This document shows, piece by piece, positions 1-52,531 of a DNA stretch of 52,531 nt. The DNA lies in contig JAURVQ010000046.1 of assembly GCA_030655395.1 (NCBI GenBank), positions 1 through 52,531 on the forward strand, read 5' to 3'. This DNA comes from Gammaproteobacteria bacterium (lineage in GTDB: Bacteria; Pseudomonadota; Gammaproteobacteria; SURF-13). The stretch's first letter is position 1. Each line of letters opens with the position of its first letter. The notes under the pieces were generated by a model that saw only the letters and a list, made by a program, of their open reading frames with translations, was not told the DNA's origin and ran no database searches. A program made the position numbers and the translations under genes.

Positions 1-1205
1 ACCATGTCCGGGTTGGCGAAATTACAGATGATGACGTCGTACTTGCCGCTGTCGATCGCCTTGATAAGCTTTTCGGTGACCTCAAGCGCGCTCATCTCCG
101 GCTTGAGATCATACGTCGCCACGTTGGGTGAGGGGATGAGGATGCGGTCTTCGCCCTCGAACGGCTGCTCCTCGCCGCCGTTGAAGAAGAACGTCACGTG
201 CGCGTATTTTTCGGTCTCGGCGATGCGCAACTGGCGCAGGCCGTGGCGCGCGATGTGGGCGCCGAACACGTTGTGCAGCCGCTCCGAGGGAAACGCCACC
301 GGCACGTCAAACTCGTCGTTGTATTCGGTGAGGCTCACGAAGGCGCCGAGCTTCGGTGTCGCCGCGCGCGTGAAGCCGTTGAAGTCCGGCTCGATGAAGG
401 CGCGCGTGATCTGGCGTGCGCGGTCGGAGCGGAAATTCATGAACACGGCCACATCACCGTCCTGCATGCGCACCGCAGGCAGCATGGCGGTGGCCTTGAC
501 GAACTCGTCGGACTCGCCGCGCGCGTAGGCGAGCTCGAGCGCCGCGCTCGCCGTAGGCGCCTGAAATTCCGCCTTGCCCTGCGTGATGAGGTCGTACGCG
601 GCCTGAACGCGCGGCCAGCGATGGTCGCGGTCCATGGCGTAATAGCGCCCGATGATTGAGGCGATGCGCCCGTGACCGAGCGCGGCGCACTTGTCTTCCA
701 GTAATTTGATCGACGCCGCAGCGCTCTTGGGCGAGGTGTCGCGCCCGTCGAGGAAGGCGTGAACGTATACTTTCTTCGCGCCGCGTTTCACCGCAAGCTC
801 CAGCATGGCGAGGATATGTTCCTCGTGACTGTGCACACCGCCCGGCGACAACAGGCCCATGATGTGCAGCGCGTGGCCGCCGCTCATGGCCTGATCCACG
901 GCGCGCGTGAGAGTCTGGTTGGTGAAGAACGCGCCGCTCTTGATGGCGCGGCTGATGCGCGAGAATTCCTGGTATACCACGCGTCCGGCGCCGAGGTTCA
1001 GGTGGCCGACCTCGGAGTTACCCATCTGGTCGGCGGGCAGCCCGACATCGGTGCCGGAGGTGCGCAGCAGCGTGTGCGGGCAGGTGCTCCACAGCCGTTC
1101 CCATACGGGTTTGCGTGCGTGGTAGATCGCGTTACCGGTGGGGTTTTCGCTATAACCCCAGCCATCGAGAATGGCAAGGAGCAGGGGTCTGGGCACGGAT
1201 GACAT
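1..1205 (-). CDS. gpmI: 2,3-bisphosphoglycerate-independent phosphoglycerate mutase (3' part outside window)
   Basis: Interconverts 3- and 2-phosphoglycerate in the cytoplasm using a two-manganese alkaline-phosphatase-type fold. The N-terminus reads [20 protein letters not shown], the family's opening metal-binding motif (the Asp of LDGWG). The last visible residues, NFANPDMV, are the conserved segment that continues as GHTG. About 401 residues are visible; the family has about 510, so roughly the last 110 lie left of the window. The start is the ATG whose first base is 1205. It is divergent from the yibN-grxC-secB-gpsA operon, the order found around gpmM in E. coli. Identification is secure. 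Confidence 0.96.
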
Positions 1206-1253
1206 AATGTGGCGTATTTAAATGATCTTATGCATATAGCTTGCGAGGCCGTT

Positions 1254-1263
1254 ATTATATAAT
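1254..1263. promoter_or_regulatory. possible bidirectional -10 sequence
   Basis: The self-complementary ATTATATAAT reads as a perfect TATAAT on both strands, between the divergent gpmI and rhodanese genes. No good -35 hexamer sits at 16-18 bp on either side, so this is only a suggestion of where the two promoters lie. Confidence 0.3.
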
Positions 1264-1304
1264 GTTTAAGTGGCCAGCACACCCCGCTTCCAACGACGAG
1301 TCTC

Positions 1305-1730
1305 ATGCAACAGTTCTTCGCCTTCGTAGTCAACCACTGGATATTATTTCTGGCGCTCGTCGTGATCAGCGTGTTGCTGGGCGCGACCCTGCTGTCCGAG
1401 GTGTTGCTCGGGTTCAAGTCGGTCACCCCGGCGGCGGCGACGCAGCTCATCAACCGCGAGGGCGCAGTGGTGCTCGATGTGCGCGAAGAAAGAGACTTCC
1501 GCGCGGGCCACATCGTCAATGCCAAGCACGTGCCGCTCACGGCGCTGGAGGCGCGGCTCAAGGAACTGGACAAAATGAGAGACACCCCGCTCATAGTGAC
1601 CTGCCAGAACGGACAATTTTCCGCGCGTGCAGGCGATATCCTGCGCAAGCACGGCTTTACCCGGATCTATAAACTGGGCGGCGGCCTGATGACATGGAAG
1701 GACGCCAAGCTGCCCTTGGTGACGACCTAA
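1305..1730 (+). CDS. yibN: membrane-anchored rhodanese-like protein (YibN type)
   Basis: The protein has 141 residues. An N-terminal hydrophobic segment (about residues 12-35) should anchor it in the inner membrane, followed by one rhodanese domain. The domain carries the LDVREERDF motif and the active-site loop VTCQNGQFSA, whose Cys would carry the persulfide, so a sulfurtransferase role is plausible. The physiological substrate is unknown. The gene is first in an operon with grxC, secB and gpsA; the stop is directly followed by the grxC GTG start. Gene order matches E. coli yibN. Confidence 0.9.
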   Translation: MQQFFAFVVNHWILFLALVVISVLLGATLLSEVLLGFKSVTPAAATQLINREGAVVLDVREERDFRAGHIVNAKHVPLTALEARLKELDKMRDTPLIVTCQNGQFSARAGDILRKHGFTRIYKLGGGLMTWKDAKLPLVTT

Positions 1731-1731
1731 G

Positions 1732-2001
1732 GTGCCCGTGCCCGAAGTCACTGTCTACAGCACCGGCATGTGCCCCTACTGCGTGCGGGCGCGCCAGTTG
1801 CTCGAACGCAAAGGGGTGCATTACACGGAACATCGCGTCGACGAGCAGCCCCATTTGCGCCACGAAATGGAGTCGAAGAGCCGGCGGCGCAGCGTGCCGC
1901 AAATCTTCATCAACGACTTGCACGTCGGTGGTTTCGATGAACTCGCGCAGCTCGATCGTAACGGCCAACTGGAGGCGCTGCTGCAGGGCAGCACCGTCTG
2001 A
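1732..2001 (+). CDS. grxC: glutaredoxin 3
   Basis: A small cytoplasmic dithiol glutaredoxin (89 residues) that reduces disulfides and mixed disulfides with glutathione. The redox motif is GMCPYCVRA (CPYC), followed by the cis-Pro region RRRSVPQIFI and the glutathione-contacting HVGGFDEL. The chosen start is GTG at 1732; a second GTG at 1738 is possible. It sits one base after the rhodanese stop and 32 bp before secB, a conserved gammaproteobacterial arrangement. Confidence 0.95.
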   Translation: MPVPEVTVYSTGMCPYCVRARQLLERKGVHYTEHRVDEQPHLRHEMESKSRRRSVPQIFINDLHVGGFDELAQLDRNGQLEALLQGSTV

Positions 2002-2033
2002 AGCGCCATAAATGACATTCAGGAAAAAACTAA

Positions 2034-2507
2034 ATGACCGCCACATCTGAAGCACAAAAACCCGCCGAAGACGGCGCACAGTTCTCCATCCAGAAGGTGT
2101 ACATCAAGGACCTCTCGTTCGAGGCGCCGAATACGCCGCAGATGTTCACCGAACAATGGGCGCCGCACATCGATCTGCATCTGCAAAGCAAGGCGGCCCA
2201 ACTCGAAGAGACCGTGCACGAGATCGTGCTCACGGTCACCGTCACCGCGAAGCTCGGCGAAAAAACCGCGTATCTGGTGGAGGTGCAGCAGGCGGGTATT
2301 TTCACCCTCCAGGGTTTTGCGCCACAAGACCTTGCGCGCACGCTGGGCAGCTTCTGCCCCAACATCCTGTTTCCGTTCGCGCGCGAAGCGGTGGCGGAGC
2401 TGGTGAGCAAGGGCGGTTTTCCGCAACTCCTGCTCACGCCGGTAAATTTCGACGCCATCTACGCACACATGCAGAAGCAGGGCGCGGACAAGGAAGTTGA
2501 ACACTAG
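2034..2507 (+). CDS. secB: protein-export chaperone SecB
   Basis: A cytoplasmic tetrameric chaperone that keeps preproteins unfolded and hands them to SecA. The 157 residues show the usual family course: IQKVYIKDLSFEAPNTP near the N-terminus, HEIVLTVTVTAKLGEKTAYLVEVQQAG as alternating strands, then the conserved CPNILFPFAREAVAELVSKGGFPQLLL. Length is normal. It lies between grxC and gpsA, six bases before the gpsA start. Confidence 0.97.
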   Translation: MTATSEAQKPAEDGAQFSIQKVYIKDLSFEAPNTPQMFTEQWAPHIDLHLQSKAAQLEETVHEIVLTVTVTAKLGEKTAYLVEVQQAGIFTLQGFAPQDLARTLGSFCPNILFPFAREAVAELVSKGGFPQLLLTPVNFDAIYAHMQKQGADKEVEH

Positions 2508-2513
2508 CGGGCA

Positions 2514-3527
2514 GTGCCGGTGAAGGCATCCTCACCCATCGCCGTACTCGGCGCCGGGTCGTGGGGCACGGCGCTTGCAGTCCTCCTCGCGCGCAACGGC
2601 CAACCCACCGTGCTGTGGGGGCGCAACGCGGAGTTCATGGCGCAGCTTGCGCAAACGCGCCGCAACTCACGTTTTTTACCCGACGCCGCGTTTCCCGAAA
2701 ATTTACAGACCACGGACGATCTTGCCCGCGCCTTGGGCGTGGCGAGTGATTGCCTGATCGCGGTGCCGAGCCACGGCTTCCGTGACACGCTGCAACTGCT
2801 GGCCCCACACGCACCGTCATCCCTGCGCATCGCCTGCGCCACCAAAGGCATGGAACCCGGCAGCGGAAGCCTGCCGCATCAGATAGCCCAGGAGGTTTTG
2901 GGCGCTGCCCATTCATTCGCCGTGATCTCCGGCCCCACCTTCGCGCGCGAAGTCGCCGCCGGCCTGCCCACCGCAGTCACTGTCGCTTCGAAAAATGCAG
3001 AATTTTCCGCCGACCTCGCCGCACGATTACACAGCGACGGCTTTCGCGCCTATACCTCGGACGACGTGACCGGCGTGGAATTAGGTGGTGCCATTAAAAA
3101 TGTACTCGCCATCGCCGCCGGCATTGCGGACGGCCTCGGCTTTGGCGCCAACACCCGCGCCGCGCTCATCACGCGCGGCCTTGCCGAAATGATGCGCCTG
3201 GGTGTCGCGCTCGGCGGTCAGCGCGAAACCTTCATGGGCCTCGCAGGATTAGGCGACCTCGTCCTCACCTGCACCGACGACCAGTCACGCAACCGGCGTC
3301 TGGGGCTCGCACTCGCGCGCGGCACACCGCTCGCGGATGCGCTGCGTGACATCGGCCAAATTGTGGAAGGCGTTGCCACCGCGCGCGAAGTCATGCGCCT
3401 GGCGAAAGCGCACGCAATCGAAATGCCCATCAGTGAACAGGTATGCAGCGTGCTGCATGAAGGCAAGACCCCGCGCAACGCGGTGCATGCCCTGCTCGCA
3501 CGCGAACAGAAAGCGGAAACGATTTAA
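2514..3527 (+). CDS. gpsA: NAD(P)-dependent glycerol-3-phosphate dehydrogenase
   Basis: Reduces dihydroxyacetone phosphate to sn-glycerol 3-phosphate for phospholipid synthesis. The Rossmann motif VLGAGSWGTALA is near the N-terminus, then ATKGMEPGSG, SGPTFAREVA and the catalytic-Lys region GVELGGAIKNVLAIAAG. At 337 residues it has normal family length. The start is GTG at 2514, closely following secB. The last roughly 35 bp of the gene, plus about 90 bp downstream, recur in degenerate form 1.28 kb further on (4779-4897). Confidence 0.96.
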   Translation: MPVKASSPIAVLGAGSWGTALAVLLARNGQPTVLWGRNAEFMAQLAQTRRNSRFLPDAAFPENLQTTDDLARALGVASDCLIAVPSHGFRDTLQLLAPHAPSSLRIACATKGMEPGSGSLPHQIAQEVLGAAHSFAVISGPTFAREVAAGLPTAVTVASKNAEFSADLAARLHSDGFRAYTSDDVTGVELGGAIKNVLAIAAGIADGLGFGANTRAALITRGLAEMMRLGVALGGQRETFMGLAGLGDLVLTCTDDQSRNRRLGLALARGTPLADALRDIGQIVEGVATAREVMRLAKAHAIEMPISEQVCSVLHEGKTPRNAVHALLAREQKAETI

Positions 3528-3620
3528 AACTTTATAAAGGTAGGTCGAATCAAGCGCAGTGGATTCGACATTTTAGACGTTAGTCATACGTCGGCTCCGC
3601 ACAGCTTGAGCCGACCTACG
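3494..3620 (+). repeat. direct repeat, copy 1 (gpsA 3' end plus hairpin repeat)
   Basis: It contains the gpsA tail (GCTCGCACGCGAACAGAA, then GCGGAAACGA) and a hairpin element running from GTAGGTCGAATCAAGCGCAG to GAGCCGACCTACG. The same order of elements is found at 4779-4897, with scattered substitutions and small indels. Confidence 0.85.
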
Positions 3621-3739
3621 AAGCTGCTTGAAGGATGACAGCTGCAGGCGCAGAATGGTTTTTTTGTATACCGACCGATTTGCCAACCAATGCACGTTAG
3701 ATATCTGGAGACGAACATGAGCGGCAACTGGGAGGACGT

Positions 3740-4465
3740 ATGAGCGACAGTTCGGTCGAGAGTCGTGCTGAAACCGCAGCGCGCATCGTTGGACTCCTTT
3801 GCTTCCTCCTGATGGCAGGTTGCGCCGGGTTAGAGCGCGAGCCGCCCCAGGCCGGCGCGATGCAGAGTGGGTCCGTTGCGGTCGAGCCGGTGGTGCCCTC
3901 ACCCGCACCGTCCGTTGCAGTTGAGCCGGTGGTTCACCCACCCGCGCCGTCCGTTGCGGCCGAGCCGGTGGTTCGCCCAGCCACGCCGTCCGTTGCAGTC
4001 GCGCCAGTGATCCGCCCGGCCACGCCGTCCATAACCCGTTCCACAGACCAGAGCGTCGCCAAGACCGACTCGCCGGGCGACAAGACCCCTGCAAAGGTTT
4101 CCGTGCCTACGGAGCAGATCGGGAAGAAGGAGAGCGCTGTTCCAAGCCTTGGGAAGCAGGAGGCGTCGCCGCCGCTGGATCTGGCCTCTCTGGAGAAGCG
4201 ACTCCGAGAGACCAAAGCCATCGGTGTGTTCACCAAGATCGCGCTCAAGAATCAGGTAGACGACCTGCTGAATCAATTCCGGGCGTACTACCAGGGGCGG
4301 GTCAGAGCTACTCTCGCCGAGCTCCGGCAAGCATATGATCGGCTGCTCCTTAAGGTGCTCTCTCTCCTGCAGGACAGCGACCAGTCACTGGCCAGAGCGA
4401 TCGTGGCATCGCGCGATGCGATCTGGAATATCCTTGCGGATCCGGTCAAATTTTCAACCCTCTAA
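3740..4465 (+). CDS. putative lipoprotein with Pro/Val-rich repeats
   Basis: Unrecognised protein of 241 residues. A signal peptide (about residues 14-28) ends in the lipobox LLMAGC, so Cys28 should be lipidated. Four 13-residue repeats follow (about 44-95), of the type PSVAVEPVVHPPA. Then comes a charged linker and a C-terminal region predicted helical (about 135-235: LEKRLRETKAIGVFTKIALKN). The repeat section looks like an extended periplasmic spacer. The start is set by GGGAGG seven bases upstream of the ATG at 3740. The gene lies inside the direct-repeat-bracketed insertion after gpsA and is followed by another small secreted protein. Function unknown. Confidence 0.75.
   Translation: MSDSSVESRAETAARIVGLLCFLLMAGCAGLEREPPQAGAMQSGSVAVEPVVPSPAPSVAVEPVVHPPAPSVAAEPVVRPATPSVAVAPVIRPATPSITRSTDQSVAKTDSPGDKTPAKVSVPTEQIGKKESAVPSLGKQEASPPLDLASLEKRLRETKAIGVFTKIALKNQVDDLLNQFRAYYQGRVRATLAELRQAYDRLLLKVLSLLQDSDQSLARAIVASRDAIWNILADPVKFSTL
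3869..4024 (+). repeat. four 39-bp tandem repeats within the lipoprotein gene
   Basis: Four in-frame 39-bp units encode 13-residue repeats with consensus PSVAVEPVVRPAT. The units differ at both base and residue level, so they are diverged rather than fresh duplications. Confidence 0.85.
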
Positions 4466-4486
4466 TCTGATGGCAGGAGAAACACC

Positions 4487-4741
4487 ATGAGCATACGTGT
4501 GAAGGGTTGGGTTCTGATTGTTGTAATGACGGCATTCTTTGCTGGGCCGTTGCTCGCAGAGGATGAGCCATCGCTCCTCAAGGATATGACGGCCGTGATT
4601 GCGCTGCTGGGTTTGTCATGTGGTCAGGTCGTCAGCGCCACGCAGCAAGCGGACAACGACCACATCGTGTCCTGTCAGGACGGGAATCGCTACCGGGTAT
4701 TTGTAAACGACGAGGGCCGGGTCGTCGCGCAGAAACAATAA
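4487..4741 (+). CDS. small secreted protein of unknown function
   Basis: An 84-residue protein with a clear Sec signal peptide (VKGWVLIVVMTAFFAGPLLA, cleavage after the final Ala). The mature domain has two Cys (LGLSCGQVV and IVSCQDGN), which may form a disulfide, and ends YRVFVNDEGRVVAQKQ. A GGAGA ribosome site precedes the ATG. It is 21 bp after the lipoprotein gene and probably cotranscribed. No family recognised. Confidence 0.7.
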   Translation: MSIRVKGWVLIVVMTAFFAGPLLAEDEPSLLKDMTAVIALLGLSCGQVVSATQQADNDHIVSCQDGNRYRVFVNDEGRVVAQKQ

Positions 4742-4778
4742 GAGGCAGCGGCCTGCGCATGGCGAATTCGGGCTCGGC

Positions 4779-4897
4779 GCTCGCACGCGAACAGAAGGCG
4801 GAAACGACTTGACTACTTAATAAACGTAGGTCGAATCAAGCGCAGCGGATTCGACATTAATGATGTGTCTACTCTGCACGGCTTGAGCCGACCTACG
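4779..4897 (+). repeat. direct repeat, copy 2 (vestigial gpsA 3' end plus hairpin repeat)
   Basis: Starts GCTCGCACGCGAACAGAA, GCGGAAACGA like the end of gpsA, but no gpsA body precedes it. It continues with the GTAGGTCGAATCAAGCGCAG ... GAGCCGACCTACG hairpin. It marks the far border of the 3.5-4.8 kb accessory insertion. Confidence 0.85.
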
Positions 4898-4935
4898 CAG
4901 TTTGCTATGTGCCTTTCAGGGGTAGTGTCATTACC

Positions 4936-5040
4936 TCAACGTTTGGACTCTTTCTTGGATTTCTTCGCGGCCCTTTTTTCTTTCATGGTCTTGGCCGGTT
5001 GCTTCTTGGTTTCCTTCTTGCTGTCTACGCCTTTACTCAT
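4936..5040 (-). CDS. 34-residue Lys-rich small protein
   Basis: A short reading frame on the minus strand starts ATG at 5040 and ends TGA at 4936. It begins MSKGVDSKKETKKQ and continues PAKTMKEKRAAKKSKKE, ending SKR; nearly half its residues are Lys or Arg. It has an AGGAGCG ribosome site eight bases upstream of the ATG. From memory, similar short MSKGxDSKK proteins occur in other proteobacteria, but I cannot verify this here. It could bind nucleic acid or acidic proteins; that is only inferred from charge. Confidence 0.65.
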   Translation of the reverse strand: MSKGVDSKKETKKQPAKTMKEKRAAKKSKKESKR

Positions 5041-5076
5041 GGGTTTCGCTCCTGTGTATCCAAGTTATGAAGAGTA

Positions 5077-5160
5077 GTAGGTCGGCTCAATGCGTGGCCG
5101 GAGCCGACAACGCCTGATATATTAGCAGTGTCGGATACGCTACGCTTGATTCGACCTACG
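5077..5160. repeat. hairpin repeat related to the gpsA-flanking copies
   Basis: Starts GTAGGTCGGCTCAA and ends TTGATTCGACCTACG. It is the same element family as in 3541-3620 and 4829-4897, but in the opposite orientation. The ends are complementary and can fold as a long imperfect hairpin. Confidence 0.8.
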
Positions 5161-5221
5161 AAGATGCATAGCGCAGTGACACGGTTGGCTGTCTGTATGA
5201 AGCAGGCGTTACGCGAGAAGG

Positions 5222-5467
5222 CTAATGAGTGCCTCGCAACAGACCCTCTATACTTAGGTCCTCGTCAATTTCCGGCCAATGGATTCCCTCGCCATCGCCA
5301 AGAAGCTCATAATTCTCCAACTGGCTTCTGGTGGCATTCGATAAACGCGGGAACCAGACTAGCGGGACTGTTACTTTTCGGCCGTCCACCAGAGAGACGA
5401 CCAAATCGTCATCTGTAAACTCAACATTCTGAGCAAAAGGATGTGCTTCAACCGCTAATGTGCTCAT
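5222..5467 (-). CDS. DUF2442 family protein
   Basis: An 81-residue protein of the DUF2442 type: VEFTDDDLVVSLVDGRKVTV, then the conserved VPLVWFPRLSNATRSQLENY and GIHWPEIDEDLSIEGLL. The start is ATG 5467, preceded by TTGGAGGCT inside the end of the upstream DUF4160 gene; the two overlap by 20 bp, which suggests translational coupling. DUF2442 and DUF4160 genes are commonly paired and have been suggested to act as a toxin-antitoxin-like module; no activity is shown by the sequence. Confidence 0.85.
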   Translation of the reverse strand: MSTLAVEAHPFAQNVEFTDDDLVVSLVDGRKVTVPLVWFPRLSNATRSQLENYELLGDGEGIHWPEIDEDLSIEGLLRGTH

Positions 5468-5684
5468 TCCAAGCCTCCAAGAGTTTGCCTCTGTTATCTT
5501 CAACGAGTCTCTGAATTGCTCGCAGCTCATGGGAGCTGAAGCGCTTTGAACCTGTCAACGAAACCGGATTTAACCAAAACTTAGCAAGAAATCGCTCGCG
5601 TTGCACGTGAACGTGTGGCGGCTCTCCTTTCTCGTTGCTATAGAAATAGAAACGGTATGGCCCAATCCTGAGTATAGTTGGCAT
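5448..5684 (-). CDS. DUF4160 family protein
   Basis: A 78-residue protein with the DUF4160 signature: MPTILRIGPYRFYFYSNEKG, then EPPHVHVQRE and AKFWLNPVSL, ending with a helical LRAIQRLVEDNRGKLLEAWNEH. It is first of a two-gene unit with the DUF2442 protein. The pair sits in the accessory patch between gpsA and trmL, consistent with a mobile small module. Molecular function unknown; the conserved HVHV could be a metal or catalytic site. Confidence 0.87.
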   Translation of the reverse strand: MPTILRIGPYRFYFYSNEKGEPPHVHVQRERFLAKFWLNPVSLTGSKRFSSHELRAIQRLVEDNRGKLLEAWNEHISG

Positions 5685-5861
5685 GCCTAGCTGGCTACCC
5701 GCTCAATAATCCGTAACCGCAACACAAACCGCTCCCACGCTACCTGGGGCCACCGTCATGCAATAACGCATTAAAATGCGTGCTTACATGCACCATCATC
5801 GTCGGGCTCGCTGTGCTGTAATGTACCCCGAACCCGCCCACTCCTCAAGGTTGGCAATCGC

Positions 5862-6326
5862 TTAATCCGCCCCGGCAAAATTCTGCTGTCGCCAGGCTTC
5901 GTACAACACAACCGCCACCGCGTTGGAGAGGTTGAGGCTGCGGTTGTGGGGCTGCATGGGGATGCGCAGGATGTGGTCTTTGGGCAAGGCATCGAGCACG
6001 GTTTGCGGCAGGCCACGGGTTTCGGGGCCGAACAGCAGTGCATCATCCGGCTGATAAGAAACATCCGCATAGTTGCGCGTACCGCGCGTGGAAATCGCAA
6101 ACAGGCGTAGGGGCCGCACGGTTTCTTTGAAGGCATCGAGGTTGTCGTGCTGCTGCACGCTGGCCCAGTCATGATAATCGAGTCCGGCGCGTTTGAGCTT
6201 GCTGTCGGTGGGGCTGAAGCCCAGGGGTTTGATCAAGTGCAATTGCGCGCCGCTGTTCGCGCATAGGCGTATAATGTTGCCCGTGTTGGGGGGAATCTCA
6301 GGCTCGAATAACACAACGTGAAACAT
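5862..6326 (-). CDS. trmL: tRNA (cytidine/uridine-34 2'-O)-methyltransferase TrmL
   Basis: A SPOUT-class methyltransferase that uses SAM to methylate the wobble ribose of tRNA-Leu isoacceptors. At 154 residues it matches the family. Motifs: VLFEPEIPPNTGNIIRLCAN at the N-terminus, and the knotted SAM site ALLFGPETRGLP ... LRIPMQPHNRSLNLSNAVAV. Its ATG (first base 6326) overlaps the most upstream possible ATG of the divergent pyrD, so any promoter must lie inside one of the two genes. Confidence 0.96.
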   Translation of the reverse strand: MFHVVLFEPEIPPNTGNIIRLCANSGAQLHLIKPLGFSPTDSKLKRAGLDYHDWASVQQHDNLDAFKETVRPLRLFAISTRGTRNYADVSYQPDDALLFGPETRGLPQTVLDALPKDHILRIPMQPHNRSLNLSNAVAVVLYEAWRQQNFAGAD

Positions 6327-6354
6327 GAAAGATATTAACGGGGGCAGTCAGGAC

Positions 6355-7302
6355 ATGCTGGCGATGGAGTTCTGCGGCATGCGCTTCAATACGCCGCTGG
6401 TGCTGCTCTCCGGTTGCGTGGGGTTCGGTGAAGAATACACGCGCGTGAACGGATTTTCCAATCGCGACGCGGGCGCGGTATGCCTGAAGGGCACCACACT
6501 CAAGGCCCGCCTCGGCAATGCGCCGCACCGGGTGTGGGAAACGCCGATGGGGATGTTGAACGCCATCGGGCTGCAAAACCCCGGCACGGAATACGTCATC
6601 AGAAACATTTTACCCACGCTCGATTTCAGCGAGACGCGCTTCATCGCCAACCTCTCCGGCTCCACGGTAGAGGAATACGCGGAGATCACGCGCCTGTTCG
6701 ACGACTCACCCATCGACGCGATGGAGATCAACATCTCCTGTCCCAACGTGAAAGAGGGCGGCGTGGCGTTCGGCAACGACCCGGACATGTCGGCGCGCGT
6801 GGTCGCGGCCTGTCGCGCGCAGACCAGGAAGCCGCTCATCACCAAGCTCTCGCCCAACCAGACCGACATCGCGGAGAACGCGCGCCGCTGTATCGAGGCG
6901 GGCACCGATGCGTTCGCGGTCATCAACACCCTCATGGGCATGGCGGTGGACATCGAGCGGCGCACGCCGGTGCTGGGCAACGTACAAGGCGGGCTGTCCG
7001 GCCCGGCCATCAAACCCATCGCGCTGCTCAAGATGCATCAGGTGTATCAGGTGGCGAAGAAACACAACATCCCCATCATCGGGCAGGGCGGCATCACGAC
7101 GGCAGAAGACGCGCTGGAGTTCATGATTGCCGGCGCCAGCGCGGTGGGCGTGGGCACGGCACTGTTTTACGATCCGCTGGTGTGCGCCAAGATCAACGCG
7201 GGTATCGTGGCCTATCTCAAGCGCCATGGCATGAGCAGCGTCGCGCAACTGGTGGGTACGCTCAAGAGCAACCACGACACACCTGACGGCGGCTCTATTT
7301 AA
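6355..7302 (+). CDS. pyrD: dihydroorotate dehydrogenase, class 1B catalytic subunit type
   Basis: Oxidises dihydroorotate to orotate in pyrimidine synthesis with FMN. Class 1 features: LSGCVGFGEEYTRV, ETPMGMLNAIGLQNPG, and the active-site loop EINISCPNVKEGG (Cys as catalytic base, where class 2 has Ser). FMN/phosphate binding is at IGQGGITTAEDALEFMIAGA. Possible starts are ATG 6325, 6355 and 6364. I chose 6355 because its MLAMEFCGMRF aligns with the usual class 1B N-terminus; 6325 has no ribosome site and overlaps the trmL start. The pyrK electron-transfer partner is not in the window. Confidence 0.88.
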   Translation: MLAMEFCGMRFNTPLVLLSGCVGFGEEYTRVNGFSNRDAGAVCLKGTTLKARLGNAPHRVWETPMGMLNAIGLQNPGTEYVIRNILPTLDFSETRFIANLSGSTVEEYAEITRLFDDSPIDAMEINISCPNVKEGGVAFGNDPDMSARVVAACRAQTRKPLITKLSPNQTDIAENARRCIEAGTDAFAVINTLMGMAVDIERRTPVLGNVQGGLSGPAIKPIALLKMHQVYQVAKKHNIPIIGQGGITTAEDALEFMIAGASAVGVGTALFYDPLVCAKINAGIVAYLKRHGMSSVAQLVGTLKSNHDTPDGGSI

Positions 7303-7816
7303 GCAGTTCCCGCTCCGGGAAATCAAAATCGCGCGGGTCGCCAGCAGGGTAGACTTGGGCGATTACCTTGTCGTCATCGCCAAACACCACCACGATGCTT
7401 TTCCACGGCAGTGGGCGCGGCCCCTGGGTGGGAAAATAGAAGATGCGCGGCTTGCCTGCCTCATACATGATGGGTATTTGGACGGGCTGTTCGTGGCCTA
7501 TAAAGCCGCAGGGTGCTGTCGGCGGCCGGTCATGAGTCTGGAGCAGGTTTTTGTCCGCATCGTAAAGATAGGCGCTCACACGAACCTCGGCGAGCGATAC
7601 CGCTTTGACGGAGGTCACCTCAACCTTTATCGCGGTGACGTCATCCGCGCAATGCGTGCCGATCAGTATCGAGGTGCCCCCGGCATCGGCATGTGTGATG
7701 CTGTTGATGGTGTAGCCATGCGTGCTGTCGGCCCGGCTCTCGGTGGCGGCGCCGAGAAAAGCCATTAACAGGAACGGTAGCGTTGTTGCGAGGAGTCTGT
7801 GTGATTGCATGAGCAT
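7295..7816 (-). CDS. secreted protein of unknown function
   Basis: A 173-residue protein with a Sec signal peptide (RLLATTLPFLLMAFLGAATES, cleavage near SRA). The mature part looks beta-rich: GYTINSITHADAGGTSILIG, AIKVEVTSVKAVSLAEVRVSAYLYD, and IFYFPTQGPRPLPWKSIVVVFGDDDK. Two Cys (GTHCADD and TAPCGFIG) could pair in the periplasm. No family recognised. Its 3' end overlaps the end of the convergent pyrD by 8 bp. Confidence 0.75.
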   Translation of the reverse strand: MLMQSHRLLATTLPFLLMAFLGAATESRADSTHGYTINSITHADAGGTSILIGTHCADDVTAIKVEVTSVKAVSLAEVRVSAYLYDADKNLLQTHDRPPTAPCGFIGHEQPVQIPIMYEAGKPRIFYFPTQGPRPLPWKSIVVVFGDDDKVIAQVYPAGDPRDFDFPERELLK

Positions 7817-7859
7817 GTGTATTTCCTGGGTGGTTGGGAGGCCGGTTCCAAAGTTCTGC

Positions 7860-8720
7860 TTATTTGAATACTACGGCACGCTCGCCATGTACCAGCACGC
7901 GGTCTTCCACATGATAGCGCACGCCGCGCGAGAGCACGGTCTTTTCCACGTCGCGCCCGAGGCGGATTAAATCTTCAACGGACTCGCTGTGATCCACCCG
8001 GATCACATCCTGCTCGATGATGGGGCCTGCATCGAGTTCGTGGGTCACATAGTGGCAGGTCGCGCCGATCTGCTTCACGCCGCGCTCGAAGGCCTGATGG
8101 TAGGGCCGCGCACCGACGAAGGCGGGCAACAGGCCGTGATGGATGTTGATGATGCGGTTTGGATAGGCATTGCAAAAATCGTCCGGCAGGACCTGCATGT
8201 AACGCGCCAGCACGATGGCATCCGCCGAGTGCTGTTCGCACAGATCCAGAATCTTTGCGTGCGCCGGTTTTTTGTTTTGCGGCGTCACCGGTACATGAAT
8301 ATACGGAATGCCGTGCCACTCGGCGAGACTTCTCAAGGCGTCGTGATTGGAGATTACGCAGGGGATATCGAAATCAAACTCCTTGCTGCGCCAGCGGTAC
8401 AGCAGGTCGGCGAGGCAGTGATCCTGCTGGCTCGCTAAAAGCACGACGCGTTTTTTCACCGCCGAGTCACTGATGTTCCACTGCATGTTGAAAGCGCCGG
8501 CGATGGGCGCGAAAAGTGTGCGGAATTCGTCCGCTCCAAAGGGCAATGAAGCGGCGAGTATCTCCTGGCGCATGAAAAAGTGCCGCGTGTCCGGCTCGCT
8601 GTGGCTGGCGCTCTCGCCGATGGTGCCGTTGTGCGCCGCGATGAACGAACTTACCGCGGCAATGATGCCGGGGCGGTCGGGGCAGGTCAGCGTCAATAGA
8701 TAACGGCGTGTGGTAGTCAT
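7860..8720 (-). CDS. purU: formyltetrahydrofolate deformylase
   Basis: Hydrolyses 10-formyl-THF to THF and formate, balancing one-carbon pools. An N-terminal ACT domain (RYLLTLTCPDRPGIIAAVSS, residues about 6-80) precedes a formyltransferase-fold hydrolase domain with RYMQVLPDDFCNAYPNRIINIHHG, ARPYHQAFERG and THELDAGPIIEQDV, giving the catalytic Asn/His/Asp set. The usual HHSFLPAF is here HHGLLPAF, so a Ser and a Phe have changed beside the catalytic His. At 286 residues it has normal length. It is a monocistronic neighbour of ntrC, separated by a hairpin repeat. Confidence 0.94.
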   Translation of the reverse strand: MTTTRRYLLTLTCPDRPGIIAAVSSFIAAHNGTIGESASHSEPDTRHFFMRQEILAASLPFGADEFRTLFAPIAGAFNMQWNISDSAVKKRVVLLASQQDHCLADLLYRWRSKEFDFDIPCVISNHDALRSLAEWHGIPYIHVPVTPQNKKPAHAKILDLCEQHSADAIVLARYMQVLPDDFCNAYPNRIINIHHGLLPAFVGARPYHQAFERGVKQIGATCHYVTHELDAGPIIEQDVIRVDHSESVEDLIRLGRDVEKTVLSRGVRYHVEDRVLVHGERAVVFK

Positions 8721-8736
8721 GGTATTAAGTCAGCAA

Positions 8737-8798
8737 GTAGGGTGCATTCTATGCACCAAACATATGACAAACAACACGGTGCATGGAATGCACCCTAC
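8737..8798. repeat. hairpin repeat between ntrC and purU
   Basis: Arms GTAGGGTGCATTCTATGCACC and GGTGCATGGAATGCACCCTAC are complementary over 21 positions with one mismatch, separated by about 20 bases. It lies between two same-strand genes and may also act as a processing or termination structure downstream of ntrC. Confidence 0.9.
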
Positions 8799-8806
8799 GA
8801 AACTGA

Positions 8807-10225
8807 TCATTCGTTGACCGGCATCTTGAGTTCCCTGATTTTGCGTGTCAAGGTGTTGCGTCCCCAGCCCAGCAGGCGTGCGGCCTCAAGGCGGCGGCCG
8901 CCGGTGTGCTTGAGTGCGCATTCGATCATGATGCGTTCGAAGCCCGGCGTGGCGTTCGTGAGCAGGTCGGTGTCGCCGCGCGAGAGGCGTTGATCCGCCC
9001 ACCGCCGCAGCGCCGCCTCCCAGCTCTCGCTGCCGGAGGCCTGTGTGCCCGGCGCTGTGCCGGTCACACGCAATTCGGGCGGCAGGTCTTCGGGATGAAT
9101 GATCTCGCCTACCGTCATCACAGTGAGCCAGCGGCAGATGTTTTCCAGCTGGCGCACATTGCCCGGCCAGTCCAGCTTGCTGAGGAAGGTCTCGGTGTCG
9201 GCGCGCAGGCGCTTGGGTTTTACCCCCAATTCCTTTGCCGCCCGTGACAGGAAATGCCGCAACAGCAACGGAATATCCTCGCGCCGCTCGCGCAGCGGCG
9301 GGATGTGGATGCGAATCACGTTGAGACGATGAAACAGGTCTTCGCGGAAACTGCCCTGCTGCACGCGCTGCTCCAGATTCTGGTGTGTGGCGGCGATGAT
9401 GCGCACGTCCACCTTGATCGGGCTGTGTCCGCCCACGCGGTAAAATTCGCCATCGGAAAGCACGCGTAACAGCCGCGTCTGCAATTCGGCGGGCATGTCG
9501 CCGATCTCGTCCAGAAACAGAGTGCCGCCGTTGGCCTGTTCGAAACGCCCGTTGCGCTGGGTCTGGGCGCCGGTGAATGCACCGCGTTCATGGCCGAATA
9601 ATTCGGACTCCAGCAGATCGCGCGGGATCGCCGCCATATTGAGCGCAATGAACGGCTTGTCCGCGCGCGGGCTGTGGCGGTGCAGCGCGTGCGCGACCAG
9701 CTCCTTGCCGGTGCCGGATTCGCCGTTGATGAGTACCGTGATGTGCGAGCGCGACAGCCGGCCGATGGCGCGGAACACCTCCTGCATCGAGGCGGCCTCA
9801 CCGATGATCTCCGGCGTTTCCTGCTCTTCTGCCGGGGGACGAGCGCTGCGTTGCCGTTGATGGGCGATGGCACGCCGCACCACCTCCACCGCTTCATCGG
9901 TGTCGAACGGTTTGGGCAGGTACTCGAAGGCCCCGCCCTGATAGGCCGCCACCGTGCTGTCGAGATCGGAATGCGCGGTGATGATGATGACCGGCAGCTC
10001 GGGATAGCGTGTACTTACCTCGGCGAGCAGTGCCAGCCCATCGGTGCCGGGCATGCGGATATCGCTGATGAGCGCATCGGGCCGCTCACGCGCAAGTGCC
10101 GTCAGCACCCGCGCGGCATTTTCGAAACACGTCACCTCCATGCCGGCCTGGTGCAATGCCTTTTCCAGTACCCAGCGGATAGAGCGGTCGTCATCGACGA
10201 CCCAGACGCGATTTTTTTCAGTCAT
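8807..10225 (-). CDS. ntrC: nitrogen regulation response regulator NtrC
   Basis: A sigma-54 activator of 472 residues. The receiver domain (about 1-120) has the acidic VVDDD, the phospho-acceptor in SDIRMPGTDGL and the Lys of LPKPFD. The AAA+ domain has Walker A INGESGTGKEL, the GAFTGA loop that contacts sigma-54 (ERGAFTGAQTQ) and Walker B GTLFLDEIGDMP. The C-terminal Fis-type helix-turn-helix is GGRRLEAARLLGWGRNTLTRKI. It overlaps the ntrB stop by 8 bp (coupled translation). The start ATG 10225 gives the conventional MTEKNRVWVVDDD. It likely activates the glnA promoter at 15289-15304. Confidence 0.97.
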   Translation of the reverse strand: MTEKNRVWVVDDDRSIRWVLEKALHQAGMEVTCFENAARVLTALARERPDALISDIRMPGTDGLALLAEVSTRYPELPVIIITAHSDLDSTVAAYQGGAFEYLPKPFDTDEAVEVVRRAIAHQRQRSARPPAEEQETPEIIGEAASMQEVFRAIGRLSRSHITVLINGESGTGKELVAHALHRHSPRADKPFIALNMAAIPRDLLESELFGHERGAFTGAQTQRNGRFEQANGGTLFLDEIGDMPAELQTRLLRVLSDGEFYRVGGHSPIKVDVRIIAATHQNLEQRVQQGSFREDLFHRLNVIRIHIPPLRERREDIPLLLRHFLSRAAKELGVKPKRLRADTETFLSKLDWPGNVRQLENICRWLTVMTVGEIIHPEDLPPELRVTGTAPGTQASGSESWEAALRRWADQRLSRGDTDLLTNATPGFERIMIECALKHTGGRRLEAARLLGWGRNTLTRKIRELKMPVNE

Positions 10226-11276
10226 GGCGCACTCCGTTGTCAATCGGCAGCAACAAGGTGAAGGTGGTTTCGCCGGGGCGGCTCGCGCATTCAATCAGGC
10301 CGCCGTGCTGGTTGATGAGTGCCTGCGCGATGGACAATCCGAGGCCGGTGCCGTCGGCGCGCCCAGTGACCATCGGATAAAAGATGCTCTCGATCAGGTG
10401 CACGGGAATGCCGGGCCCATTGTCGATGACGTCGATGCGGGCCACCAGCCGATGACGTTTCTGGCCGATGCTCGATTGGCGCTGGATGCGCGTGCGCAGC
10501 CGGATAGTGCCCTGCTCACCGAGCGCCTGCCCGGCGTTACGCACGATGTTGAGCAGCGCCTGAATGAGCTGCTCCGGATCGGCATGGAACTCCGGGATGC
10601 TGATGTCGTAGTCGCGCTCCAGGCGCACACCGCCGGGCACCTCCGCCAGCACCAGGCTGCGCACGCGCTCCAGCACCTCGTGGATATTGGTGAGGCGGCG
10701 CTGCGGCAGACCCTGCGGCCCGAGCATGCGCTTGAGCAGATTTTGCAGCCGGTCGGCCTCGCCGATGATGATGCGCGTGTACTCCTTGAGCGCCTCCGAA
10801 GGCAGCTCGCGTTCGAGCAACTGCGCCGCACCGCGCAGCCCGCCGAGCGGATTGTTGATTTCGTGCGCGAGACCGCGCAGCACGGCGCGGTGGGCATGGT
10901 GCTGCGCCAGCAGATGTTCCTCGCGCGTGACGCGCAGGTGCTGATCCACACGGGTGAGCTCCAGCAGCAGCTCCTGTTCGCTGAGAGGTGTGACGATCGC
11001 ATCGAGGGTCAACAGGGCGCTGTCAGCGAGACGCAGCTGCAACTCGCGTTCGGTGAACGGGTGCAGAGTGGCAAGTGCGCGCTGCAAGGCGTTAATGAAG
11101 GTATCCGCATCGGGCATGAGATCGCGCGCCGTCATGCCGCGCATCTGACGTGCGCTGGTGGCGAACAGCATCTCGCCCGCGGGATTGGTGTAACGCAGGC
11201 GCAGGGTGCGGTCGAACAGCAATACCGCAGTATTGAGGTTCTCGATGATGCTTGAATAAAGTGCGTTGCGTGTCAT
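10218..11276 (-). CDS. ntrB: nitrogen regulation sensor kinase NtrB
   Basis: A cytoplasmic PAS-containing histidine kinase that phosphorylates NtrC under nitrogen limitation and, with PII, dephosphorylates it. A PAS domain at the N-terminus (IIENLNTAVLLFDRTLRLRYTNPAG) is followed by the H-box LRGLAHEINNPLGGLRGAAQ, N-box LLNIVRNAGQAL, and G-boxes VIDNGPGIP and GTGLGLSIAQ. I start it at ATG 11276; an in-frame TTG at 11306 would add ten residues but lies upstream of the start point predicted from the candidate sigma-54 promoter. An NtrC-type site lies upstream, suggesting autoregulation. Confidence 0.95.
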   Translation of the reverse strand: MTRNALYSSIIENLNTAVLLFDRTLRLRYTNPAGEMLFATSARQMRGMTARDLMPDADTFINALQRALATLHPFTERELQLRLADSALLTLDAIVTPLSEQELLLELTRVDQHLRVTREEHLLAQHHAHRAVLRGLAHEINNPLGGLRGAAQLLERELPSEALKEYTRIIIGEADRLQNLLKRMLGPQGLPQRRLTNIHEVLERVRSLVLAEVPGGVRLERDYDISIPEFHADPEQLIQALLNIVRNAGQALGEQGTIRLRTRIQRQSSIGQKRHRLVARIDVIDNGPGIPVHLIESIFYPMVTGRADGTGLGLSIAQALINQHGGLIECASRPGETTFTLLLPIDNGVRHD

Positions 11277-11301
11277 GAGGTGTCGGCTGTATTTCTGCGT
11301 G

Positions 11302-11317
11302 TGCAAGAAGCAAACCA
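11302..11317 (-). promoter_or_regulatory. candidate sigma-54 promoter of ntrBC
   Basis: On the minus strand TGGTTTGCTTCTTGCA has GG and GC exactly 10 bp apart and a perfect TTGCA -12 element, but the -24 element lacks the usual CAC. The predicted start point is about 15 bp upstream of the ntrB ATG, and an NtrC-type site sits about 140 bp further upstream. Confidence 0.4.
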
Positions 11318-11425
11318 GCGCATGAGCAATAGATAAAATAACTCAACAAAACATACACTTAGTCAGAAATCAGCCCATGCGCGCAAGGCGCGATAAGCAA
11401 CAGGATAAACTAAAATGGGGCATTA

Positions 11426-11442
11426 CGCACCGTTATGGTGCG
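11426..11442. promoter_or_regulatory. NtrC-binding-site-like palindrome upstream of ntrB
   Basis: CGCACC-GTTA-TGGTGCG is a perfect dyad matching the enterobacterial NtrC consensus TGCACC-N4-TGGTGCA except at the outermost bases. It is the only such site between ntrB and the DUF4124 gene. Confidence 0.65.
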
Positions 11443-11489
11443 GGTAGCTATGGGCGGGGTGGCGGGTTGTAGTGGGGGCCAGGAGCGGA

Positions 11490-12122
11490 TTATTTCCTAA
11501 ACTGGGTTGATCGCCGCTTTAGGTGAAAAGTGATGGTTTGTGAGGTGGCCAGCACCGCACCCTTGGCGTCGAGCATCGTCGCCTGCAGCGAATGTGTGCC
11601 ACGGTCAATATTTTTTAATTGAAATTTTGCGGTGGTTTGCATATCGGGCAACGGCTTGCCATCGAGCATCACCCGGGCCTTGTGCCCCCACTGCGGATTC
11701 CATGCAGGCTCGGTTACCAGTTCGACATTCACATTACCGTCGTTTTCGCGCGCAGTAGCGTCATTTTCCGGAGTGACGATGGAAAATTTTACATAGCTTT
11801 TGAAGATGGTTGCGGGCTTCGCGTCCTTTTTTTCCGGCGGTATTTTATCGCCAGTAGGCCCACTGGCTGCGGGGGCAGTGGTGACCGGCGCGGTGATGGG
11901 CGCAACGGCGGGGAATTTCGGCATCTCGATTTCGGTCGCCCCCGGTTGCGGCTTGTCGGAGTAGGTCACATTGCCATCCGGCCCTACCCACTTGTAGACG
12001 CCGCCGAATGCGCAAAGCGGCAGAGCCATGCTGAGCAGAATCAGCAGTAGCCGGCACGAACCTGCGCGTGATGAAGGAGGGTGAAAGTAATGAGGATGCT
12101 GTGTATGCCGGCGTTCAGGCAT
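11490..12122 (-). CDS. DUF4124 domain-containing secreted protein
   Basis: About 210 residues. After an N-terminal hydrophobic segment (RLLLILLSMALPLCAFG) comes the DUF4124 motif VYKWVGPDGNVTYSDKPQPGA. A Pro/Ala-rich linker and a C-terminal beta domain follow (VKFSIVTPENDATARENDGN, VELVTEPAWNPQW, IDRGTHSLQATMLD), resembling an Ig-like fold. The ATG at 12122 is chosen because it overlaps the bactofilin stop by 8 bp, which gives coupled translation but a long signal-peptide n-region; a start nearer the hydrophobic core is possible. It probably acts in the periplasm with the M23 peptidase and bactofilin encoded just upstream. Specific function unknown. Confidence 0.78.
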   Translation of the reverse strand: MPERRHTQHPHYFHPPSSRAGSCRLLLILLSMALPLCAFGGVYKWVGPDGNVTYSDKPQPGATEIEMPKFPAVAPITAPVTTAPAASGPTGDKIPPEKKDAKPATIFKSYVKFSIVTPENDATARENDGNVNVELVTEPAWNPQWGHKARVMLDGKPLPDMQTTAKFQLKNIDRGTHSLQATMLDAKGAVLATSQTITFHLKRRSTQFRK

Positions 12123-12534
12123 TTTGTGCAAAGCGGTGCGGGGCCTCATCAAATGCAGGGGCGGCGGCGGGTGCAGGGGATGCACTGGCCGCTTCAAACG
12201 GTTTGCCGGAGTGCCTGCACTGGCCGTTGAAGTAGGCGCCGGTTTCAACGCCGAACGTGTTATGCCACACGATGTCGCCGCTGACTTTGGCCGTTTGGGC
12301 AAGATGCACACCGTCCGCGATGATGGAGCCGTGCACCTCGCCCCGGATGGCGACCTCGCGCGCGTGTATGTCGCCGTTGATCCGCGCCTGTGCGCCGACA
12401 GTGAGTTTACCTGCGTGGATGTTGCCTTCTACAGTGCCGTCGATCTGCATCTCGCCCTCGGTGGAGAGATCGCCTGTGACGGTGAGATCCGCACCCAGCA
12501 GGGAGGGGGCGCCGTTGTGTTTGTGCTTGCTCAT
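12115..12534 (-). CDS. bactofilin family cytoskeletal protein
   Basis: A polymer-forming beta-helix protein (139 residues) that scaffolds cell-shape and envelope enzymes at the inner membrane. The central domain (about 14-110) shows the repetitive bactofilin pattern: LLGADLTVTGDLSTEGEMQI, DGTVEGNIHAGKLTVGAQA, INGDIHAREVAIRGEVHGSI. A Pro/Ala tail follows. The start ATG 12534 is 13 bp after the M23 peptidase stop. Bactofilin next to an M23 peptidase is a recurrent pair in bacteria with non-default cell shape. Confidence 0.93.
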   Translation of the reverse strand: MSKHKHNGAPSLLGADLTVTGDLSTEGEMQIDGTVEGNIHAGKLTVGAQARINGDIHAREVAIRGEVHGSIIADGVHLAQTAKVSGDIVWHNTFGVETGAYFNGQCRHSGKPFEAASASPAPAAAPAFDEAPHRFAQNA

Positions 12535-12547
12535 GGATACCGCCTTG

Positions 12548-13588
12548 TCACTTCTGAAAAACATACTTGCCCGCCTCCAGAAAGCGGGCCGGATCATGGG
12601 GCTCGCCCTGGAACATGACCTCGTAGTGCAGGTGAGGGCCGGTGCTGCGGCCGGATGAGCCGACCAGGCCGATTTTGTGATGCAGATCAACCTGCTCGCC
12701 GGACTTCACCAGCAGTTTGTTCAAATGACCGTGACGCGTCGTCAGGCCGAGGCCGTGATCAATCTCGACCATATAGCCATACGGGCCGTCGCGGCCAGCG
12801 AAGGTGATCTTGCCCGGTGCGGTAGAGTAGACCGGCGTGTTAAGGGGGGCGGACAGATCGATGCCGCTGTGCATCGCCCAGCGGTTGGTGAAGGGATCCT
12901 GACGTTTGCCGAAACGGCTCGACAGGTGGCCGGTGTTAAGCGGTGCCACGACGGGCAGATGTTCAAACAGGCCCTCCAGACTCGCCCAGCGGTTCATCTG
13001 GGTTTCCAGTTTTACCACGCTATCTTCAAACATGTCATTCATGTCGGTAAACGGATTGCCGGTTTTGGCCACAGGTGTGCCAGCCGCGACAAAGGGGCCA
13101 CCCACGCCGGTATTGGTTTTGCCGCCCAAGGTGTTGAGATTGAGGCCAGTGAGCTTGATCGCCTGCTCCAACCGGTCGGCGTTGCCCTTGGTGCGCTCCT
13201 GGAGCTGGGCCATAAGGGTGAACTGCGCATCCTTGATCTCTGCCACCTGATTGAGCGCACCGGAGAGTTGTACATGCAGTGTGCTGATTTCGCTGTTCAG
13301 GTTTTGTGCGTAGGTACGTGCACTCTCGCGCTCGGCGGACAGCTGCGCAAGCAGGGCTTCCTTGGCGGAGAGGGCCTCGCGGTACGACGCAACCACTTGT
13401 GTGTAAGGCTGCATCTTGATCCACGACGCGCCCGCCCAGCCGACCATCATCAGCACGAGCAGGCACATCCCGAGCTGCACGTTGCGCGACAGCGAGATAT
13501 ACCGCACCCGCCCTTGGCTGCGGTAAAGGAGCTGTCGTTCCGGGAATAGCTGGTTTATGTGAAGCCTGATAGTTTTAAGCAGTTGCAC
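12548..13588 (-). CDS. M23 family (LytM-type) peptidoglycan endopeptidase
   Basis: A 346-residue inner-membrane-anchored protein. One transmembrane helix (about 39-58: LGMCLLVLMMVGWAGASWI) is followed by a coiled coil (about 70-145: LLAQLSAERESARTYAQNLN) and a C-terminal M23 domain. Zinc ligands are visible in MHSGIDLSA and HLHYEV, with TRHGHL and GSSGRSTGPH also present, so it looks catalytically intact. It should cleave peptide cross-links in peptidoglycan. It is first in a three-gene unit with bactofilin and the DUF4124 protein; bactofilin may localise it, as with CcmA-linked Csd peptidases of Helicobacter (family knowledge). Confidence 0.94.
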   Translation of the reverse strand: MQLLKTIRLHINQLFPERQLLYRSQGRVRYISLSRNVQLGMCLLVLMMVGWAGASWIKMQPYTQVVASYREALSAKEALLAQLSAERESARTYAQNLNSEISTLHVQLSGALNQVAEIKDAQFTLMAQLQERTKGNADRLEQAIKLTGLNLNTLGGKTNTGVGGPFVAAGTPVAKTGNPFTDMNDMFEDSVVKLETQMNRWASLEGLFEHLPVVAPLNTGHLSSRFGKRQDPFTNRWAMHSGIDLSAPLNTPVYSTAPGKITFAGRDGPYGYMVEIDHGLGLTTRHGHLNKLLVKSGEQVDLHHKIGLVGSSGRSTGPHLHYEVMFQGEPHDPARFLEAGKYVFQK

Positions 13589-13759
13589 AACCCGCTCCCT
13601 GATATGGCTTAGTCTTATTAGCGTCTCGAACGACGAATTACATTACATCCCCTGCGAGATTGCAAGCTTCAGGATGCAACTTTTAGACCAGGTATAATTT
13701 TGCCACCCACTGTTGGGCAACCGTTTGGACGAGTAACGACGACCATCTTGTTGATTACC

Positions 13760-13791
13760 CATAAAATAAAACGCCCCCAAACGGGGGCGTT
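13760..13791 (-). terminator. rho-independent terminator of glnA
   Basis: The minus strand reads AACGCCCCCGTTTGGGGGCG then TTTTATTTTA: a 9-bp GC-rich stem with a 3-base loop followed by a T-rich tract, starting about 20 bp after the glnA stop. Confidence 0.93.
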
Positions 13792-13809
13792 GCTGTAGCT
13801 GTAGGTGTT

Positions 13810-15216
13810 TTACAGGCTGTAGTACATGTCGTACTCGACCGGGTGCGAGGTCATGCGCAGGCGGGTGACTTCCTGCATCTTGAGGTCGATGTAGGAATCG
13901 ATCACGTCATTGGTGAACACGCCGCCTGCGGTGAGGAACTTGCGGTCCTTGTCGAGGTGCTCCAGCGCCATGTCGAGCGAATGGCACACCTTCGGGATTT
14001 TCTTTTCCTCTTCCGGCGGCAGGTCGTAGAGGTCTTTGTCCATCGCCTCGCCCGGATGAATCTTGTTCTGGATGCCGTCGAGGCCCGCCATCACCATCGC
14101 CGAGAAGGCGAGGTAGGGGTTGGCGCTCGGGTCGGGAAAGCGCACCTCGATACGGCGCCCCTTGGGGTTGGCGACGTACGGGATGCGGATCGAGGCGGAG
14201 CGGTTGCGCGCCGAGTAGGCGAGCATGACCGGGGCCTCGAAGCCGGGCACCAGACGCTTGTAGCTGTTGGTGCCGGGGTTGCAGAAGGCATTCAGTGCGC
14301 GTGCGTGCTTGATGATGCCGCCGATGTAATAGAGCGCGAGGTCGGACAGGCCGCCGTACTTGTTACCGGTGAACAGGTTCTTGCCGGCCTTGGCGAGCGA
14401 CTGGTGGCAGTGCATGCCGGAGCCGTTATCGCCGACCAGCGGCTTGGGCATGAAGGTGACGGTCTTGCCATAGGCGTGGGCGACATTCATCACCACATAC
14501 TTCAAGATCAGGATTTCGTCGGCCTTCCTGGTGAGGGTGTTGAACTGGGTGGCGATTTCATTCTGGTTGGCGGTGGCGACCTCGTGGTGGTGCGCCTCAA
14601 CCACCAGGCCCATCTCTTCCAGGGTGAGCGACATCGCGGAGCGGATGTCCTGCGCCGAATCCACCGGCGGGACGGGGAAATAGCCGCCCTTGATGCCGGG
14701 GCGATGACCGATATTGCCGCCTTCAAACACCTTCTCGGAATTCCAGGCGGCTTCTTCGGAGTCGATCTTGATGAACGAGCCGCTCATGTCGGCGCCCCAG
14801 CGCACATCGTCGAAAATGAAAAATTCCGGCTCCGGGCCGAAGAATGCGGTGTCGGCGATGCCGGTGGATTTCAGGTGCGCCTCGCAGCGCTGCGCGAGTG
14901 AGCGCGGGTCGCGCTCGTAGCCTTTCATGGTGGTGGGTTCAACCACGTTGCAGCGCAGCAGCAGCGTGGCTTCGTCCATGAACGGATCCATCACGGCGCT
15001 GTCCGCGTCGGGCATCAGGATCATGTCGGATTCGTTGATGTGCTTCCAGCCGGCGATGGAGGAGCCGTCGAACATCTTGCCGTCCTTGAACAGCGCGGCG
15101 TCCACGGTGTGCGCAGGGCAGGAGACATGCTGCTCTTTACCCTTGGTGTCACAGAAACGGAAATCAACAAATTTAACCTTGTTGTCTTTAATCATCTTTA
15201 AAACTTTTGCAGACAT
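13810..15216 (-). CDS. glnA: glutamine synthetase type I
   Basis: ATP-dependent ammonia assimilation, glutamate to glutamine; a dodecamer of 468-residue subunits. Motifs: [27 protein letters not shown], the ATP-binding region [28 protein letters not shown] (glutamate flap) and the adenylylation site [12 protein letters not shown] (its Tyr is the target of GlnE). This is the GS-I-beta type regulated by adenylylation. A GGAGG ribosome site precedes the ATG. The upstream region has a sigma-54 promoter and two NtrC-type sites, so expression should rise under nitrogen limitation. Confidence 0.98.
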
Positions 15217-15288
15217 GATGCCTCCGGAAACATTAAGCGCTTACTGCGACCGCACAAGGCCGCAGCCCAAAATTCAAGCCGTCATTTT

Positions 15289-15304
15289 TGCATGAAACAT
15301 GCCA
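15289..15304 (-). promoter_or_regulatory. sigma-54 promoter of glnA
   Basis: On the minus strand TGGCATGTTTCATGCA matches TGGCACG-N4-TTGCA with GG and GC separated by the required 10 bp. The predicted start point is about 60 bp upstream of the glnA ATG, and two NtrC-type sites lie upstream at spacing like that of enterobacterial glnAp2. Confidence 0.82.
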
Positions 15305-15355
15305 TTAGGGAACCCCTTCATTTTGGCGGAGTTTTTAAACACAAAGGGAAATAAA

Positions 15356-15374
15356 GCGCACTGGGAGGGTGCGC
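15356..15374. promoter_or_regulatory. NtrC-type site proximal to glnA promoter
   Basis: GCGCACT-GGGA-GGGTGCGC keeps the GCAC...GGTGC half-site spacing of the NtrC consensus. It is centred about 70 bp upstream of the -24/-12 element. Confidence 0.65.
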
Positions 15375-15384
15375 GCAAGGATGT

Positions 15385-15405
15385 GGCGCACCTTGTTAGT
15401 GCGCC
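15385..15405. promoter_or_regulatory. NtrC-type site distal to glnA promoter
   Basis: GGCGCACC-TTGT-TAGTGCGCC is a near-perfect dyad of the NtrC consensus. Its centre is 30 bp (about three helical turns) from the proximal site, like the paired enhancer sites of enterobacterial glnA. Confidence 0.7.
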
Positions 15406-15440
15406 AGGGAATATAGCCGTGGTATGTTTAGATGAGCCCT

Positions 15441-16013
15441 TTAATGGAGACTCTGGAAATCGTAGCGTGCAACCGGGAGCGCGGCAGGGGCTGCGCTGCG
15501 CATGGCCTCGAAGGCCCAGCGGCTGCCGGTGTCCTGCCACAGTTCGAAGGTCTGCAACAGCGGCGGCGTGGGCGCGGTGCCTTTGCCGATGACGTGCAGC
15601 ACGTCCATGAGGGGGACGAAGTCCTGCGACAGGTGGGCGTACAATTCCGCCGAGGTGTTACTGAGCAGCGTGGAAAGCTGGAGATAGGCGCAGCGGCCGA
15701 GGTCAACGAAATAGCTCGCCTTCACGCGCCGCCGCTCGGCCTGCTGCGGAAACAGGCCGGAGAACAGCAGGCACTGATCGCCCACGTCCTTGAGCCGTTC
15801 CTGTTGCAGGCGCCCCACTTCGCGCGCCCCGTTCAGATATTCCAGCGCGAGCAGCGTGTCCGCGATTTCCGGGCGCCGCGTAAAGCGCATCAGCAGAAAC
15901 ACGAGGTAGCTTTCCAACTCCTCTACCAGCGGCTGGGCCGCGGCGGTTTCCGCTTCGTTCACCAGCTCATACCATTGAGCAGTGGCTGTGGGGTGAGTGA
16001 CCAGGGTTGTCAT
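15441..16013 (-). CDS. conserved hypothetical protein upstream of glnA
   Basis: A 190-residue, predicted largely helical soluble protein with no signal peptide or membrane segment: EAETAAAQPLVEELESYLVF, LLMRFTRRPEIADTLLALEY, and ASYFVDLGRCAYLQLSTLLS. The all-helical layout recalls chaperone-like proteins, but I do not recognise a family. Its stop lies about 35 bp upstream of the NtrC-type sites of glnA on the same strand. AGGAAA precedes the ATG at 16013. Confidence 0.75.
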   Translation of the reverse strand: MTTLVTHPTATAQWYELVNEAETAAAQPLVEELESYLVFLLMRFTRRPEIADTLLALEYLNGAREVGRLQQERLKDVGDQCLLFSGLFPQQAERRRVKASYFVDLGRCAYLQLSTLLSNTSAELYAHLSQDFVPLMDVLHVIGKGTAPTPPLLQTFELWQDTGSRWAFEAMRSAAPAALPVARYDFQSLH

Positions 16014-16152
16014 AGGCGATTTCCTGTGTTGTCGTACTTAAAAAGCGGCAGCTGAGCCATTAACTTGAGCGAGCAGGAGTCATGCCACCGGCCCGCACAT
16101 GCCGCAACAGCGCGCCATCAGCTATACTGGGCACTCTGAATCAGGGACAACA

Positions 16153-17070
16153 ATGTCGAAAGAGCTCCTCGTGCAGTCAAACACTTGCCGCCCCCCCGCC
16201 ACCTTCCAGGACCTGATACTCACGCTACAGGCGTACTGGTCGGCGCAGGGCTGCGTGCTGCTGCAGCCTTATGATCTTGAAGTCGGCGCGGGCACCTTTC
16301 ATCCCGCTACGTTTTTGCGCGCCATCGGGCCGGAGCCGTGGCGCGCGGCCTACGTGCAGCCCTCGCGCCGCCCCAAAGACGGCCGTTACGGCGAAAATCC
16401 CAATCGCCTGCAGCACTATTATCAATACCAGGTGGTGCTGAAGCCCTCACCCGCCAACATTCAGGATTTGTACCTCGACTCGCTGCGGGCGCTCGGCGTC
16501 AACATGAGCGAACACGACGTACGCTTCGTCGAGGACGACTGGGAATCACCCACGCTCGGCGCCTGGGGACTGGGCTGGGAGGTGTGGCTGGACGGCATGG
16601 AAGTCACCCAGTTCACCTATTTTCAAGAGGTGGGTGGCCTCAAGTGTGCGCCGGTGCTGGGTGAGATCACTTACGGTCTGGAGCGCCTCGCCATGTATCT
16701 GCAAGGCGTGGAAAGCGTGTTCGATCTGAAATGGACCGACAGCGTGAGTTACGGCGACGTGTACCACCAAAACGAAGTCGAGCAATCGAAATACAATTTT
16801 GAGCACAGCAACGTCGAGTGGCTGTTCAAATTATTCGGCGAATTTGAATCCGAGGCCAGGCGCTTGATGGAAAACAAGCTCACCCTGCCCGCATTTGAAA
16901 TGGTAATGAAATGCTCGCACACTTTCAACCTGCTCGACGCGCGCGGTGCGATCTCCACCACCGAGCGCGCCGCCTATATTGGCCGCGTGCGTAACCTGAG
17001 CCGCGCGGTGGCGCAGAGCTACTACGAGTCGAGGGAGGCCCTGGGCTTCCCCATCCTGAATAAAAAGTAA
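16153..17070 (+). CDS. glyQ: glycyl-tRNA synthetase alpha subunit
   Basis: The catalytic half of the bacterial alpha2-beta2 class II GlyRS, 305 residues, charging tRNA-Gly. Motifs: [20 protein letters not shown], the class II motif 2 region [20 protein letters not shown], and [14 protein letters not shown]. The start is taken at ATG 16153 (MSKELLVQ). An ATG 54 bp upstream is in frame but lies beside a TATACT hexamer (16121-16126) that may be the -10. glyS follows after 4 bp. Confidence 0.96.
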
Positions 17071-17074
17071 AACC

Positions 17075-19231
17075 ATGCAAGACAGTCTACTCATCGAGCT
17101 TCTCACCGAAGAGCTGCCGCCCAAATCGCTGCTCAAACTTTCCCAGGCCTTCTGCAAAGGAATATTTGAAGGGTTGAAGGAGCAGGGTTTCGTCGCGGCG
17201 GATACAGATTACGCCGCACTCGTCAGCGAGTTCGCCACGCCACGCCGCCTCGGCGTGCTGGTTAAAGACGTGGCCCACACGCAATCGGAACGCATCATCG
17301 AGCGCAAAGGCCCCGCGCTCGCCAGCGCCTACGATCAAAACGAAAAACCCACACCCGCGCTCATCGGTTTCGCCAAATCCTGCGGCGTCGAAATCTCCGC
17401 GCTGCAAAAACAGAGCGACGTCGCTCCCGGCATCCTGCCTCCCGCGACATTAGTACGTCCATATACGTCAAAAAAAGGCGAGCACTTCGTGTTCCGCGCC
17501 CGGCAACCCGGCGAGCCGCTGGAAAAACATCTGGCCACAATCGTCGCGGGTGTGATTAAAAAACTCCCCGTCGCCAAACTGATGCGCTGGGGTGACAGCG
17601 ATGTGCAGTTCGTGCGCCCGGTGCATGGGTTGATCATGCTGCATGGCAAAAAGATTGTGGCAGGGGAGGTGCTGGGGCTGCGAAGCAGCAACAAGACGCT
17701 CGGTCACCGCTTCTTAAGTACAGGCGAGGTGGAGATAAAGAATTCCACAGACTACACGCGGCTCATGCTGGAGAAGGGCCAAGTAGTTGTTAATCATGAG
17801 GTACGTTGTGGCTTGATATCTGACCAGCTTGATAGGGTTGCAAAGGACTTGGGTGATTCGGTTACCTGGACAGTAGGCGAAAATATCGCGTTGCTGGGCG
17901 AGGTGGCGAGCCTTGTCGAATTCCCGGTGGTATACGCCGGTAGTTTCGATGTCGCGTATCTGGAGGTGCCAGAGGAATGTCTGGTTGTCAGTATGCAGCA
18001 GCATCAGCGTTATTTTCCCTTGAAAAAGGAAGGTAAGCTGCTGCCCCATTTTTTATTCGTCAGTAATAATGAGGCTGATGATTCAGCTCATATCATTCAC
18101 GGTAATGAGCGTGTACTGCGCGCGCGCCTGAGTGATGCAAAATTCTTTTTTGAACAGGATAAAAAAACCAAGCTCGAAGATCGGGTGCCGAAGCTCGCCA
18201 ATGTGGTGTATCACAACAAGCTGGGTAGTCAGTTGCAGCGGGTGGAGCGCATTCAGAAGCTGGCCGTAGCCATCGCTGAGCGGTTCAAGGAAATAAATCG
18301 CGTGGCGGATATCCAGCAGGTTAAGCGCGCGGCGTATCTGTGCAAGGCCGATTTACTAACTGACATGGTAGGCGAGTTCCCGGAACTGCAGGGCGTGATG
18401 GGGTATTACTACGCGCTCCATGATGGTGAGGAGCTGGGCGTGGCCAATGCGATGCGTGAGCACTATGAGCGCGTGCCACGCAAAGCTGTGGGTATTTGCG
18501 TGGGGCTGGGGGACAAGCTCGATACACTGGTTGGAATTTATGGCATCGGCCTCGTGCCCACCGGCGACAAGGATCCGTTCGCGCTGCGGCGCGCTGCGTT
18601 AAGCGTGCTGCGCACGCTGGTGGAAAACAAGTTGTCGCTTAATCTTATGCAATTGCTGGAAATCGCCGAGGCGCAGTTCCCGGCGGGTGTGATCGCCCAG
18701 GACGCCGTGTCCAAGCTATACGAGTTCATGCTGGAGCGCCTGAAACCGTATTTACGTGAACAGGAGTTTGGCGCGGATGAAGTTGATGCCGTGCTGAGTC
18801 TCAGGCCCACGCGCATGGACTGGATTATTCCCCGTCTCAAGGCGATACAGGAGTTCCGCAAGCTGCCGGAGGCGGAAAGTCTGGCCGCCGCGAACAAGCG
18901 TATCCGCAATATTCTGAAGCAGGGCAAAGACGCGGCGCGTGATGTGCTCGACCATGGACTGCTCAAGGAAGAAGCCGAGAAAAATCTCGCGCGTCAGGTG
19001 GAGCAGCTTGAGGCGCAGGTGACGCCGATGCTGCACCGCGAAGAGTATACGCAAGCACTCAAACAGCTCGCGTCATTGCGCCCTGCCGTGGATACCTTTT
19101 TCGATAAGGTGATGGTCATGGTAGAGGATGCAGCCCTGCGCGACAATCGGCTCGCACTACTCACCAAGCTGGAGGGTTTGTTTATGGGCGTGGCGGATAT
19201 TTCCAAGCTGCAATACGGTGCGCAACTCTGA
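17075..19231 (+). CDS. glyS: glycyl-tRNA synthetase beta subunit
   Basis: The tRNA-binding half of GlyRS, 718 residues (normal, about 690-720). The N-terminus LIELLTEELPPKSLLKLSQA is diagnostic. Further motifs are TRRLGVLV-like FATPRRLGVLV, LMRWGDSDVQFVRPVHGLIM, MQQHQRYFPL, and the C-terminal anticodon-binding region with GDKDPFALRRAALSVLR. The stretch from about 17740 to 18520 looks less GC-rich and uses different synonymous codons than both ends, possibly from homologous recombination within the gene. It is cotranscribed with glyQ, and probably with gmhB and plsC. Confidence 0.96.
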   Translation: MQDSLLIELLTEELPPKSLLKLSQAFCKGIFEGLKEQGFVAADTDYAALVSEFATPRRLGVLVKDVAHTQSERIIERKGPALASAYDQNEKPTPALIGFAKSCGVEISALQKQSDVAPGILPPATLVRPYTSKKGEHFVFRARQPGEPLEKHLATIVAGVIKKLPVAKLMRWGDSDVQFVRPVHGLIMLHGKKIVAGEVLGLRSSNKTLGHRFLSTGEVEIKNSTDYTRLMLEKGQVVVNHEVRCGLISDQLDRVAKDLGDSVTWTVGENIALLGEVASLVEFPVVYAGSFDVAYLEVPEECLVVSMQQHQRYFPLKKEGKLLPHFLFVSNNEADDSAHIIHGNERVLRARLSDAKFFFEQDKKTKLEDRVPKLANVVYHNKLGSQLQRVERIQKLAVAIAERFKEINRVADIQQVKRAAYLCKADLLTDMVGEFPELQGVMGYYYALHDGEELGVANAMREHYERVPRKAVGICVGLGDKLDTLVGIYGIGLVPTGDKDPFALRRAALSVLRTLVENKLSLNLMQLLEIAEAQFPAGVIAQDAVSKLYEFMLERLKPYLREQEFGADEVDAVLSLRPTRMDWIIPRLKAIQEFRKLPEAESLAAANKRIRNILKQGKDAARDVLDHGLLKEEAEKNLARQVEQLEAQVTPMLHREEYTQALKQLASLRPAVDTFFDKVMVMVEDAALRDNRLALLTKLEGLFMGVADISKLQYGAQL

Positions 19232-19236
19232 GTCAC

Positions 19237-19776
19237 TTGAAGCTCATCATTCTCGACCGCGACGGAGTGATTAACTACGACTCCGACGAGTTCATCAAGT
19301 CGCCCGATGAATGGGTGCCCATCCCCGGAAGTCTGGAGTCCATCGCGCGTTTGAATCGTGCAGGCTACACCGTCGTAGTGGCGAGTAATCAGTCCGGTGT
19401 CGGGCGCGGACTTTTTGATCTCAGCACCTTGCATCAAATACACGAAAAGATGCAGCGGGAAGTTGCGCGTGTCGGCGGCAAGGTAGACGCGATATTTTTC
19501 TGCCCGCATACGCCGGACGATCACTGCGATTGCCGCAAGCCGAAGCCCGGTTTGTTGCTGGATGTCGCTAAAAAGTTTGCTTGCGAGTTAACGGGTGTTC
19601 CCGCTGTTGGCGATTCGCTGCGCGACATCGAGGCCGCGCAGGCGGTGGGTGCAAAGCCGGTGCTGGTGCGTACAGGCAAGGGTGGTGAGGTTGTGAAGAG
19701 CGGCAAGCTACCCGCCGGGGTCGAGGTGTGCGACGATCTTGTGGCCTTCGTAGATGCATTGCTGGTGAAGCGCTGA
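19237..19776 (+). CDS. gmhB: D,D-heptose 1,7-bisphosphate phosphatase
   Basis: A HAD-family phosphatase that removes the C7 phosphate from D-glycero-D-manno-heptose 1,7-bisphosphate on the way to ADP-heptose for LPS core. The nucleophile motif is LDRDGVINYDS, followed by VASNQSGVGRG, the zinc-binding loop FFCPHTPDDHCDCRKPKPG and the acidic motif VGDSLRDIEAA. The start is TTG 19237, as there is no ATG ahead of the conserved N-terminus. At 179 residues it has normal length. The stop overlaps the plsC ATG (TGATG). Confidence 0.94.
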   Translation: MKLIILDRDGVINYDSDEFIKSPDEWVPIPGSLESIARLNRAGYTVVVASNQSGVGRGLFDLSTLHQIHEKMQREVARVGGKVDAIFFCPHTPDDHCDCRKPKPGLLLDVAKKFACELTGVPAVGDSLRDIEAAQAVGAKPVLVRTGKGGEVVKSGKLPAGVEVCDDLVAFVDALLVKR

Positions 19777-20492
19777 TGCTGTTTCTGCGCTCCCTGCTGT
19801 TGGCAATCTGTCAGGTGATCTCCACGCTGATCTTCGCGCCGCTCAGCGTGCTCACCGGCCTGCTGCCATACCGCATGCGCTACCGCTTCATTACGCAATG
19901 GAACCGTTTCAATCTGTGGTGTGTGGAGAAGGTCTGTGGTCTGCACTACGAGGTGCAGGGCCGCGAGCACATTCCACCCGGCCCCTGTGTGATTTTATGC
20001 AAGCACCAGTCGGCCTGGGAGACGTATGCGCTGCCCTGCATTTTCCCGCAAATGCTGACTTGGGTGTGCAAGCGTGAATTATTGTGGATACCGTTTTTTG
20101 GCTGGGGTTTCGCCGTGCTGCGGCCGATCGCCATTGACCGCAATGCGGGGCGCAAGGCGCTGGAGCAACTCGTCGCACAAGGCATTGATCGACTCAAGCG
20201 CGGACGCTCGGTGGTGATTTTCCCCGAGGGCACGCGCGTTGCGCCCGGTGAAAAACGGCGCTACGCCATCGGCGGCGCGATGCTGGCCGAGCGATCGGGT
20301 TATCCGGTGCTGCCTATCGCTCATAATGCAGGGGAGTTCTGGCCCAAGCGCGGCTTCATCAAGCGACCCGGCGCCATTCACTTGGTGATCGGGCCAGTGA
20401 TCGAGAGCAAAGGCAAGAGCGCAGCCGAAATCAACGCACAGGTGGAAGGTTGGATTGAGTCTGCCATGGTGCGGTTGCCAGTGCCGGGGTGA
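19776..20492 (+). CDS. plsC: 1-acyl-sn-glycerol-3-phosphate acyltransferase
   Basis: An inner-membrane enzyme that makes phosphatidic acid from lysophosphatidic acid. N-terminal hydrophobic segment MLFLRSLLLAICQVISTLIF. Acyltransferase motif I is CKHQSAWETY (a His-x4-Glu variant common in this subfamily), then RELLWIPFFGWG, and motif III VVIFPEGTRVAPGEK. At 238 residues it has normal length. Its start overlaps the gmhB stop in TGATG, and this glyS-gmhB-plsC order is frequent in Gammaproteobacteria. Confidence 0.94.
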   Translation: MLFLRSLLLAICQVISTLIFAPLSVLTGLLPYRMRYRFITQWNRFNLWCVEKVCGLHYEVQGREHIPPGPCVILCKHQSAWETYALPCIFPQMLTWVCKRELLWIPFFGWGFAVLRPIAIDRNAGRKALEQLVAQGIDRLKRGRSVVIFPEGTRVAPGEKRRYAIGGAMLAERSGYPVLPIAHNAGEFWPKRGFIKRPGAIHLVIGPVIESKGKSAAEINAQVEGWIESAMVRLPVPG

Positions 20493-20623
20493 GACTAATC
20501 TGGTCTGACATCCTTACGCAAAAATCAATTGAGTCGGATACCGTTGATTCGTGTCCTAAAGAAAACTCTTGCGGTTTACATTCACAAGAATCAATTTTCT
20601 CCAATATCTCATGGGGTTGCCAA

Positions 20624-21355
20624 ATGAATACACTTACGTCACTCATCCCAGATGTAAATATCCTCTTAGAACTAGCGCCTGAAGAACTCGCAGAGATTTT
20701 GCTTCAGTTGGCAAATGAGCATAAGCAGAATGGCCTTATCCATCCGCAGGCACTGCTGACACAAATTAACGGTGCCCATGGGGAGGCAGATGGTTATCCT
20801 CAAAGCAGAAGAAAGGATGCAGAGCTAGCTTTCAGTGAAGCATGGAATTGGCTTACTGTTCATGGACTCTTGGTGCCTGACACAGGCACAAATGGGAATA
20901 ACGGCTGGATGCGTCTTAGTCGTCAAGCCTCCAAGCTGCTTGATCAGAAATCTTTTCAAAGCTACGCGAGAAGCGTTGCATTCCCCAAGTCCTTGCTTCA
21001 TCCCTTAATCGCAGATGCTGTGTGGATAGACCTTGCTCGCGGCGACTTAGAGACTGCCGTATTCAAGGCATTCAAAGCAGTCGAAATCGCTGTCCGTGAT
21101 GCCGGCAAGTTCGACGCTACCGAGATTGGGACAATTCTTATGCGTAAGGCCTTCGAAAAAACGAGCGGCCCTCTTTCAAACCAGCAACAACCAGATAGCG
21201 AACGTGAATCCCTTGCACACCTTTTTGCTGGCGCAATCGGCTCTTACAAGAATCCCCATTCACACCGCACAGTAACAATTACCGATCTAAACGAAGCCCA
21301 AGAAATGGTGATCATAGCTAGCCACCTTCTTCGAATCGTGGACAGCCGACGCTAG
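20624..21355 (+). CDS. TIGR02391 (Ymh) family protein
   Basis: A 243-residue protein whose C-terminal half matches what I know as the TIGR02391/Ymh family: HPLIADAVWIDLARGDLETA, VFKAFKAVEIAVRDAGKF, and the terminal LAHLFAGAIGSYKNPHSHRT with a conserved basic/His patch. The family is scattered in bacteria and often near restriction or mobile genes; function unknown. The gene and the 130 bp before it are visibly more AT-rich than the flanking plsC and tsaD, suggesting recent acquisition. The start ATG 20624 lacks a good ribosome site. Confidence 0.8.
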   Translation: MNTLTSLIPDVNILLELAPEELAEILLQLANEHKQNGLIHPQALLTQINGAHGEADGYPQSRRKDAELAFSEAWNWLTVHGLLVPDTGTNGNNGWMRLSRQASKLLDQKSFQSYARSVAFPKSLLHPLIADAVWIDLARGDLETAVFKAFKAVEIAVRDAGKFDATEIGTILMRKAFEKTSGPLSNQQQPDSERESLAHLFAGAIGSYKNPHSHRTVTITDLNEAQEMVIIASHLLRIVDSRR

Positions 21356-21389
21356 GCTTCGCACAATCAATGTAGGCAATCTCTGGTGC

Positions 21390-22391
21390 TTAAGTTGTAT
21401 TCAGCGGCCAGCGCGCGCGCACGTCGAAGGCCAGCCGATCCGGGCGCAGGCCTGCGGCGAAATTGCGGTAACCGGTGTAGGCGATCATGGCGGCGTTGTC
21501 GGTGCAGAATTCCAGCCGCGGGTAAGACACCTTCACGTCGTCGATCTCAGCAAAGCGTTCACGCAGGCGCTGGTTCGCGCTCACGCCGCCGGAGACTACC
21601 AAGCGCTGGAGGCCGGTGGCGCGCAAGGCGCGCTCACATTTGATGGCGAGTGTATCCACCACTGCATCTTGAAAAGCGCAGGCGATGTCGGCGCGGGTCT
21701 GTGCGCTGCCATCATCGTGGGCGCGCAGCGTGGTGAGGGCGTGGGTCTTGAGCCCGCTGAAACTGAAGTCGAGGCCGGGGCGGTCGGTCATCGGACGCGG
21801 GAAATCAAAACGGGCCGGGTTGCCTTGGCGCGCGAGGCGTTCCAGCGCGGGGCCGCCGGGATAGTCGAGGCCGAGCAGCTTGGCGGTCTTGTCAAACGCC
21901 TCGCCCGCAGCGTCGTCGAGCGACTCGCCGAGCAGGCGATAGCGCCCCACGCCACTCACCTCGACCAGCAGCGTGTGTCCACCCGACACCAGCAGCGCGA
22001 CAAAGGGAAACGCGGGCGGATCGGGTTCGAGCAGGGGGGCGAGCAGGTGGGCCTCCATGTGGTGCACCGGCAGGGCCGGCACGCCCCAGGCCCAGGCGAG
22101 GCTGTGGCCGACGGCGGCCCCGACCAAGAGCGCCCCGACCAGACCGGGGCCGGCGGTGTAGGCCACGGCAGTGATGTCCTGCGGGCGGCAGCCCGACTCG
22201 GCCAGCACTTGGCGAATCAGCGGCAAAGTCTTCTGGATGTGGTCGCGCGAGGCCAACTCCGGCACCACGCCGCCGTATTCGGCGTGCAGCGCGACCTGAC
22301 TGTGCAGGGCGTGCGCCAGCAGGCCACGCTCCGCGTCATAGACGGCGGCGGCGGTCTCGTCACACGAGGTTTCAATGCCTAGGATGCGCAT
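21390..22391 (-). CDS. tsaD: tRNA N6-adenosine threonylcarbamoyltransferase TsaD
   Basis: Transfers the threonylcarbamoyl group to A37 of ANN-decoding tRNAs (t6A), with TsaB and TsaE. 333 residues. Motifs: [19 protein letters not shown], the metal-binding [13 protein letters not shown] (HMEAH), [20 protein letters not shown], and [18 protein letters not shown]. The start ATG 22391 gives the standard [12 protein letters not shown]. It is divergent from rpsU-yqeY-dnaG-rpoD, the usual arrangement around the macromolecular-synthesis operon. It would act on the intron-containing CAU tRNA in this window once spliced (A37 is the first 3'-exon base). Confidence 0.97.
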
Positions 22392-22494
22392 GGGGTAGAG
22401 CTGAGGTGGGTTTTGCAATTGTGTGGGCAAGCCGGTATCATGCCATGTTTACCATTCTCCATTCTTAAATAACTGACAACCGACAGGATATTCA

Positions 22495-22764
22495 ATGCCG
22501 TCCGTACGAATTAAGGAAAATGAGCCGTTTGAGATCGCGCTGCGCCGTTTCAAGCGCACCTGCGAGAAGGCCGGTGTGCTGACCGAGTCGCGCCGCCGCG
22601 AGTTTTACGAGAAGCCGACCTCCATCCGCAAGCGCAAGGCCGCTGCCGCCGTCAAGCGGCAAGAGAAAAAGACCATGCGCGGAAGTCTCGCCGCACGCGC
22701 CTTGCTGCTGCGCCCCGGCGCGGCCGAGAAGGTCGAGCGTCGTCCGCGTTCACATTCCTATTGA
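22495..22764 (+). CDS. rpsU: 30S ribosomal protein S21 with atypical C-terminus
   Basis: Residues 1-56 are typical S21: [53 protein letters not shown]. The family then normally ends after about 71 residues with a basic ARRTRLY-type tail. Here the frame instead reads [20 protein letters not shown] and ends at residue 89. Read in another frame, the same DNA (about 22673-22705) gives [10 protein letters not shown], resembling the normal tail, so a one- or two-base indel near 22670 is likely (real or a sequencing error). First gene of the macromolecular-synthesis operon; AGGA precedes the ATG. Confidence 0.93.
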
Positions 22765-22794
22765 TAGACGCCCCGGCGTCTGACGTCCTCAGCC

Positions 22795-23250
22795 GTGGCT
22801 GACTCCCCGCTCAAGCTGCGTGTCAGCGAAGACATGAAGTCTGCGTTGCGCGCGGGGGAGAAGCAGCGCCTCGGCATCATCCGCCTCATCCTGGCGGCCA
22901 TCAAGCAGCGCGAGGTGGACGACCGCATCGCCCTCGATGACGGCCAGGTGCTCGCGGTGCTGGAGAAGATGCTCAAGCAGCGGCGCGAGTCGGTGAGCCA
23001 GTACGAGGCGGCGGGACGCCAGGACTTGGCCGATCAGGAACACTTCGAGATCGGCGTGGTGCAGGGGTACATGCCTGCGCCGCTGGGCGAGGCCGAGATT
23101 GACGCCCTGATCGCCGCCGCCATCGCCGAAACCGGCGCCCAGACCGGGAAGGACATGGGCAAGGTCATCAGTGCGCTCAGGCTCAAGGTTCAGGGCCGTG
23201 CCGACATGGGTAAACTCAGCGCCAAAGTGAAGACCAAACTGGGCGGCTAA
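22795..23250 (+). CDS. yqeY: GatB/YqeY domain protein
   Basis: A 151-residue protein homologous to the tail domain of GatB, the tRNA-amidotransferase subunit. Motifs: RVSEDMKSALRAGEKQRLGI, IRLILAAIKQREVDDR, and the C-terminal GKDMGKVISALRLKVQGRAD. The GTG start at 22795 follows rpsU by 30 bp. Commonly found between rpsU and dnaG; its exact role is unclear. Confidence 0.94.
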   Translation: MADSPLKLRVSEDMKSALRAGEKQRLGIIRLILAAIKQREVDDRIALDDGQVLAVLEKMLKQRRESVSQYEAAGRQDLADQEHFEIGVVQGYMPAPLGEAEIDALIAAAIAETGAQTGKDMGKVISALRLKVQGRADMGKLSAKVKTKLGG

Positions 23251-23255
23251 AAATC

Positions 23256-23345
23256 TAAAGTGACAAGTTGCAAGTGTCAAGTAACAAGAGAAAACCAAAT
23301 TTTATGCGTTTTCTTGTAACTTGACACTTGTAACTTGATACTGAT
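23256..23345. repeat. long inverted repeat between yqeY and dnaG
   Basis: The left arm AAGTTGCAAGTGTCAAGTAA is complementary to the right arm TTACAAGTGTCAAGTTAC read in reverse, extending through CAAGAGAAAAC / GTTTTCTTG. The ~30-bp stem with a short loop sits inside an otherwise continuous operon, so it may modulate readthrough or mRNA stability between yqeY and dnaG. Related ACAAG-rich inverted repeats flank rubrerythrin. Confidence 0.88.
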
Positions 23346-23350
23346 GTGTC

Positions 23351-25105
23351 ATGGCAGGCCGTATCCCCCAGCAGTTTATTGATGAACTATTAACTCGCGT
23401 GGACATCGTCGAGGTGATCGACGCGCGCGTGCCGCTGCGCAAGGCGGGGCGTGAATACACCGCCTGCTGCCCGTTCCACGACGAAAAAACCCCCTCCTTT
23501 ACCGTCAGCCCTACCAAGCAGTTTTATCACTGCTTCGGCTGCGGCGCGCACGGCACCGCCCTCGGTTTTTTGATCGACTACGAACACCTCGATTTCATCG
23601 ACGCCGTGCATGATCTGGCCGCGCGCGTCGGCATGGAAGTGCCGCGCACGCAACAGGACGCCACACCGGCGCAGGCCGGGGCGGATTTATACGGCGTGCT
23701 GGAGCAGGCGGCGGCCTGGTACCGGCGGCAGTTACGCGAGCACCCCGAGGCTGCGTGCGCGGTGGAGTACCTCAAGGGGCGCGGGCTGACCGGCGAGACC
23801 GCAGCGGACTACGGCGTCGGCTATGCGCCGCCCGGTTGGGACAACCTCAAGCGCGCCTTGGACGCAGAGGAGGCGGCGTTCGTCCAGGCCGGTCTGCTGA
23901 TCAAAAAGGACGAGGGCGGCACCTATGACCGCTTTCGTAACCGCATCATGTTTCCCATCCACGACGGGCGTGGACGCGTGATCGGGTTCGGCGGGCGCGT
24001 GATCGACGCCGCCGATACCCCCAAGTACCTCAATTCGCCGGAGTCTGCGTTATTCCACAAAGGGCGCGAGCTGTACGGCCTGTATCAGGCGCGCAAGGCG
24101 GTGCGCAAGCTGGAGCGCCTGCTGGTGGTGGAGGGCTACATGGATGTGGTGATGCTGGCCCAGCACGGCATCCACAATGCGGTCGCCACGCTCGGCACCG
24201 CGACCACCCACGAGCATCTGGAGCGGCTGTTCCGGGTGGTGCCGGAAGTGGTGTTTTGTTTCGACGGCGACCGCGCCGGGCGCGATGCGGCCTGGCGTGC
24301 GCTGGGCAACAGTCTGCCGCTGATGCGCGACGGACGCCAGATCGGCTTTCTGTTTCTGCCCGAGGGCGAAGACCCGGACAGCCTGGTGCAGAAGGAAGGG
24401 CGCGAGGATTTTACGGCGCGCGCCGCAAAGCCGGTGCCGTTATCGGAATTCTTTTATGAAGGTTTAATGGCCGAGGCCGATATAAGTACGATGGACGGCC
24501 GCGCGCGACTGGTGGAACTTGCGCGCCCGTTGTTGTCCAAGCTAGCGGAAGGCGCCTTCCGTCACATGATGGTGGTGCGGCTTGCGGAACTGGTGCGCAT
24601 CGATGTGCAGCACATGGTGCGCATGTTGTCACCGGGAGCCAAGGCGCCGCTCACGCATGGCGGGCCGGAACGGCGCGGGCGTGCGCCTGCCGCACCGACT
24701 CCCATGTCGCAGGCGCGGCTGGTGATTGCGCTGCTCCTGCATCGGCCCAGTCTCGCGCTGGAGGCGGGCGACCCGCAGCGATTTGCAGGTCTCGAGGTGG
24801 CGGGTGCGGAATTGTTGCGCGAGTTGCTGGAATTGGTGCAGGCGCGGCCGCATTTAGGCACGGCGGCGCTGCTCGAGCACTGGCGCGATACCGCGCAGGG
24901 CCGTCAGTTGATGAAGCTGGCGCAGTGGCGGCATCCGGTGCCGGAAGAAGGCATCGAGGCCGAGTTTCGCGTCGCGCTGGAGCGCTTGTACGCGGAGGGA
25001 CTGGAGCGCCGCAAGGAGCGTCTGATCGACAAGTCACGCCAAGGCCCGCTCTCCGCCGAGGAAAAGCGGGAGATGGCGACCTTGTTCCCCACCGTCTCGC
25101 GTTGA
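23351..25105 (+). CDS. dnaG: DNA primase
   Basis: Synthesises RNA primers at the replication fork with DnaB. 584 residues. The N-terminal zinc domain is CPFHDEKTPSFTVSPTKQFY then HCFGCGAHG. The RNA polymerase domain has RFRNRIMFPIHDGRGRVIGF, GGRVID, and TOPRIM motifs VVEGYMDVVML and FDGDRAGRDAA. The C-terminal DnaB-interacting region (from about residue 450) is less conserved, as usual. Third gene of rpsU-yqeY-dnaG-rpoD. Confidence 0.97.
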   Translation: MAGRIPQQFIDELLTRVDIVEVIDARVPLRKAGREYTACCPFHDEKTPSFTVSPTKQFYHCFGCGAHGTALGFLIDYEHLDFIDAVHDLAARVGMEVPRTQQDATPAQAGADLYGVLEQAAAWYRRQLREHPEAACAVEYLKGRGLTGETAADYGVGYAPPGWDNLKRALDAEEAAFVQAGLLIKKDEGGTYDRFRNRIMFPIHDGRGRVIGFGGRVIDAADTPKYLNSPESALFHKGRELYGLYQARKAVRKLERLLVVEGYMDVVMLAQHGIHNAVATLGTATTHEHLERLFRVVPEVVFCFDGDRAGRDAAWRALGNSLPLMRDGRQIGFLFLPEGEDPDSLVQKEGREDFTARAAKPVPLSEFFYEGLMAEADISTMDGRARLVELARPLLSKLAEGAFRHMMVVRLAELVRIDVQHMVRMLSPGAKAPLTHGGPERRGRAPAAPTPMSQARLVIALLLHRPSLALEAGDPQRFAGLEVAGAELLRELLELVQARPHLGTAALLEHWRDTAQGRQLMKLAQWRHPVPEEGIEAEFRVALERLYAEGLERRKERLIDKSRQGPLSAEEKREMATLFPTVSR

Positions 25106-25130
25106 CCGGGTAAAGCGAGGCATCCTGTTG

Positions 25131-25136
25131 TATAAT
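25131..25136 (+). promoter_or_regulatory. -10 hexamer upstream of rpoD
   Basis: A perfect TATAAT lies 34 bp upstream of the rpoD ATG in the dnaG-rpoD gap. There is a TTGACC at 25102-25107, but the 23-bp spacing is too long for a normal -35/-10 pair, so the -35 is unassigned. An internal rpoD promoter is known in other Gammaproteobacteria. Confidence 0.45.
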
Positions 25137-25170
25137 ATCCCGTTAATTTAATCAGAGTCGTCACGACAGC

Positions 25171-27015
<1,845 letters not shown>

Positions 27016-27061
27016 ACGGCAGCCCTCATCCCCATCCGGGGCATGCGCAAGATTGGTTTTT

Positions 27062-27463
27062 TTAGAGTTTCTTTAAGCCGCTTTTCCGATATCCTGCGGG
27101 AAACGTGCACTGCGGATTATGTTCTTCTGCGTGGCAGTTGGAGCACAGCAGGCGGCAGCTTTTCACCTCCCGGAGGATGGCTGCCCACCTTCTGTTCGAC
27201 AGGGAGCGGATATCCAACTGAAACTCCTTGTCCTTCGGTGCGGGGTGATGGAACTCTAATGCCGCATAGTTTTTATTGTAGCCGCAACGCTCACATTCCA
27301 TCCCCTTCATTTCAATTAATTGCAGTTTTCTCTCTCTGCCGCGCTTTTGTTGGGCTTGGTAGCTCTGATAGTAGTCGTTGTTATGAGCATTTTTACATTT
27401 GCGCGAACAAAATTTCCTCTGGCGGCCACCCAGTAGTGTTTTGCAGTTGAGGCAGTGTTTCAT
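27062..27463 (-). CDS. small HNH endonuclease-like zinc protein
   Basis: 133 residues from ATG 27463 (an in-frame ATG at 27481 is possible). Two Cys pairs at the N-terminus (CLNCKTLL ... KFCSRKCKN) form a zinc-ribbon-like unit. A basic segment QKRGRERKLQ follows, then CERCGYNKNYAALEFHHPAP and CRLLCSNCHAEEHN, giving an HNH-type fold with His-His and paired Cys. No strong ribosome site. The gene is clearly AT-richer than rpoD and lies about 130 bp from, and divergent to, the intron-containing tRNA gene, so it could be a homing-type nuclease linked to that intron; this is inference. Confidence 0.75.
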   Translation of the reverse strand: MKHCLNCKTLLGGRQRKFCSRKCKNAHNNDYYQSYQAQQKRGRERKLQLIEMKGMECERCGYNKNYAALEFHHPAPKDKEFQLDIRSLSNRRWAAILREVKSCRLLCSNCHAEEHNPQCTFPAGYRKSGLKKL

Positions 27464-27592
27464 GGCTGAGCGGATGAACATTCGCTTATGCAGATAATAA
27501 TAATCAATAAAATTCTGATACTCAATGCCTAAAATGGTTCGTCTGCAATTAGGCGCTCTGGTGCCTTAAAAGCTGATAGAATCAGCAGGGTC

Positions 27593-27905
27593 GGGCCTGT
27601 AGCTCAGTTGGTTAGAGCAGGGGACTCATCAAAATGGTGCGTTCATATTGAAAGATATGAAATGAACGGGATGAATTCAGGGAAACCTTCCAGTTAAGCG
27701 CTGATGGCAACCCTGAGCCAAGTCGGAGGTACACCTCCGAAAGGTGCAGAGACTACCTGAGAGCTTGAGTGCTCTTAATGACAGGCGTAGAGCGTCCCGC
27801 ACCCAAAATGGTAATTCCATGGGTGATGAGATAGTCCACTCCCACTAGAAATAGCGGGGTCAGTGAATCCCTTGGTCGTAGGTTCGAGTCCTACCGGGCC
27901 CACCA
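27593..27905 (+). tRNA. tRNA with CAU anticodon (probably tRNA-Ile2), interrupted by a group I intron
   Basis: The exons are 27593-27629 and 27866-27905. Joined, they give a canonical cloverleaf: acceptor GGGCCTG pairs with CGGGCCC, D arm GCTC/GAGC, anticodon stem GGGGA/TCCCT with loop CTCATAA (anticodon CAU), T arm GTAGG-TTCGAGT-CCTAC, discriminator A and encoded CCA. The extended form GACTCATAATCCCTTGGTCG resembles tRNA-Ile2(CAU), whose C34 becomes lysidine via TilS; elongator tRNA-Met is the alternative. The insertion after U36 is the same place as the known group I intron in Azoarcus tRNA-Ile(CAU). Confidence 0.92.
27630..27865 (+). ncRNA. group I self-splicing intron (IC3-like) in the tRNA anticodon loop
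   Basis: About 236 nt, with no reading frame inside. The 5' exon ends in U27629, which can form the required U-G wobble with G27637; P1 then pairs 27623-27629 with 27637-27643, one mismatch. The intron ends in G27865 (omega-G). Conserved core parts are visible: GGCAACCCTGAGCCAAG (27706-27722), a perfect TCGGAGGT/ACCTCCGA hairpin (27723-27740), GGTGCAGAGACTA with GACTA (27751-27755) pairing to TAGTC (27832-27836) as P7 (the G-binding helix), and a terminal CACCCA/TGGGTG hairpin. The core closely resembles those of cyanobacterial tRNA-Leu and Azoarcus introns. Confidence 0.9.
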
Positions 27906-27916
27906 TCTATAAAAAC

Positions 27917-29233
27917 ATGTCCACGCCTGCACCCAAAGTCGGTTTTGTCAGCCTCGGTTGTCCCAAGGCCCTGGTGGACTCCGAGCAAATCCTCACGCAA
28001 CTGCGCGCCGAAGGTTATGCGGTGGCGCCTACCTATCAGGACGCCGATCTCGTCATCGTCAACACCTGCGGTTTTATCGACGCGGCGGTGGAGGAATCGC
28101 TCGACGCCATCGGCGAGGCGTTGGCGGAGAACGGCAAGGTGATCGTGACCGGTTGCCTCGGCGCCAAGGGCGACGTGGTCAAGCAGGCGCATCCCGCGGT
28201 GCTCGCCGTCACCGGGCCACACGCCTTGCAGGAAGTGATGAGCGCAGTACACACTCATTTGCCCGCGCCACACGATCCATTTATCAGTCTCATTCCGCCA
28301 CAAGGCATCCGGCTCACACCGCAGCATTACGCCTATTTAAAAATTTCCGAAGGTTGTAATCATCGCTGCACGTTTTGCATCATTCCCTCCATGCGCGGCG
28401 ATCTTGTGAGCCGACCCATCAACGAAGTGATGCAGGAGGCGGAAAATCTGGTCAACGCAGGCGTGAAAGAGTTGCTCGTTATCTCACAAGACACCAGCGC
28501 CTACGGCGTGGACATAAAATACCGCACCGGTTTCTGGCGCGGGCGGCCCGTGAAGACACACATCACGCCGCTGGCGCAGGCGCTGGGCGAACTGGGTGTG
28601 TGGGTGCGGCTGCATTATGTCTACCCCTATCCGCATGTGGATGAGCTCATCCCGCTCATGGCGGAGGGTAAAATCCTGCCCTATCTCGACGTGCCGCTGC
28701 AGCACGCGAGTCCCGCCATCCTCAAGGCCATGAAGCGCCCGGCGAACAGTGAAGACACGCTGGCGCGCATCCGGCGCTGGCGCGAAATCTGTCCCGAGAT
28801 TACGCTGCGCAGCACGTTTATCACGGGCTTTCCCGGCGAGACCGAAGACGACTTCGAACGCCTGCTGGACTTTCTGCGTGCCGCCGAACTGGATCGCGTC
28901 GGCTGCTTTGCCTATTCGCCGGTGGAGGGCGCGCGCGCCAACGTGCTCGCCCACCCCGTGCCGGAGGAAGTTAAGTTAGAGCGTCAGGCACGCCTGATGG
29001 CCGCTCAAGAGGAGATATCGGCCGCCAAGCTGCAACGCAGGCTGGGCCAGACTTGCCGGGTGTTGATTGATGAAGTCAGCGAGACCGGCGCCAGCGCACG
29101 CTCGGCCCGCGAGGCGCCTGATATTGACGGTGTGATACGGCTTCCCGGCGGCGCTGGGCTGCGCGCGGGGGAGTGGGCGCAGGTGCGCATCACCGCGGCC
29201 AGCGCGCACGATCTGGAGGCCGAAAAAATCTAG
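27917..29233 (+). CDS. rimO: ribosomal protein S12 methylthiotransferase RimO
   Basis: A radical-SAM enzyme with two [4Fe-4S] clusters that adds a methylthio group to an Asp of ribosomal protein S12. 438 residues. Order: UPF0004 domain ([39 protein letters not shown]), radical SAM CxxxCxxC in [28 protein letters not shown]-like [12 protein letters not shown], and a C-terminal TRAM domain. The start ATG 27917 is only 12 nt after the tRNA CCA and has no Shine-Dalgarno, so after tRNA 3' processing the mRNA would be nearly leaderless. Confidence 0.96.
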
Positions 29234-29337
29234 CGCGCGGTGTGTATTGCGAGGCAAAAAATGTGCTACGCTCACATAGCCTTTTGCTGGAATGGCTCGG
29301 GGAGATACAAAATATTAAAATTATTCCAGCGGAGTGC

Positions 29338-29367
29338 TTGACAAACGAAACGGCCCCGTCATACCAT
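29338..29367 (+). promoter_or_regulatory. sigma-70 promoter of the metallophosphoesterase/cytochrome operon
   Basis: A perfect TTGACA (29338-29343) is 18 bp from TACCAT (29362-29367). The roughly 85-bp leader after it is AT-rich and ends in AGGAGAG before the ATG at 29461. Confidence 0.72.
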
Positions 29368-29460
29368 CTAACGCGGTTAATATAAAACCTTAAGAAACAG
29401 GTAATTCGTTGATTAACCTCAGAAAATTAAAAAATCCACAAGCCAAATAGGAGAGTAACG

Positions 29461-30567
29461 ATGATGAATATCAGTCGCCGTAATTTCCTCAAGGGTGCAG
29501 CTGCCACGGGTGTCGGCAGCATTCTTCCCTTGAGCATGGTCACGGTCGAGGCCGAGGCAGGTGAGTCATTCACCTTCGCCTGGATCACCGACCAGCATCT
29601 GCAACTAATCTCTGGCGCCAAGTTCGTGAAGAGCTGGGACGACGGTTTCAAGCTGGCGATCAGCGAAGTAATGAACGCCAACCCGAAGCCCGACTTCTGC
29701 TACTTCGGTGGTGATCTGGCCCAGGCCGGCCTGAAGGCCGAACTGGATCACGGTATGGACATGTGGTCCAAGACCGGCCTCAAGGTTAAAGCCATTAACG
29801 GTGAGCATGACTACTTCCTCGACATGGGCAAGTCTTCACGCGCCGCCTACGGCATGCCCTCTGACAACTACACCTTCGAGCACAAGGGCGTGCAGTTCAT
29901 CATGCTGACCACCATCCGTGGTGCCGAGGACTGGGAAAAGCGTCACGCCAAAAACCCCCAGATCCGCATGAACGAGATGATGCGCATAGACAACTATGTG
30001 GATGGTTCTGCCTTCCGTCTGGGTCGTGAAGGCCTGGCCTGGTTGAAGAAGACCGTCGCCGGTCTGGACAAGAACAAGCACACGATCGTGTGCTCGCACT
30101 CCCCGATACAGAAGATCTACAGCGGCTGGAACTTCTGGACCGAGGACGCGGAAGAGATCCAGGCTGCGTTGAAGGACATCAAGCGTGTGACCGTGCTGTA
30201 CAACCACGTGCATCAACCTATGGCCAGCCAGAAGGGCAACATTGCCTTCTTCTCCAACTTCTCGACTGCTTGGCCGTGGCCGCATGTAAGCACCGTGGCC
30301 GATGCCACCATGTGCGGAGACGGCGCTTACAAGGGCTGCGAAAAGGGTTCGGACTACTACCCGAAACTGATCCTGCCTTATCATCGCGCTGACGTGGCCA
30401 ACTTCCGTGATGCGACCGGCTGGTCCATCGTCAACACGGATACCGGCGGCAAGTTCGACGTCACGGTCACCCAGTGGGGCGACAATCCCAAGCGTAATAT
30501 CACTTGGGATGGCCAGCTCAAGGAAGTGGGCGCCGCTCCTGCCACCAAAGCCCAGATACAGTACTAA
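29461..30567 (+). CDS. Tat-exported calcineurin-like metallophosphoesterase
   Basis: 368 residues. A twin-arginine signal (ISRRNFLKGAAATGVGS, residues 4-20) targets a folded protein to the periplasm. The metallophosphoesterase motifs appear in order: D44-Q-H46 (WITDQHLQL), G84-D85 (YFGGDLAQAG), G114-E-H-D (NGEHDYF), H213 (CSHSP) and H249-V-H251 (YNHVHQP). The usual Asn of GNHD is Glu115. It lacks the 5'-nucleotidase C-terminal domain of SoxB. Codon use looks biased as in strongly expressed genes. It is followed after 19 bp by a SoxA/TsdA-like cytochrome gene, which suggests the two proteins act together. Substrate unknown; a periplasmic phosphatase or a SoxB-like thiol-ester hydrolase are both possible. 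Confidence 0.85.
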   Translation: MMNISRRNFLKGAAATGVGSILPLSMVTVEAEAGESFTFAWITDQHLQLISGAKFVKSWDDGFKLAISEVMNANPKPDFCYFGGDLAQAGLKAELDHGMDMWSKTGLKVKAINGEHDYFLDMGKSSRAAYGMPSDNYTFEHKGVQFIMLTTIRGAEDWEKRHAKNPQIRMNEMMRIDNYVDGSAFRLGREGLAWLKKTVAGLDKNKHTIVCSHSPIQKIYSGWNFWTEDAEEIQAALKDIKRVTVLYNHVHQPMASQKGNIAFFSNFSTAWPWPHVSTVADATMCGDGAYKGCEKGSDYYPKLILPYHRADVANFRDATGWSIVNTDTGGKFDVTVTQWGDNPKRNITWDGQLKEVGAAPATKAQIQY

Positions 30568-30586
30568 GAGAATAAGGAGAAAACCT

Positions 30587-30997
30587 ATGATGATTCGTAA
30601 AAGCACATTGGCCGCGCTGGGCGCGTCCTTTATTCTGGGCCTTGCCGTGACGGCGTCAGCGCATGCCGAAGCCGTGAAAGACACTGCCAAGTGGGACAGT
30701 GAGTTCAAGGCTTCCGTAAAGCGCGGTGACGGTCTGTTCCACGGTGGAATCAAGAGCAGCAACGAGGTGGCCTGCGTTCAGTGCCATCCGGAAGGCTCTA
30801 ACACCCACGCGGAGACCTATCCCAAGTACCAGAAGCAGCTCGGCAAGGTGTCGCAGCTGTGGGAGATGGCCAACTGGTGCCTCGAGAACCCGCTGGAAAG
30901 CAAGCCTATGGCTGCGGACAGTCAGGACATGGTCGATTTGGTTGCCTACATGACCATGATCCGTAGGGGTTACAAGCTGGAAGCTGGCAAGTACTAA
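30587..30997 (+). CDS. periplasmic monoheme cytochrome c, SoxA/TsdA-like
   Basis: 136 residues. Signal peptide to about residue 27 (ALGASFILGLAVTASAHA). One heme site, CVQCH (63-67), in a context NEVACVQCHPEGSNTHAETY that resembles SoxA/TsdA cytochromes. The following LGKVSQLWEMANWCLENPLE places Cys98 where SoxA has its heme-ligating Cys (family knowledge); Met94 and Met108 are other possible ligands. The C-terminus MVDLVAYMTMIRRG matches the terminal helix of that family. AAGGAG precedes the ATG. It should pass electrons from a reaction involving the upstream Tat metallophosphoesterase, but that is inference. Confidence 0.85.
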   Translation: MMIRKSTLAALGASFILGLAVTASAHAEAVKDTAKWDSEFKASVKRGDGLFHGGIKSSNEVACVQCHPEGSNTHAETYPKYQKQLGKVSQLWEMANWCLENPLESKPMAADSQDMVDLVAYMTMIRRGYKLEAGKY

Positions 30998-31029
30998 TAT
31001 TTATTAGCTAGTCATTGCAGTAGTTCAAG

Positions 31030-31062
31030 ACGGCACTGTGGCAACACAGTGCCGTTTTTTTT
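31030..31062 (+). terminator. rho-independent terminator after the cytochrome gene
   Basis: ACGGCACTGTG-GCAA-CACAGTGCCGT is a perfect 11-bp stem with a tetraloop, followed by TTTTTTT. It closes the two-gene operon. Confidence 0.96.
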
Positions 31063-31112
31063 AAGACGGATACAAGAGAAAAGAGGCAAGAGAACAGGAC
31101 GTGACTTCTCGG

Positions 31113-31355
31113 CTAATCTTGCGTCGCCAGATGAGTGCCTTGCCAAGCTGTTTCCGCCATGCAGTTAATGTAATCACATAGGGCGGCATGAATAGATCAC
31201 GTCGCCCAAGGGGCGCAACAACACTCCGTTTCCCAGTGTGTGTTGGCAAACGCGCAAGCCGCTTCGCTGCTGCCACGGATAAGGCGTGCGCGTGGCGTAA
31301 TTGTCGTAGAAGGCCTGATAACTTTCATCCGTGGTGAGCACGGCGGAAAGCGGCT
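31113..31355 (-). pseudogene. bioA: decayed bioA (adenosylmethionine-8-amino-7-oxononanoate aminotransferase) remnant
   Basis: Reading the minus strand from 31355: KPLSAVLTTDESYQAFYDNY is an internal BioA segment. It jumps in frame to WQQRSGLRVCQHTLGNGVLL and RPLGDVIY. A frameshift then gives MPPYVIT, and a second one gives MAETAWQGTHLATQD and a stop at 31113. All pieces match the C-terminal half of BioA in order, but roughly 100 internal residues, the N-terminal half and the frame are lost. The fragment begins right at the metF stop. It cannot encode a working enzyme. Confidence 0.82.
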
Positions 31356-32252
31356 TTACTGGGTGACTGGGTGACTTGGTGTTGGATGTTCGCTTAAGCG
31401 TAGATTATTCCAGATGGCGATGGTGGGGACGGCCTGATTCATGGTGTAAAAATGCAGGCCCGGTGCACCGGCATCGAGCAGCTCGCGGCACAGTTCAGTG
31501 ACGACATCCAGGCCGAAGGCGCGCAGCGAGGCGGCATCATCGCCAAAGGCTTCGAGGCGTTTGCGCAGCCAGCGCGGAATTTCCGCGCCGCAGCGGTCGG
31601 AAAAACGCGCGAGTTGCGTGTAATTCGTGATCGGCATGATGCCGGGCACGATGGGCAACGTCACGCCCATCTTTTCGCAGCTCTCCACGAAGCGGTAATA
31701 GGCGTCCGCGTTGTAAAAATACTGCGTCATGGCGCTGTCCGCGCCCGCTTCGACCTTGCGCTTGAAGTTCTGTAAATCGTGCGCGGCGTCGCGCGCATCG
31801 GGGTGAAACTCCGGGTAGGCGGCCACCTCGATATGAAAATGATCGCCCGCCTCGGCGCGGATAAACTCGACGAGGTCGCGCGCATAAGGCAGCTCGCCGG
31901 GCTTGCTCGCGCCTGCGGGGAGATCGCCGCGCAGCGCCACGATGTGGCGGATGCCGTGCTGTTTGTAGGCGGTCAATAACGCACGCAGGTCTGCACGTGA
32001 GGCGGCGATGCAGGAGAGATGGGGCGCGGCCTGCAGTCCCGCCTTTTGTATCTCGACGACGGTTTCCAGGGTGCGGTCGCGCGTACTGCCGCCCGCGCCG
32101 AAGGTCACCGAGAAAAAGCGCGGGTTTAGCTTGGCGAGTTCGCTACGCGTTTCGCGTAGCTTGACGGCGGCCTCTTCATTTTTGGTCGGAAAGAATTCAA
32201 AGCTGAAGACACGCTCGTGTTGTTTTTGGGATTGCATATATTGAAACTTCAT
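31356..32252 (-). CDS. metF: 5,10-methylenetetrahydrofolate reductase
   Basis: FAD-dependent reduction of methylene-THF to methyl-THF, the methyl donor for methionine synthesis. TIM-barrel of 298 residues: FSFEFFPTKNEEA, SVTFGAGGSTRDRTLETV, IVALRGDLP, IEVAAYPEFHPDA, and DSAMTQYFYNADAYYRFVES. A start at ATG 32252 is assumed; ATG 32237 is an alternative and neither has a clear ribosome site. Its last residues (HPTPSHPVTQ) run into the bioA remnant. Together with ahcY and metK it forms a same-strand methyl-cycle group. Confidence 0.95.
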   Translation of the reverse strand: MKFQYMQSQKQHERVFSFEFFPTKNEEAAVKLRETRSELAKLNPRFFSVTFGAGGSTRDRTLETVVEIQKAGLQAAPHLSCIAASRADLRALLTAYKQHGIRHIVALRGDLPAGASKPGELPYARDLVEFIRAEAGDHFHIEVAAYPEFHPDARDAAHDLQNFKRKVEAGADSAMTQYFYNADAYYRFVESCEKMGVTLPIVPGIMPITNYTQLARFSDRCGAEIPRWLRKRLEAFGDDAASLRAFGLDVVTELCRELLDAGAPGLHFYTMNQAVPTIAIWNNLRLSEHPTPSHPVTQ

Positions 32253-32258
32253 AAAAAT

Positions 32259-32332
32259 GTAGGGCGGGTTAGCGCAGCGTAACCCGCCAACATTCGGTGG
32301 GTTACGGCGCTTACGCGCCTAACCCACCCTAC
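32259..32332. repeat. hairpin repeat between ahcY and metF
   Basis: Outer arms GTAGGGCGGGTTAG and CTAACCCACCCTAC pair; nested GCGTAACCCGCC and GGTGGGTTACGGC also pair. A typical intergenic REP-like element. Confidence 0.88.
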
Positions 32333-32333
32333 A

Positions 32334-33647
<1,314 letters not shown>

Positions 33648-33666
33648 GATTTTTCCTTTTTAAAGC

Positions 33667-33753
33667 CTCAACGCCAAGACGCAAAGTCGCCAAGAAATTA
33701 ATACTTGAACGATGTACTTTGTGATCTTGGCGTCTCTGCGTCTTTGCGTTGAG
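33667..33753. repeat. inverted repeat between metK and ahcY
   Basis: CTCAACGCCAAGACGCAAAG and CTTTGCGTTGAG/CTTGGCGTC segments form complementary arms. Repeats of this AACGCCAAG/CTTGGCG type are scattered in intergenic DNA of many bacteria. Confidence 0.85.
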
Positions 33754-33767
33754 TGGTCTAGACTGAG

Positions 33768-34937
33768 CTATGCGGCTTTAAGGCCGGCGGCCTCACGCAA
33801 TGCGGCGGCCTTGTCGGTGCGTTCCCAGGTGAAGTTCGCTTCCTCGCGCCCGAAGTGGCCGTAGGCGGCGGTTTGCTGGTAGATGGGGCGCAGCAGGTTC
33901 AGCATTTTAATCAGGCCGCGCGGACGCAGATCGAAGTGTGCGCGCACCAGTTGCACGATGCGCTCGTCACTGATCTTGCCGGTGCCGAAGGTGTCGACGC
34001 CGATCGAGGTGGGCTCGGCGACGCCGATGGCGTAGGAGACCTGTATCTCGCAGCGCTCGGCCAGACCGGCGGCGACGATGTTCTTCGCCACGTAGCGTCC
34101 GGCGTAGGCCGCGGAGCGGTCTACCTTGGACGGATCCTTGCCCGAAAAGGCGCCGCCGCCGTGACGCGCCATGCCGCCGTAGGTATCGACGATGATCTTG
34201 CGTCCGGTGAGTCCGCAGTCGCCCATGGGGCCGCCGACCACAAAACGTCCGGTGGGATTGATGAAGAAGCGTGTGTCCTTGCTGAGCCACTCCGCAGGCA
34301 GCACGTGCAGGATGATCTCATCCATCACCGCTTCCTTGAGTGCCTGGTAGGAGATATCCGGGCTGTGCTGGGTGGACAGCACCACGGCGTCGATGCCCAC
34401 CGGTTTGTGATTTTCATAACGGAAGGTGACCTGGCTCTTGGCATCCGGGCGCAGCCACGGCAGCGTGCCGTTCTTGCGCACCTCGGCCTGACGCTTGACC
34501 AGGCGGTGCGCGTAGGTGATGGGCGCCGGCATCAGCACGTCGGTCTCGTTGGTAGCGTAACCGAACATCAGGCCCTGGTCGCCAGCGCCCTGCTCGTGTT
34601 CCTGGGTCTCGTCCACCCCGGCCGCGATATCCGCCGACTGCTTGTCTATCGAGACCAGTACCGCGCACGATTGCCAGTCGAAGCCCATCTCGGAGCTGTT
34701 GTAACCGATGTTTTTCACCGTCTCGCGCACCACGGCGGGCATGTCCACCCACGCACTGGTGGTGATTTCACCCGCAATCACCACCATGCCGGTGGTGACC
34801 AGGGTTTCGCACGCCACACGCGCGCGCGCGTCCTGGGCCAGGATGGCGTCGAGAATGCCGTCTGAAATCTGATCGGCGACCTTGTCGGGATGTCCTTCGG
34901 AGACCGATTCAGAGGTGAATAAACTCATGGTGGCCAT
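33768..34937 (-). CDS. metK: S-adenosylmethionine synthetase
   Basis: Makes SAM from methionine and ATP. About 389 residues. Motifs: [20 protein letters not shown], the P-loop-like [34 protein letters not shown], and [21 protein letters not shown] 34937 is chosen as it follows GAGGAG; ATG 34928 and TTG 34949 are in-frame alternatives. It is divergent from the thioredoxin-fold gene at 35068. Confidence 0.96.
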
Positions 34938-35067
34938 GTCGCTCCTCAATGTTGTTGATATCTATAACCGCTAACGGCACAGGGATGCGCTAGTTTAGCG
35001 TGGCGGCGGCAATTTTTCATGCCAAATGTGTAAAATAGCGTGAGGATAATCGCTCGGAGGGTGTGTC

Positions 35068-35625
35068 ATGGTCAGGCTGGAGACGCCGGTGTGTGAATTT
35101 GGACGGCCTGCGCCGGATTTTTCCCTGCCGGGTGTGGACGGCAAGCAGTGGACGCTTGCGCAATGCCGTGGCGAAAAGGGATTGCTGGTGATGTTCATCT
35201 GTAACCACTGCCCCTATGTGCAGGCGGTGCGCGAGCGCATGGTGCGGGATGCACGCGAGCTGCTCGATTACGGCGTCAAGAGTGTGGCGATTATGTCCAA
35301 TGACCCCGCCGACTACCCGGAGGACTCGTTCGAGAACATGCAGCAGGTGGCCGCTGAGTTCGGCTTCTCGTTCCCCTACTTGTGGGACAAGACCCAGGCC
35401 ACCGCCAAGGCCTACGGCGCCGTGTGCACCCCCGATTTCTTTGGCTATAACGCACAACTGGAGTTGCAATACCGTGGACGCCTCGACGCGAGCCGCAAGG
35501 AGGCCGCTCCGCCGGACGCCCGCCGCGACCTGTTCGAGGCGATGCGGCAGGTGGCGCTCACCGGAAATGGCCCGCGCGAGCAGATTCCGGGCATGGGCTG
35601 CTCGATAAAGTGGACGCAAGCCTGA
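35068..35625 (+). CDS. thioredoxin-family (peroxiredoxin-like) protein
   Basis: 185 residues, cytoplasmic. The fold is AhpC/TSA-like: APDFSLPGVDGKQWTLAQCR, LLVMFICNHCPYVQAVRERM with a CNHC redox motif, SVAIMSNDPADYPEDSFENM, PYLWDKTQATAKAYGAVCTP, and a C-terminal GCSIKW. It belongs to the PRX_like1 subgroup seen in many bacteria, probably a thiol-disulfide oxidoreductase or peroxidase; the substrate is unknown. The start is ATG 35068 with GGAGGG upstream. Confidence 0.87.
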   Translation: MVRLETPVCEFGRPAPDFSLPGVDGKQWTLAQCRGEKGLLVMFICNHCPYVQAVRERMVRDARELLDYGVKSVAIMSNDPADYPEDSFENMQQVAAEFGFSFPYLWDKTQATAKAYGAVCTPDFFGYNAQLELQYRGRLDASRKEAAPPDARRDLFEAMRQVALTGNGPREQIPGMGCSIKWTQA

Positions 35626-35931
35626 TCTGGCCGCCTCATTACTATTGCCGAAAGTCCGCAGGTAAGCCAAAATAACGGCTTGGGTGAGGCCGCCTGCGGG
35701 CGGTGTAAGTCCCCCAGCACAAACCCTGACCAAGCCAGGTTAGCGACCCCGGGCCAGTTGCCTCCAGGAGTAAGGCGCCGGGGAATTTTTTGCCATGGAA
35801 CATTGATCTCCCCGTGGAGAAAATTGGTGCGCGTAGCTGTGTGGTTTGCCGCAGCCGCTCAAGTGCGGCGCGGGCGCGAAGCGCCGGGTCGCAACGGATT
35901 CAGAATTTTATTTTTTAAGGTTTAAGTGGAA
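35626..35931 (+). ncRNA. structured intergenic region upstream of prk (candidate leader or sRNA)
   Basis: This 306-bp gap has no convincing gene. It holds several hairpins in series: CCGCAGG...CCTGCGG enclosing AAGCC/GGCTT (about 35656-35698), AACCCTG/CAGGTT (about 35722-35740), and an intrinsic-terminator-like hairpin at 35747-35791. A further TCTCCCCGTGGAGA hairpin and GC-rich repeats follow before prk. Such an array just before a CO2-fixation operon could be a leader that attenuates transcription, or the tail of a small RNA. I recognise no known riboswitch. Confidence 0.4.
35747..35791 (+). terminator. intrinsic terminator upstream of prk
   Basis: CCCCGGGCC pairs with GGCGCCGGGG (one bulge) around an 18-base loop, followed by AATTTTTT. 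It may end transcripts from the thioredoxin-fold gene or act as an attenuator ahead of prk. Confidence 0.7.
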
Positions 35932-36855
35932 ATGAAGAAGCCCATTGTACTTGGTATCGTCGGCGACTCCGCCGCGGGCAAGACTACCATCACCAAGGGC
36001 ATCGCCCAGGTGCTGGGCGAAGACCGCGTGACCACGGTTTGCACCGACGACTATCACAGATATAACCGCAAGGATCGCGCTCGCCTCGGCATTACCGCGC
36101 TGCATCCGGATTGCAACTACCTCGACATCATCGAGCAACACCTGCGGTTGCTGAAGGACGGCCAGCCCATCCTCAAGCCGCACTACAACCACTCCACCGG
36201 CGACTTTGATCCGCCTAACTATGTGGAGGCCAAGGAGTTCATCATCGTCGAAGGGCTGCTGGGTTATTCCACCAAGGCCATGCGCGACAGCTACGACGTC
36301 AAGCTCTACCTCGCGCCGCCCGAAGAGCTGCGCTTTCAGTGGAAGATGAAGCGCGACACCAGCAAACGCGGCCACACCATCGAGGATGTGCGCAAGGAGA
36401 TGAAGGCGCGCGAGCCTGATTCCGAAGCCTTCATCCGTCCGCAGCGCAAGTGGGCGGACATGGTGATTTCGTTTTATCCGCCACCGGAGCACAAGGAAGA
36501 GACCGGCGGACACTTGAACGCCTCCATCATACTGCGCCCCACGCTGCCGACGCACCCCGATCTCTCGCAGGTGCTGGAGGAGGGCGGCAACGGCCTGCGT
36601 CTGCTGCTGGACCGCGACATGGACCTGCCGGTGGACCGGCTCGAAATCTCCGGCGCGATCTCGGACAAGAAGGCCAGGCAACTGGAAGATTTGCTGTGGA
36701 GTTATATCCCCGGCGAGCACCATCACCTGCGTAACGATGGCATCGGCGCCATTACCGGCACCACCGGCGAGACGCTGAAGTCACATCCGCTTGCGCTCAC
36801 ACAATTGCTGATTGCCTATCACCTGCTGACGGCAGCCTCCGGCGTCTTCAAGTAA
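35932..36855 (+). CDS. prk: phosphoribulokinase
   Basis: Phosphorylates ribulose 5-phosphate to RuBP, the RuBisCO substrate. About 307 residues. P-loop VGDSAAGKTTITKGI, then CTDDYHRYNRKDRARLGITA, HPDCNYLDIIEQHLR, KPHYNHSTGDFDPP and the acidic IIVEGLLGYST. The P-loop differs from the GSSGAGTT of purple-bacterial class I enzymes and is nearer the class II/uridine-kinase-like type. The start may be ATG 35932 or GTG 35926. It heads a same-strand carbon block with tkt, gap, pgk, pyk and fba, which supports autotrophy; RuBisCO is not in the window. Confidence 0.93.
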   Translation: MKKPIVLGIVGDSAAGKTTITKGIAQVLGEDRVTTVCTDDYHRYNRKDRARLGITALHPDCNYLDIIEQHLRLLKDGQPILKPHYNHSTGDFDPPNYVEAKEFIIVEGLLGYSTKAMRDSYDVKLYLAPPEELRFQWKMKRDTSKRGHTIEDVRKEMKAREPDSEAFIRPQRKWADMVISFYPPPEHKEETGGHLNASIILRPTLPTHPDLSQVLEEGGNGLRLLLDRDMDLPVDRLEISGAISDKKARQLEDLLWSYIPGEHHHLRNDGIGAITGTTGETLKSHPLALTQLLIAYHLLTAASGVFK

Positions 36856-36925
36856 GCGTATTGTGTTGAGAGCGCCGTGCATCGAGCGCGCTGAAGCATT
36901 TTATTTTTTAATTTAGGAGACAACG

Positions 36926-38920
36926 ATGCCCTCTCGCAGAGAGTTAGCCAACGCCATCCGCGTGCTGTCCATGGATGCCGTAGAGAAGGCCAAATCCGGC
37001 CACCCCGGCATGCCGATGGGCATGGCCGATATCGCCGAGGTATTGTGGAACGATTTCCTGCGCCACAATCCGGCCAACCCCAAGTGGGCGGATCGCGACC
37101 GTTTCGTGCTGTCGAACGGCCACGGTTCGATGCTGCTGTATTCGATGCTGCACCTCACCGGTTACGACCTCCCCATGGAGGAGATCAAACGCTTCCGCCA
37201 ACTGCATTCGAAAACGCCGGGCCACCCTGAATACGGCTACGCGCCTGGCATCGAGACCACCACCGGCCCGCTCGGCCAGGGCATCACCAACGCCGTCGGC
37301 ATGGCGCTGGCCGAAAAACTGCTCGCCGGCCAGTTTAACCGCGACGGCCACCACATCATCGACCACTACACCTACGTGTTCCTGGGCGACGGCTGTTTGA
37401 TGGAGGGCATCTCGCACGAGGCCTGTTCGCTCGCGGGCACGCTCGGCCTCGGCAAGATCATCGCGTTTTACGACGACAACGGCATCTCCATCGACGGCCA
37501 CGTCGAAGGCTGGTTCACCGACGATACACCGAAGCGCTTCGAGGCCTACGGCTGGCACGTGGTGCCGGGTGTGGACGGCCACAACGCCGACGCGCTGAAG
37601 AAGGCGATTCTCGAGGCGCGCTCGGTGAACGACAAACCGTCGCTCATCTGCTGCAAGACCGTGATCGGTTTCGGCGCACCGAACCTGTGCGGTAGTCACG
37701 ATTGCCATGGTGCGGCGCTGGGCGAAAAAGAGATTGCCGCCACGCGCGAGAATCTGGGCTGGAAGCACGAGCCGTTTGTGATGCCGGATGAATACTATGC
37801 GGGCTTCGATGCGCGCGCCAAGGGCGCCAAGACGGAAGCGGACTGGAACCAGCGCTTTGCCGCCTACAAGAAGGCCCACCCGGATCTGGCCGGCGAACTG
37901 GAGCGCCGTCTGCGCGGCGAGTTGCCCGCCGACTGGGCGGAAAAGTCTGCGGCGTTCGTCAATGCCGTGGCCGAGAAGGGCGAGACTATCGCCTCGCGCA
38001 AGGCCTCGCAGAATACACTGAACGGTTTCGGCCCGTTGCTGCCCGAGCTGCTGGGCGGCTCGGCCGACCTCGCCGGCTCCAACCTGACGATCTGGAAGGG
38101 TTCGGTGGGCGTCAGCAACACGGTGTCCGACGGCAACTACATTTACTACGGCGTGCGCGAGTTCGGCATGTCCGCGATCATGAACGGCATCGCGCTGCAC
38201 GGCGGTTTCATTCCCTACGGCGCGACGTTCCTGATGTTCTCCGAATATGCGCGCAACGCGTTGCGCATGGCGGCACTGATGAAGCAGCGCGTGCTGTTCG
38301 TCTACACGCATGACTCCATCGGCCTCGGCGAAGACGGCCCCACGCACCAGCCGGTGGAACAGACCGCAACCCTGCGCCTGATTCCTAACATGCAGGTATG
38401 GCGTCCATGCGATGCGGTGGAGTCCGCCGTCGCCTGGAAGGCTGCCATCGAACATACCGACGGGCCGTCGTGTCTCATTTTTTCGCGCCAGAATCTGCCG
38501 CACCAGAAACGCAGCGCGGAGCAGATCGCCGCCATTACGCGCGGCGGTTATGTGCTACTGGAGTGCGAATATCCCGTGCAGGCGATCATCATCGCCACCG
38601 GCTCTGAAGTGGGCCTCGCCGTTGATGCCGCCAAGGAACTGAATAAGCGCGGCTTCGGCATCCGTGTCGTGTCCATGCCGTGCACGCAGTTATTCGACAT
38701 GCAGGACGCGGCCTACCGCGAATCTGTGCTGCCCAGGGTCATCACCGCGCGCGTGGCGGTCGAGGCCGGCGTCACCGATGGCTGGATGAAGTACGTCGGA
38801 TTCGATGGCAAGGTGGTCGGCATCAACCGCTTCGGCGAATCCGCCCCGGCAGGCGATCTGCTCAAGCACTTCGGTTTCACCACCGACAAGGTGATCGACG
38901 CGGTGACGGACCTGCTCTGA
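36926..38920 (+). CDS. tkt: transketolase
   Basis: A TPP-dependent two-carbon transferase of the Calvin and pentose-phosphate pathways, 664 residues. Motifs: [38 protein letters not shown], the TPP/Mg motif [20 protein letters not shown], ... [31 protein letters not shown] and the C-terminal [11 protein letters not shown]. The ribosome site TAGGAGA precedes the ATG. It lies between prk and gap, so it probably serves the Calvin cycle (cbbT role). Confidence 0.97.
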
Positions 38921-38954
38921 CGCAAAAATATTTTCGTAACTTTTGGAGAGAAAC

Positions 38955-39965
38955 ATGGCAATTAAAATTGCAATCAACGGCTACGGCCGTATCGGACGTA
39001 ACGTGCTGCGCGCGGTGTATGAAGCCAAGCGCAACAAGGAGATTCAGATCGTGGCGGTGAATGATCTCGGCAACGCCGAGACCAACGCCCACCTCACGCA
39101 GTACGACACGGTGCACGGCAAGTTCCCCGGCACGGTGACTGTGGAAGGCGATTACATGATCGTGAACGGCGACAAGATTCGCGTCTGCTCCGAGCGTGAT
39201 CCGTCGAAGCTGCCGTGGGGCGAGCTTGGCGTCGATGTGGTGCACGAATGCACCGGCATCTTCACCACCAAGGAAAAGGCCAGCCTGCATCTCAAGGCGG
39301 GCGCGAAGAAGGTCATCATCTCCGCGCCGGGCACCGATGTAGACGCGACCATTGTGTACGGGGTGAATCACAAGACGCTGAAGGCCGCACACACGGTGAT
39401 CTCCAACGGCTCCTGCACCACCAATTGCCTGGCGCCGCTGGTGGCGCCGTTGCACAAAAAGATAGGCCTCGTGCACGGCCTTATGACCACGGTGCACAGC
39501 TACACCAACGACCAGGTGCTGACCGACGTGTATCACTCGGACCTGCGCCGCGCGCGCTCCGCGACCATGTCGCAGATTCCCGCCAAGACCGGCGCGGCGG
39601 CGGCCATCGGCCTGGTGCTGCCGGAACTGGCAGGCAAGCTCGACGGTTTCGCGGTGCGCGTGCCGACCATCAACGTATCGCTGGTGGACTTGACCTTCGT
39701 CGCTGCGCGCGAGACCAGCAAGGATGAAATCAACGCCATTATGAAAGAAGCGGCCAACGGCGAACTGAAAGGCGTGTTAAACTACAACGACAAGCAGCTC
39801 GTCTCCGTGGATTTCAACCACGACCCCGCCTCCAGCACCTATGACTCTACGCTCACCAAGGTCGTCGACGGCACGCTGGTCAAGGTGCTCGCTTGGTATG
39901 ACAACGAATGGGGCTTCTCCAACCGTATGCTGGATACTACGGTTGCGCTGATGCAGGCGAAGTAA
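38955..39965 (+). CDS. gapA: glyceraldehyde-3-phosphate dehydrogenase, type I
   Basis: Interconverts glyceraldehyde 3-phosphate and 1,3-bisphosphoglycerate; 336 residues. N-terminal [20 protein letters not shown], catalytic [13 protein letters not shown] with the nucleophilic Cys and the following His region HSYTNDQ, then [12 protein letters not shown]. The start is ATG 38955 after GGAGAG. It probably works in the reductive direction with pgk in the Calvin cycle; cofactor preference cannot be read with certainty. Confidence 0.97.
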
Positions 39966-39973
39966 AAGTAAAA

Positions 39974-40031
39974 GAGGGGTTAGGGGCTAGGGAAAAACCC
40001 GGTCGCTAGTCCCTAGCCCCCAGTCCCTGGA
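39974..40031. repeat. inverted repeat between gap and pgk
   Basis: GGGGTTAGGGGCTAGGG and CCCTAGCCCCCAGTCCCT arms fold into a GC-rich hairpin in an otherwise continuous operon. Confidence 0.85.
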
Positions 40032-40037
40032 GTTTTT

Positions 40038-41237
40038 ATGTCTATCATTAAATTAGAAGAGCTGAGACATCTCACCGGCATGCGCGCACTGATTCGCGCA
40101 GACCTCAACGTGCCGATGAAGAACGGCAAGGTCACTGACGAGACGCGCATCTATGCCACTGTTCCGACCATCAAGTTTTTGATGCGTACCGGCGCCAAGG
40201 TGATGGTGATGTCGCACCTGGGCCGACCGGAGGAAGGTGTGTATGACGAGAAGTACTCGCTGGCGCCCATCGCGGAAAAGTTGTCCGAGCATCTGGGCAC
40301 GAAGGTGCGCCTGGTCAAGGATTGGCTGAATGGCGTGGAGGTGGCGAACGGCGAAGTGGTGCTGTTTGAAAACGTGCGCTTCAACAAGGGTGAAGAGGAT
40401 AACGACGATGCGCTGGCCAAAAAGATGGCGGCGTTGTGTGATGTGTTTGTGATGGATGCCTTCGGCACCGCGCATCGCGCGCAGGCCTCGACGCACGGCG
40501 TGGCAAAATACGCGCCGGTGGCGTGCGCAGGGCCCCTGCTGTGGAAGGAGTTGAAGGCGCTGAACCTGGCGCTCAGGGATCCGCAGCGCCCGATGGTCGC
40601 CATCGTCGGCGGCTCCAAGGTTTCCACCAAACTCACCGTGCTCGAATCGTTGGCCGGTATCGTGGATCAGCTGATTGTCGGTGGCGGCATCGCCAACACG
40701 TTCATCGCAGCAGCAGGCTACAACGTTGGCAAGTCGTTGTACGAGCCTGACCTGATTCCTATAGCCAAGCGGCTCGCTGAAAAGGCCAAGGCGCGCGGTG
40801 CGGAGATTCCGGTACCGGTGGACGTGGTGTGCGGCAAGGAGTTTTCCGAGACGGCGCAGGCCACGCTGAAAAACGTCGATCAGGTAGAAAACGATGACAT
40901 GATTTTCGACATCGGCCCCAAGACCTCGGCGCGTCTCGCCGAGATATTGAGCAAGGCCGGCACCATTGTGTGGAACGGCCCGGTAGGCGTGTTCGAGTTC
41001 GACCAGTTCGGCGCCGGTACCGAGGCGCTCGCCAAGGCCATCGCCGGTAGCGCCGCTTTTTCACTGGCGGGCGGCGGCGATACGCTTGCGGCCGTTTCCA
41101 AATACAACGTCGAGAACCATATCACCTACATTTCCACCGGCGGCGGGGCCTTTCTCGAATTCCTGGAGGGCAAGACCTTGCCCGCAGTTGCGATTCTGGA
41201 ACAGCGCGGCAAACAAGCGGCGACAACTGACAAGTGA
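40038..41237 (+). CDS. pgk: phosphoglycerate kinase
   Basis: 399 residues. N-terminal substrate region [39 protein letters not shown], hinge [20 protein letters not shown], and the nucleotide-binding [12 protein letters not shown] with [17 protein letters not shown]. In this setting it phosphorylates 3-phosphoglycerate for the Calvin cycle as well as serving glycolysis. Confidence 0.97.
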
Positions 41238-41316
41238 CAAGTCAAAAATCATTTGCTATTAAACTGCGCGCGAGTTTTTTCTCGCCACTCGCCACTTGCC
41301 GCTCGCCACTGTAGTT

Positions 41317-42765
41317 ATGCAACGTCGAACCAAAATTGTCGCCACGCTCGGTCCTGCCACCGATGACCCCAAGGTGCTGGATCAGATGATCGAGGCCGGG
41401 CTGGACGTGGTGCGCCTCAATTTCTCGCACGGCAGCGCGGAAGAACATCGCATGCGCGCCGAAAACGCCTCCAACCGCGCCCGCGCTTATGGCCGCCACA
41501 TCGGCGTGCTCGCCGACCTGCAGGGGCCGAAGATACGCATCGAGCGGTTCAAGAACACGCACGTGACGCTGGAAGAAGGTGCGAAGTTTACCCTCAGTAC
41601 CGAGTGGGACTCCGAGGGTGGCACCGAAGAGGGCGTGGGTATCAGTTACCGCGAACTCGTCAATGACGTGAAGCGCGGCGACACCCTGCTGCTGGACGAT
41701 GGGCGCATCGTGCTGTGGGTGGATCAGGTCACGGCCAGTGAAATCAAATGCCGCGTGGTGGTGGGCGGTGATTTGTCGAACAACAAAGGCATCAACCGTC
41801 AGGGCGGCGGGCTGTCAGCGCGCGCGCTCACCGACAAGGATCGCGCCGACATCAAGGCCGCCGCCGGCATGCAGGTGGATTATCTCGCGGTGTCGTTTCC
41901 GCGCAGTGCCGCCGACATCCACGAGGCGCGCCAGTTGTTGCGCGACGCGGGCGGACACGGCGGCATCGTGGCGAAGATCGAACGCGCCGAGGCGGTGAGC
42001 GCCATCGAGGAAATCATCGAGGCCTCCGACGCGGTCATGATCGCGCGCGGCGACCTCGGCGTCGAGATCGGTGACGCCGCGCTGCCGCCGGTGCAGAAAC
42101 ATATTATCCGCCTCGCGCGCACCATGAATCGCGTGGTGATTACCGCGACGCAGATGATGGAGTCCATGATTGAGAACCAGATTCCCACCCGCGCCGAGGT
42201 GTTTGACGTGGCCAATGCGGTGCTGGACGGCACCGATGCCGTGATGCTCTCCGCCGAGACCGCCTCCGGGAAATATCCCGCCAAGGCCGTGGCGGCGATG
42301 GACCGCATCTGCCGCGAGGCCGAGAAGCAGCAGGCGGTGCGCACTTCCGACCATCGCATAAACACCGAGTTCAAGCATATCGACGAGGCCATTGCGATGG
42401 CCACCATGTACACCGCGAATCATCTGGGCGCGAAGGCCATCATCGCGCTCACTGAATCCGGCTCCACGCCGTTGTGGATGTCACGCATCAGTTCCGGCAT
42501 CCCGATCTACGCCTTGACGAAACATGCCGAAACCCGCAGAAAGGTGACTCTCTATCGCGGCGTTTATCCCGTGAGTTTCGACCTGCCCAGCACCAATCAC
42601 GCCGAAGTCAACAAAGAGGCGGTGGACGAACTGGTACGGCGCGGCGCGGCGCGCACCGGTGATCTTGTCATCATCACCAAGGGTGATCTCATGGGTGTGC
42701 ACGGCGGCACCAATGCGATGAAGATCGTGCGCGTGGGGGATATGGTCGAGGTCGGCAGCAGTTGA
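41317..42765 (+). CDS. pyk: pyruvate kinase
   Basis: Makes pyruvate and ATP from PEP; 482 residues. Start MQRRTKIVATLGPATDD at ATG 41317 (an upstream in-frame start at 41296 lies in a hairpin-repeat region). Motifs: LNFSHGSAEEHRMRAENA, DLQGPKIRIERF, the active-site MIARGDLGVEIGD, ITATQMMESMIENQIPTRAE, and the C-terminal regulatory-type domain with ALTESGSTPLWMSR. 12-13 bp upstream lies GCCACT-rich repeat DNA rather than a strong ribosome site. Confidence 0.96.
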   Translation: MQRRTKIVATLGPATDDPKVLDQMIEAGLDVVRLNFSHGSAEEHRMRAENASNRARAYGRHIGVLADLQGPKIRIERFKNTHVTLEEGAKFTLSTEWDSEGGTEEGVGISYRELVNDVKRGDTLLLDDGRIVLWVDQVTASEIKCRVVVGGDLSNNKGINRQGGGLSARALTDKDRADIKAAAGMQVDYLAVSFPRSAADIHEARQLLRDAGGHGGIVAKIERAEAVSAIEEIIEASDAVMIARGDLGVEIGDAALPPVQKHIIRLARTMNRVVITATQMMESMIENQIPTRAEVFDVANAVLDGTDAVMLSAETASGKYPAKAVAAMDRICREAEKQQAVRTSDHRINTEFKHIDEAIAMATMYTANHLGAKAIIALTESGSTPLWMSRISSGIPIYALTKHAETRRKVTLYRGVYPVSFDLPSTNHAEVNKEAVDELVRRGAARTGDLVIITKGDLMGVHGGTNAMKIVRVGDMVEVGSS

Positions 42766-42774
42766 CAGCGCTCT

Positions 42775-42803
42775 TTGTTAAAAGACAGATACACGCTTAG
42801 AAT
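42775..42803 (+). promoter_or_regulatory. sigma-70 promoter of fba
   Basis: TTGTTA (42775-42780) and TAGAAT (42798-42803) are 17 bp apart. It overlaps the region just after the pyk stop and gives fba its own transcript with the strong ribosome site TAAGGAGGT. Confidence 0.68.
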
Positions 42804-42830
42804 ATATACATTACCTGTAAGGAGGTTGCT

Positions 42831-43928
42831 ATGGCTCTTATCTCAATGCGTCAATTACTGGATCATGCGGCGGAGCACGGCTACGGCGTGCCCGCGTACA
42901 ACGTCAACAACATGGAGCAGATGCACTCCATCATGCAGGCCGCCGATGCGGTCGGCGCCCCGGTCATCATGCAGGCCTCGGCTGGCGCGCGCTCTTACGC
43001 GGGCGAGCCGTTCCTGCGCCATCTGATGTGGGCCGCGGTCGAGATGTATCCGCACATCCCCGTCGTCATGCACCAGGATCACGGTGCCTCGGCGGCGGTG
43101 TGCATACGCTCCATCCAGAGCGGCTTCACCTCGGTGATGATGGACGGTTCGCTGAAGGAAGACATGAAGACGCCGGCCTCGTACGAGTACAACGCCGAGG
43201 TCACGCGCAAGGTGGTCGAAGTTGCCCACGCCTGCGGCGTGTCGGTGGAGGGTGAGCTGGGTTGTCTGGGTTCGCTGGAGAGCGGCAAGATGGGCGAGGA
43301 AGACGGCCACGGCTCGGACGAAACGCTGGATCACTCCATGCTGCTCACCGATCCGGAAGAGGCCGCACAGTTTGTTGCCGACACCAAGGTGGACAGCCTC
43401 GCCATCGCCATCGGCACCAGCCACGGCGCGTACAAATTCACCCGTCCGCCCACCGGCGACATCCTCGCCATCCAGCGCATCAAGGAAATTCACGCGCGCA
43501 TTCCCGACACTCATCTCGTCATGCACGGTTCGTCCTCCGTGCCGCAGGAGTGGCTGGAGATCATCAACAAATACGGCGGCGATATCCGCGAGACCTACGG
43601 CGTGCCGGTGGAGGAGATTCAGCAGGGCATCAAGCACGGCGTGCGCAAGGTCAACATCGACACCGACCTGCGTCTTGCCGCCACCGGCGCGATGCGCAAG
43701 GCGATGGCGGAAGACCCATCCGAGTTCGACCCGCGTAAATTCTTCAAGGCCGCCACCAAGGCCATGATGGAAATCTGCAAGCTGCGCTACGAAGCGTTCG
43801 GTTGCGCTGGGCAGGCCGCCAAGATCAAGCCCATTCATCTGGACACGATGGTGAAGCGCTACAGCAAGGGCGAACTCGACCCGCGCGTCACGGCGGGCAA
43901 GGCCCAGGCGGCGGCGGGCAAGCGTTAA
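42831..43928 (+). CDS. fba: fructose-bisphosphate aldolase, class II (Calvin-cycle type)
   Basis: Zinc-dependent aldol condensation of DHAP with G3P (or erythrose 4-phosphate). 365 residues, the longer CbbA-like subtype. Metal and substrate motifs: [38 protein letters not shown] (zinc His), [44 protein letters not shown] and [17 protein letters not shown]. Perfect Shine-Dalgarno AAGGAGGT. Last gene of the carbon block, closed by a terminator. Confidence 0.97.
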
Positions 43929-43962
43929 ATATTCAGCAGACGTTTTTGTTGCACATTAAAAA

Positions 43963-43997
43963 AGCCCCGTGGAGAAATCCACGGGGCTTTTGTGTTT
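43963..43997. terminator. bidirectional terminator between fba and the cytochrome c peroxidase gene
   Basis: AAGCCCCGTGG pairs perfectly with CCACGGGGCTT around a 6-base loop; T-rich DNA follows on the plus strand (TTTTGTGTTTT) and A-runs precede it, so it can serve both convergent genes. Confidence 0.93.
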
Positions 43998-44019
43998 TCA
44001 GCTGGCGTTGAAGAAAACC

Positions 44020-45123
44020 TTACTGTGGTAAATTCGGGCTGGTGAGGGTCTTCATAAACACCACGAGGTCGGCTTTTTCCTGATCGGTGAGGCCGAGCGG
44101 GCGGAACAGTTTGTCCAGCATCGGATTCCTTTCATTACCCTTGTTGTAAAGATCAACCACGGCCTCCAGTGTGGGCAGGCTGCCATCGTGCATGTAAGGC
44201 GCGGTGAGGGCGACGTTGCGCAGTGTCGGGGTCTTGAAGCGGCCGACGTCCCTGGTGTCGTCGAGGCCGGTGGGTTTTATGGTGACTACCACGCGGCCCA
44301 ATTGCGAAATATCAGACCCCTGTAATACCGCTTCGTCTACGCTCTGGCCGCCGGCGACCGCACTGCGGAAGGCGTTGACTATCTCATACAGGCGCGGCTC
44401 GATCTTGCTGAAACCTACGCCCAGATTGTGGAAGTTGTTGTCGGTGAAGAGGGCGCTGGTTGGCCCGATGGTGTGACACAGGCTGCATTTCGCCTTGCCA
44501 CGGAACAGTTCCAGGCCGCGTATCGCTTCCGCGGAAAGCGCGCTCTTGTCGCCGCCATATTGATAACGGTCGAACGGCGAGTCGCCCGAGATCAGTGTGC
44601 GCTCGTAGCTCGCTATCGCCTTGGTGACATGCCCCATGCCAATCTTGCTGGCCTCAACGCCAAATACCGCCTTGAACTGTAGCGCGTAGATGCTGTCTTT
44701 GCGCACGATGGCGAGCAGGGCGTCGTGATTTTTAAGGCCGTGCTCGACGGAGTTTGTAAACGGATCTCCCGCCTGGCCTTCGAGGCTGGGACGACGACCG
44801 TCCCAGAACATTGTCGTGTAATATGCCGCATTGAGCACGGTGGGGGTGTTGCGCGTGCCCTTGCTCCTGTTGATTCCTTCACCCACCGGCAGGCTGTCGG
44901 CGAAGCCTTTGCCGGCGTCATGGCACTTGCTGCAGCTCACGGTGCCATCGCTGCTCAGGCGTTTGTCTTCAAACAAGGCCTTGCCCAGTGCGGCCTTCTC
45001 CGGCGTTTGAGGATTGTCGGCGGGTACGGGCACCGGTGGTAGACCTAATGGTTCCTTGGCCTGAGCCGCAGTGACACACAATACAAGAGCGGCGGCACAG
45101 AGCGCCGAGACAGCATGTTTCAT
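44020..45123 (-). CDS. periplasmic diheme cytochrome c peroxidase
   Basis: Reduces hydrogen peroxide with electrons from small cytochromes. 367 residues with a Sec signal peptide (AVSALCAAALVLCVTAAQA). First heme VSCSKCHDAGKGFADSLPVG, second heme CSLCHTIGPTS, plus FKTPTLRNVALTAPYMHDGS with the conserved Met/His region and NGLxFGRRPS-like FWDGRRPSLEGQA. It matches the CcpA/MauG family, more CcpA-like by length. The start is ATG 45123; upstream in-frame Met lies in repeat-like sequence. It is convergent with fba. Confidence 0.93.
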   Translation of the reverse strand: MKHAVSALCAAALVLCVTAAQAKEPLGLPPVPVPADNPQTPEKAALGKALFEDKRLSSDGTVSCSKCHDAGKGFADSLPVGEGINRSKGTRNTPTVLNAAYYTTMFWDGRRPSLEGQAGDPFTNSVEHGLKNHDALLAIVRKDSIYALQFKAVFGVEASKIGMGHVTKAIASYERTLISGDSPFDRYQYGGDKSALSAEAIRGLELFRGKAKCSLCHTIGPTSALFTDNNFHNLGVGFSKIEPRLYEIVNAFRSAVAGGQSVDEAVLQGSDISQLGRVVVTIKPTGLDDTRDVGRFKTPTLRNVALTAPYMHDGSLPTLEAVVDLYNKGNERNPMLDKLFRPLGLTDQEKADLVVFMKTLTSPNLPQ

Positions 45124-45226
45124 AACACTTACCTCAGAGGAGTTGTAGTAGTGTGATCTGATTCGATTGCAGGCAGGCGAGCAAAGCCGCATTATATTCC
45201 ATTACGCTACCATATAGTCAAAAGTA

Positions 45227-45382
45227 AGTTACTCATAAGTCAGTAAGTTAAGACGACACTTCCCGCTACGTCCCCGCCCCCTGTTTAGGGGGCGGGACAG
45301 GGTGGGGGTAGGGTAAACAGCGTATTTACTCAGGAGTCACATCCTTCACGTTGTCGCCTTACTTTGTGACTCCTGAGTAAGG
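45227..45382 (+). repeat. ~150-bp intergenic repeat, copy 1
   Basis: Order of parts: GTTACTCATAAGTCA, a GC-rich CCCCGCCCCCT/AGGGGGCGGG hairpin, CAGGGTGGGGGTAG, and a terminal hairpin CTCAGGAGTCAC/GTGACTCCTGAG. The reverse complement of 52378-52531 has the same parts in the same order. Confidence 0.9.
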
Positions 45383-45391
45383 GCGTCTCTG

Positions 45392-46720
45392 TTACAGGCG
45401 AGGTGCGCTGGGCGCCGGTAGCACGAGGAAGCCCGGATCGGTATCTTTGCCTCCGGCCATGATGAGCCCAAAGATGAATGCGGGCACGGCTGTCCCTTTG
45501 CGTCCATTGATGACGACGAGGGGCGTGCCCTCGATCTGGTATTTTTCCGCAAGCTCGATATCTTCCTTGAGCACGCTTGCAGTGGCGGGGGAGTTGACGC
45601 AGCCTTCAAGCGTCTTACGTCGTGCACTGTCGTCGTTCGCGGCAATGGTCCAGATGCGGTTTATGGTGAGACTGGCCTGGTCCTTGAACATCGCTGAGCG
45701 CACGCGGCTGAACTCAGGTGTGCCGCGCAGGCAGATCTGCACCTTGGCGGCGAGGCAGCTGATGCCGCCGGAGCTGCGCTGGATCGAGGGATTGCATTCG
45801 CTGTCGAGCGGGTAATGACGCGCCTCCTCGCTCCAGGTGCCCGGTGGTGTGATGCCGCGGATTTCTTCCAGCGCGGCCTCGAGATGCTGGCAGTGCGAGC
45901 AGCGGATGTCGGTCCACTCGATCAGATGTACCGGCGCGCTCGCCGGGCCGAAGCTGGTGCGTTTGGCATCGGCGGCGACTGCAATGGGTTTGGATTTGCG
46001 GTAGACGTCGAGCGAATCGCTGGTGGCCTGCTGGACGCCGGCGGGCAGCGAGTTTAAAAATTCCACCAGCGGACTGACCGGCGCCTTTGCGCTCGCTTCT
46101 TTCAGTACGGTGGATATCCTGGCGGTGCTCAAGTCCTCGCGCGGGGTATGCAGGCCGGGATAGATCAGCGCCGAGAGCGTCACGATCAGCACGGCGCCGC
46201 TTTTGAGCGTGGCCTGCAACCAGTGCGGAGCGCCGATGGAAAGGCGCGCATAGGATATCCACGCGGCGGCAGCGACCAGCACATAAAACAGCACGCAGGT
46301 GGGGCAGAAGGTCTGGATTGCGAAGCTGTAGCCGAGCAGCGAAAGCGCGATCAATGCGCCTGCTCCGGTAACGATACGCAAGGCCTGCACGGTGTCGTTC
46401 ATGGGGGTTCCCTTCGTGGTTTGATAACGCAACATGCCCGCGAGCACCAGTACCACGATGCTCCATGCCAGGCCCCAGCCCGCGATGGGCAGGCCGCTCG
46501 CCTGATGGACAGCATGGGCCAGCGGCGAGTTCCACACCCCGGCGCAGTCGAAGGTGGCGCTGAACGAGCATAGCGGCGCGGTGCCGCGCACGCGCAATAA
46601 ATAGAGCTCAACCCACTGGTAAGTCGTGAGCAGAATGCTGAGCGATGCCACGCCGATCAGAAACAGTGCGTTCAGCGCCTCACGGCCGCGCTGCGGTTGA
46701 ATAGCAGAAAGTGATGGCAT
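45392..46720 (-). CDS. VKOR-DsbA fusion (disulfide bond formation)
   Basis: 442 residues combining an integral-membrane vitamin-K-epoxide-reductase (VKOR) domain with a periplasmic thioredoxin-fold domain. The VKOR part (about 15-190) has four to five transmembrane helices, loop Cys51 and Cys59 (CSFSATFDC) with the conserved GVWNSPLA, and the quinone-site CxxC (TFCPTC, 139-142). The DsbA-like part (about 255-442) has WTDIRCSHCQHLEA (CSHC, 274-277), a cis-Pro loop GTPLVVING, and extra Cys. It would oxidise secreted proteins and pass electrons to quinone in one polypeptide, serving secreted Cys-containing proteins such as the cytochromes here. Confidence 0.92.
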   Translation of the reverse strand: MPSLSAIQPQRGREALNALFLIGVASLSILLTTYQWVELYLLRVRGTAPLCSFSATFDCAGVWNSPLAHAVHQASGLPIAGWGLAWSIVVLVLAGMLRYQTTKGTPMNDTVQALRIVTGAGALIALSLLGYSFAIQTFCPTCVLFYVLVAAAAWISYARLSIGAPHWLQATLKSGAVLIVTLSALIYPGLHTPREDLSTARISTVLKEASAKAPVSPLVEFLNSLPAGVQQATSDSLDVYRKSKPIAVAADAKRTSFGPASAPVHLIEWTDIRCSHCQHLEAALEEIRGITPPGTWSEEARHYPLDSECNPSIQRSSGGISCLAAKVQICLRGTPEFSRVRSAMFKDQASLTINRIWTIAANDDSARRKTLEGCVNSPATASVLKEDIELAEKYQIEGTPLVVINGRKGTAVPAFIFGLIMAGGKDTDPGFLVLPAPSAPRL

Positions 46721-46836
46721 GGCGTCTCTCTTCAGCGGATAACCGTGTGACTCTAGCAGAGTTGTGTCCGGTCAGACAAGGCGCGCATGGCGGGATGCAG
46801 GCGGTGGCACAGGGAAAAAGGTGATAGCATTATGCC

Positions 46837-47232
46837 ATGTTCACCGCAGGCACCGTTATCGCCGCCACGGCTATTTACCTGCTCATGCTCGCCGCGTTTT
46901 TCTCGGCGCGTCAGCGCCGCTTTCATGTCCCGGTGATGATAGGCGCGATGGTGTTTGATTTCATGATGCCGTTTTATCTGTACCTTACCAAGGATTGGTA
47001 CCGGCGGCTGGTGACGGAAGGCGAGTTGACTTCGTTCCTGCTCTGGACCCACCTGCTGCTGGTGCTCACACTCTATATGCTGTATGCCATGCAGATACAA
47101 AGTGCGCGGCGTATCCTGCGGGGTGAATTGAGTTTGCGCACCGACCATCGCGCCCAAGGCAAGGCCGTTCTGCTGGTGCGCGCCTTTGTGATACTCACCG
47201 GTGCGCTCATGGTAGAGACGCCGAAGCACTGA
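46837..47232 (+). CDS. four-helix membrane protein, DUF420-like layout
   Basis: 131 residues with four predicted transmembrane helices: FTAGTVIAATAIYLLMLAAF, VMIGAMVFDFMMPFYLYL, SFLLWTHLLLVLTLYMLYAM and VLLVRAFVILTGALMV. Conserved-looking polar residues inside the membrane (His in RRFHVP and WTHLL, Asp in VFDF) recall DUF420/CtaM-type proteins linked to heme-copper oxidases, but the match is by layout only. It stands alone between divergent and convergent genes; a weak ribosome site precedes ATG 46837. Confidence 0.65.
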   Translation: MFTAGTVIAATAIYLLMLAAFFSARQRRFHVPVMIGAMVFDFMMPFYLYLTKDWYRRLVTEGELTSFLLWTHLLLVLTLYMLYAMQIQSARRILRGELSLRTDHRAQGKAVLLVRAFVILTGALMVETPKH

Positions 47233-47242
47233 AGCGGCGGGG

Positions 47243-48583
47243 CTAGTGGGTGCCCAGCAATTCGTGCAGTTTGTGCGCGAGTGCGCTGATCTCGGCGCGA
47301 TGGGTGTGCTCGCCGGGCAGGGCGAGAAAGACATCCAGGGCATGGCCCAGTCTTTTCAGGTGCCAACTCAGTTCGTTCTGGAGTAATTCCATTTCGCACA
47401 GAAAGGGATTTTCCGCGGGCTGGGTGTCCCGCTGCAACCCTTCCAGCCACGCAATGATTTCGCCGCTGACAAGGCCGGAGGAGCTCATCAGGTGTTGTGT
47501 CTGCGCCGCGACCCTGCGCAGCTTGATGATGGCAGGCCCGGGTTTGGTGGTCTGAGTCACCATGCTGAGCCGCGACAGGATGGGTAGCGCGCTATTCATC
47601 TTGGCACCACGTGTCTTGAGTTGTTCGAGCAGGGCAGGTAAGTCGCCAAGCGGGTTGATCGAGGTGCGCTCCAGGCCGGACTTGCGCAACAGTGCGCACA
47701 CTGCCTCGTATACCGCGCGATTGCTGGCGGCGCTGTTCATCAGCAGCATGGGCTCGGTGTCGCGCAGATTACGGCCGCTTGTGCCGAACAGCTTGAGGCG
47801 CATCGCCCCTAATCTGTCGCTCATGCCCACGATCTGGCCGAACAGTCCGAGCTGGTCGCCTTCCCTGGCCGCCGGGTAACCGGTGCCGTCGCTGTGCTCA
47901 TGATGTTCAAGCACCGCGCGTGCGATGTGCGGATGCAGGGTGGCGACGTCCTGCGCAATGATCTGCCCGATCACCACGTGGCCCTGCATCGCGCGCCACT
48001 CGTCGGCAGTGAAGCTGCCGCCTTTTGCAACCACGTCCTGCGGCAAGTGCAGAAAGCCAAGATCACGGATCAGGGCTGCCATACCCGCCATGTGTATCTC
48101 ATGTCTGGGCAGGCCGAGCTCGCGCGCGATCAGCATGGCGAGCCAGAGGCCAAACAGCGCCTGTCCAAACAGCGGCGGCTGCTGTAAATGCAGCACAGTG
48201 AGTTTCTGTGTAATCACCGGGTTGGGGGGTTCGCGGGTCAGCAGGGCCTGAAAGTCGGCATCGAAGTCGAGTTTCTGGTGCAGCGCGCCGAGGTCTGGAT
48301 ACTGCTGTGAGAGAAGAGCGAATTTCTCCGCCAGAATCCTGGTAGTGATGGTGCCTTCGATCTGAATCTGGTGTTCCAGCGGCTTGCTGAGCTTGTGCTT
48401 GGCGATGCGCTGCGTAGCGCCGTGGTCGAGGCGCGCACCCTGGCGCGTAATAAGGGCGCCCTGGCTGTTTAAAATGTCTTCAGTGGCCGTGACTCCGCGG
48501 CTCTGGTTGACTGTGGCAAGGTGGTCGAGATAGTGACCGTCCTCCAGTACTGCCGCATCGGCGGGTATCTTTACAGGCTCCAT
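47243..48583 (-). CDS. HD-GYP domain protein with degenerate catalytic motif
   Basis: About 446 residues, cytoplasmic. An HD-GYP fold lies at about 130-260: the signature HDIGK is here RDLGF (AALIRDLGFLHLPQDVV), so the first metal His is Arg and the Lys is Phe. The later motifs survive: HVVIG (HPxxG position), LEHHEHSDGTGYPAAREGDQ (HHE and GYP) and MSDRL. Loss of the HD His argues against normal cyclic-di-GMP hydrolysis; it may bind c-di-GMP or act as a scaffold. A C-terminal region of about 150 residues follows. Start ATG 48583 or GTG 48589. Confidence 0.88.
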   Translation of the reverse strand: MEPVKIPADAAVLEDGHYLDHLATVNQSRGVTATEDILNSQGALITRQGARLDHGATQRIAKHKLSKPLEHQIQIEGTITTRILAEKFALLSQQYPDLGALHQKLDFDADFQALLTREPPNPVITQKLTVLHLQQPPLFGQALFGLWLAMLIARELGLPRHEIHMAGMAALIRDLGFLHLPQDVVAKGGSFTADEWRAMQGHVVIGQIIAQDVATLHPHIARAVLEHHEHSDGTGYPAAREGDQLGLFGQIVGMSDRLGAMRLKLFGTSGRNLRDTEPMLLMNSAASNRAVYEAVCALLRKSGLERTSINPLGDLPALLEQLKTRGAKMNSALPILSRLSMVTQTTKPGPAIIKLRRVAAQTQHLMSSSGLVSGEIIAWLEGLQRDTQPAENPFLCEMELLQNELSWHLKRLGHALDVFLALPGEHTHRAEISALAHKLHELLGTH

Positions 48584-48733
48584 CTGCACGGCTCTCTCTT
48601 CTCTTGTTGGTCTGAGGCTGCTCCTGTTATTATCGGACTACCCCGTCCGTAACTTTAAGACTGCACCAAGCAGGGGGAATCATAGGCCCTGTTGCAAAGA
48701 TGCCGACTGTGGCACGGGTTGAAGCCCTCGGCT

Positions 48734-48763
48734 TTGACTTGCCGAATATCGGGGGTGTAAACT
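48734..48763 (+). promoter_or_regulatory. sigma-70 promoter of the rubrerythrin cluster
   Basis: TTGACT (48734-48739) and TAAACT (48758-48763) are 18 bp apart; the predicted start point is near 48770, at the palindromic operator. Confidence 0.58.
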
Positions 48764-48771
48764 GTCACTAG

Positions 48772-48790
48772 ATTTAGACGTGGTCTAAAT
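48772..48790. promoter_or_regulatory. palindromic operator upstream of rubrerythrin
   Basis: ATTTAGAC-GTG-GTCTAAAT is a perfect 8-bp dyad with a 3-bp spacer, sitting just downstream of the -10 element and overlapping the expected transcription start. That position is typical of a repressor site. The regulator is unknown; an iron, Fe-S or peroxide sensor is plausible from the genes it would control. Confidence 0.72.
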
Positions 48791-48850
48791 ACAGGAGGCC
48801 GTCACTAGTCTGCGGCTGCGTATTAATATCAACTTGTATGAGGAAGTGCT

Positions 48851-49270
48851 ATGCAACTCAAAGGCAGCAAAACCCATGAAAACTTGAAGGCCGCATTCGC
48901 GGGCGAATCCCAGGCCAATCGCCGTTACCTTTATTTCGCCGCCAAGGCCGACGTGGAAGGTTACAACGACGTGTCCGCCGTGTTCCGCTCCACCGCCGAG
49001 GGTGAAACCGGCCATGCGCACGGCCACCTGGAGTATATGGAGGCCTGCGGCGACCCGGCCACCGATCTCCCCATCGGCACCACCAGTGATAACCTGAAGG
49101 CCGCGATTGCGGGCGAGACCCACGAGTACACCGACATGTACCCGGGCATGTGCAAGACCGCGCGCGGTGAAGGTTTCGGCGAGATCGCCGACTGGTTCGA
49201 GACCCTCGCCAAGGCCGAACGTTCGCACGCCAACCGTTTCCAGAAGGCGCTTGATACGTTGGGTAAATAA
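48851..49270 (+). CDS. rubrerythrin (rubredoxin-less)
   Basis: A 139-residue di-iron protein that removes hydrogen peroxide. The four-helix bundle carries the ligands: [20 protein letters not shown] (Glu), [17 protein letters not shown] (ExxH), [16 protein letters not shown] (Glu) and [13 protein letters not shown] (ExxH). The C-terminal rubredoxin domain of classic rubrerythrin is absent, as in sulerythrin-type proteins, so electrons must come from a separate donor. First of the cluster with the Fe-S oxidoreductase, EncFtn-type ferritin and DUF3501 genes, behind a palindromic operator. Confidence 0.93.
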
Positions 49271-49280
49271 GTTAAAGGCA

Positions 49281-49425
49281 GATACAAGATACAAGTTGCA
49301 AGATACAAGTAAATACGGGGCCATAATGTATGGCCCCGTATTTGTTATTAAGGTGCTTAGGAAGAGACAAGATAGGCTGGTATTTTTGTAACTTGTATCT
49401 TTTCTCTTGTATCTTTTCTCTGAGG
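49281..49425. repeat. nested inverted repeat with terminator hairpin after rubrerythrin
   Basis: Outer arms rich in GATACAAGATACAAG and CTTGTATCTTTTCTC pair imperfectly. Inside lies a near-perfect hairpin AAATACGGGGCCATA/TATGGCCCCGTATTT (49311-49343) followed by TGTTATT, which should act as a terminator or attenuator between rubrerythrin and the next gene. Confidence 0.83.
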
Positions 49426-49429
49426 TTAT

Positions 49430-50767
49430 ATGACTGAAGGTCAACGCGAAGGTAGTCTGGAGGCGCCCACCCGTCACGCCCTGGACTGGAAAAACCCCGA
49501 GTTTTACAACGAACCCGCGCTGCTGCATGAGCTCGAGCGGGTGTTCGACATCTGCCACGGCTGCCGCCGTTGTTTCAATCTGTGCCAGTCGTTTCCGACG
49601 CTGTTCGATGCCATCGACGAGTCACCCACGATGGAACTCGACAGCGTGGACAAAAAGGTTTACTGGGACGTGGTGAATCACTGCTATCTGTGCGACATGT
49701 GCTTTATGACCAAGTGTCCTTATGTGCCGCCGCACCCGTTCAACATCGACTTCCCCCATCTCATGTTGCGCGCCAAGGCGGTGAAGTATCAGAAGGGTGA
49801 TGTAAAGACGCGCGACAGGATTCTCACCAGCACCGATACCGTAGGCAAGCTCGCCGGTATCCCGGTGGTCGTGCAAATGGTCAACGCGGCGAATAAAAAC
49901 AAGGCGGCGCGTAAAATGCTGGATATAACACTGGGCGTACATCCGGACGCCTTCGTGCCGGAATATCACAGCGACACGCTGCACAAGCGCGAACGTGCGC
50001 GCGAGCGTCTGGAGGCCGAGGCGGCGCCCACGGCGAATACGCGCGGCAAGGTGGCGTTGTTCGCCACCTGTTACGGCAACTACAACGAGCCGCAACTGGG
50101 CCAGGATTTGATTGCGATCTTCGAGCACAACGGCATCCCGGTGCGGCTGGCGGAAAAAGAGCAATGCTGCGGCATGCCCAAGCTGGAGCTCGGCGATCTG
50201 GAGGCGGTGGCGCGCGCCAAGGACGCCAACATCCCGCTACTGGCGCAACTGGTGGACGCGGGCTGGGACATCGTCGCGCCGGTGCCGTCGTGCGTGCTGA
50301 TGTTCAAGCAGGAACTGCCGCTCATGTTCCCCGATGATAAGGATGTGCAGAAGGTAAAAAACGCGATCTACGATCCGTTTGAATACCTCATGCTGCGACA
50401 CAAGGACGGCGTGCTTAAAAAAGACTTCAAAAAATCACTCGGCAAGGTGTCGTACCACGTGTCCTGCCACTTGCGCGTGCAGAACATGGGGCTCAAGACG
50501 CGCGATCTGTTGCAGCTGGTACCCAATACCCAGGTGGAGCCGATAGACCGCTGCTCCGGCCACAACGGCACCTACGCCGCGAAGACCGAATATCATGCGC
50601 ATGCGATGAAGATCGGCAAACCGGTGGTGGAGCGCATAGCGAAGTCAGGCGCTGACCATTACACCAGCGATTGTCCGATTGCCGGCCATCACCTGGCGGA
50701 GGGGCTTGCCAACGGCTCGCACCCCACGCACCCGCTTACCTTGTTACGTACTGCTTACGGAATCTGA
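49430..50767 (+). CDS. GlpC/heterodisulfide-reductase-like Fe-S oxidoreductase
   Basis: 445 residues. Two ferredoxin-type motifs at the N-terminus, DICHGCRRCFNLCQSFP and NHCYLCDMCFMTKCPYVPP, should bind two [4Fe-4S] clusters. Then two CCG-type domains: ATCYGNYNEPQ ... EQCCGMPKLELGDL, and VSCHLRVQNMGLKTRD ... DRCSGHNGTYA, where the second CCG has become CSG. It resembles GlpC/GlcF-type subunits. Between rubrerythrin and an EncFtn-type ferritin it is a good candidate for the electron donor or iron-handling partner. Reaction unknown. Confidence 0.88.
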   Translation: MTEGQREGSLEAPTRHALDWKNPEFYNEPALLHELERVFDICHGCRRCFNLCQSFPTLFDAIDESPTMELDSVDKKVYWDVVNHCYLCDMCFMTKCPYVPPHPFNIDFPHLMLRAKAVKYQKGDVKTRDRILTSTDTVGKLAGIPVVVQMVNAANKNKAARKMLDITLGVHPDAFVPEYHSDTLHKRERARERLEAEAAPTANTRGKVALFATCYGNYNEPQLGQDLIAIFEHNGIPVRLAEKEQCCGMPKLELGDLEAVARAKDANIPLLAQLVDAGWDIVAPVPSCVLMFKQELPLMFPDDKDVQKVKNAIYDPFEYLMLRHKDGVLKKDFKKSLGKVSYHVSCHLRVQNMGLKTRDLLQLVPNTQVEPIDRCSGHNGTYAAKTEYHAHAMKIGKPVVERIAKSGADHYTSDCPIAGHHLAEGLANGSHPTHPLTLLRTAYGI

Positions 50768-50772
50768 ACGCC

Positions 50773-51078
50773 ATGGCCAACGAGGGTTATCACGAAGCCG
50801 TAGAAAACCTGAGTGATGCGACGCGCGACATGCACCGCGCGATTGTCTCGCTCATGGAGGAGCTGGAGGCGGTGGACTGGTACAACCAGCGCGTGGACGC
50901 CTGCAAGGACGACGAACTGCGCGCCGTGCTGGCGCACAACCGCGATGAGGAGAAGGAGCACGCGGCCATGGTGCTGGAGTGGATACGGCGCCGTGATCCT
51001 GTGTTCGACAAGGAATTACGCGACTATCTCTTCACCGACAAGCCGCTGGCCGCGCTGGAAGCCAAGCATAAGCCATGA
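50773..51078 (+). CDS. encapsulin-type ferritin-like protein (EncFtn family), without encapsulation tag
   Basis: 101 residues. The segment MHRAIVSLMEELEAVDWYNQ then AVLAHNRDEEKEHAAMVLEW matches the encapsulated-ferritin family of Rhodospirillum rubrum: ferroxidase Glu29/Glu32, Trp36, Glu60 and His63 line up. EncFtn monomers pair to build the iron site. The protein stops at EAKHKP and lacks the C-terminal peptide that docks EncFtn to an encapsulin shell, and no encapsulin gene is visible. It starts 5 bp after the Fe-S oxidoreductase and its stop overlaps an ATG of the next gene. It likely oxidises and holds iron outside a shell. Confidence 0.9.
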   Translation: MANEGYHEAVENLSDATRDMHRAIVSLMEELEAVDWYNQRVDACKDDELRAVLAHNRDEEKEHAAMVLEWIRRRDPVFDKELRDYLFTDKPLAALEAKHKP

Positions 51079-51092
51079 CAGGAATTGAAACG

Positions 51093-51677
51093 ATGAAAAA
51101 ACTCAGCCGCGACATGCTGTACCCGCTGGAGCAGTACGCGCGCATGCGTAACGAATTCCGCGTCAGGGTCATGGAGCATAAAACTCACCGCCGTGTGCCG
51201 GTAGGGCCGCACGCCACGCTGTATTTCGAAGACCTGTTCACCATGCACTACCAGGTGCAGGAGATGCTGCGTGCGGAGCGCATCTTCGAGGAAGAGGGCA
51301 TCCTCGAAGAGATCGAGGCCTACAATCCGCTCGTGCCCGATGGCGCCAACTGGAAGGCGACCTTCATGATCCAGTACGACGACGAGGGTGAGCGCCGCAC
51401 CGCGCTGGCGCGCATGATCGGCATTGAAGACCGTGTGTGGGTGAAGGTGGATGGCCATGAACACGTGTGGGCGGTTGCCGATGAGGACCTGGAGCGCGAG
51501 AATGAGCAAAAGACTTCCTCGGTGCATTTTCTACGCTTCGAGCTGACGCCGGCGATGGCCGCCGCGGCCAAGGCCGGCGCCGCCATCGGTGTGGGCATCG
51601 AGCACCCGGCGTACTGCCATCAGGTCGATCCGGTGCCGGACGATGTGCGCGTGTCGCTGGTGCAGGATATTGATTAA
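51093..51677 (+). CDS. DUF3501 family protein
   Basis: About 194 residues. The N-terminal LSRDMLYPLEQYARMRNEFR, HRRVPVGPHATLYFEDLFTM and HYQVQEMLRAERIFEEEGIL are typical of DUF3501. The C-terminal half ends with a His/Cys-containing EHPAYCHQVDP. ATG 51093 is preferred (AGGA nine bases upstream); ATG 51075 overlaps the EncFtn stop. From memory, DUF3501 genes commonly neighbour rubrerythrin and Fe-S oxidoreductase genes, as here, so a role in peroxide or iron stress is likely, but its activity is unknown. Confidence 0.85.
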   Translation: MKKLSRDMLYPLEQYARMRNEFRVRVMEHKTHRRVPVGPHATLYFEDLFTMHYQVQEMLRAERIFEEEGILEEIEAYNPLVPDGANWKATFMIQYDDEGERRTALARMIGIEDRVWVKVDGHEHVWAVADEDLERENEQKTSSVHFLRFELTPAMAAAAKAGAAIGVGIEHPAYCHQVDPVPDDVRVSLVQDID

Positions 51678-51822
51678 GGGCACCTCTAAAAATGTGTCTT
51701 TTGCTCCAATACTGCGTTGCAGCTTGTCTGCGCTGCTCACATACTGACGTGTATGCTGCGCTGCTCGCCTGCGCTGCGCCTTGTCTTGAAGCAAAATCCA
51801 TCATTTTTAGAGGCACCCTTAA
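51674..51822. repeat. MITE-like element with terminal inverted repeats
   Basis: TTAAGGGCACCTCTAAAAATG at one end and CATTTTTAGAGGCACCCTTAA at the other form nearly perfect terminal inverted repeats around about 105 bp with no coding potential. It sits directly at the DUF3501 stop. Elements with this end sequence recur in many proteobacterial genomes. Confidence 0.8.
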
Positions 51823-51832
51823 TTCCGGCGTG

Positions 51833-52363
51833 ATGCACCTTCGCCTCCCTGCGCTGTTGTTTCTGGTTGCATTGTTGCCCGGCCCGCTTGCCGCGGCGCC
51901 CTACGAGCGCGAATATGATGAGCCCGCGCCGTGGACTGAAGACGTCAAGACATTGCCTGCGCTGCCGCAGGAAGACGATCTCATTGCGCTCGACGTGGAC
52001 GGGCCGCAGCGCAACTTCAAACACTACATCGACGGCAAATCCGTGGCGACGTACGCTGACAGCGTAGTCACCTACACCGTCGTCATCGTCTCAGACAGCG
52101 GCGTAAAAAATATTTTCTTTGAAGGCATGCGCTGCGATATGGGGCGCTACAAGACCTACGCTTACGGCAGCGGCGATGGCGCCTTCCAACAGAGCCTGAC
52201 GGCCGCATGGCAGCGGGTGCGCACGCGTAGCGGCCCGACCAATTACCGCAGTGACCTGCTGCGTTACTACCTGTGTGATGCCGCCGGGTTTCCGCTCAAG
52301 CCGGAACAGATCATCGACCGCCTGAAGCGCCCGCAGATCATTCCCCCACGCAATAACGGCTGA
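51833..52363 (+). CDS. CNP1-like family secreted protein
   Basis: 176 residues with a signal peptide (LRLPALLFLVALLPGPLAAA). The mature domain matches the CNP1-like family: YEREYDEPAPWTEDVKTLPA, RNFKHYIDGKSV, VTYTVVIVSDSGVKNIFFEG, MRCDMGRYKTYAYGSG, and LLRYYLCDAAGFPLKPEQII; the two Cys may pair. A periplasmic protein of unknown function. It begins 11 bp after the MITE-like element (ATG 51833, or GTG 51830). Confidence 0.82.
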   Translation: MHLRLPALLFLVALLPGPLAAAPYEREYDEPAPWTEDVKTLPALPQEDDLIALDVDGPQRNFKHYIDGKSVATYADSVVTYTVVIVSDSGVKNIFFEGMRCDMGRYKTYAYGSGDGAFQQSLTAAWQRVRTRSGPTNYRSDLLRYYLCDAAGFPLKPEQIIDRLKRPQIIPPRNNG

Positions 52364-52377
52364 CCACTGTGGCATCC

Positions 52378-52531
52378 ACTCAGGAGACACAATACGGATA
52401 TACTGCTGGCCAAGGTGTCTCCTGAGCAAAAACCTGTCAACTCTACCCCCACCCTGCCCCGCCCCCTCAATAGGGGGCGGGAACGTGGCGGAAAGTGCTG
52501 CTATATATATGACTTATGAGTAACTACGACG
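52378..52531 (-). repeat. ~150-bp intergenic repeat, copy 2 (inverted)
   Basis: The reverse complement aligns with 45227-45382: GTTACTCATAAGTCA, CCCGCCCCCT/AGGGGGCGGG, CAGGGTGGGGGTAGA, then CTCAGGAGACAC/GTGTCTCCTGAG. The distal end may run beyond the window. Confidence 0.88.

Follow-up and report, generated by a model that had tools for sequence, protein, structure and literature searches.

The window analyzed here (a stretch of 52,531 nucleotides) encodes a Tat-exported metallophosphoesterase (MPE) followed by a monohaem cytochrome c. These two genes form the core of a module in which a MauG/MbnH-class diheme enzyme is a frequent partner, since the pair stands without an operon-type diheme gene in a Microbulbifer genome (G454) and in G269, and none was found in two near relatives of the window genome (G001 and G003). 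The pair is tentatively favoured as the constant core of a periplasmic, peroxide-linked electron-transfer module, as a possible rather than a probable account of its function. Rather than a reduced system for sulfur oxidation, it seems to be a redox module that has escaped study so far, and no description of the MPE-cytochrome pair was found in the open-access literature searched. Tightly conserved with two or three genes across many phyla, the unit brings haem redox chemistry together with a phosphatase fold; should the mechanism proposed below hold, it would represent a redox-gated phosphoesterase, and the MauG-class diheme enzymes, for the majority of which no substrate is known to us, would gain a concrete and widespread partner for testing.

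Both genes lie where the initial annotation of this DNA had placed them, separated by 19 nt (Table 1). The ribosome sites described there are visible as AGGAG and AAGGAG, the terminator after the pair was recognized as well and is a strong one, and the absence of other sox genes from the window agrees with the list of open reading frames. As for the pair having a promoter of its own, a TTGACA hexamer followed 18 nt on by TACCAT is indeed present, yet such a match is no better than chance (1 in the region vs. 1.2 expected); from the sequence, a promoter at 29338 is plausible.

Table 1. Features of the MPE-cytochrome pair and of the diheme enzyme gene in the window.
Feature	Position	Strand	Remarks
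MPE (Tat-exported metallophosphoesterase), 368 aa	29461..30567	+	Tat signal, Metallophos profile, predicted fold
Monohaem cytochrome c, 136 aa, SoxA/TsdA domain	30587..30997	+	ATG 30587, stop 30997, Sec-type signal peptide
Sigma-70-like promoter match TTGACA-18-TACCAT	29338..29367	+	Weak: chance-level match
GEHD motif of MPE, residues E115-H116-D117	29803..29811	+	Glu replaces the usual Asn ligand of GNHD
WPWP motif of MPE (W271, W273)	30271..30282	+	Present in MPEs of the cytochrome-paired family, absent from outgroup Tat MPEs
CxxCH haem-binding motif of cytochrome (C63-H67)	30773..30787	+	Conserved in 77/77
Cys98 of cytochrome NWC motif	30878..30880	+	Conserved in 77/77; aligned to TsdA chain position 96
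Intrinsic terminator	31027..31064	+	14-bp stem (13/14 paired), 4-nt loop, T-run
MauG/MbnH-class diheme enzyme gene	44020..45123	-	Orthologue of the operon-type third gene, 13 kb from the pair

The same adjacent MPE and cytochrome genes were present in the near relatives G001-G004. When GTDB genomes were scanned with an alignment of seven MPE sequences, at least 568 relatives were recovered, of which the best 80 were kept. In these best 80 loci, which according to their record titles belong to Gammaproteobacteria, Alphaproteobacteria, Desulfobacterota, Myxococcota, Acidobacteria, Verrucomicrobia, Planctomycetes, Omnitrophota, Hydrogenedentes, Campylobacterota and others, the cytochrome was located directly 3' of the MPE in 76 cases (median gap 16 nt); this sample was chosen by MPE similarity and two peptide patterns, one of them with GEHD, and is not a measure of frequency. 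Frequency was addressed with an even draw of 398 Pseudomonadota genomes, where the MPE family scored above 300 bits in 3 genomes (next best 98) and the cytochrome family above 120 bits in the same 3 (next best 80), the two genes being adjacent in all of them. Co-conservation of both genes, on which the initial annotation had staked its proposal, is thus borne out, and the novelty that it saw in a two-gene system gives way to a widespread module usually made up of three genes.

This third gene emerged from neighbour clustering at the 80 loci, in which a CCP_MauG gene was placed directly upstream of the MPE; with the window diheme protein as query, it held this position in 73 loci, where it often overlapped the MPE and the gap had a median of 11 nt. 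The orthologue in the window, missed by the initial annotation, lies apart from the pair, as it does in G002 (where one contig carries it and the MPE at a distance of 16 kb), and none was found in the near relatives G001 and G003. In the phylogeny of diheme enzymes, the window sequence and those of G002 and G004 fell inside the operon-type enzymes, with support of 100/100 for the three and 97/92 for the node joining them with L061, L063, L109 and one long-branch row, several long branches leaving the deep order unsure. An in-genome paralogue (G000:C117) was rejected as the operon orthologue, as it grouped in a separate clade while the window gene lay inside the operon clade. A VKOR-thioredoxin (DsbA-like) fusion gene (45392-46720, minus strand) adjoins the window diheme gene.

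The window diheme enzyme contains the CCP_MauG domain (PF03150, 182.6 bits), and the two CxxCH haem motifs were found in 71/72 and 72/72 of the operon-type enzymes. Its best NCBIfam model was MbnH (TIGR04039, 243.6 bits, below the cutoff of 362.85), MauG (TIGR03791) reaching 231.6 bits (below the cutoff of 443.85), and its best PDB match was the di-heme enzyme 6e1c, which we take to be MbnH. Tyr326 of the window enzyme stands opposite MauG Tyr294 (MauG chain numbering, with the CxxCH ending at His205). This position is occupied by Tyr in 71 of the 72 operon enzymes and by His in the other, while the cytochrome c peroxidases among the PDB matches have Met; a canonical cytochrome c peroxidase was therefore rejected as the identity of the third gene. 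The enzyme falls, by this Tyr signature and its best profile scores, in the same class as the MbnH of MbnH/MbnP and the MauG that acts on methylamine dehydrogenase, yet below both cutoffs, with a Tat MPE as partner in place of MbnP or preMADH, and with a partner pair that can exist without it; no mau genes recurred among the neighbours of the 80 loci. Moreover, Trp107, Gln117 and Glu127 repeat the 10/10 spacing of Ser257, Gln267 and Glu277 in BthA (PMC6405878), and Tyr ligation accompanies bis-Fe(IV) chemistry in both MauG and BthA (PMC6405878). BthA is always found near a putative phosphatase gene in Burkholderia, and oxidation of that phosphatase has been suggested (PMC6405878). This BthA/PhosA system is the nearest precedent for the module, as it also places a Tyr-ligated MauG-like diheme gene near a gene of the metallophosphoesterase superfamily (a putative purple acid phosphatase; PMC6405878). 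It differs in that no SoxA-domain cytochrome has been described in it; in the present module the diheme gene precedes the MPE, Trp is retained between the haems where BthA has Ser257, and the range of hosts extends far beyond Burkholderia. In one Kiloniellales MAG (L101:6870-9059), the diheme enzyme and the MPE are encoded by a single open frame of 729 aa; as the junction has cost the MPE its Tat signal, this is either a fusion or an assembly deletion.

The MPE scored above the cutoff for a Tat signal (PF10518, 25.7 vs. 22.7 bits), with the twin-arginine RR in 80 of 81 family members, and weakly above that of the Metallophos domain (PF00149, 23.3 vs. 21.5 bits). The predicted metal-ligand positions (D44, H46, D85, E115, H213, H249 and H251) were conserved in 81/81 sequences. 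All the motifs of dinuclear metallophosphoesterases (D-x-H, GD, GNH[DE], H, H-x-H) were invariant except for the change of Asn to Glu in GEHD, whose conservation is partly a selection effect, as one of the two patterns used for scanning contained it; GEHD was also found in outgroup Tat MPEs and was rejected as a mark of the cytochrome-paired family. The cytochrome-paired MPEs compared, in turn, had W158, W271 and, in all but one, W273, whereas the outgroup lacked W158 and WPWP, W271 alone being kept in L008; based on this pattern, the three residues could possibly form an electron path. A PDB search with the MPE sequence gave no match at E 10, and the cAMP phosphodiesterase model PRK11148 reached 34 bits (below its cutoff of 225). 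In the structure model (mean pLDDT 73.6, poor at residues 270-313), the nearest folds were purple acid phosphatase, Rv0805 and GpdQ, a 5'-nucleotidase-type structure first appearing at rank 39. With these three the MPE shares the predicted fold and the predicted metal-ligand pattern, and it departs from them in its identity of at most 17%, its Tat signal, GEHD in place of GNHD, WPWP and the cytochrome partner. The likeness to SoxB is limited to the superfamily, export and an adjoining SoxA-domain cytochrome: the MPE has 368 aa and other nearest folds, and it gave no match to the SoxB model TIGR04486, in line with the view already expressed in the initial annotation that the phosphoesterase is not SoxB. 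Four gammaproteobacterial loci (L067, L078, L081 and L086; 7000-9100) showed an MPE of the same family immediately downstream of genes for a radical SAM enzyme and a MerA-like FAD oxidoreductase. Apart from one 28-bit fragment, no cytochrome of the family was detected in these genomes, nor was an operon-type diheme enzyme, and the WPWP motif was retained; the two genes are possibly an alternative partner set of the MPE.

The assignment of the cytochrome to the SoxA/TsdA domain family, also made in the initial annotation, was upheld. The protein, with a single CxxCH, matched PF21342 (SoxA-TsdA_cyt-c) with 45.9 bits (cutoff 27), its predicted structure matched 1h31, 4v2k and 2c1d with a probability of 1.00 each, and SoxA and TsdA ranked first both by sequence and by fold, ahead of any other cytochrome family. 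The SoxA model TIGR04484 gave 45.5 bits, below its cutoff of 110, and only over model positions 5-96 of 212. The counterpart of Cys98 in TsdA is chain position 96 (Cys123 of the precursor), which is the ligand of the catalytic haem (PMC4423706), and His/Cys ligation is accordingly predicted for the haem. In contrast, Arg119 of TsdA, which binds thiosulfate and is invariant in TsdA and SoxA (PMC4423706), corresponds to Met94 in 77/77 family cytochromes, Arg109 to Gln84 in 77/77 and Ser127 to Pro102 in 76/77. We infer that the cytochrome keeps the unusual His/Cys ligation and yet is probably not built for thiosulfate binding. In the alignment, the first, non-catalytic haem domain of Rhodovulum SoxA likewise has Met at the Arg119 position, which fits an electron-transfer role for the cytochrome. 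Compared with SoxA (of SoxAX) and TsdA, the cytochrome thus retains the PF21342 domain, the CxxCH, the Cys at the ligand position and the fold, and differs in having one domain and one haem, in its replaced substrate-binding arginines and in not being accompanied by SoxX, SoxYZ or SoxB.

In the favoured mechanism, the MPE would be exported folded via Tat, presumably with its dinuclear metal site preloaded, and the cytochrome haem would have a low potential owing to its predicted His/Cys ligation. The cytochrome would act as the dedicated electron partner of the MPE and set the redox state of its metal site, which would control activity on a phosphoester; where present, the diheme enzyme would react with H2O2 and exchange electrons with the cytochrome or the MPE, the module thereby responding to peroxide. 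The identity of the metal, the flow of electrons and its direction, the substrate and catalysis by the MPE are the parts of this mechanism that we infer, set beside the observed adjacency, co-occurrence, domain content, residue conservation, diheme Tyr signature and nearby peroxide-type regulators. The electron-transfer module is favoured because of the adjacency in 76/80 loci, the occurrence of both families in the same 3 of 398 genomes and the diheme gene upstream in 73/80; the occurrence of W158, W271 and W273 in the paired MPEs compared and not, but for W271 in L008, in the unpaired outgroup and the cbb3-type oxidase neighbours in Rhizobiales plasmids also support it. The link to peroxide is suggested by Tyr in 71/72 diheme enzymes, the BthA-like W/Q/E spacing and the neighbouring regulators: an OxyR-like LysR gene was detected near the module in 12 loci (with the GHC-RD sensing-Cys motif in 10) and a PerR-like Fur gene in 5 loci from other phyla. 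This peroxide arm is not universal, since some genomes (Microbulbifer G454 and G269) have the pair and no operon-type diheme enzyme. Counting against the favoured module are the lack of a peroxide regulator beside the pair in the window and its presence in only ~17 loci, the diheme gene being displaced or, in G001 and G003, not found, the WPWP kept by the four cytochrome-less MPEs with radical SAM genes, and the weakness of the MPE model precisely at the WPWP region. The wording "redox-phosphatase module", offered as an alternative in the initial annotation, fits the data best. The more specific proposal, in which a phosphoesterase-fold protein would have its dinuclear site redox-controlled or redox-active through the His/Cys cytochrome and a Trp path, driven with peroxide by the MauG-class enzyme, and which would amount either to a phosphatase switched directly by electron transfer or to a tryptophan cofactor of a new, protein-derived kind, is doubtful, though worth entertaining.

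A rather unlikely alternative is that the diheme enzyme uses H2O2 to oxidize conserved Trp residues of the MPE (those of WPWP or others) into a protein-derived cofactor, the cytochrome serving as electron sink or source and the MPE being more a substrate than an enzyme. MbnP is a substrate of MbnH, the source of the best model score and, by our reading of 6e1c, of the best PDB match, and in four loci the diheme enzyme is replaced by a radical SAM enzyme, a class known for protein modification. The invariance of several MPE Trp residues, the Tyr ligand typical of enzymes that form bis-Fe(IV), the adjacency of the diheme gene and the MPE, and the published pairing of BthA with a phosphatase, PhosA having been proposed as its substrate (PMC6405878), all point the same way. 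However, the scores remain below the MbnH and MauG cutoffs, and in genomes without an operon-type diheme enzyme all these Trp are kept (MPE of L041/G454) or most of them (L124/G269), W158, W271 and W273 tracking the cytochrome rather than the diheme gene. W126 and W163 are missing from the window clade irrespective of the diheme gene, and both were rejected as its targets, as they do not track its presence.

Removal of H2O2 of the cytochrome c peroxidase type, with the cytochrome feeding a diheme peroxidase and the MPE as a separate passenger, is more unlikely still: the nearby peroxide regulators, the CCP_MauG domain and the good peroxidase activity of the Tyr-ligated BthA (PMC6405878) would be accounted for, but the constant pair is MPE and cytochrome rather than diheme enzyme and cytochrome, the diheme gene can be missing, its Tyr replaces the Met ligand of canonical enzymes, and a His/Cys haem would be unusual as a peroxidase donor.

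The minimal sulfur-handling system put forward in the initial annotation is mostly unsupported. In the form in which it would best survive, the MPE and the cytochrome would act on the SoxYZ carrier, replacing SoxB and SoxAX, which we regard as improbable. Many hosts of the module are sulfur oxidizers, and the cytochrome has both the SoxA/TsdA domain and the ligand Cys. The window genome encodes a true SoxY (147 bits) and SoxZ (G000:C120, L150:6784-7697), which are common to its family, and in every genome of that family searched PF21342 matched no protein other than the MPE-linked cytochrome, which leaves the reading some likelihood for this lineage; SoxB was absent from G000-G003 and G005, with no match to its model in the window genome at E 0.001 and none over cutoff in 8 genomes. 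However, SoxYZ is unlinked to the pair in the window genome, and the module does not depend on SoxY, since among 35 module genomes only 15 had SoxY over cutoff, 20 did not and 13 showed no match at all. The absence of SoxB, the fold neighbours of the MPE, the loss of the thiosulfate-binding Arg (together with the Gln and Pro replacements relative to TsdA; PMC4423706), the MauG-class partner and the peroxide-sensor regulators nearby also oppose a sulfur function. This corrects an easy annotation error, in which the cytochrome is called SoxA and thiosulfate oxidation is inferred from the name.

That the pair assists respiratory oxidases or methane oxidation by handling a metal, either copper or iron, is highly improbable: although the module is frequent in methanotrophs, MbnH relatives act in copper biology and cbb3-type oxidase, SCO and P-type ATPase genes adjoin the pair in Phyllobacterium, no metal-transport gene recurred among the neighbours of the 80 loci. 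A role in anti-phage defence was rejected, as there was no PADLOC match for the MPE, the cytochrome or the diheme enzyme.

Further arrangements were observed around these families. In the Rhizobiales plasmids L148 (5900-11000) and L149, the pair is followed by cbb3-type oxidase genes with no diheme gene nearby, and in L148 it is preceded by SCO and hemA. On a plasmid of Methylocystis bryophila (L147), the MPE has Leu in place of W273 and lacks its cytochrome, and at a distance of 56 kb lies an operon-type diheme gene (NZ_AP027150.1:114940-116034), the module being taken apart. A related SoxA-domain cytochrome (~70-80 bits, ~200 aa) was detected in most genomes of the Pseudomonadota family f87, which lack the MPE family. 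In addition, locus L010 (G004:C1:279482-282943) contains a different Tat MPE, with a GEND motif, which has an ECF sigma/anti-sigma pair on one side and a diheme cytochrome on the other, and is a second MPE-cytochrome association.
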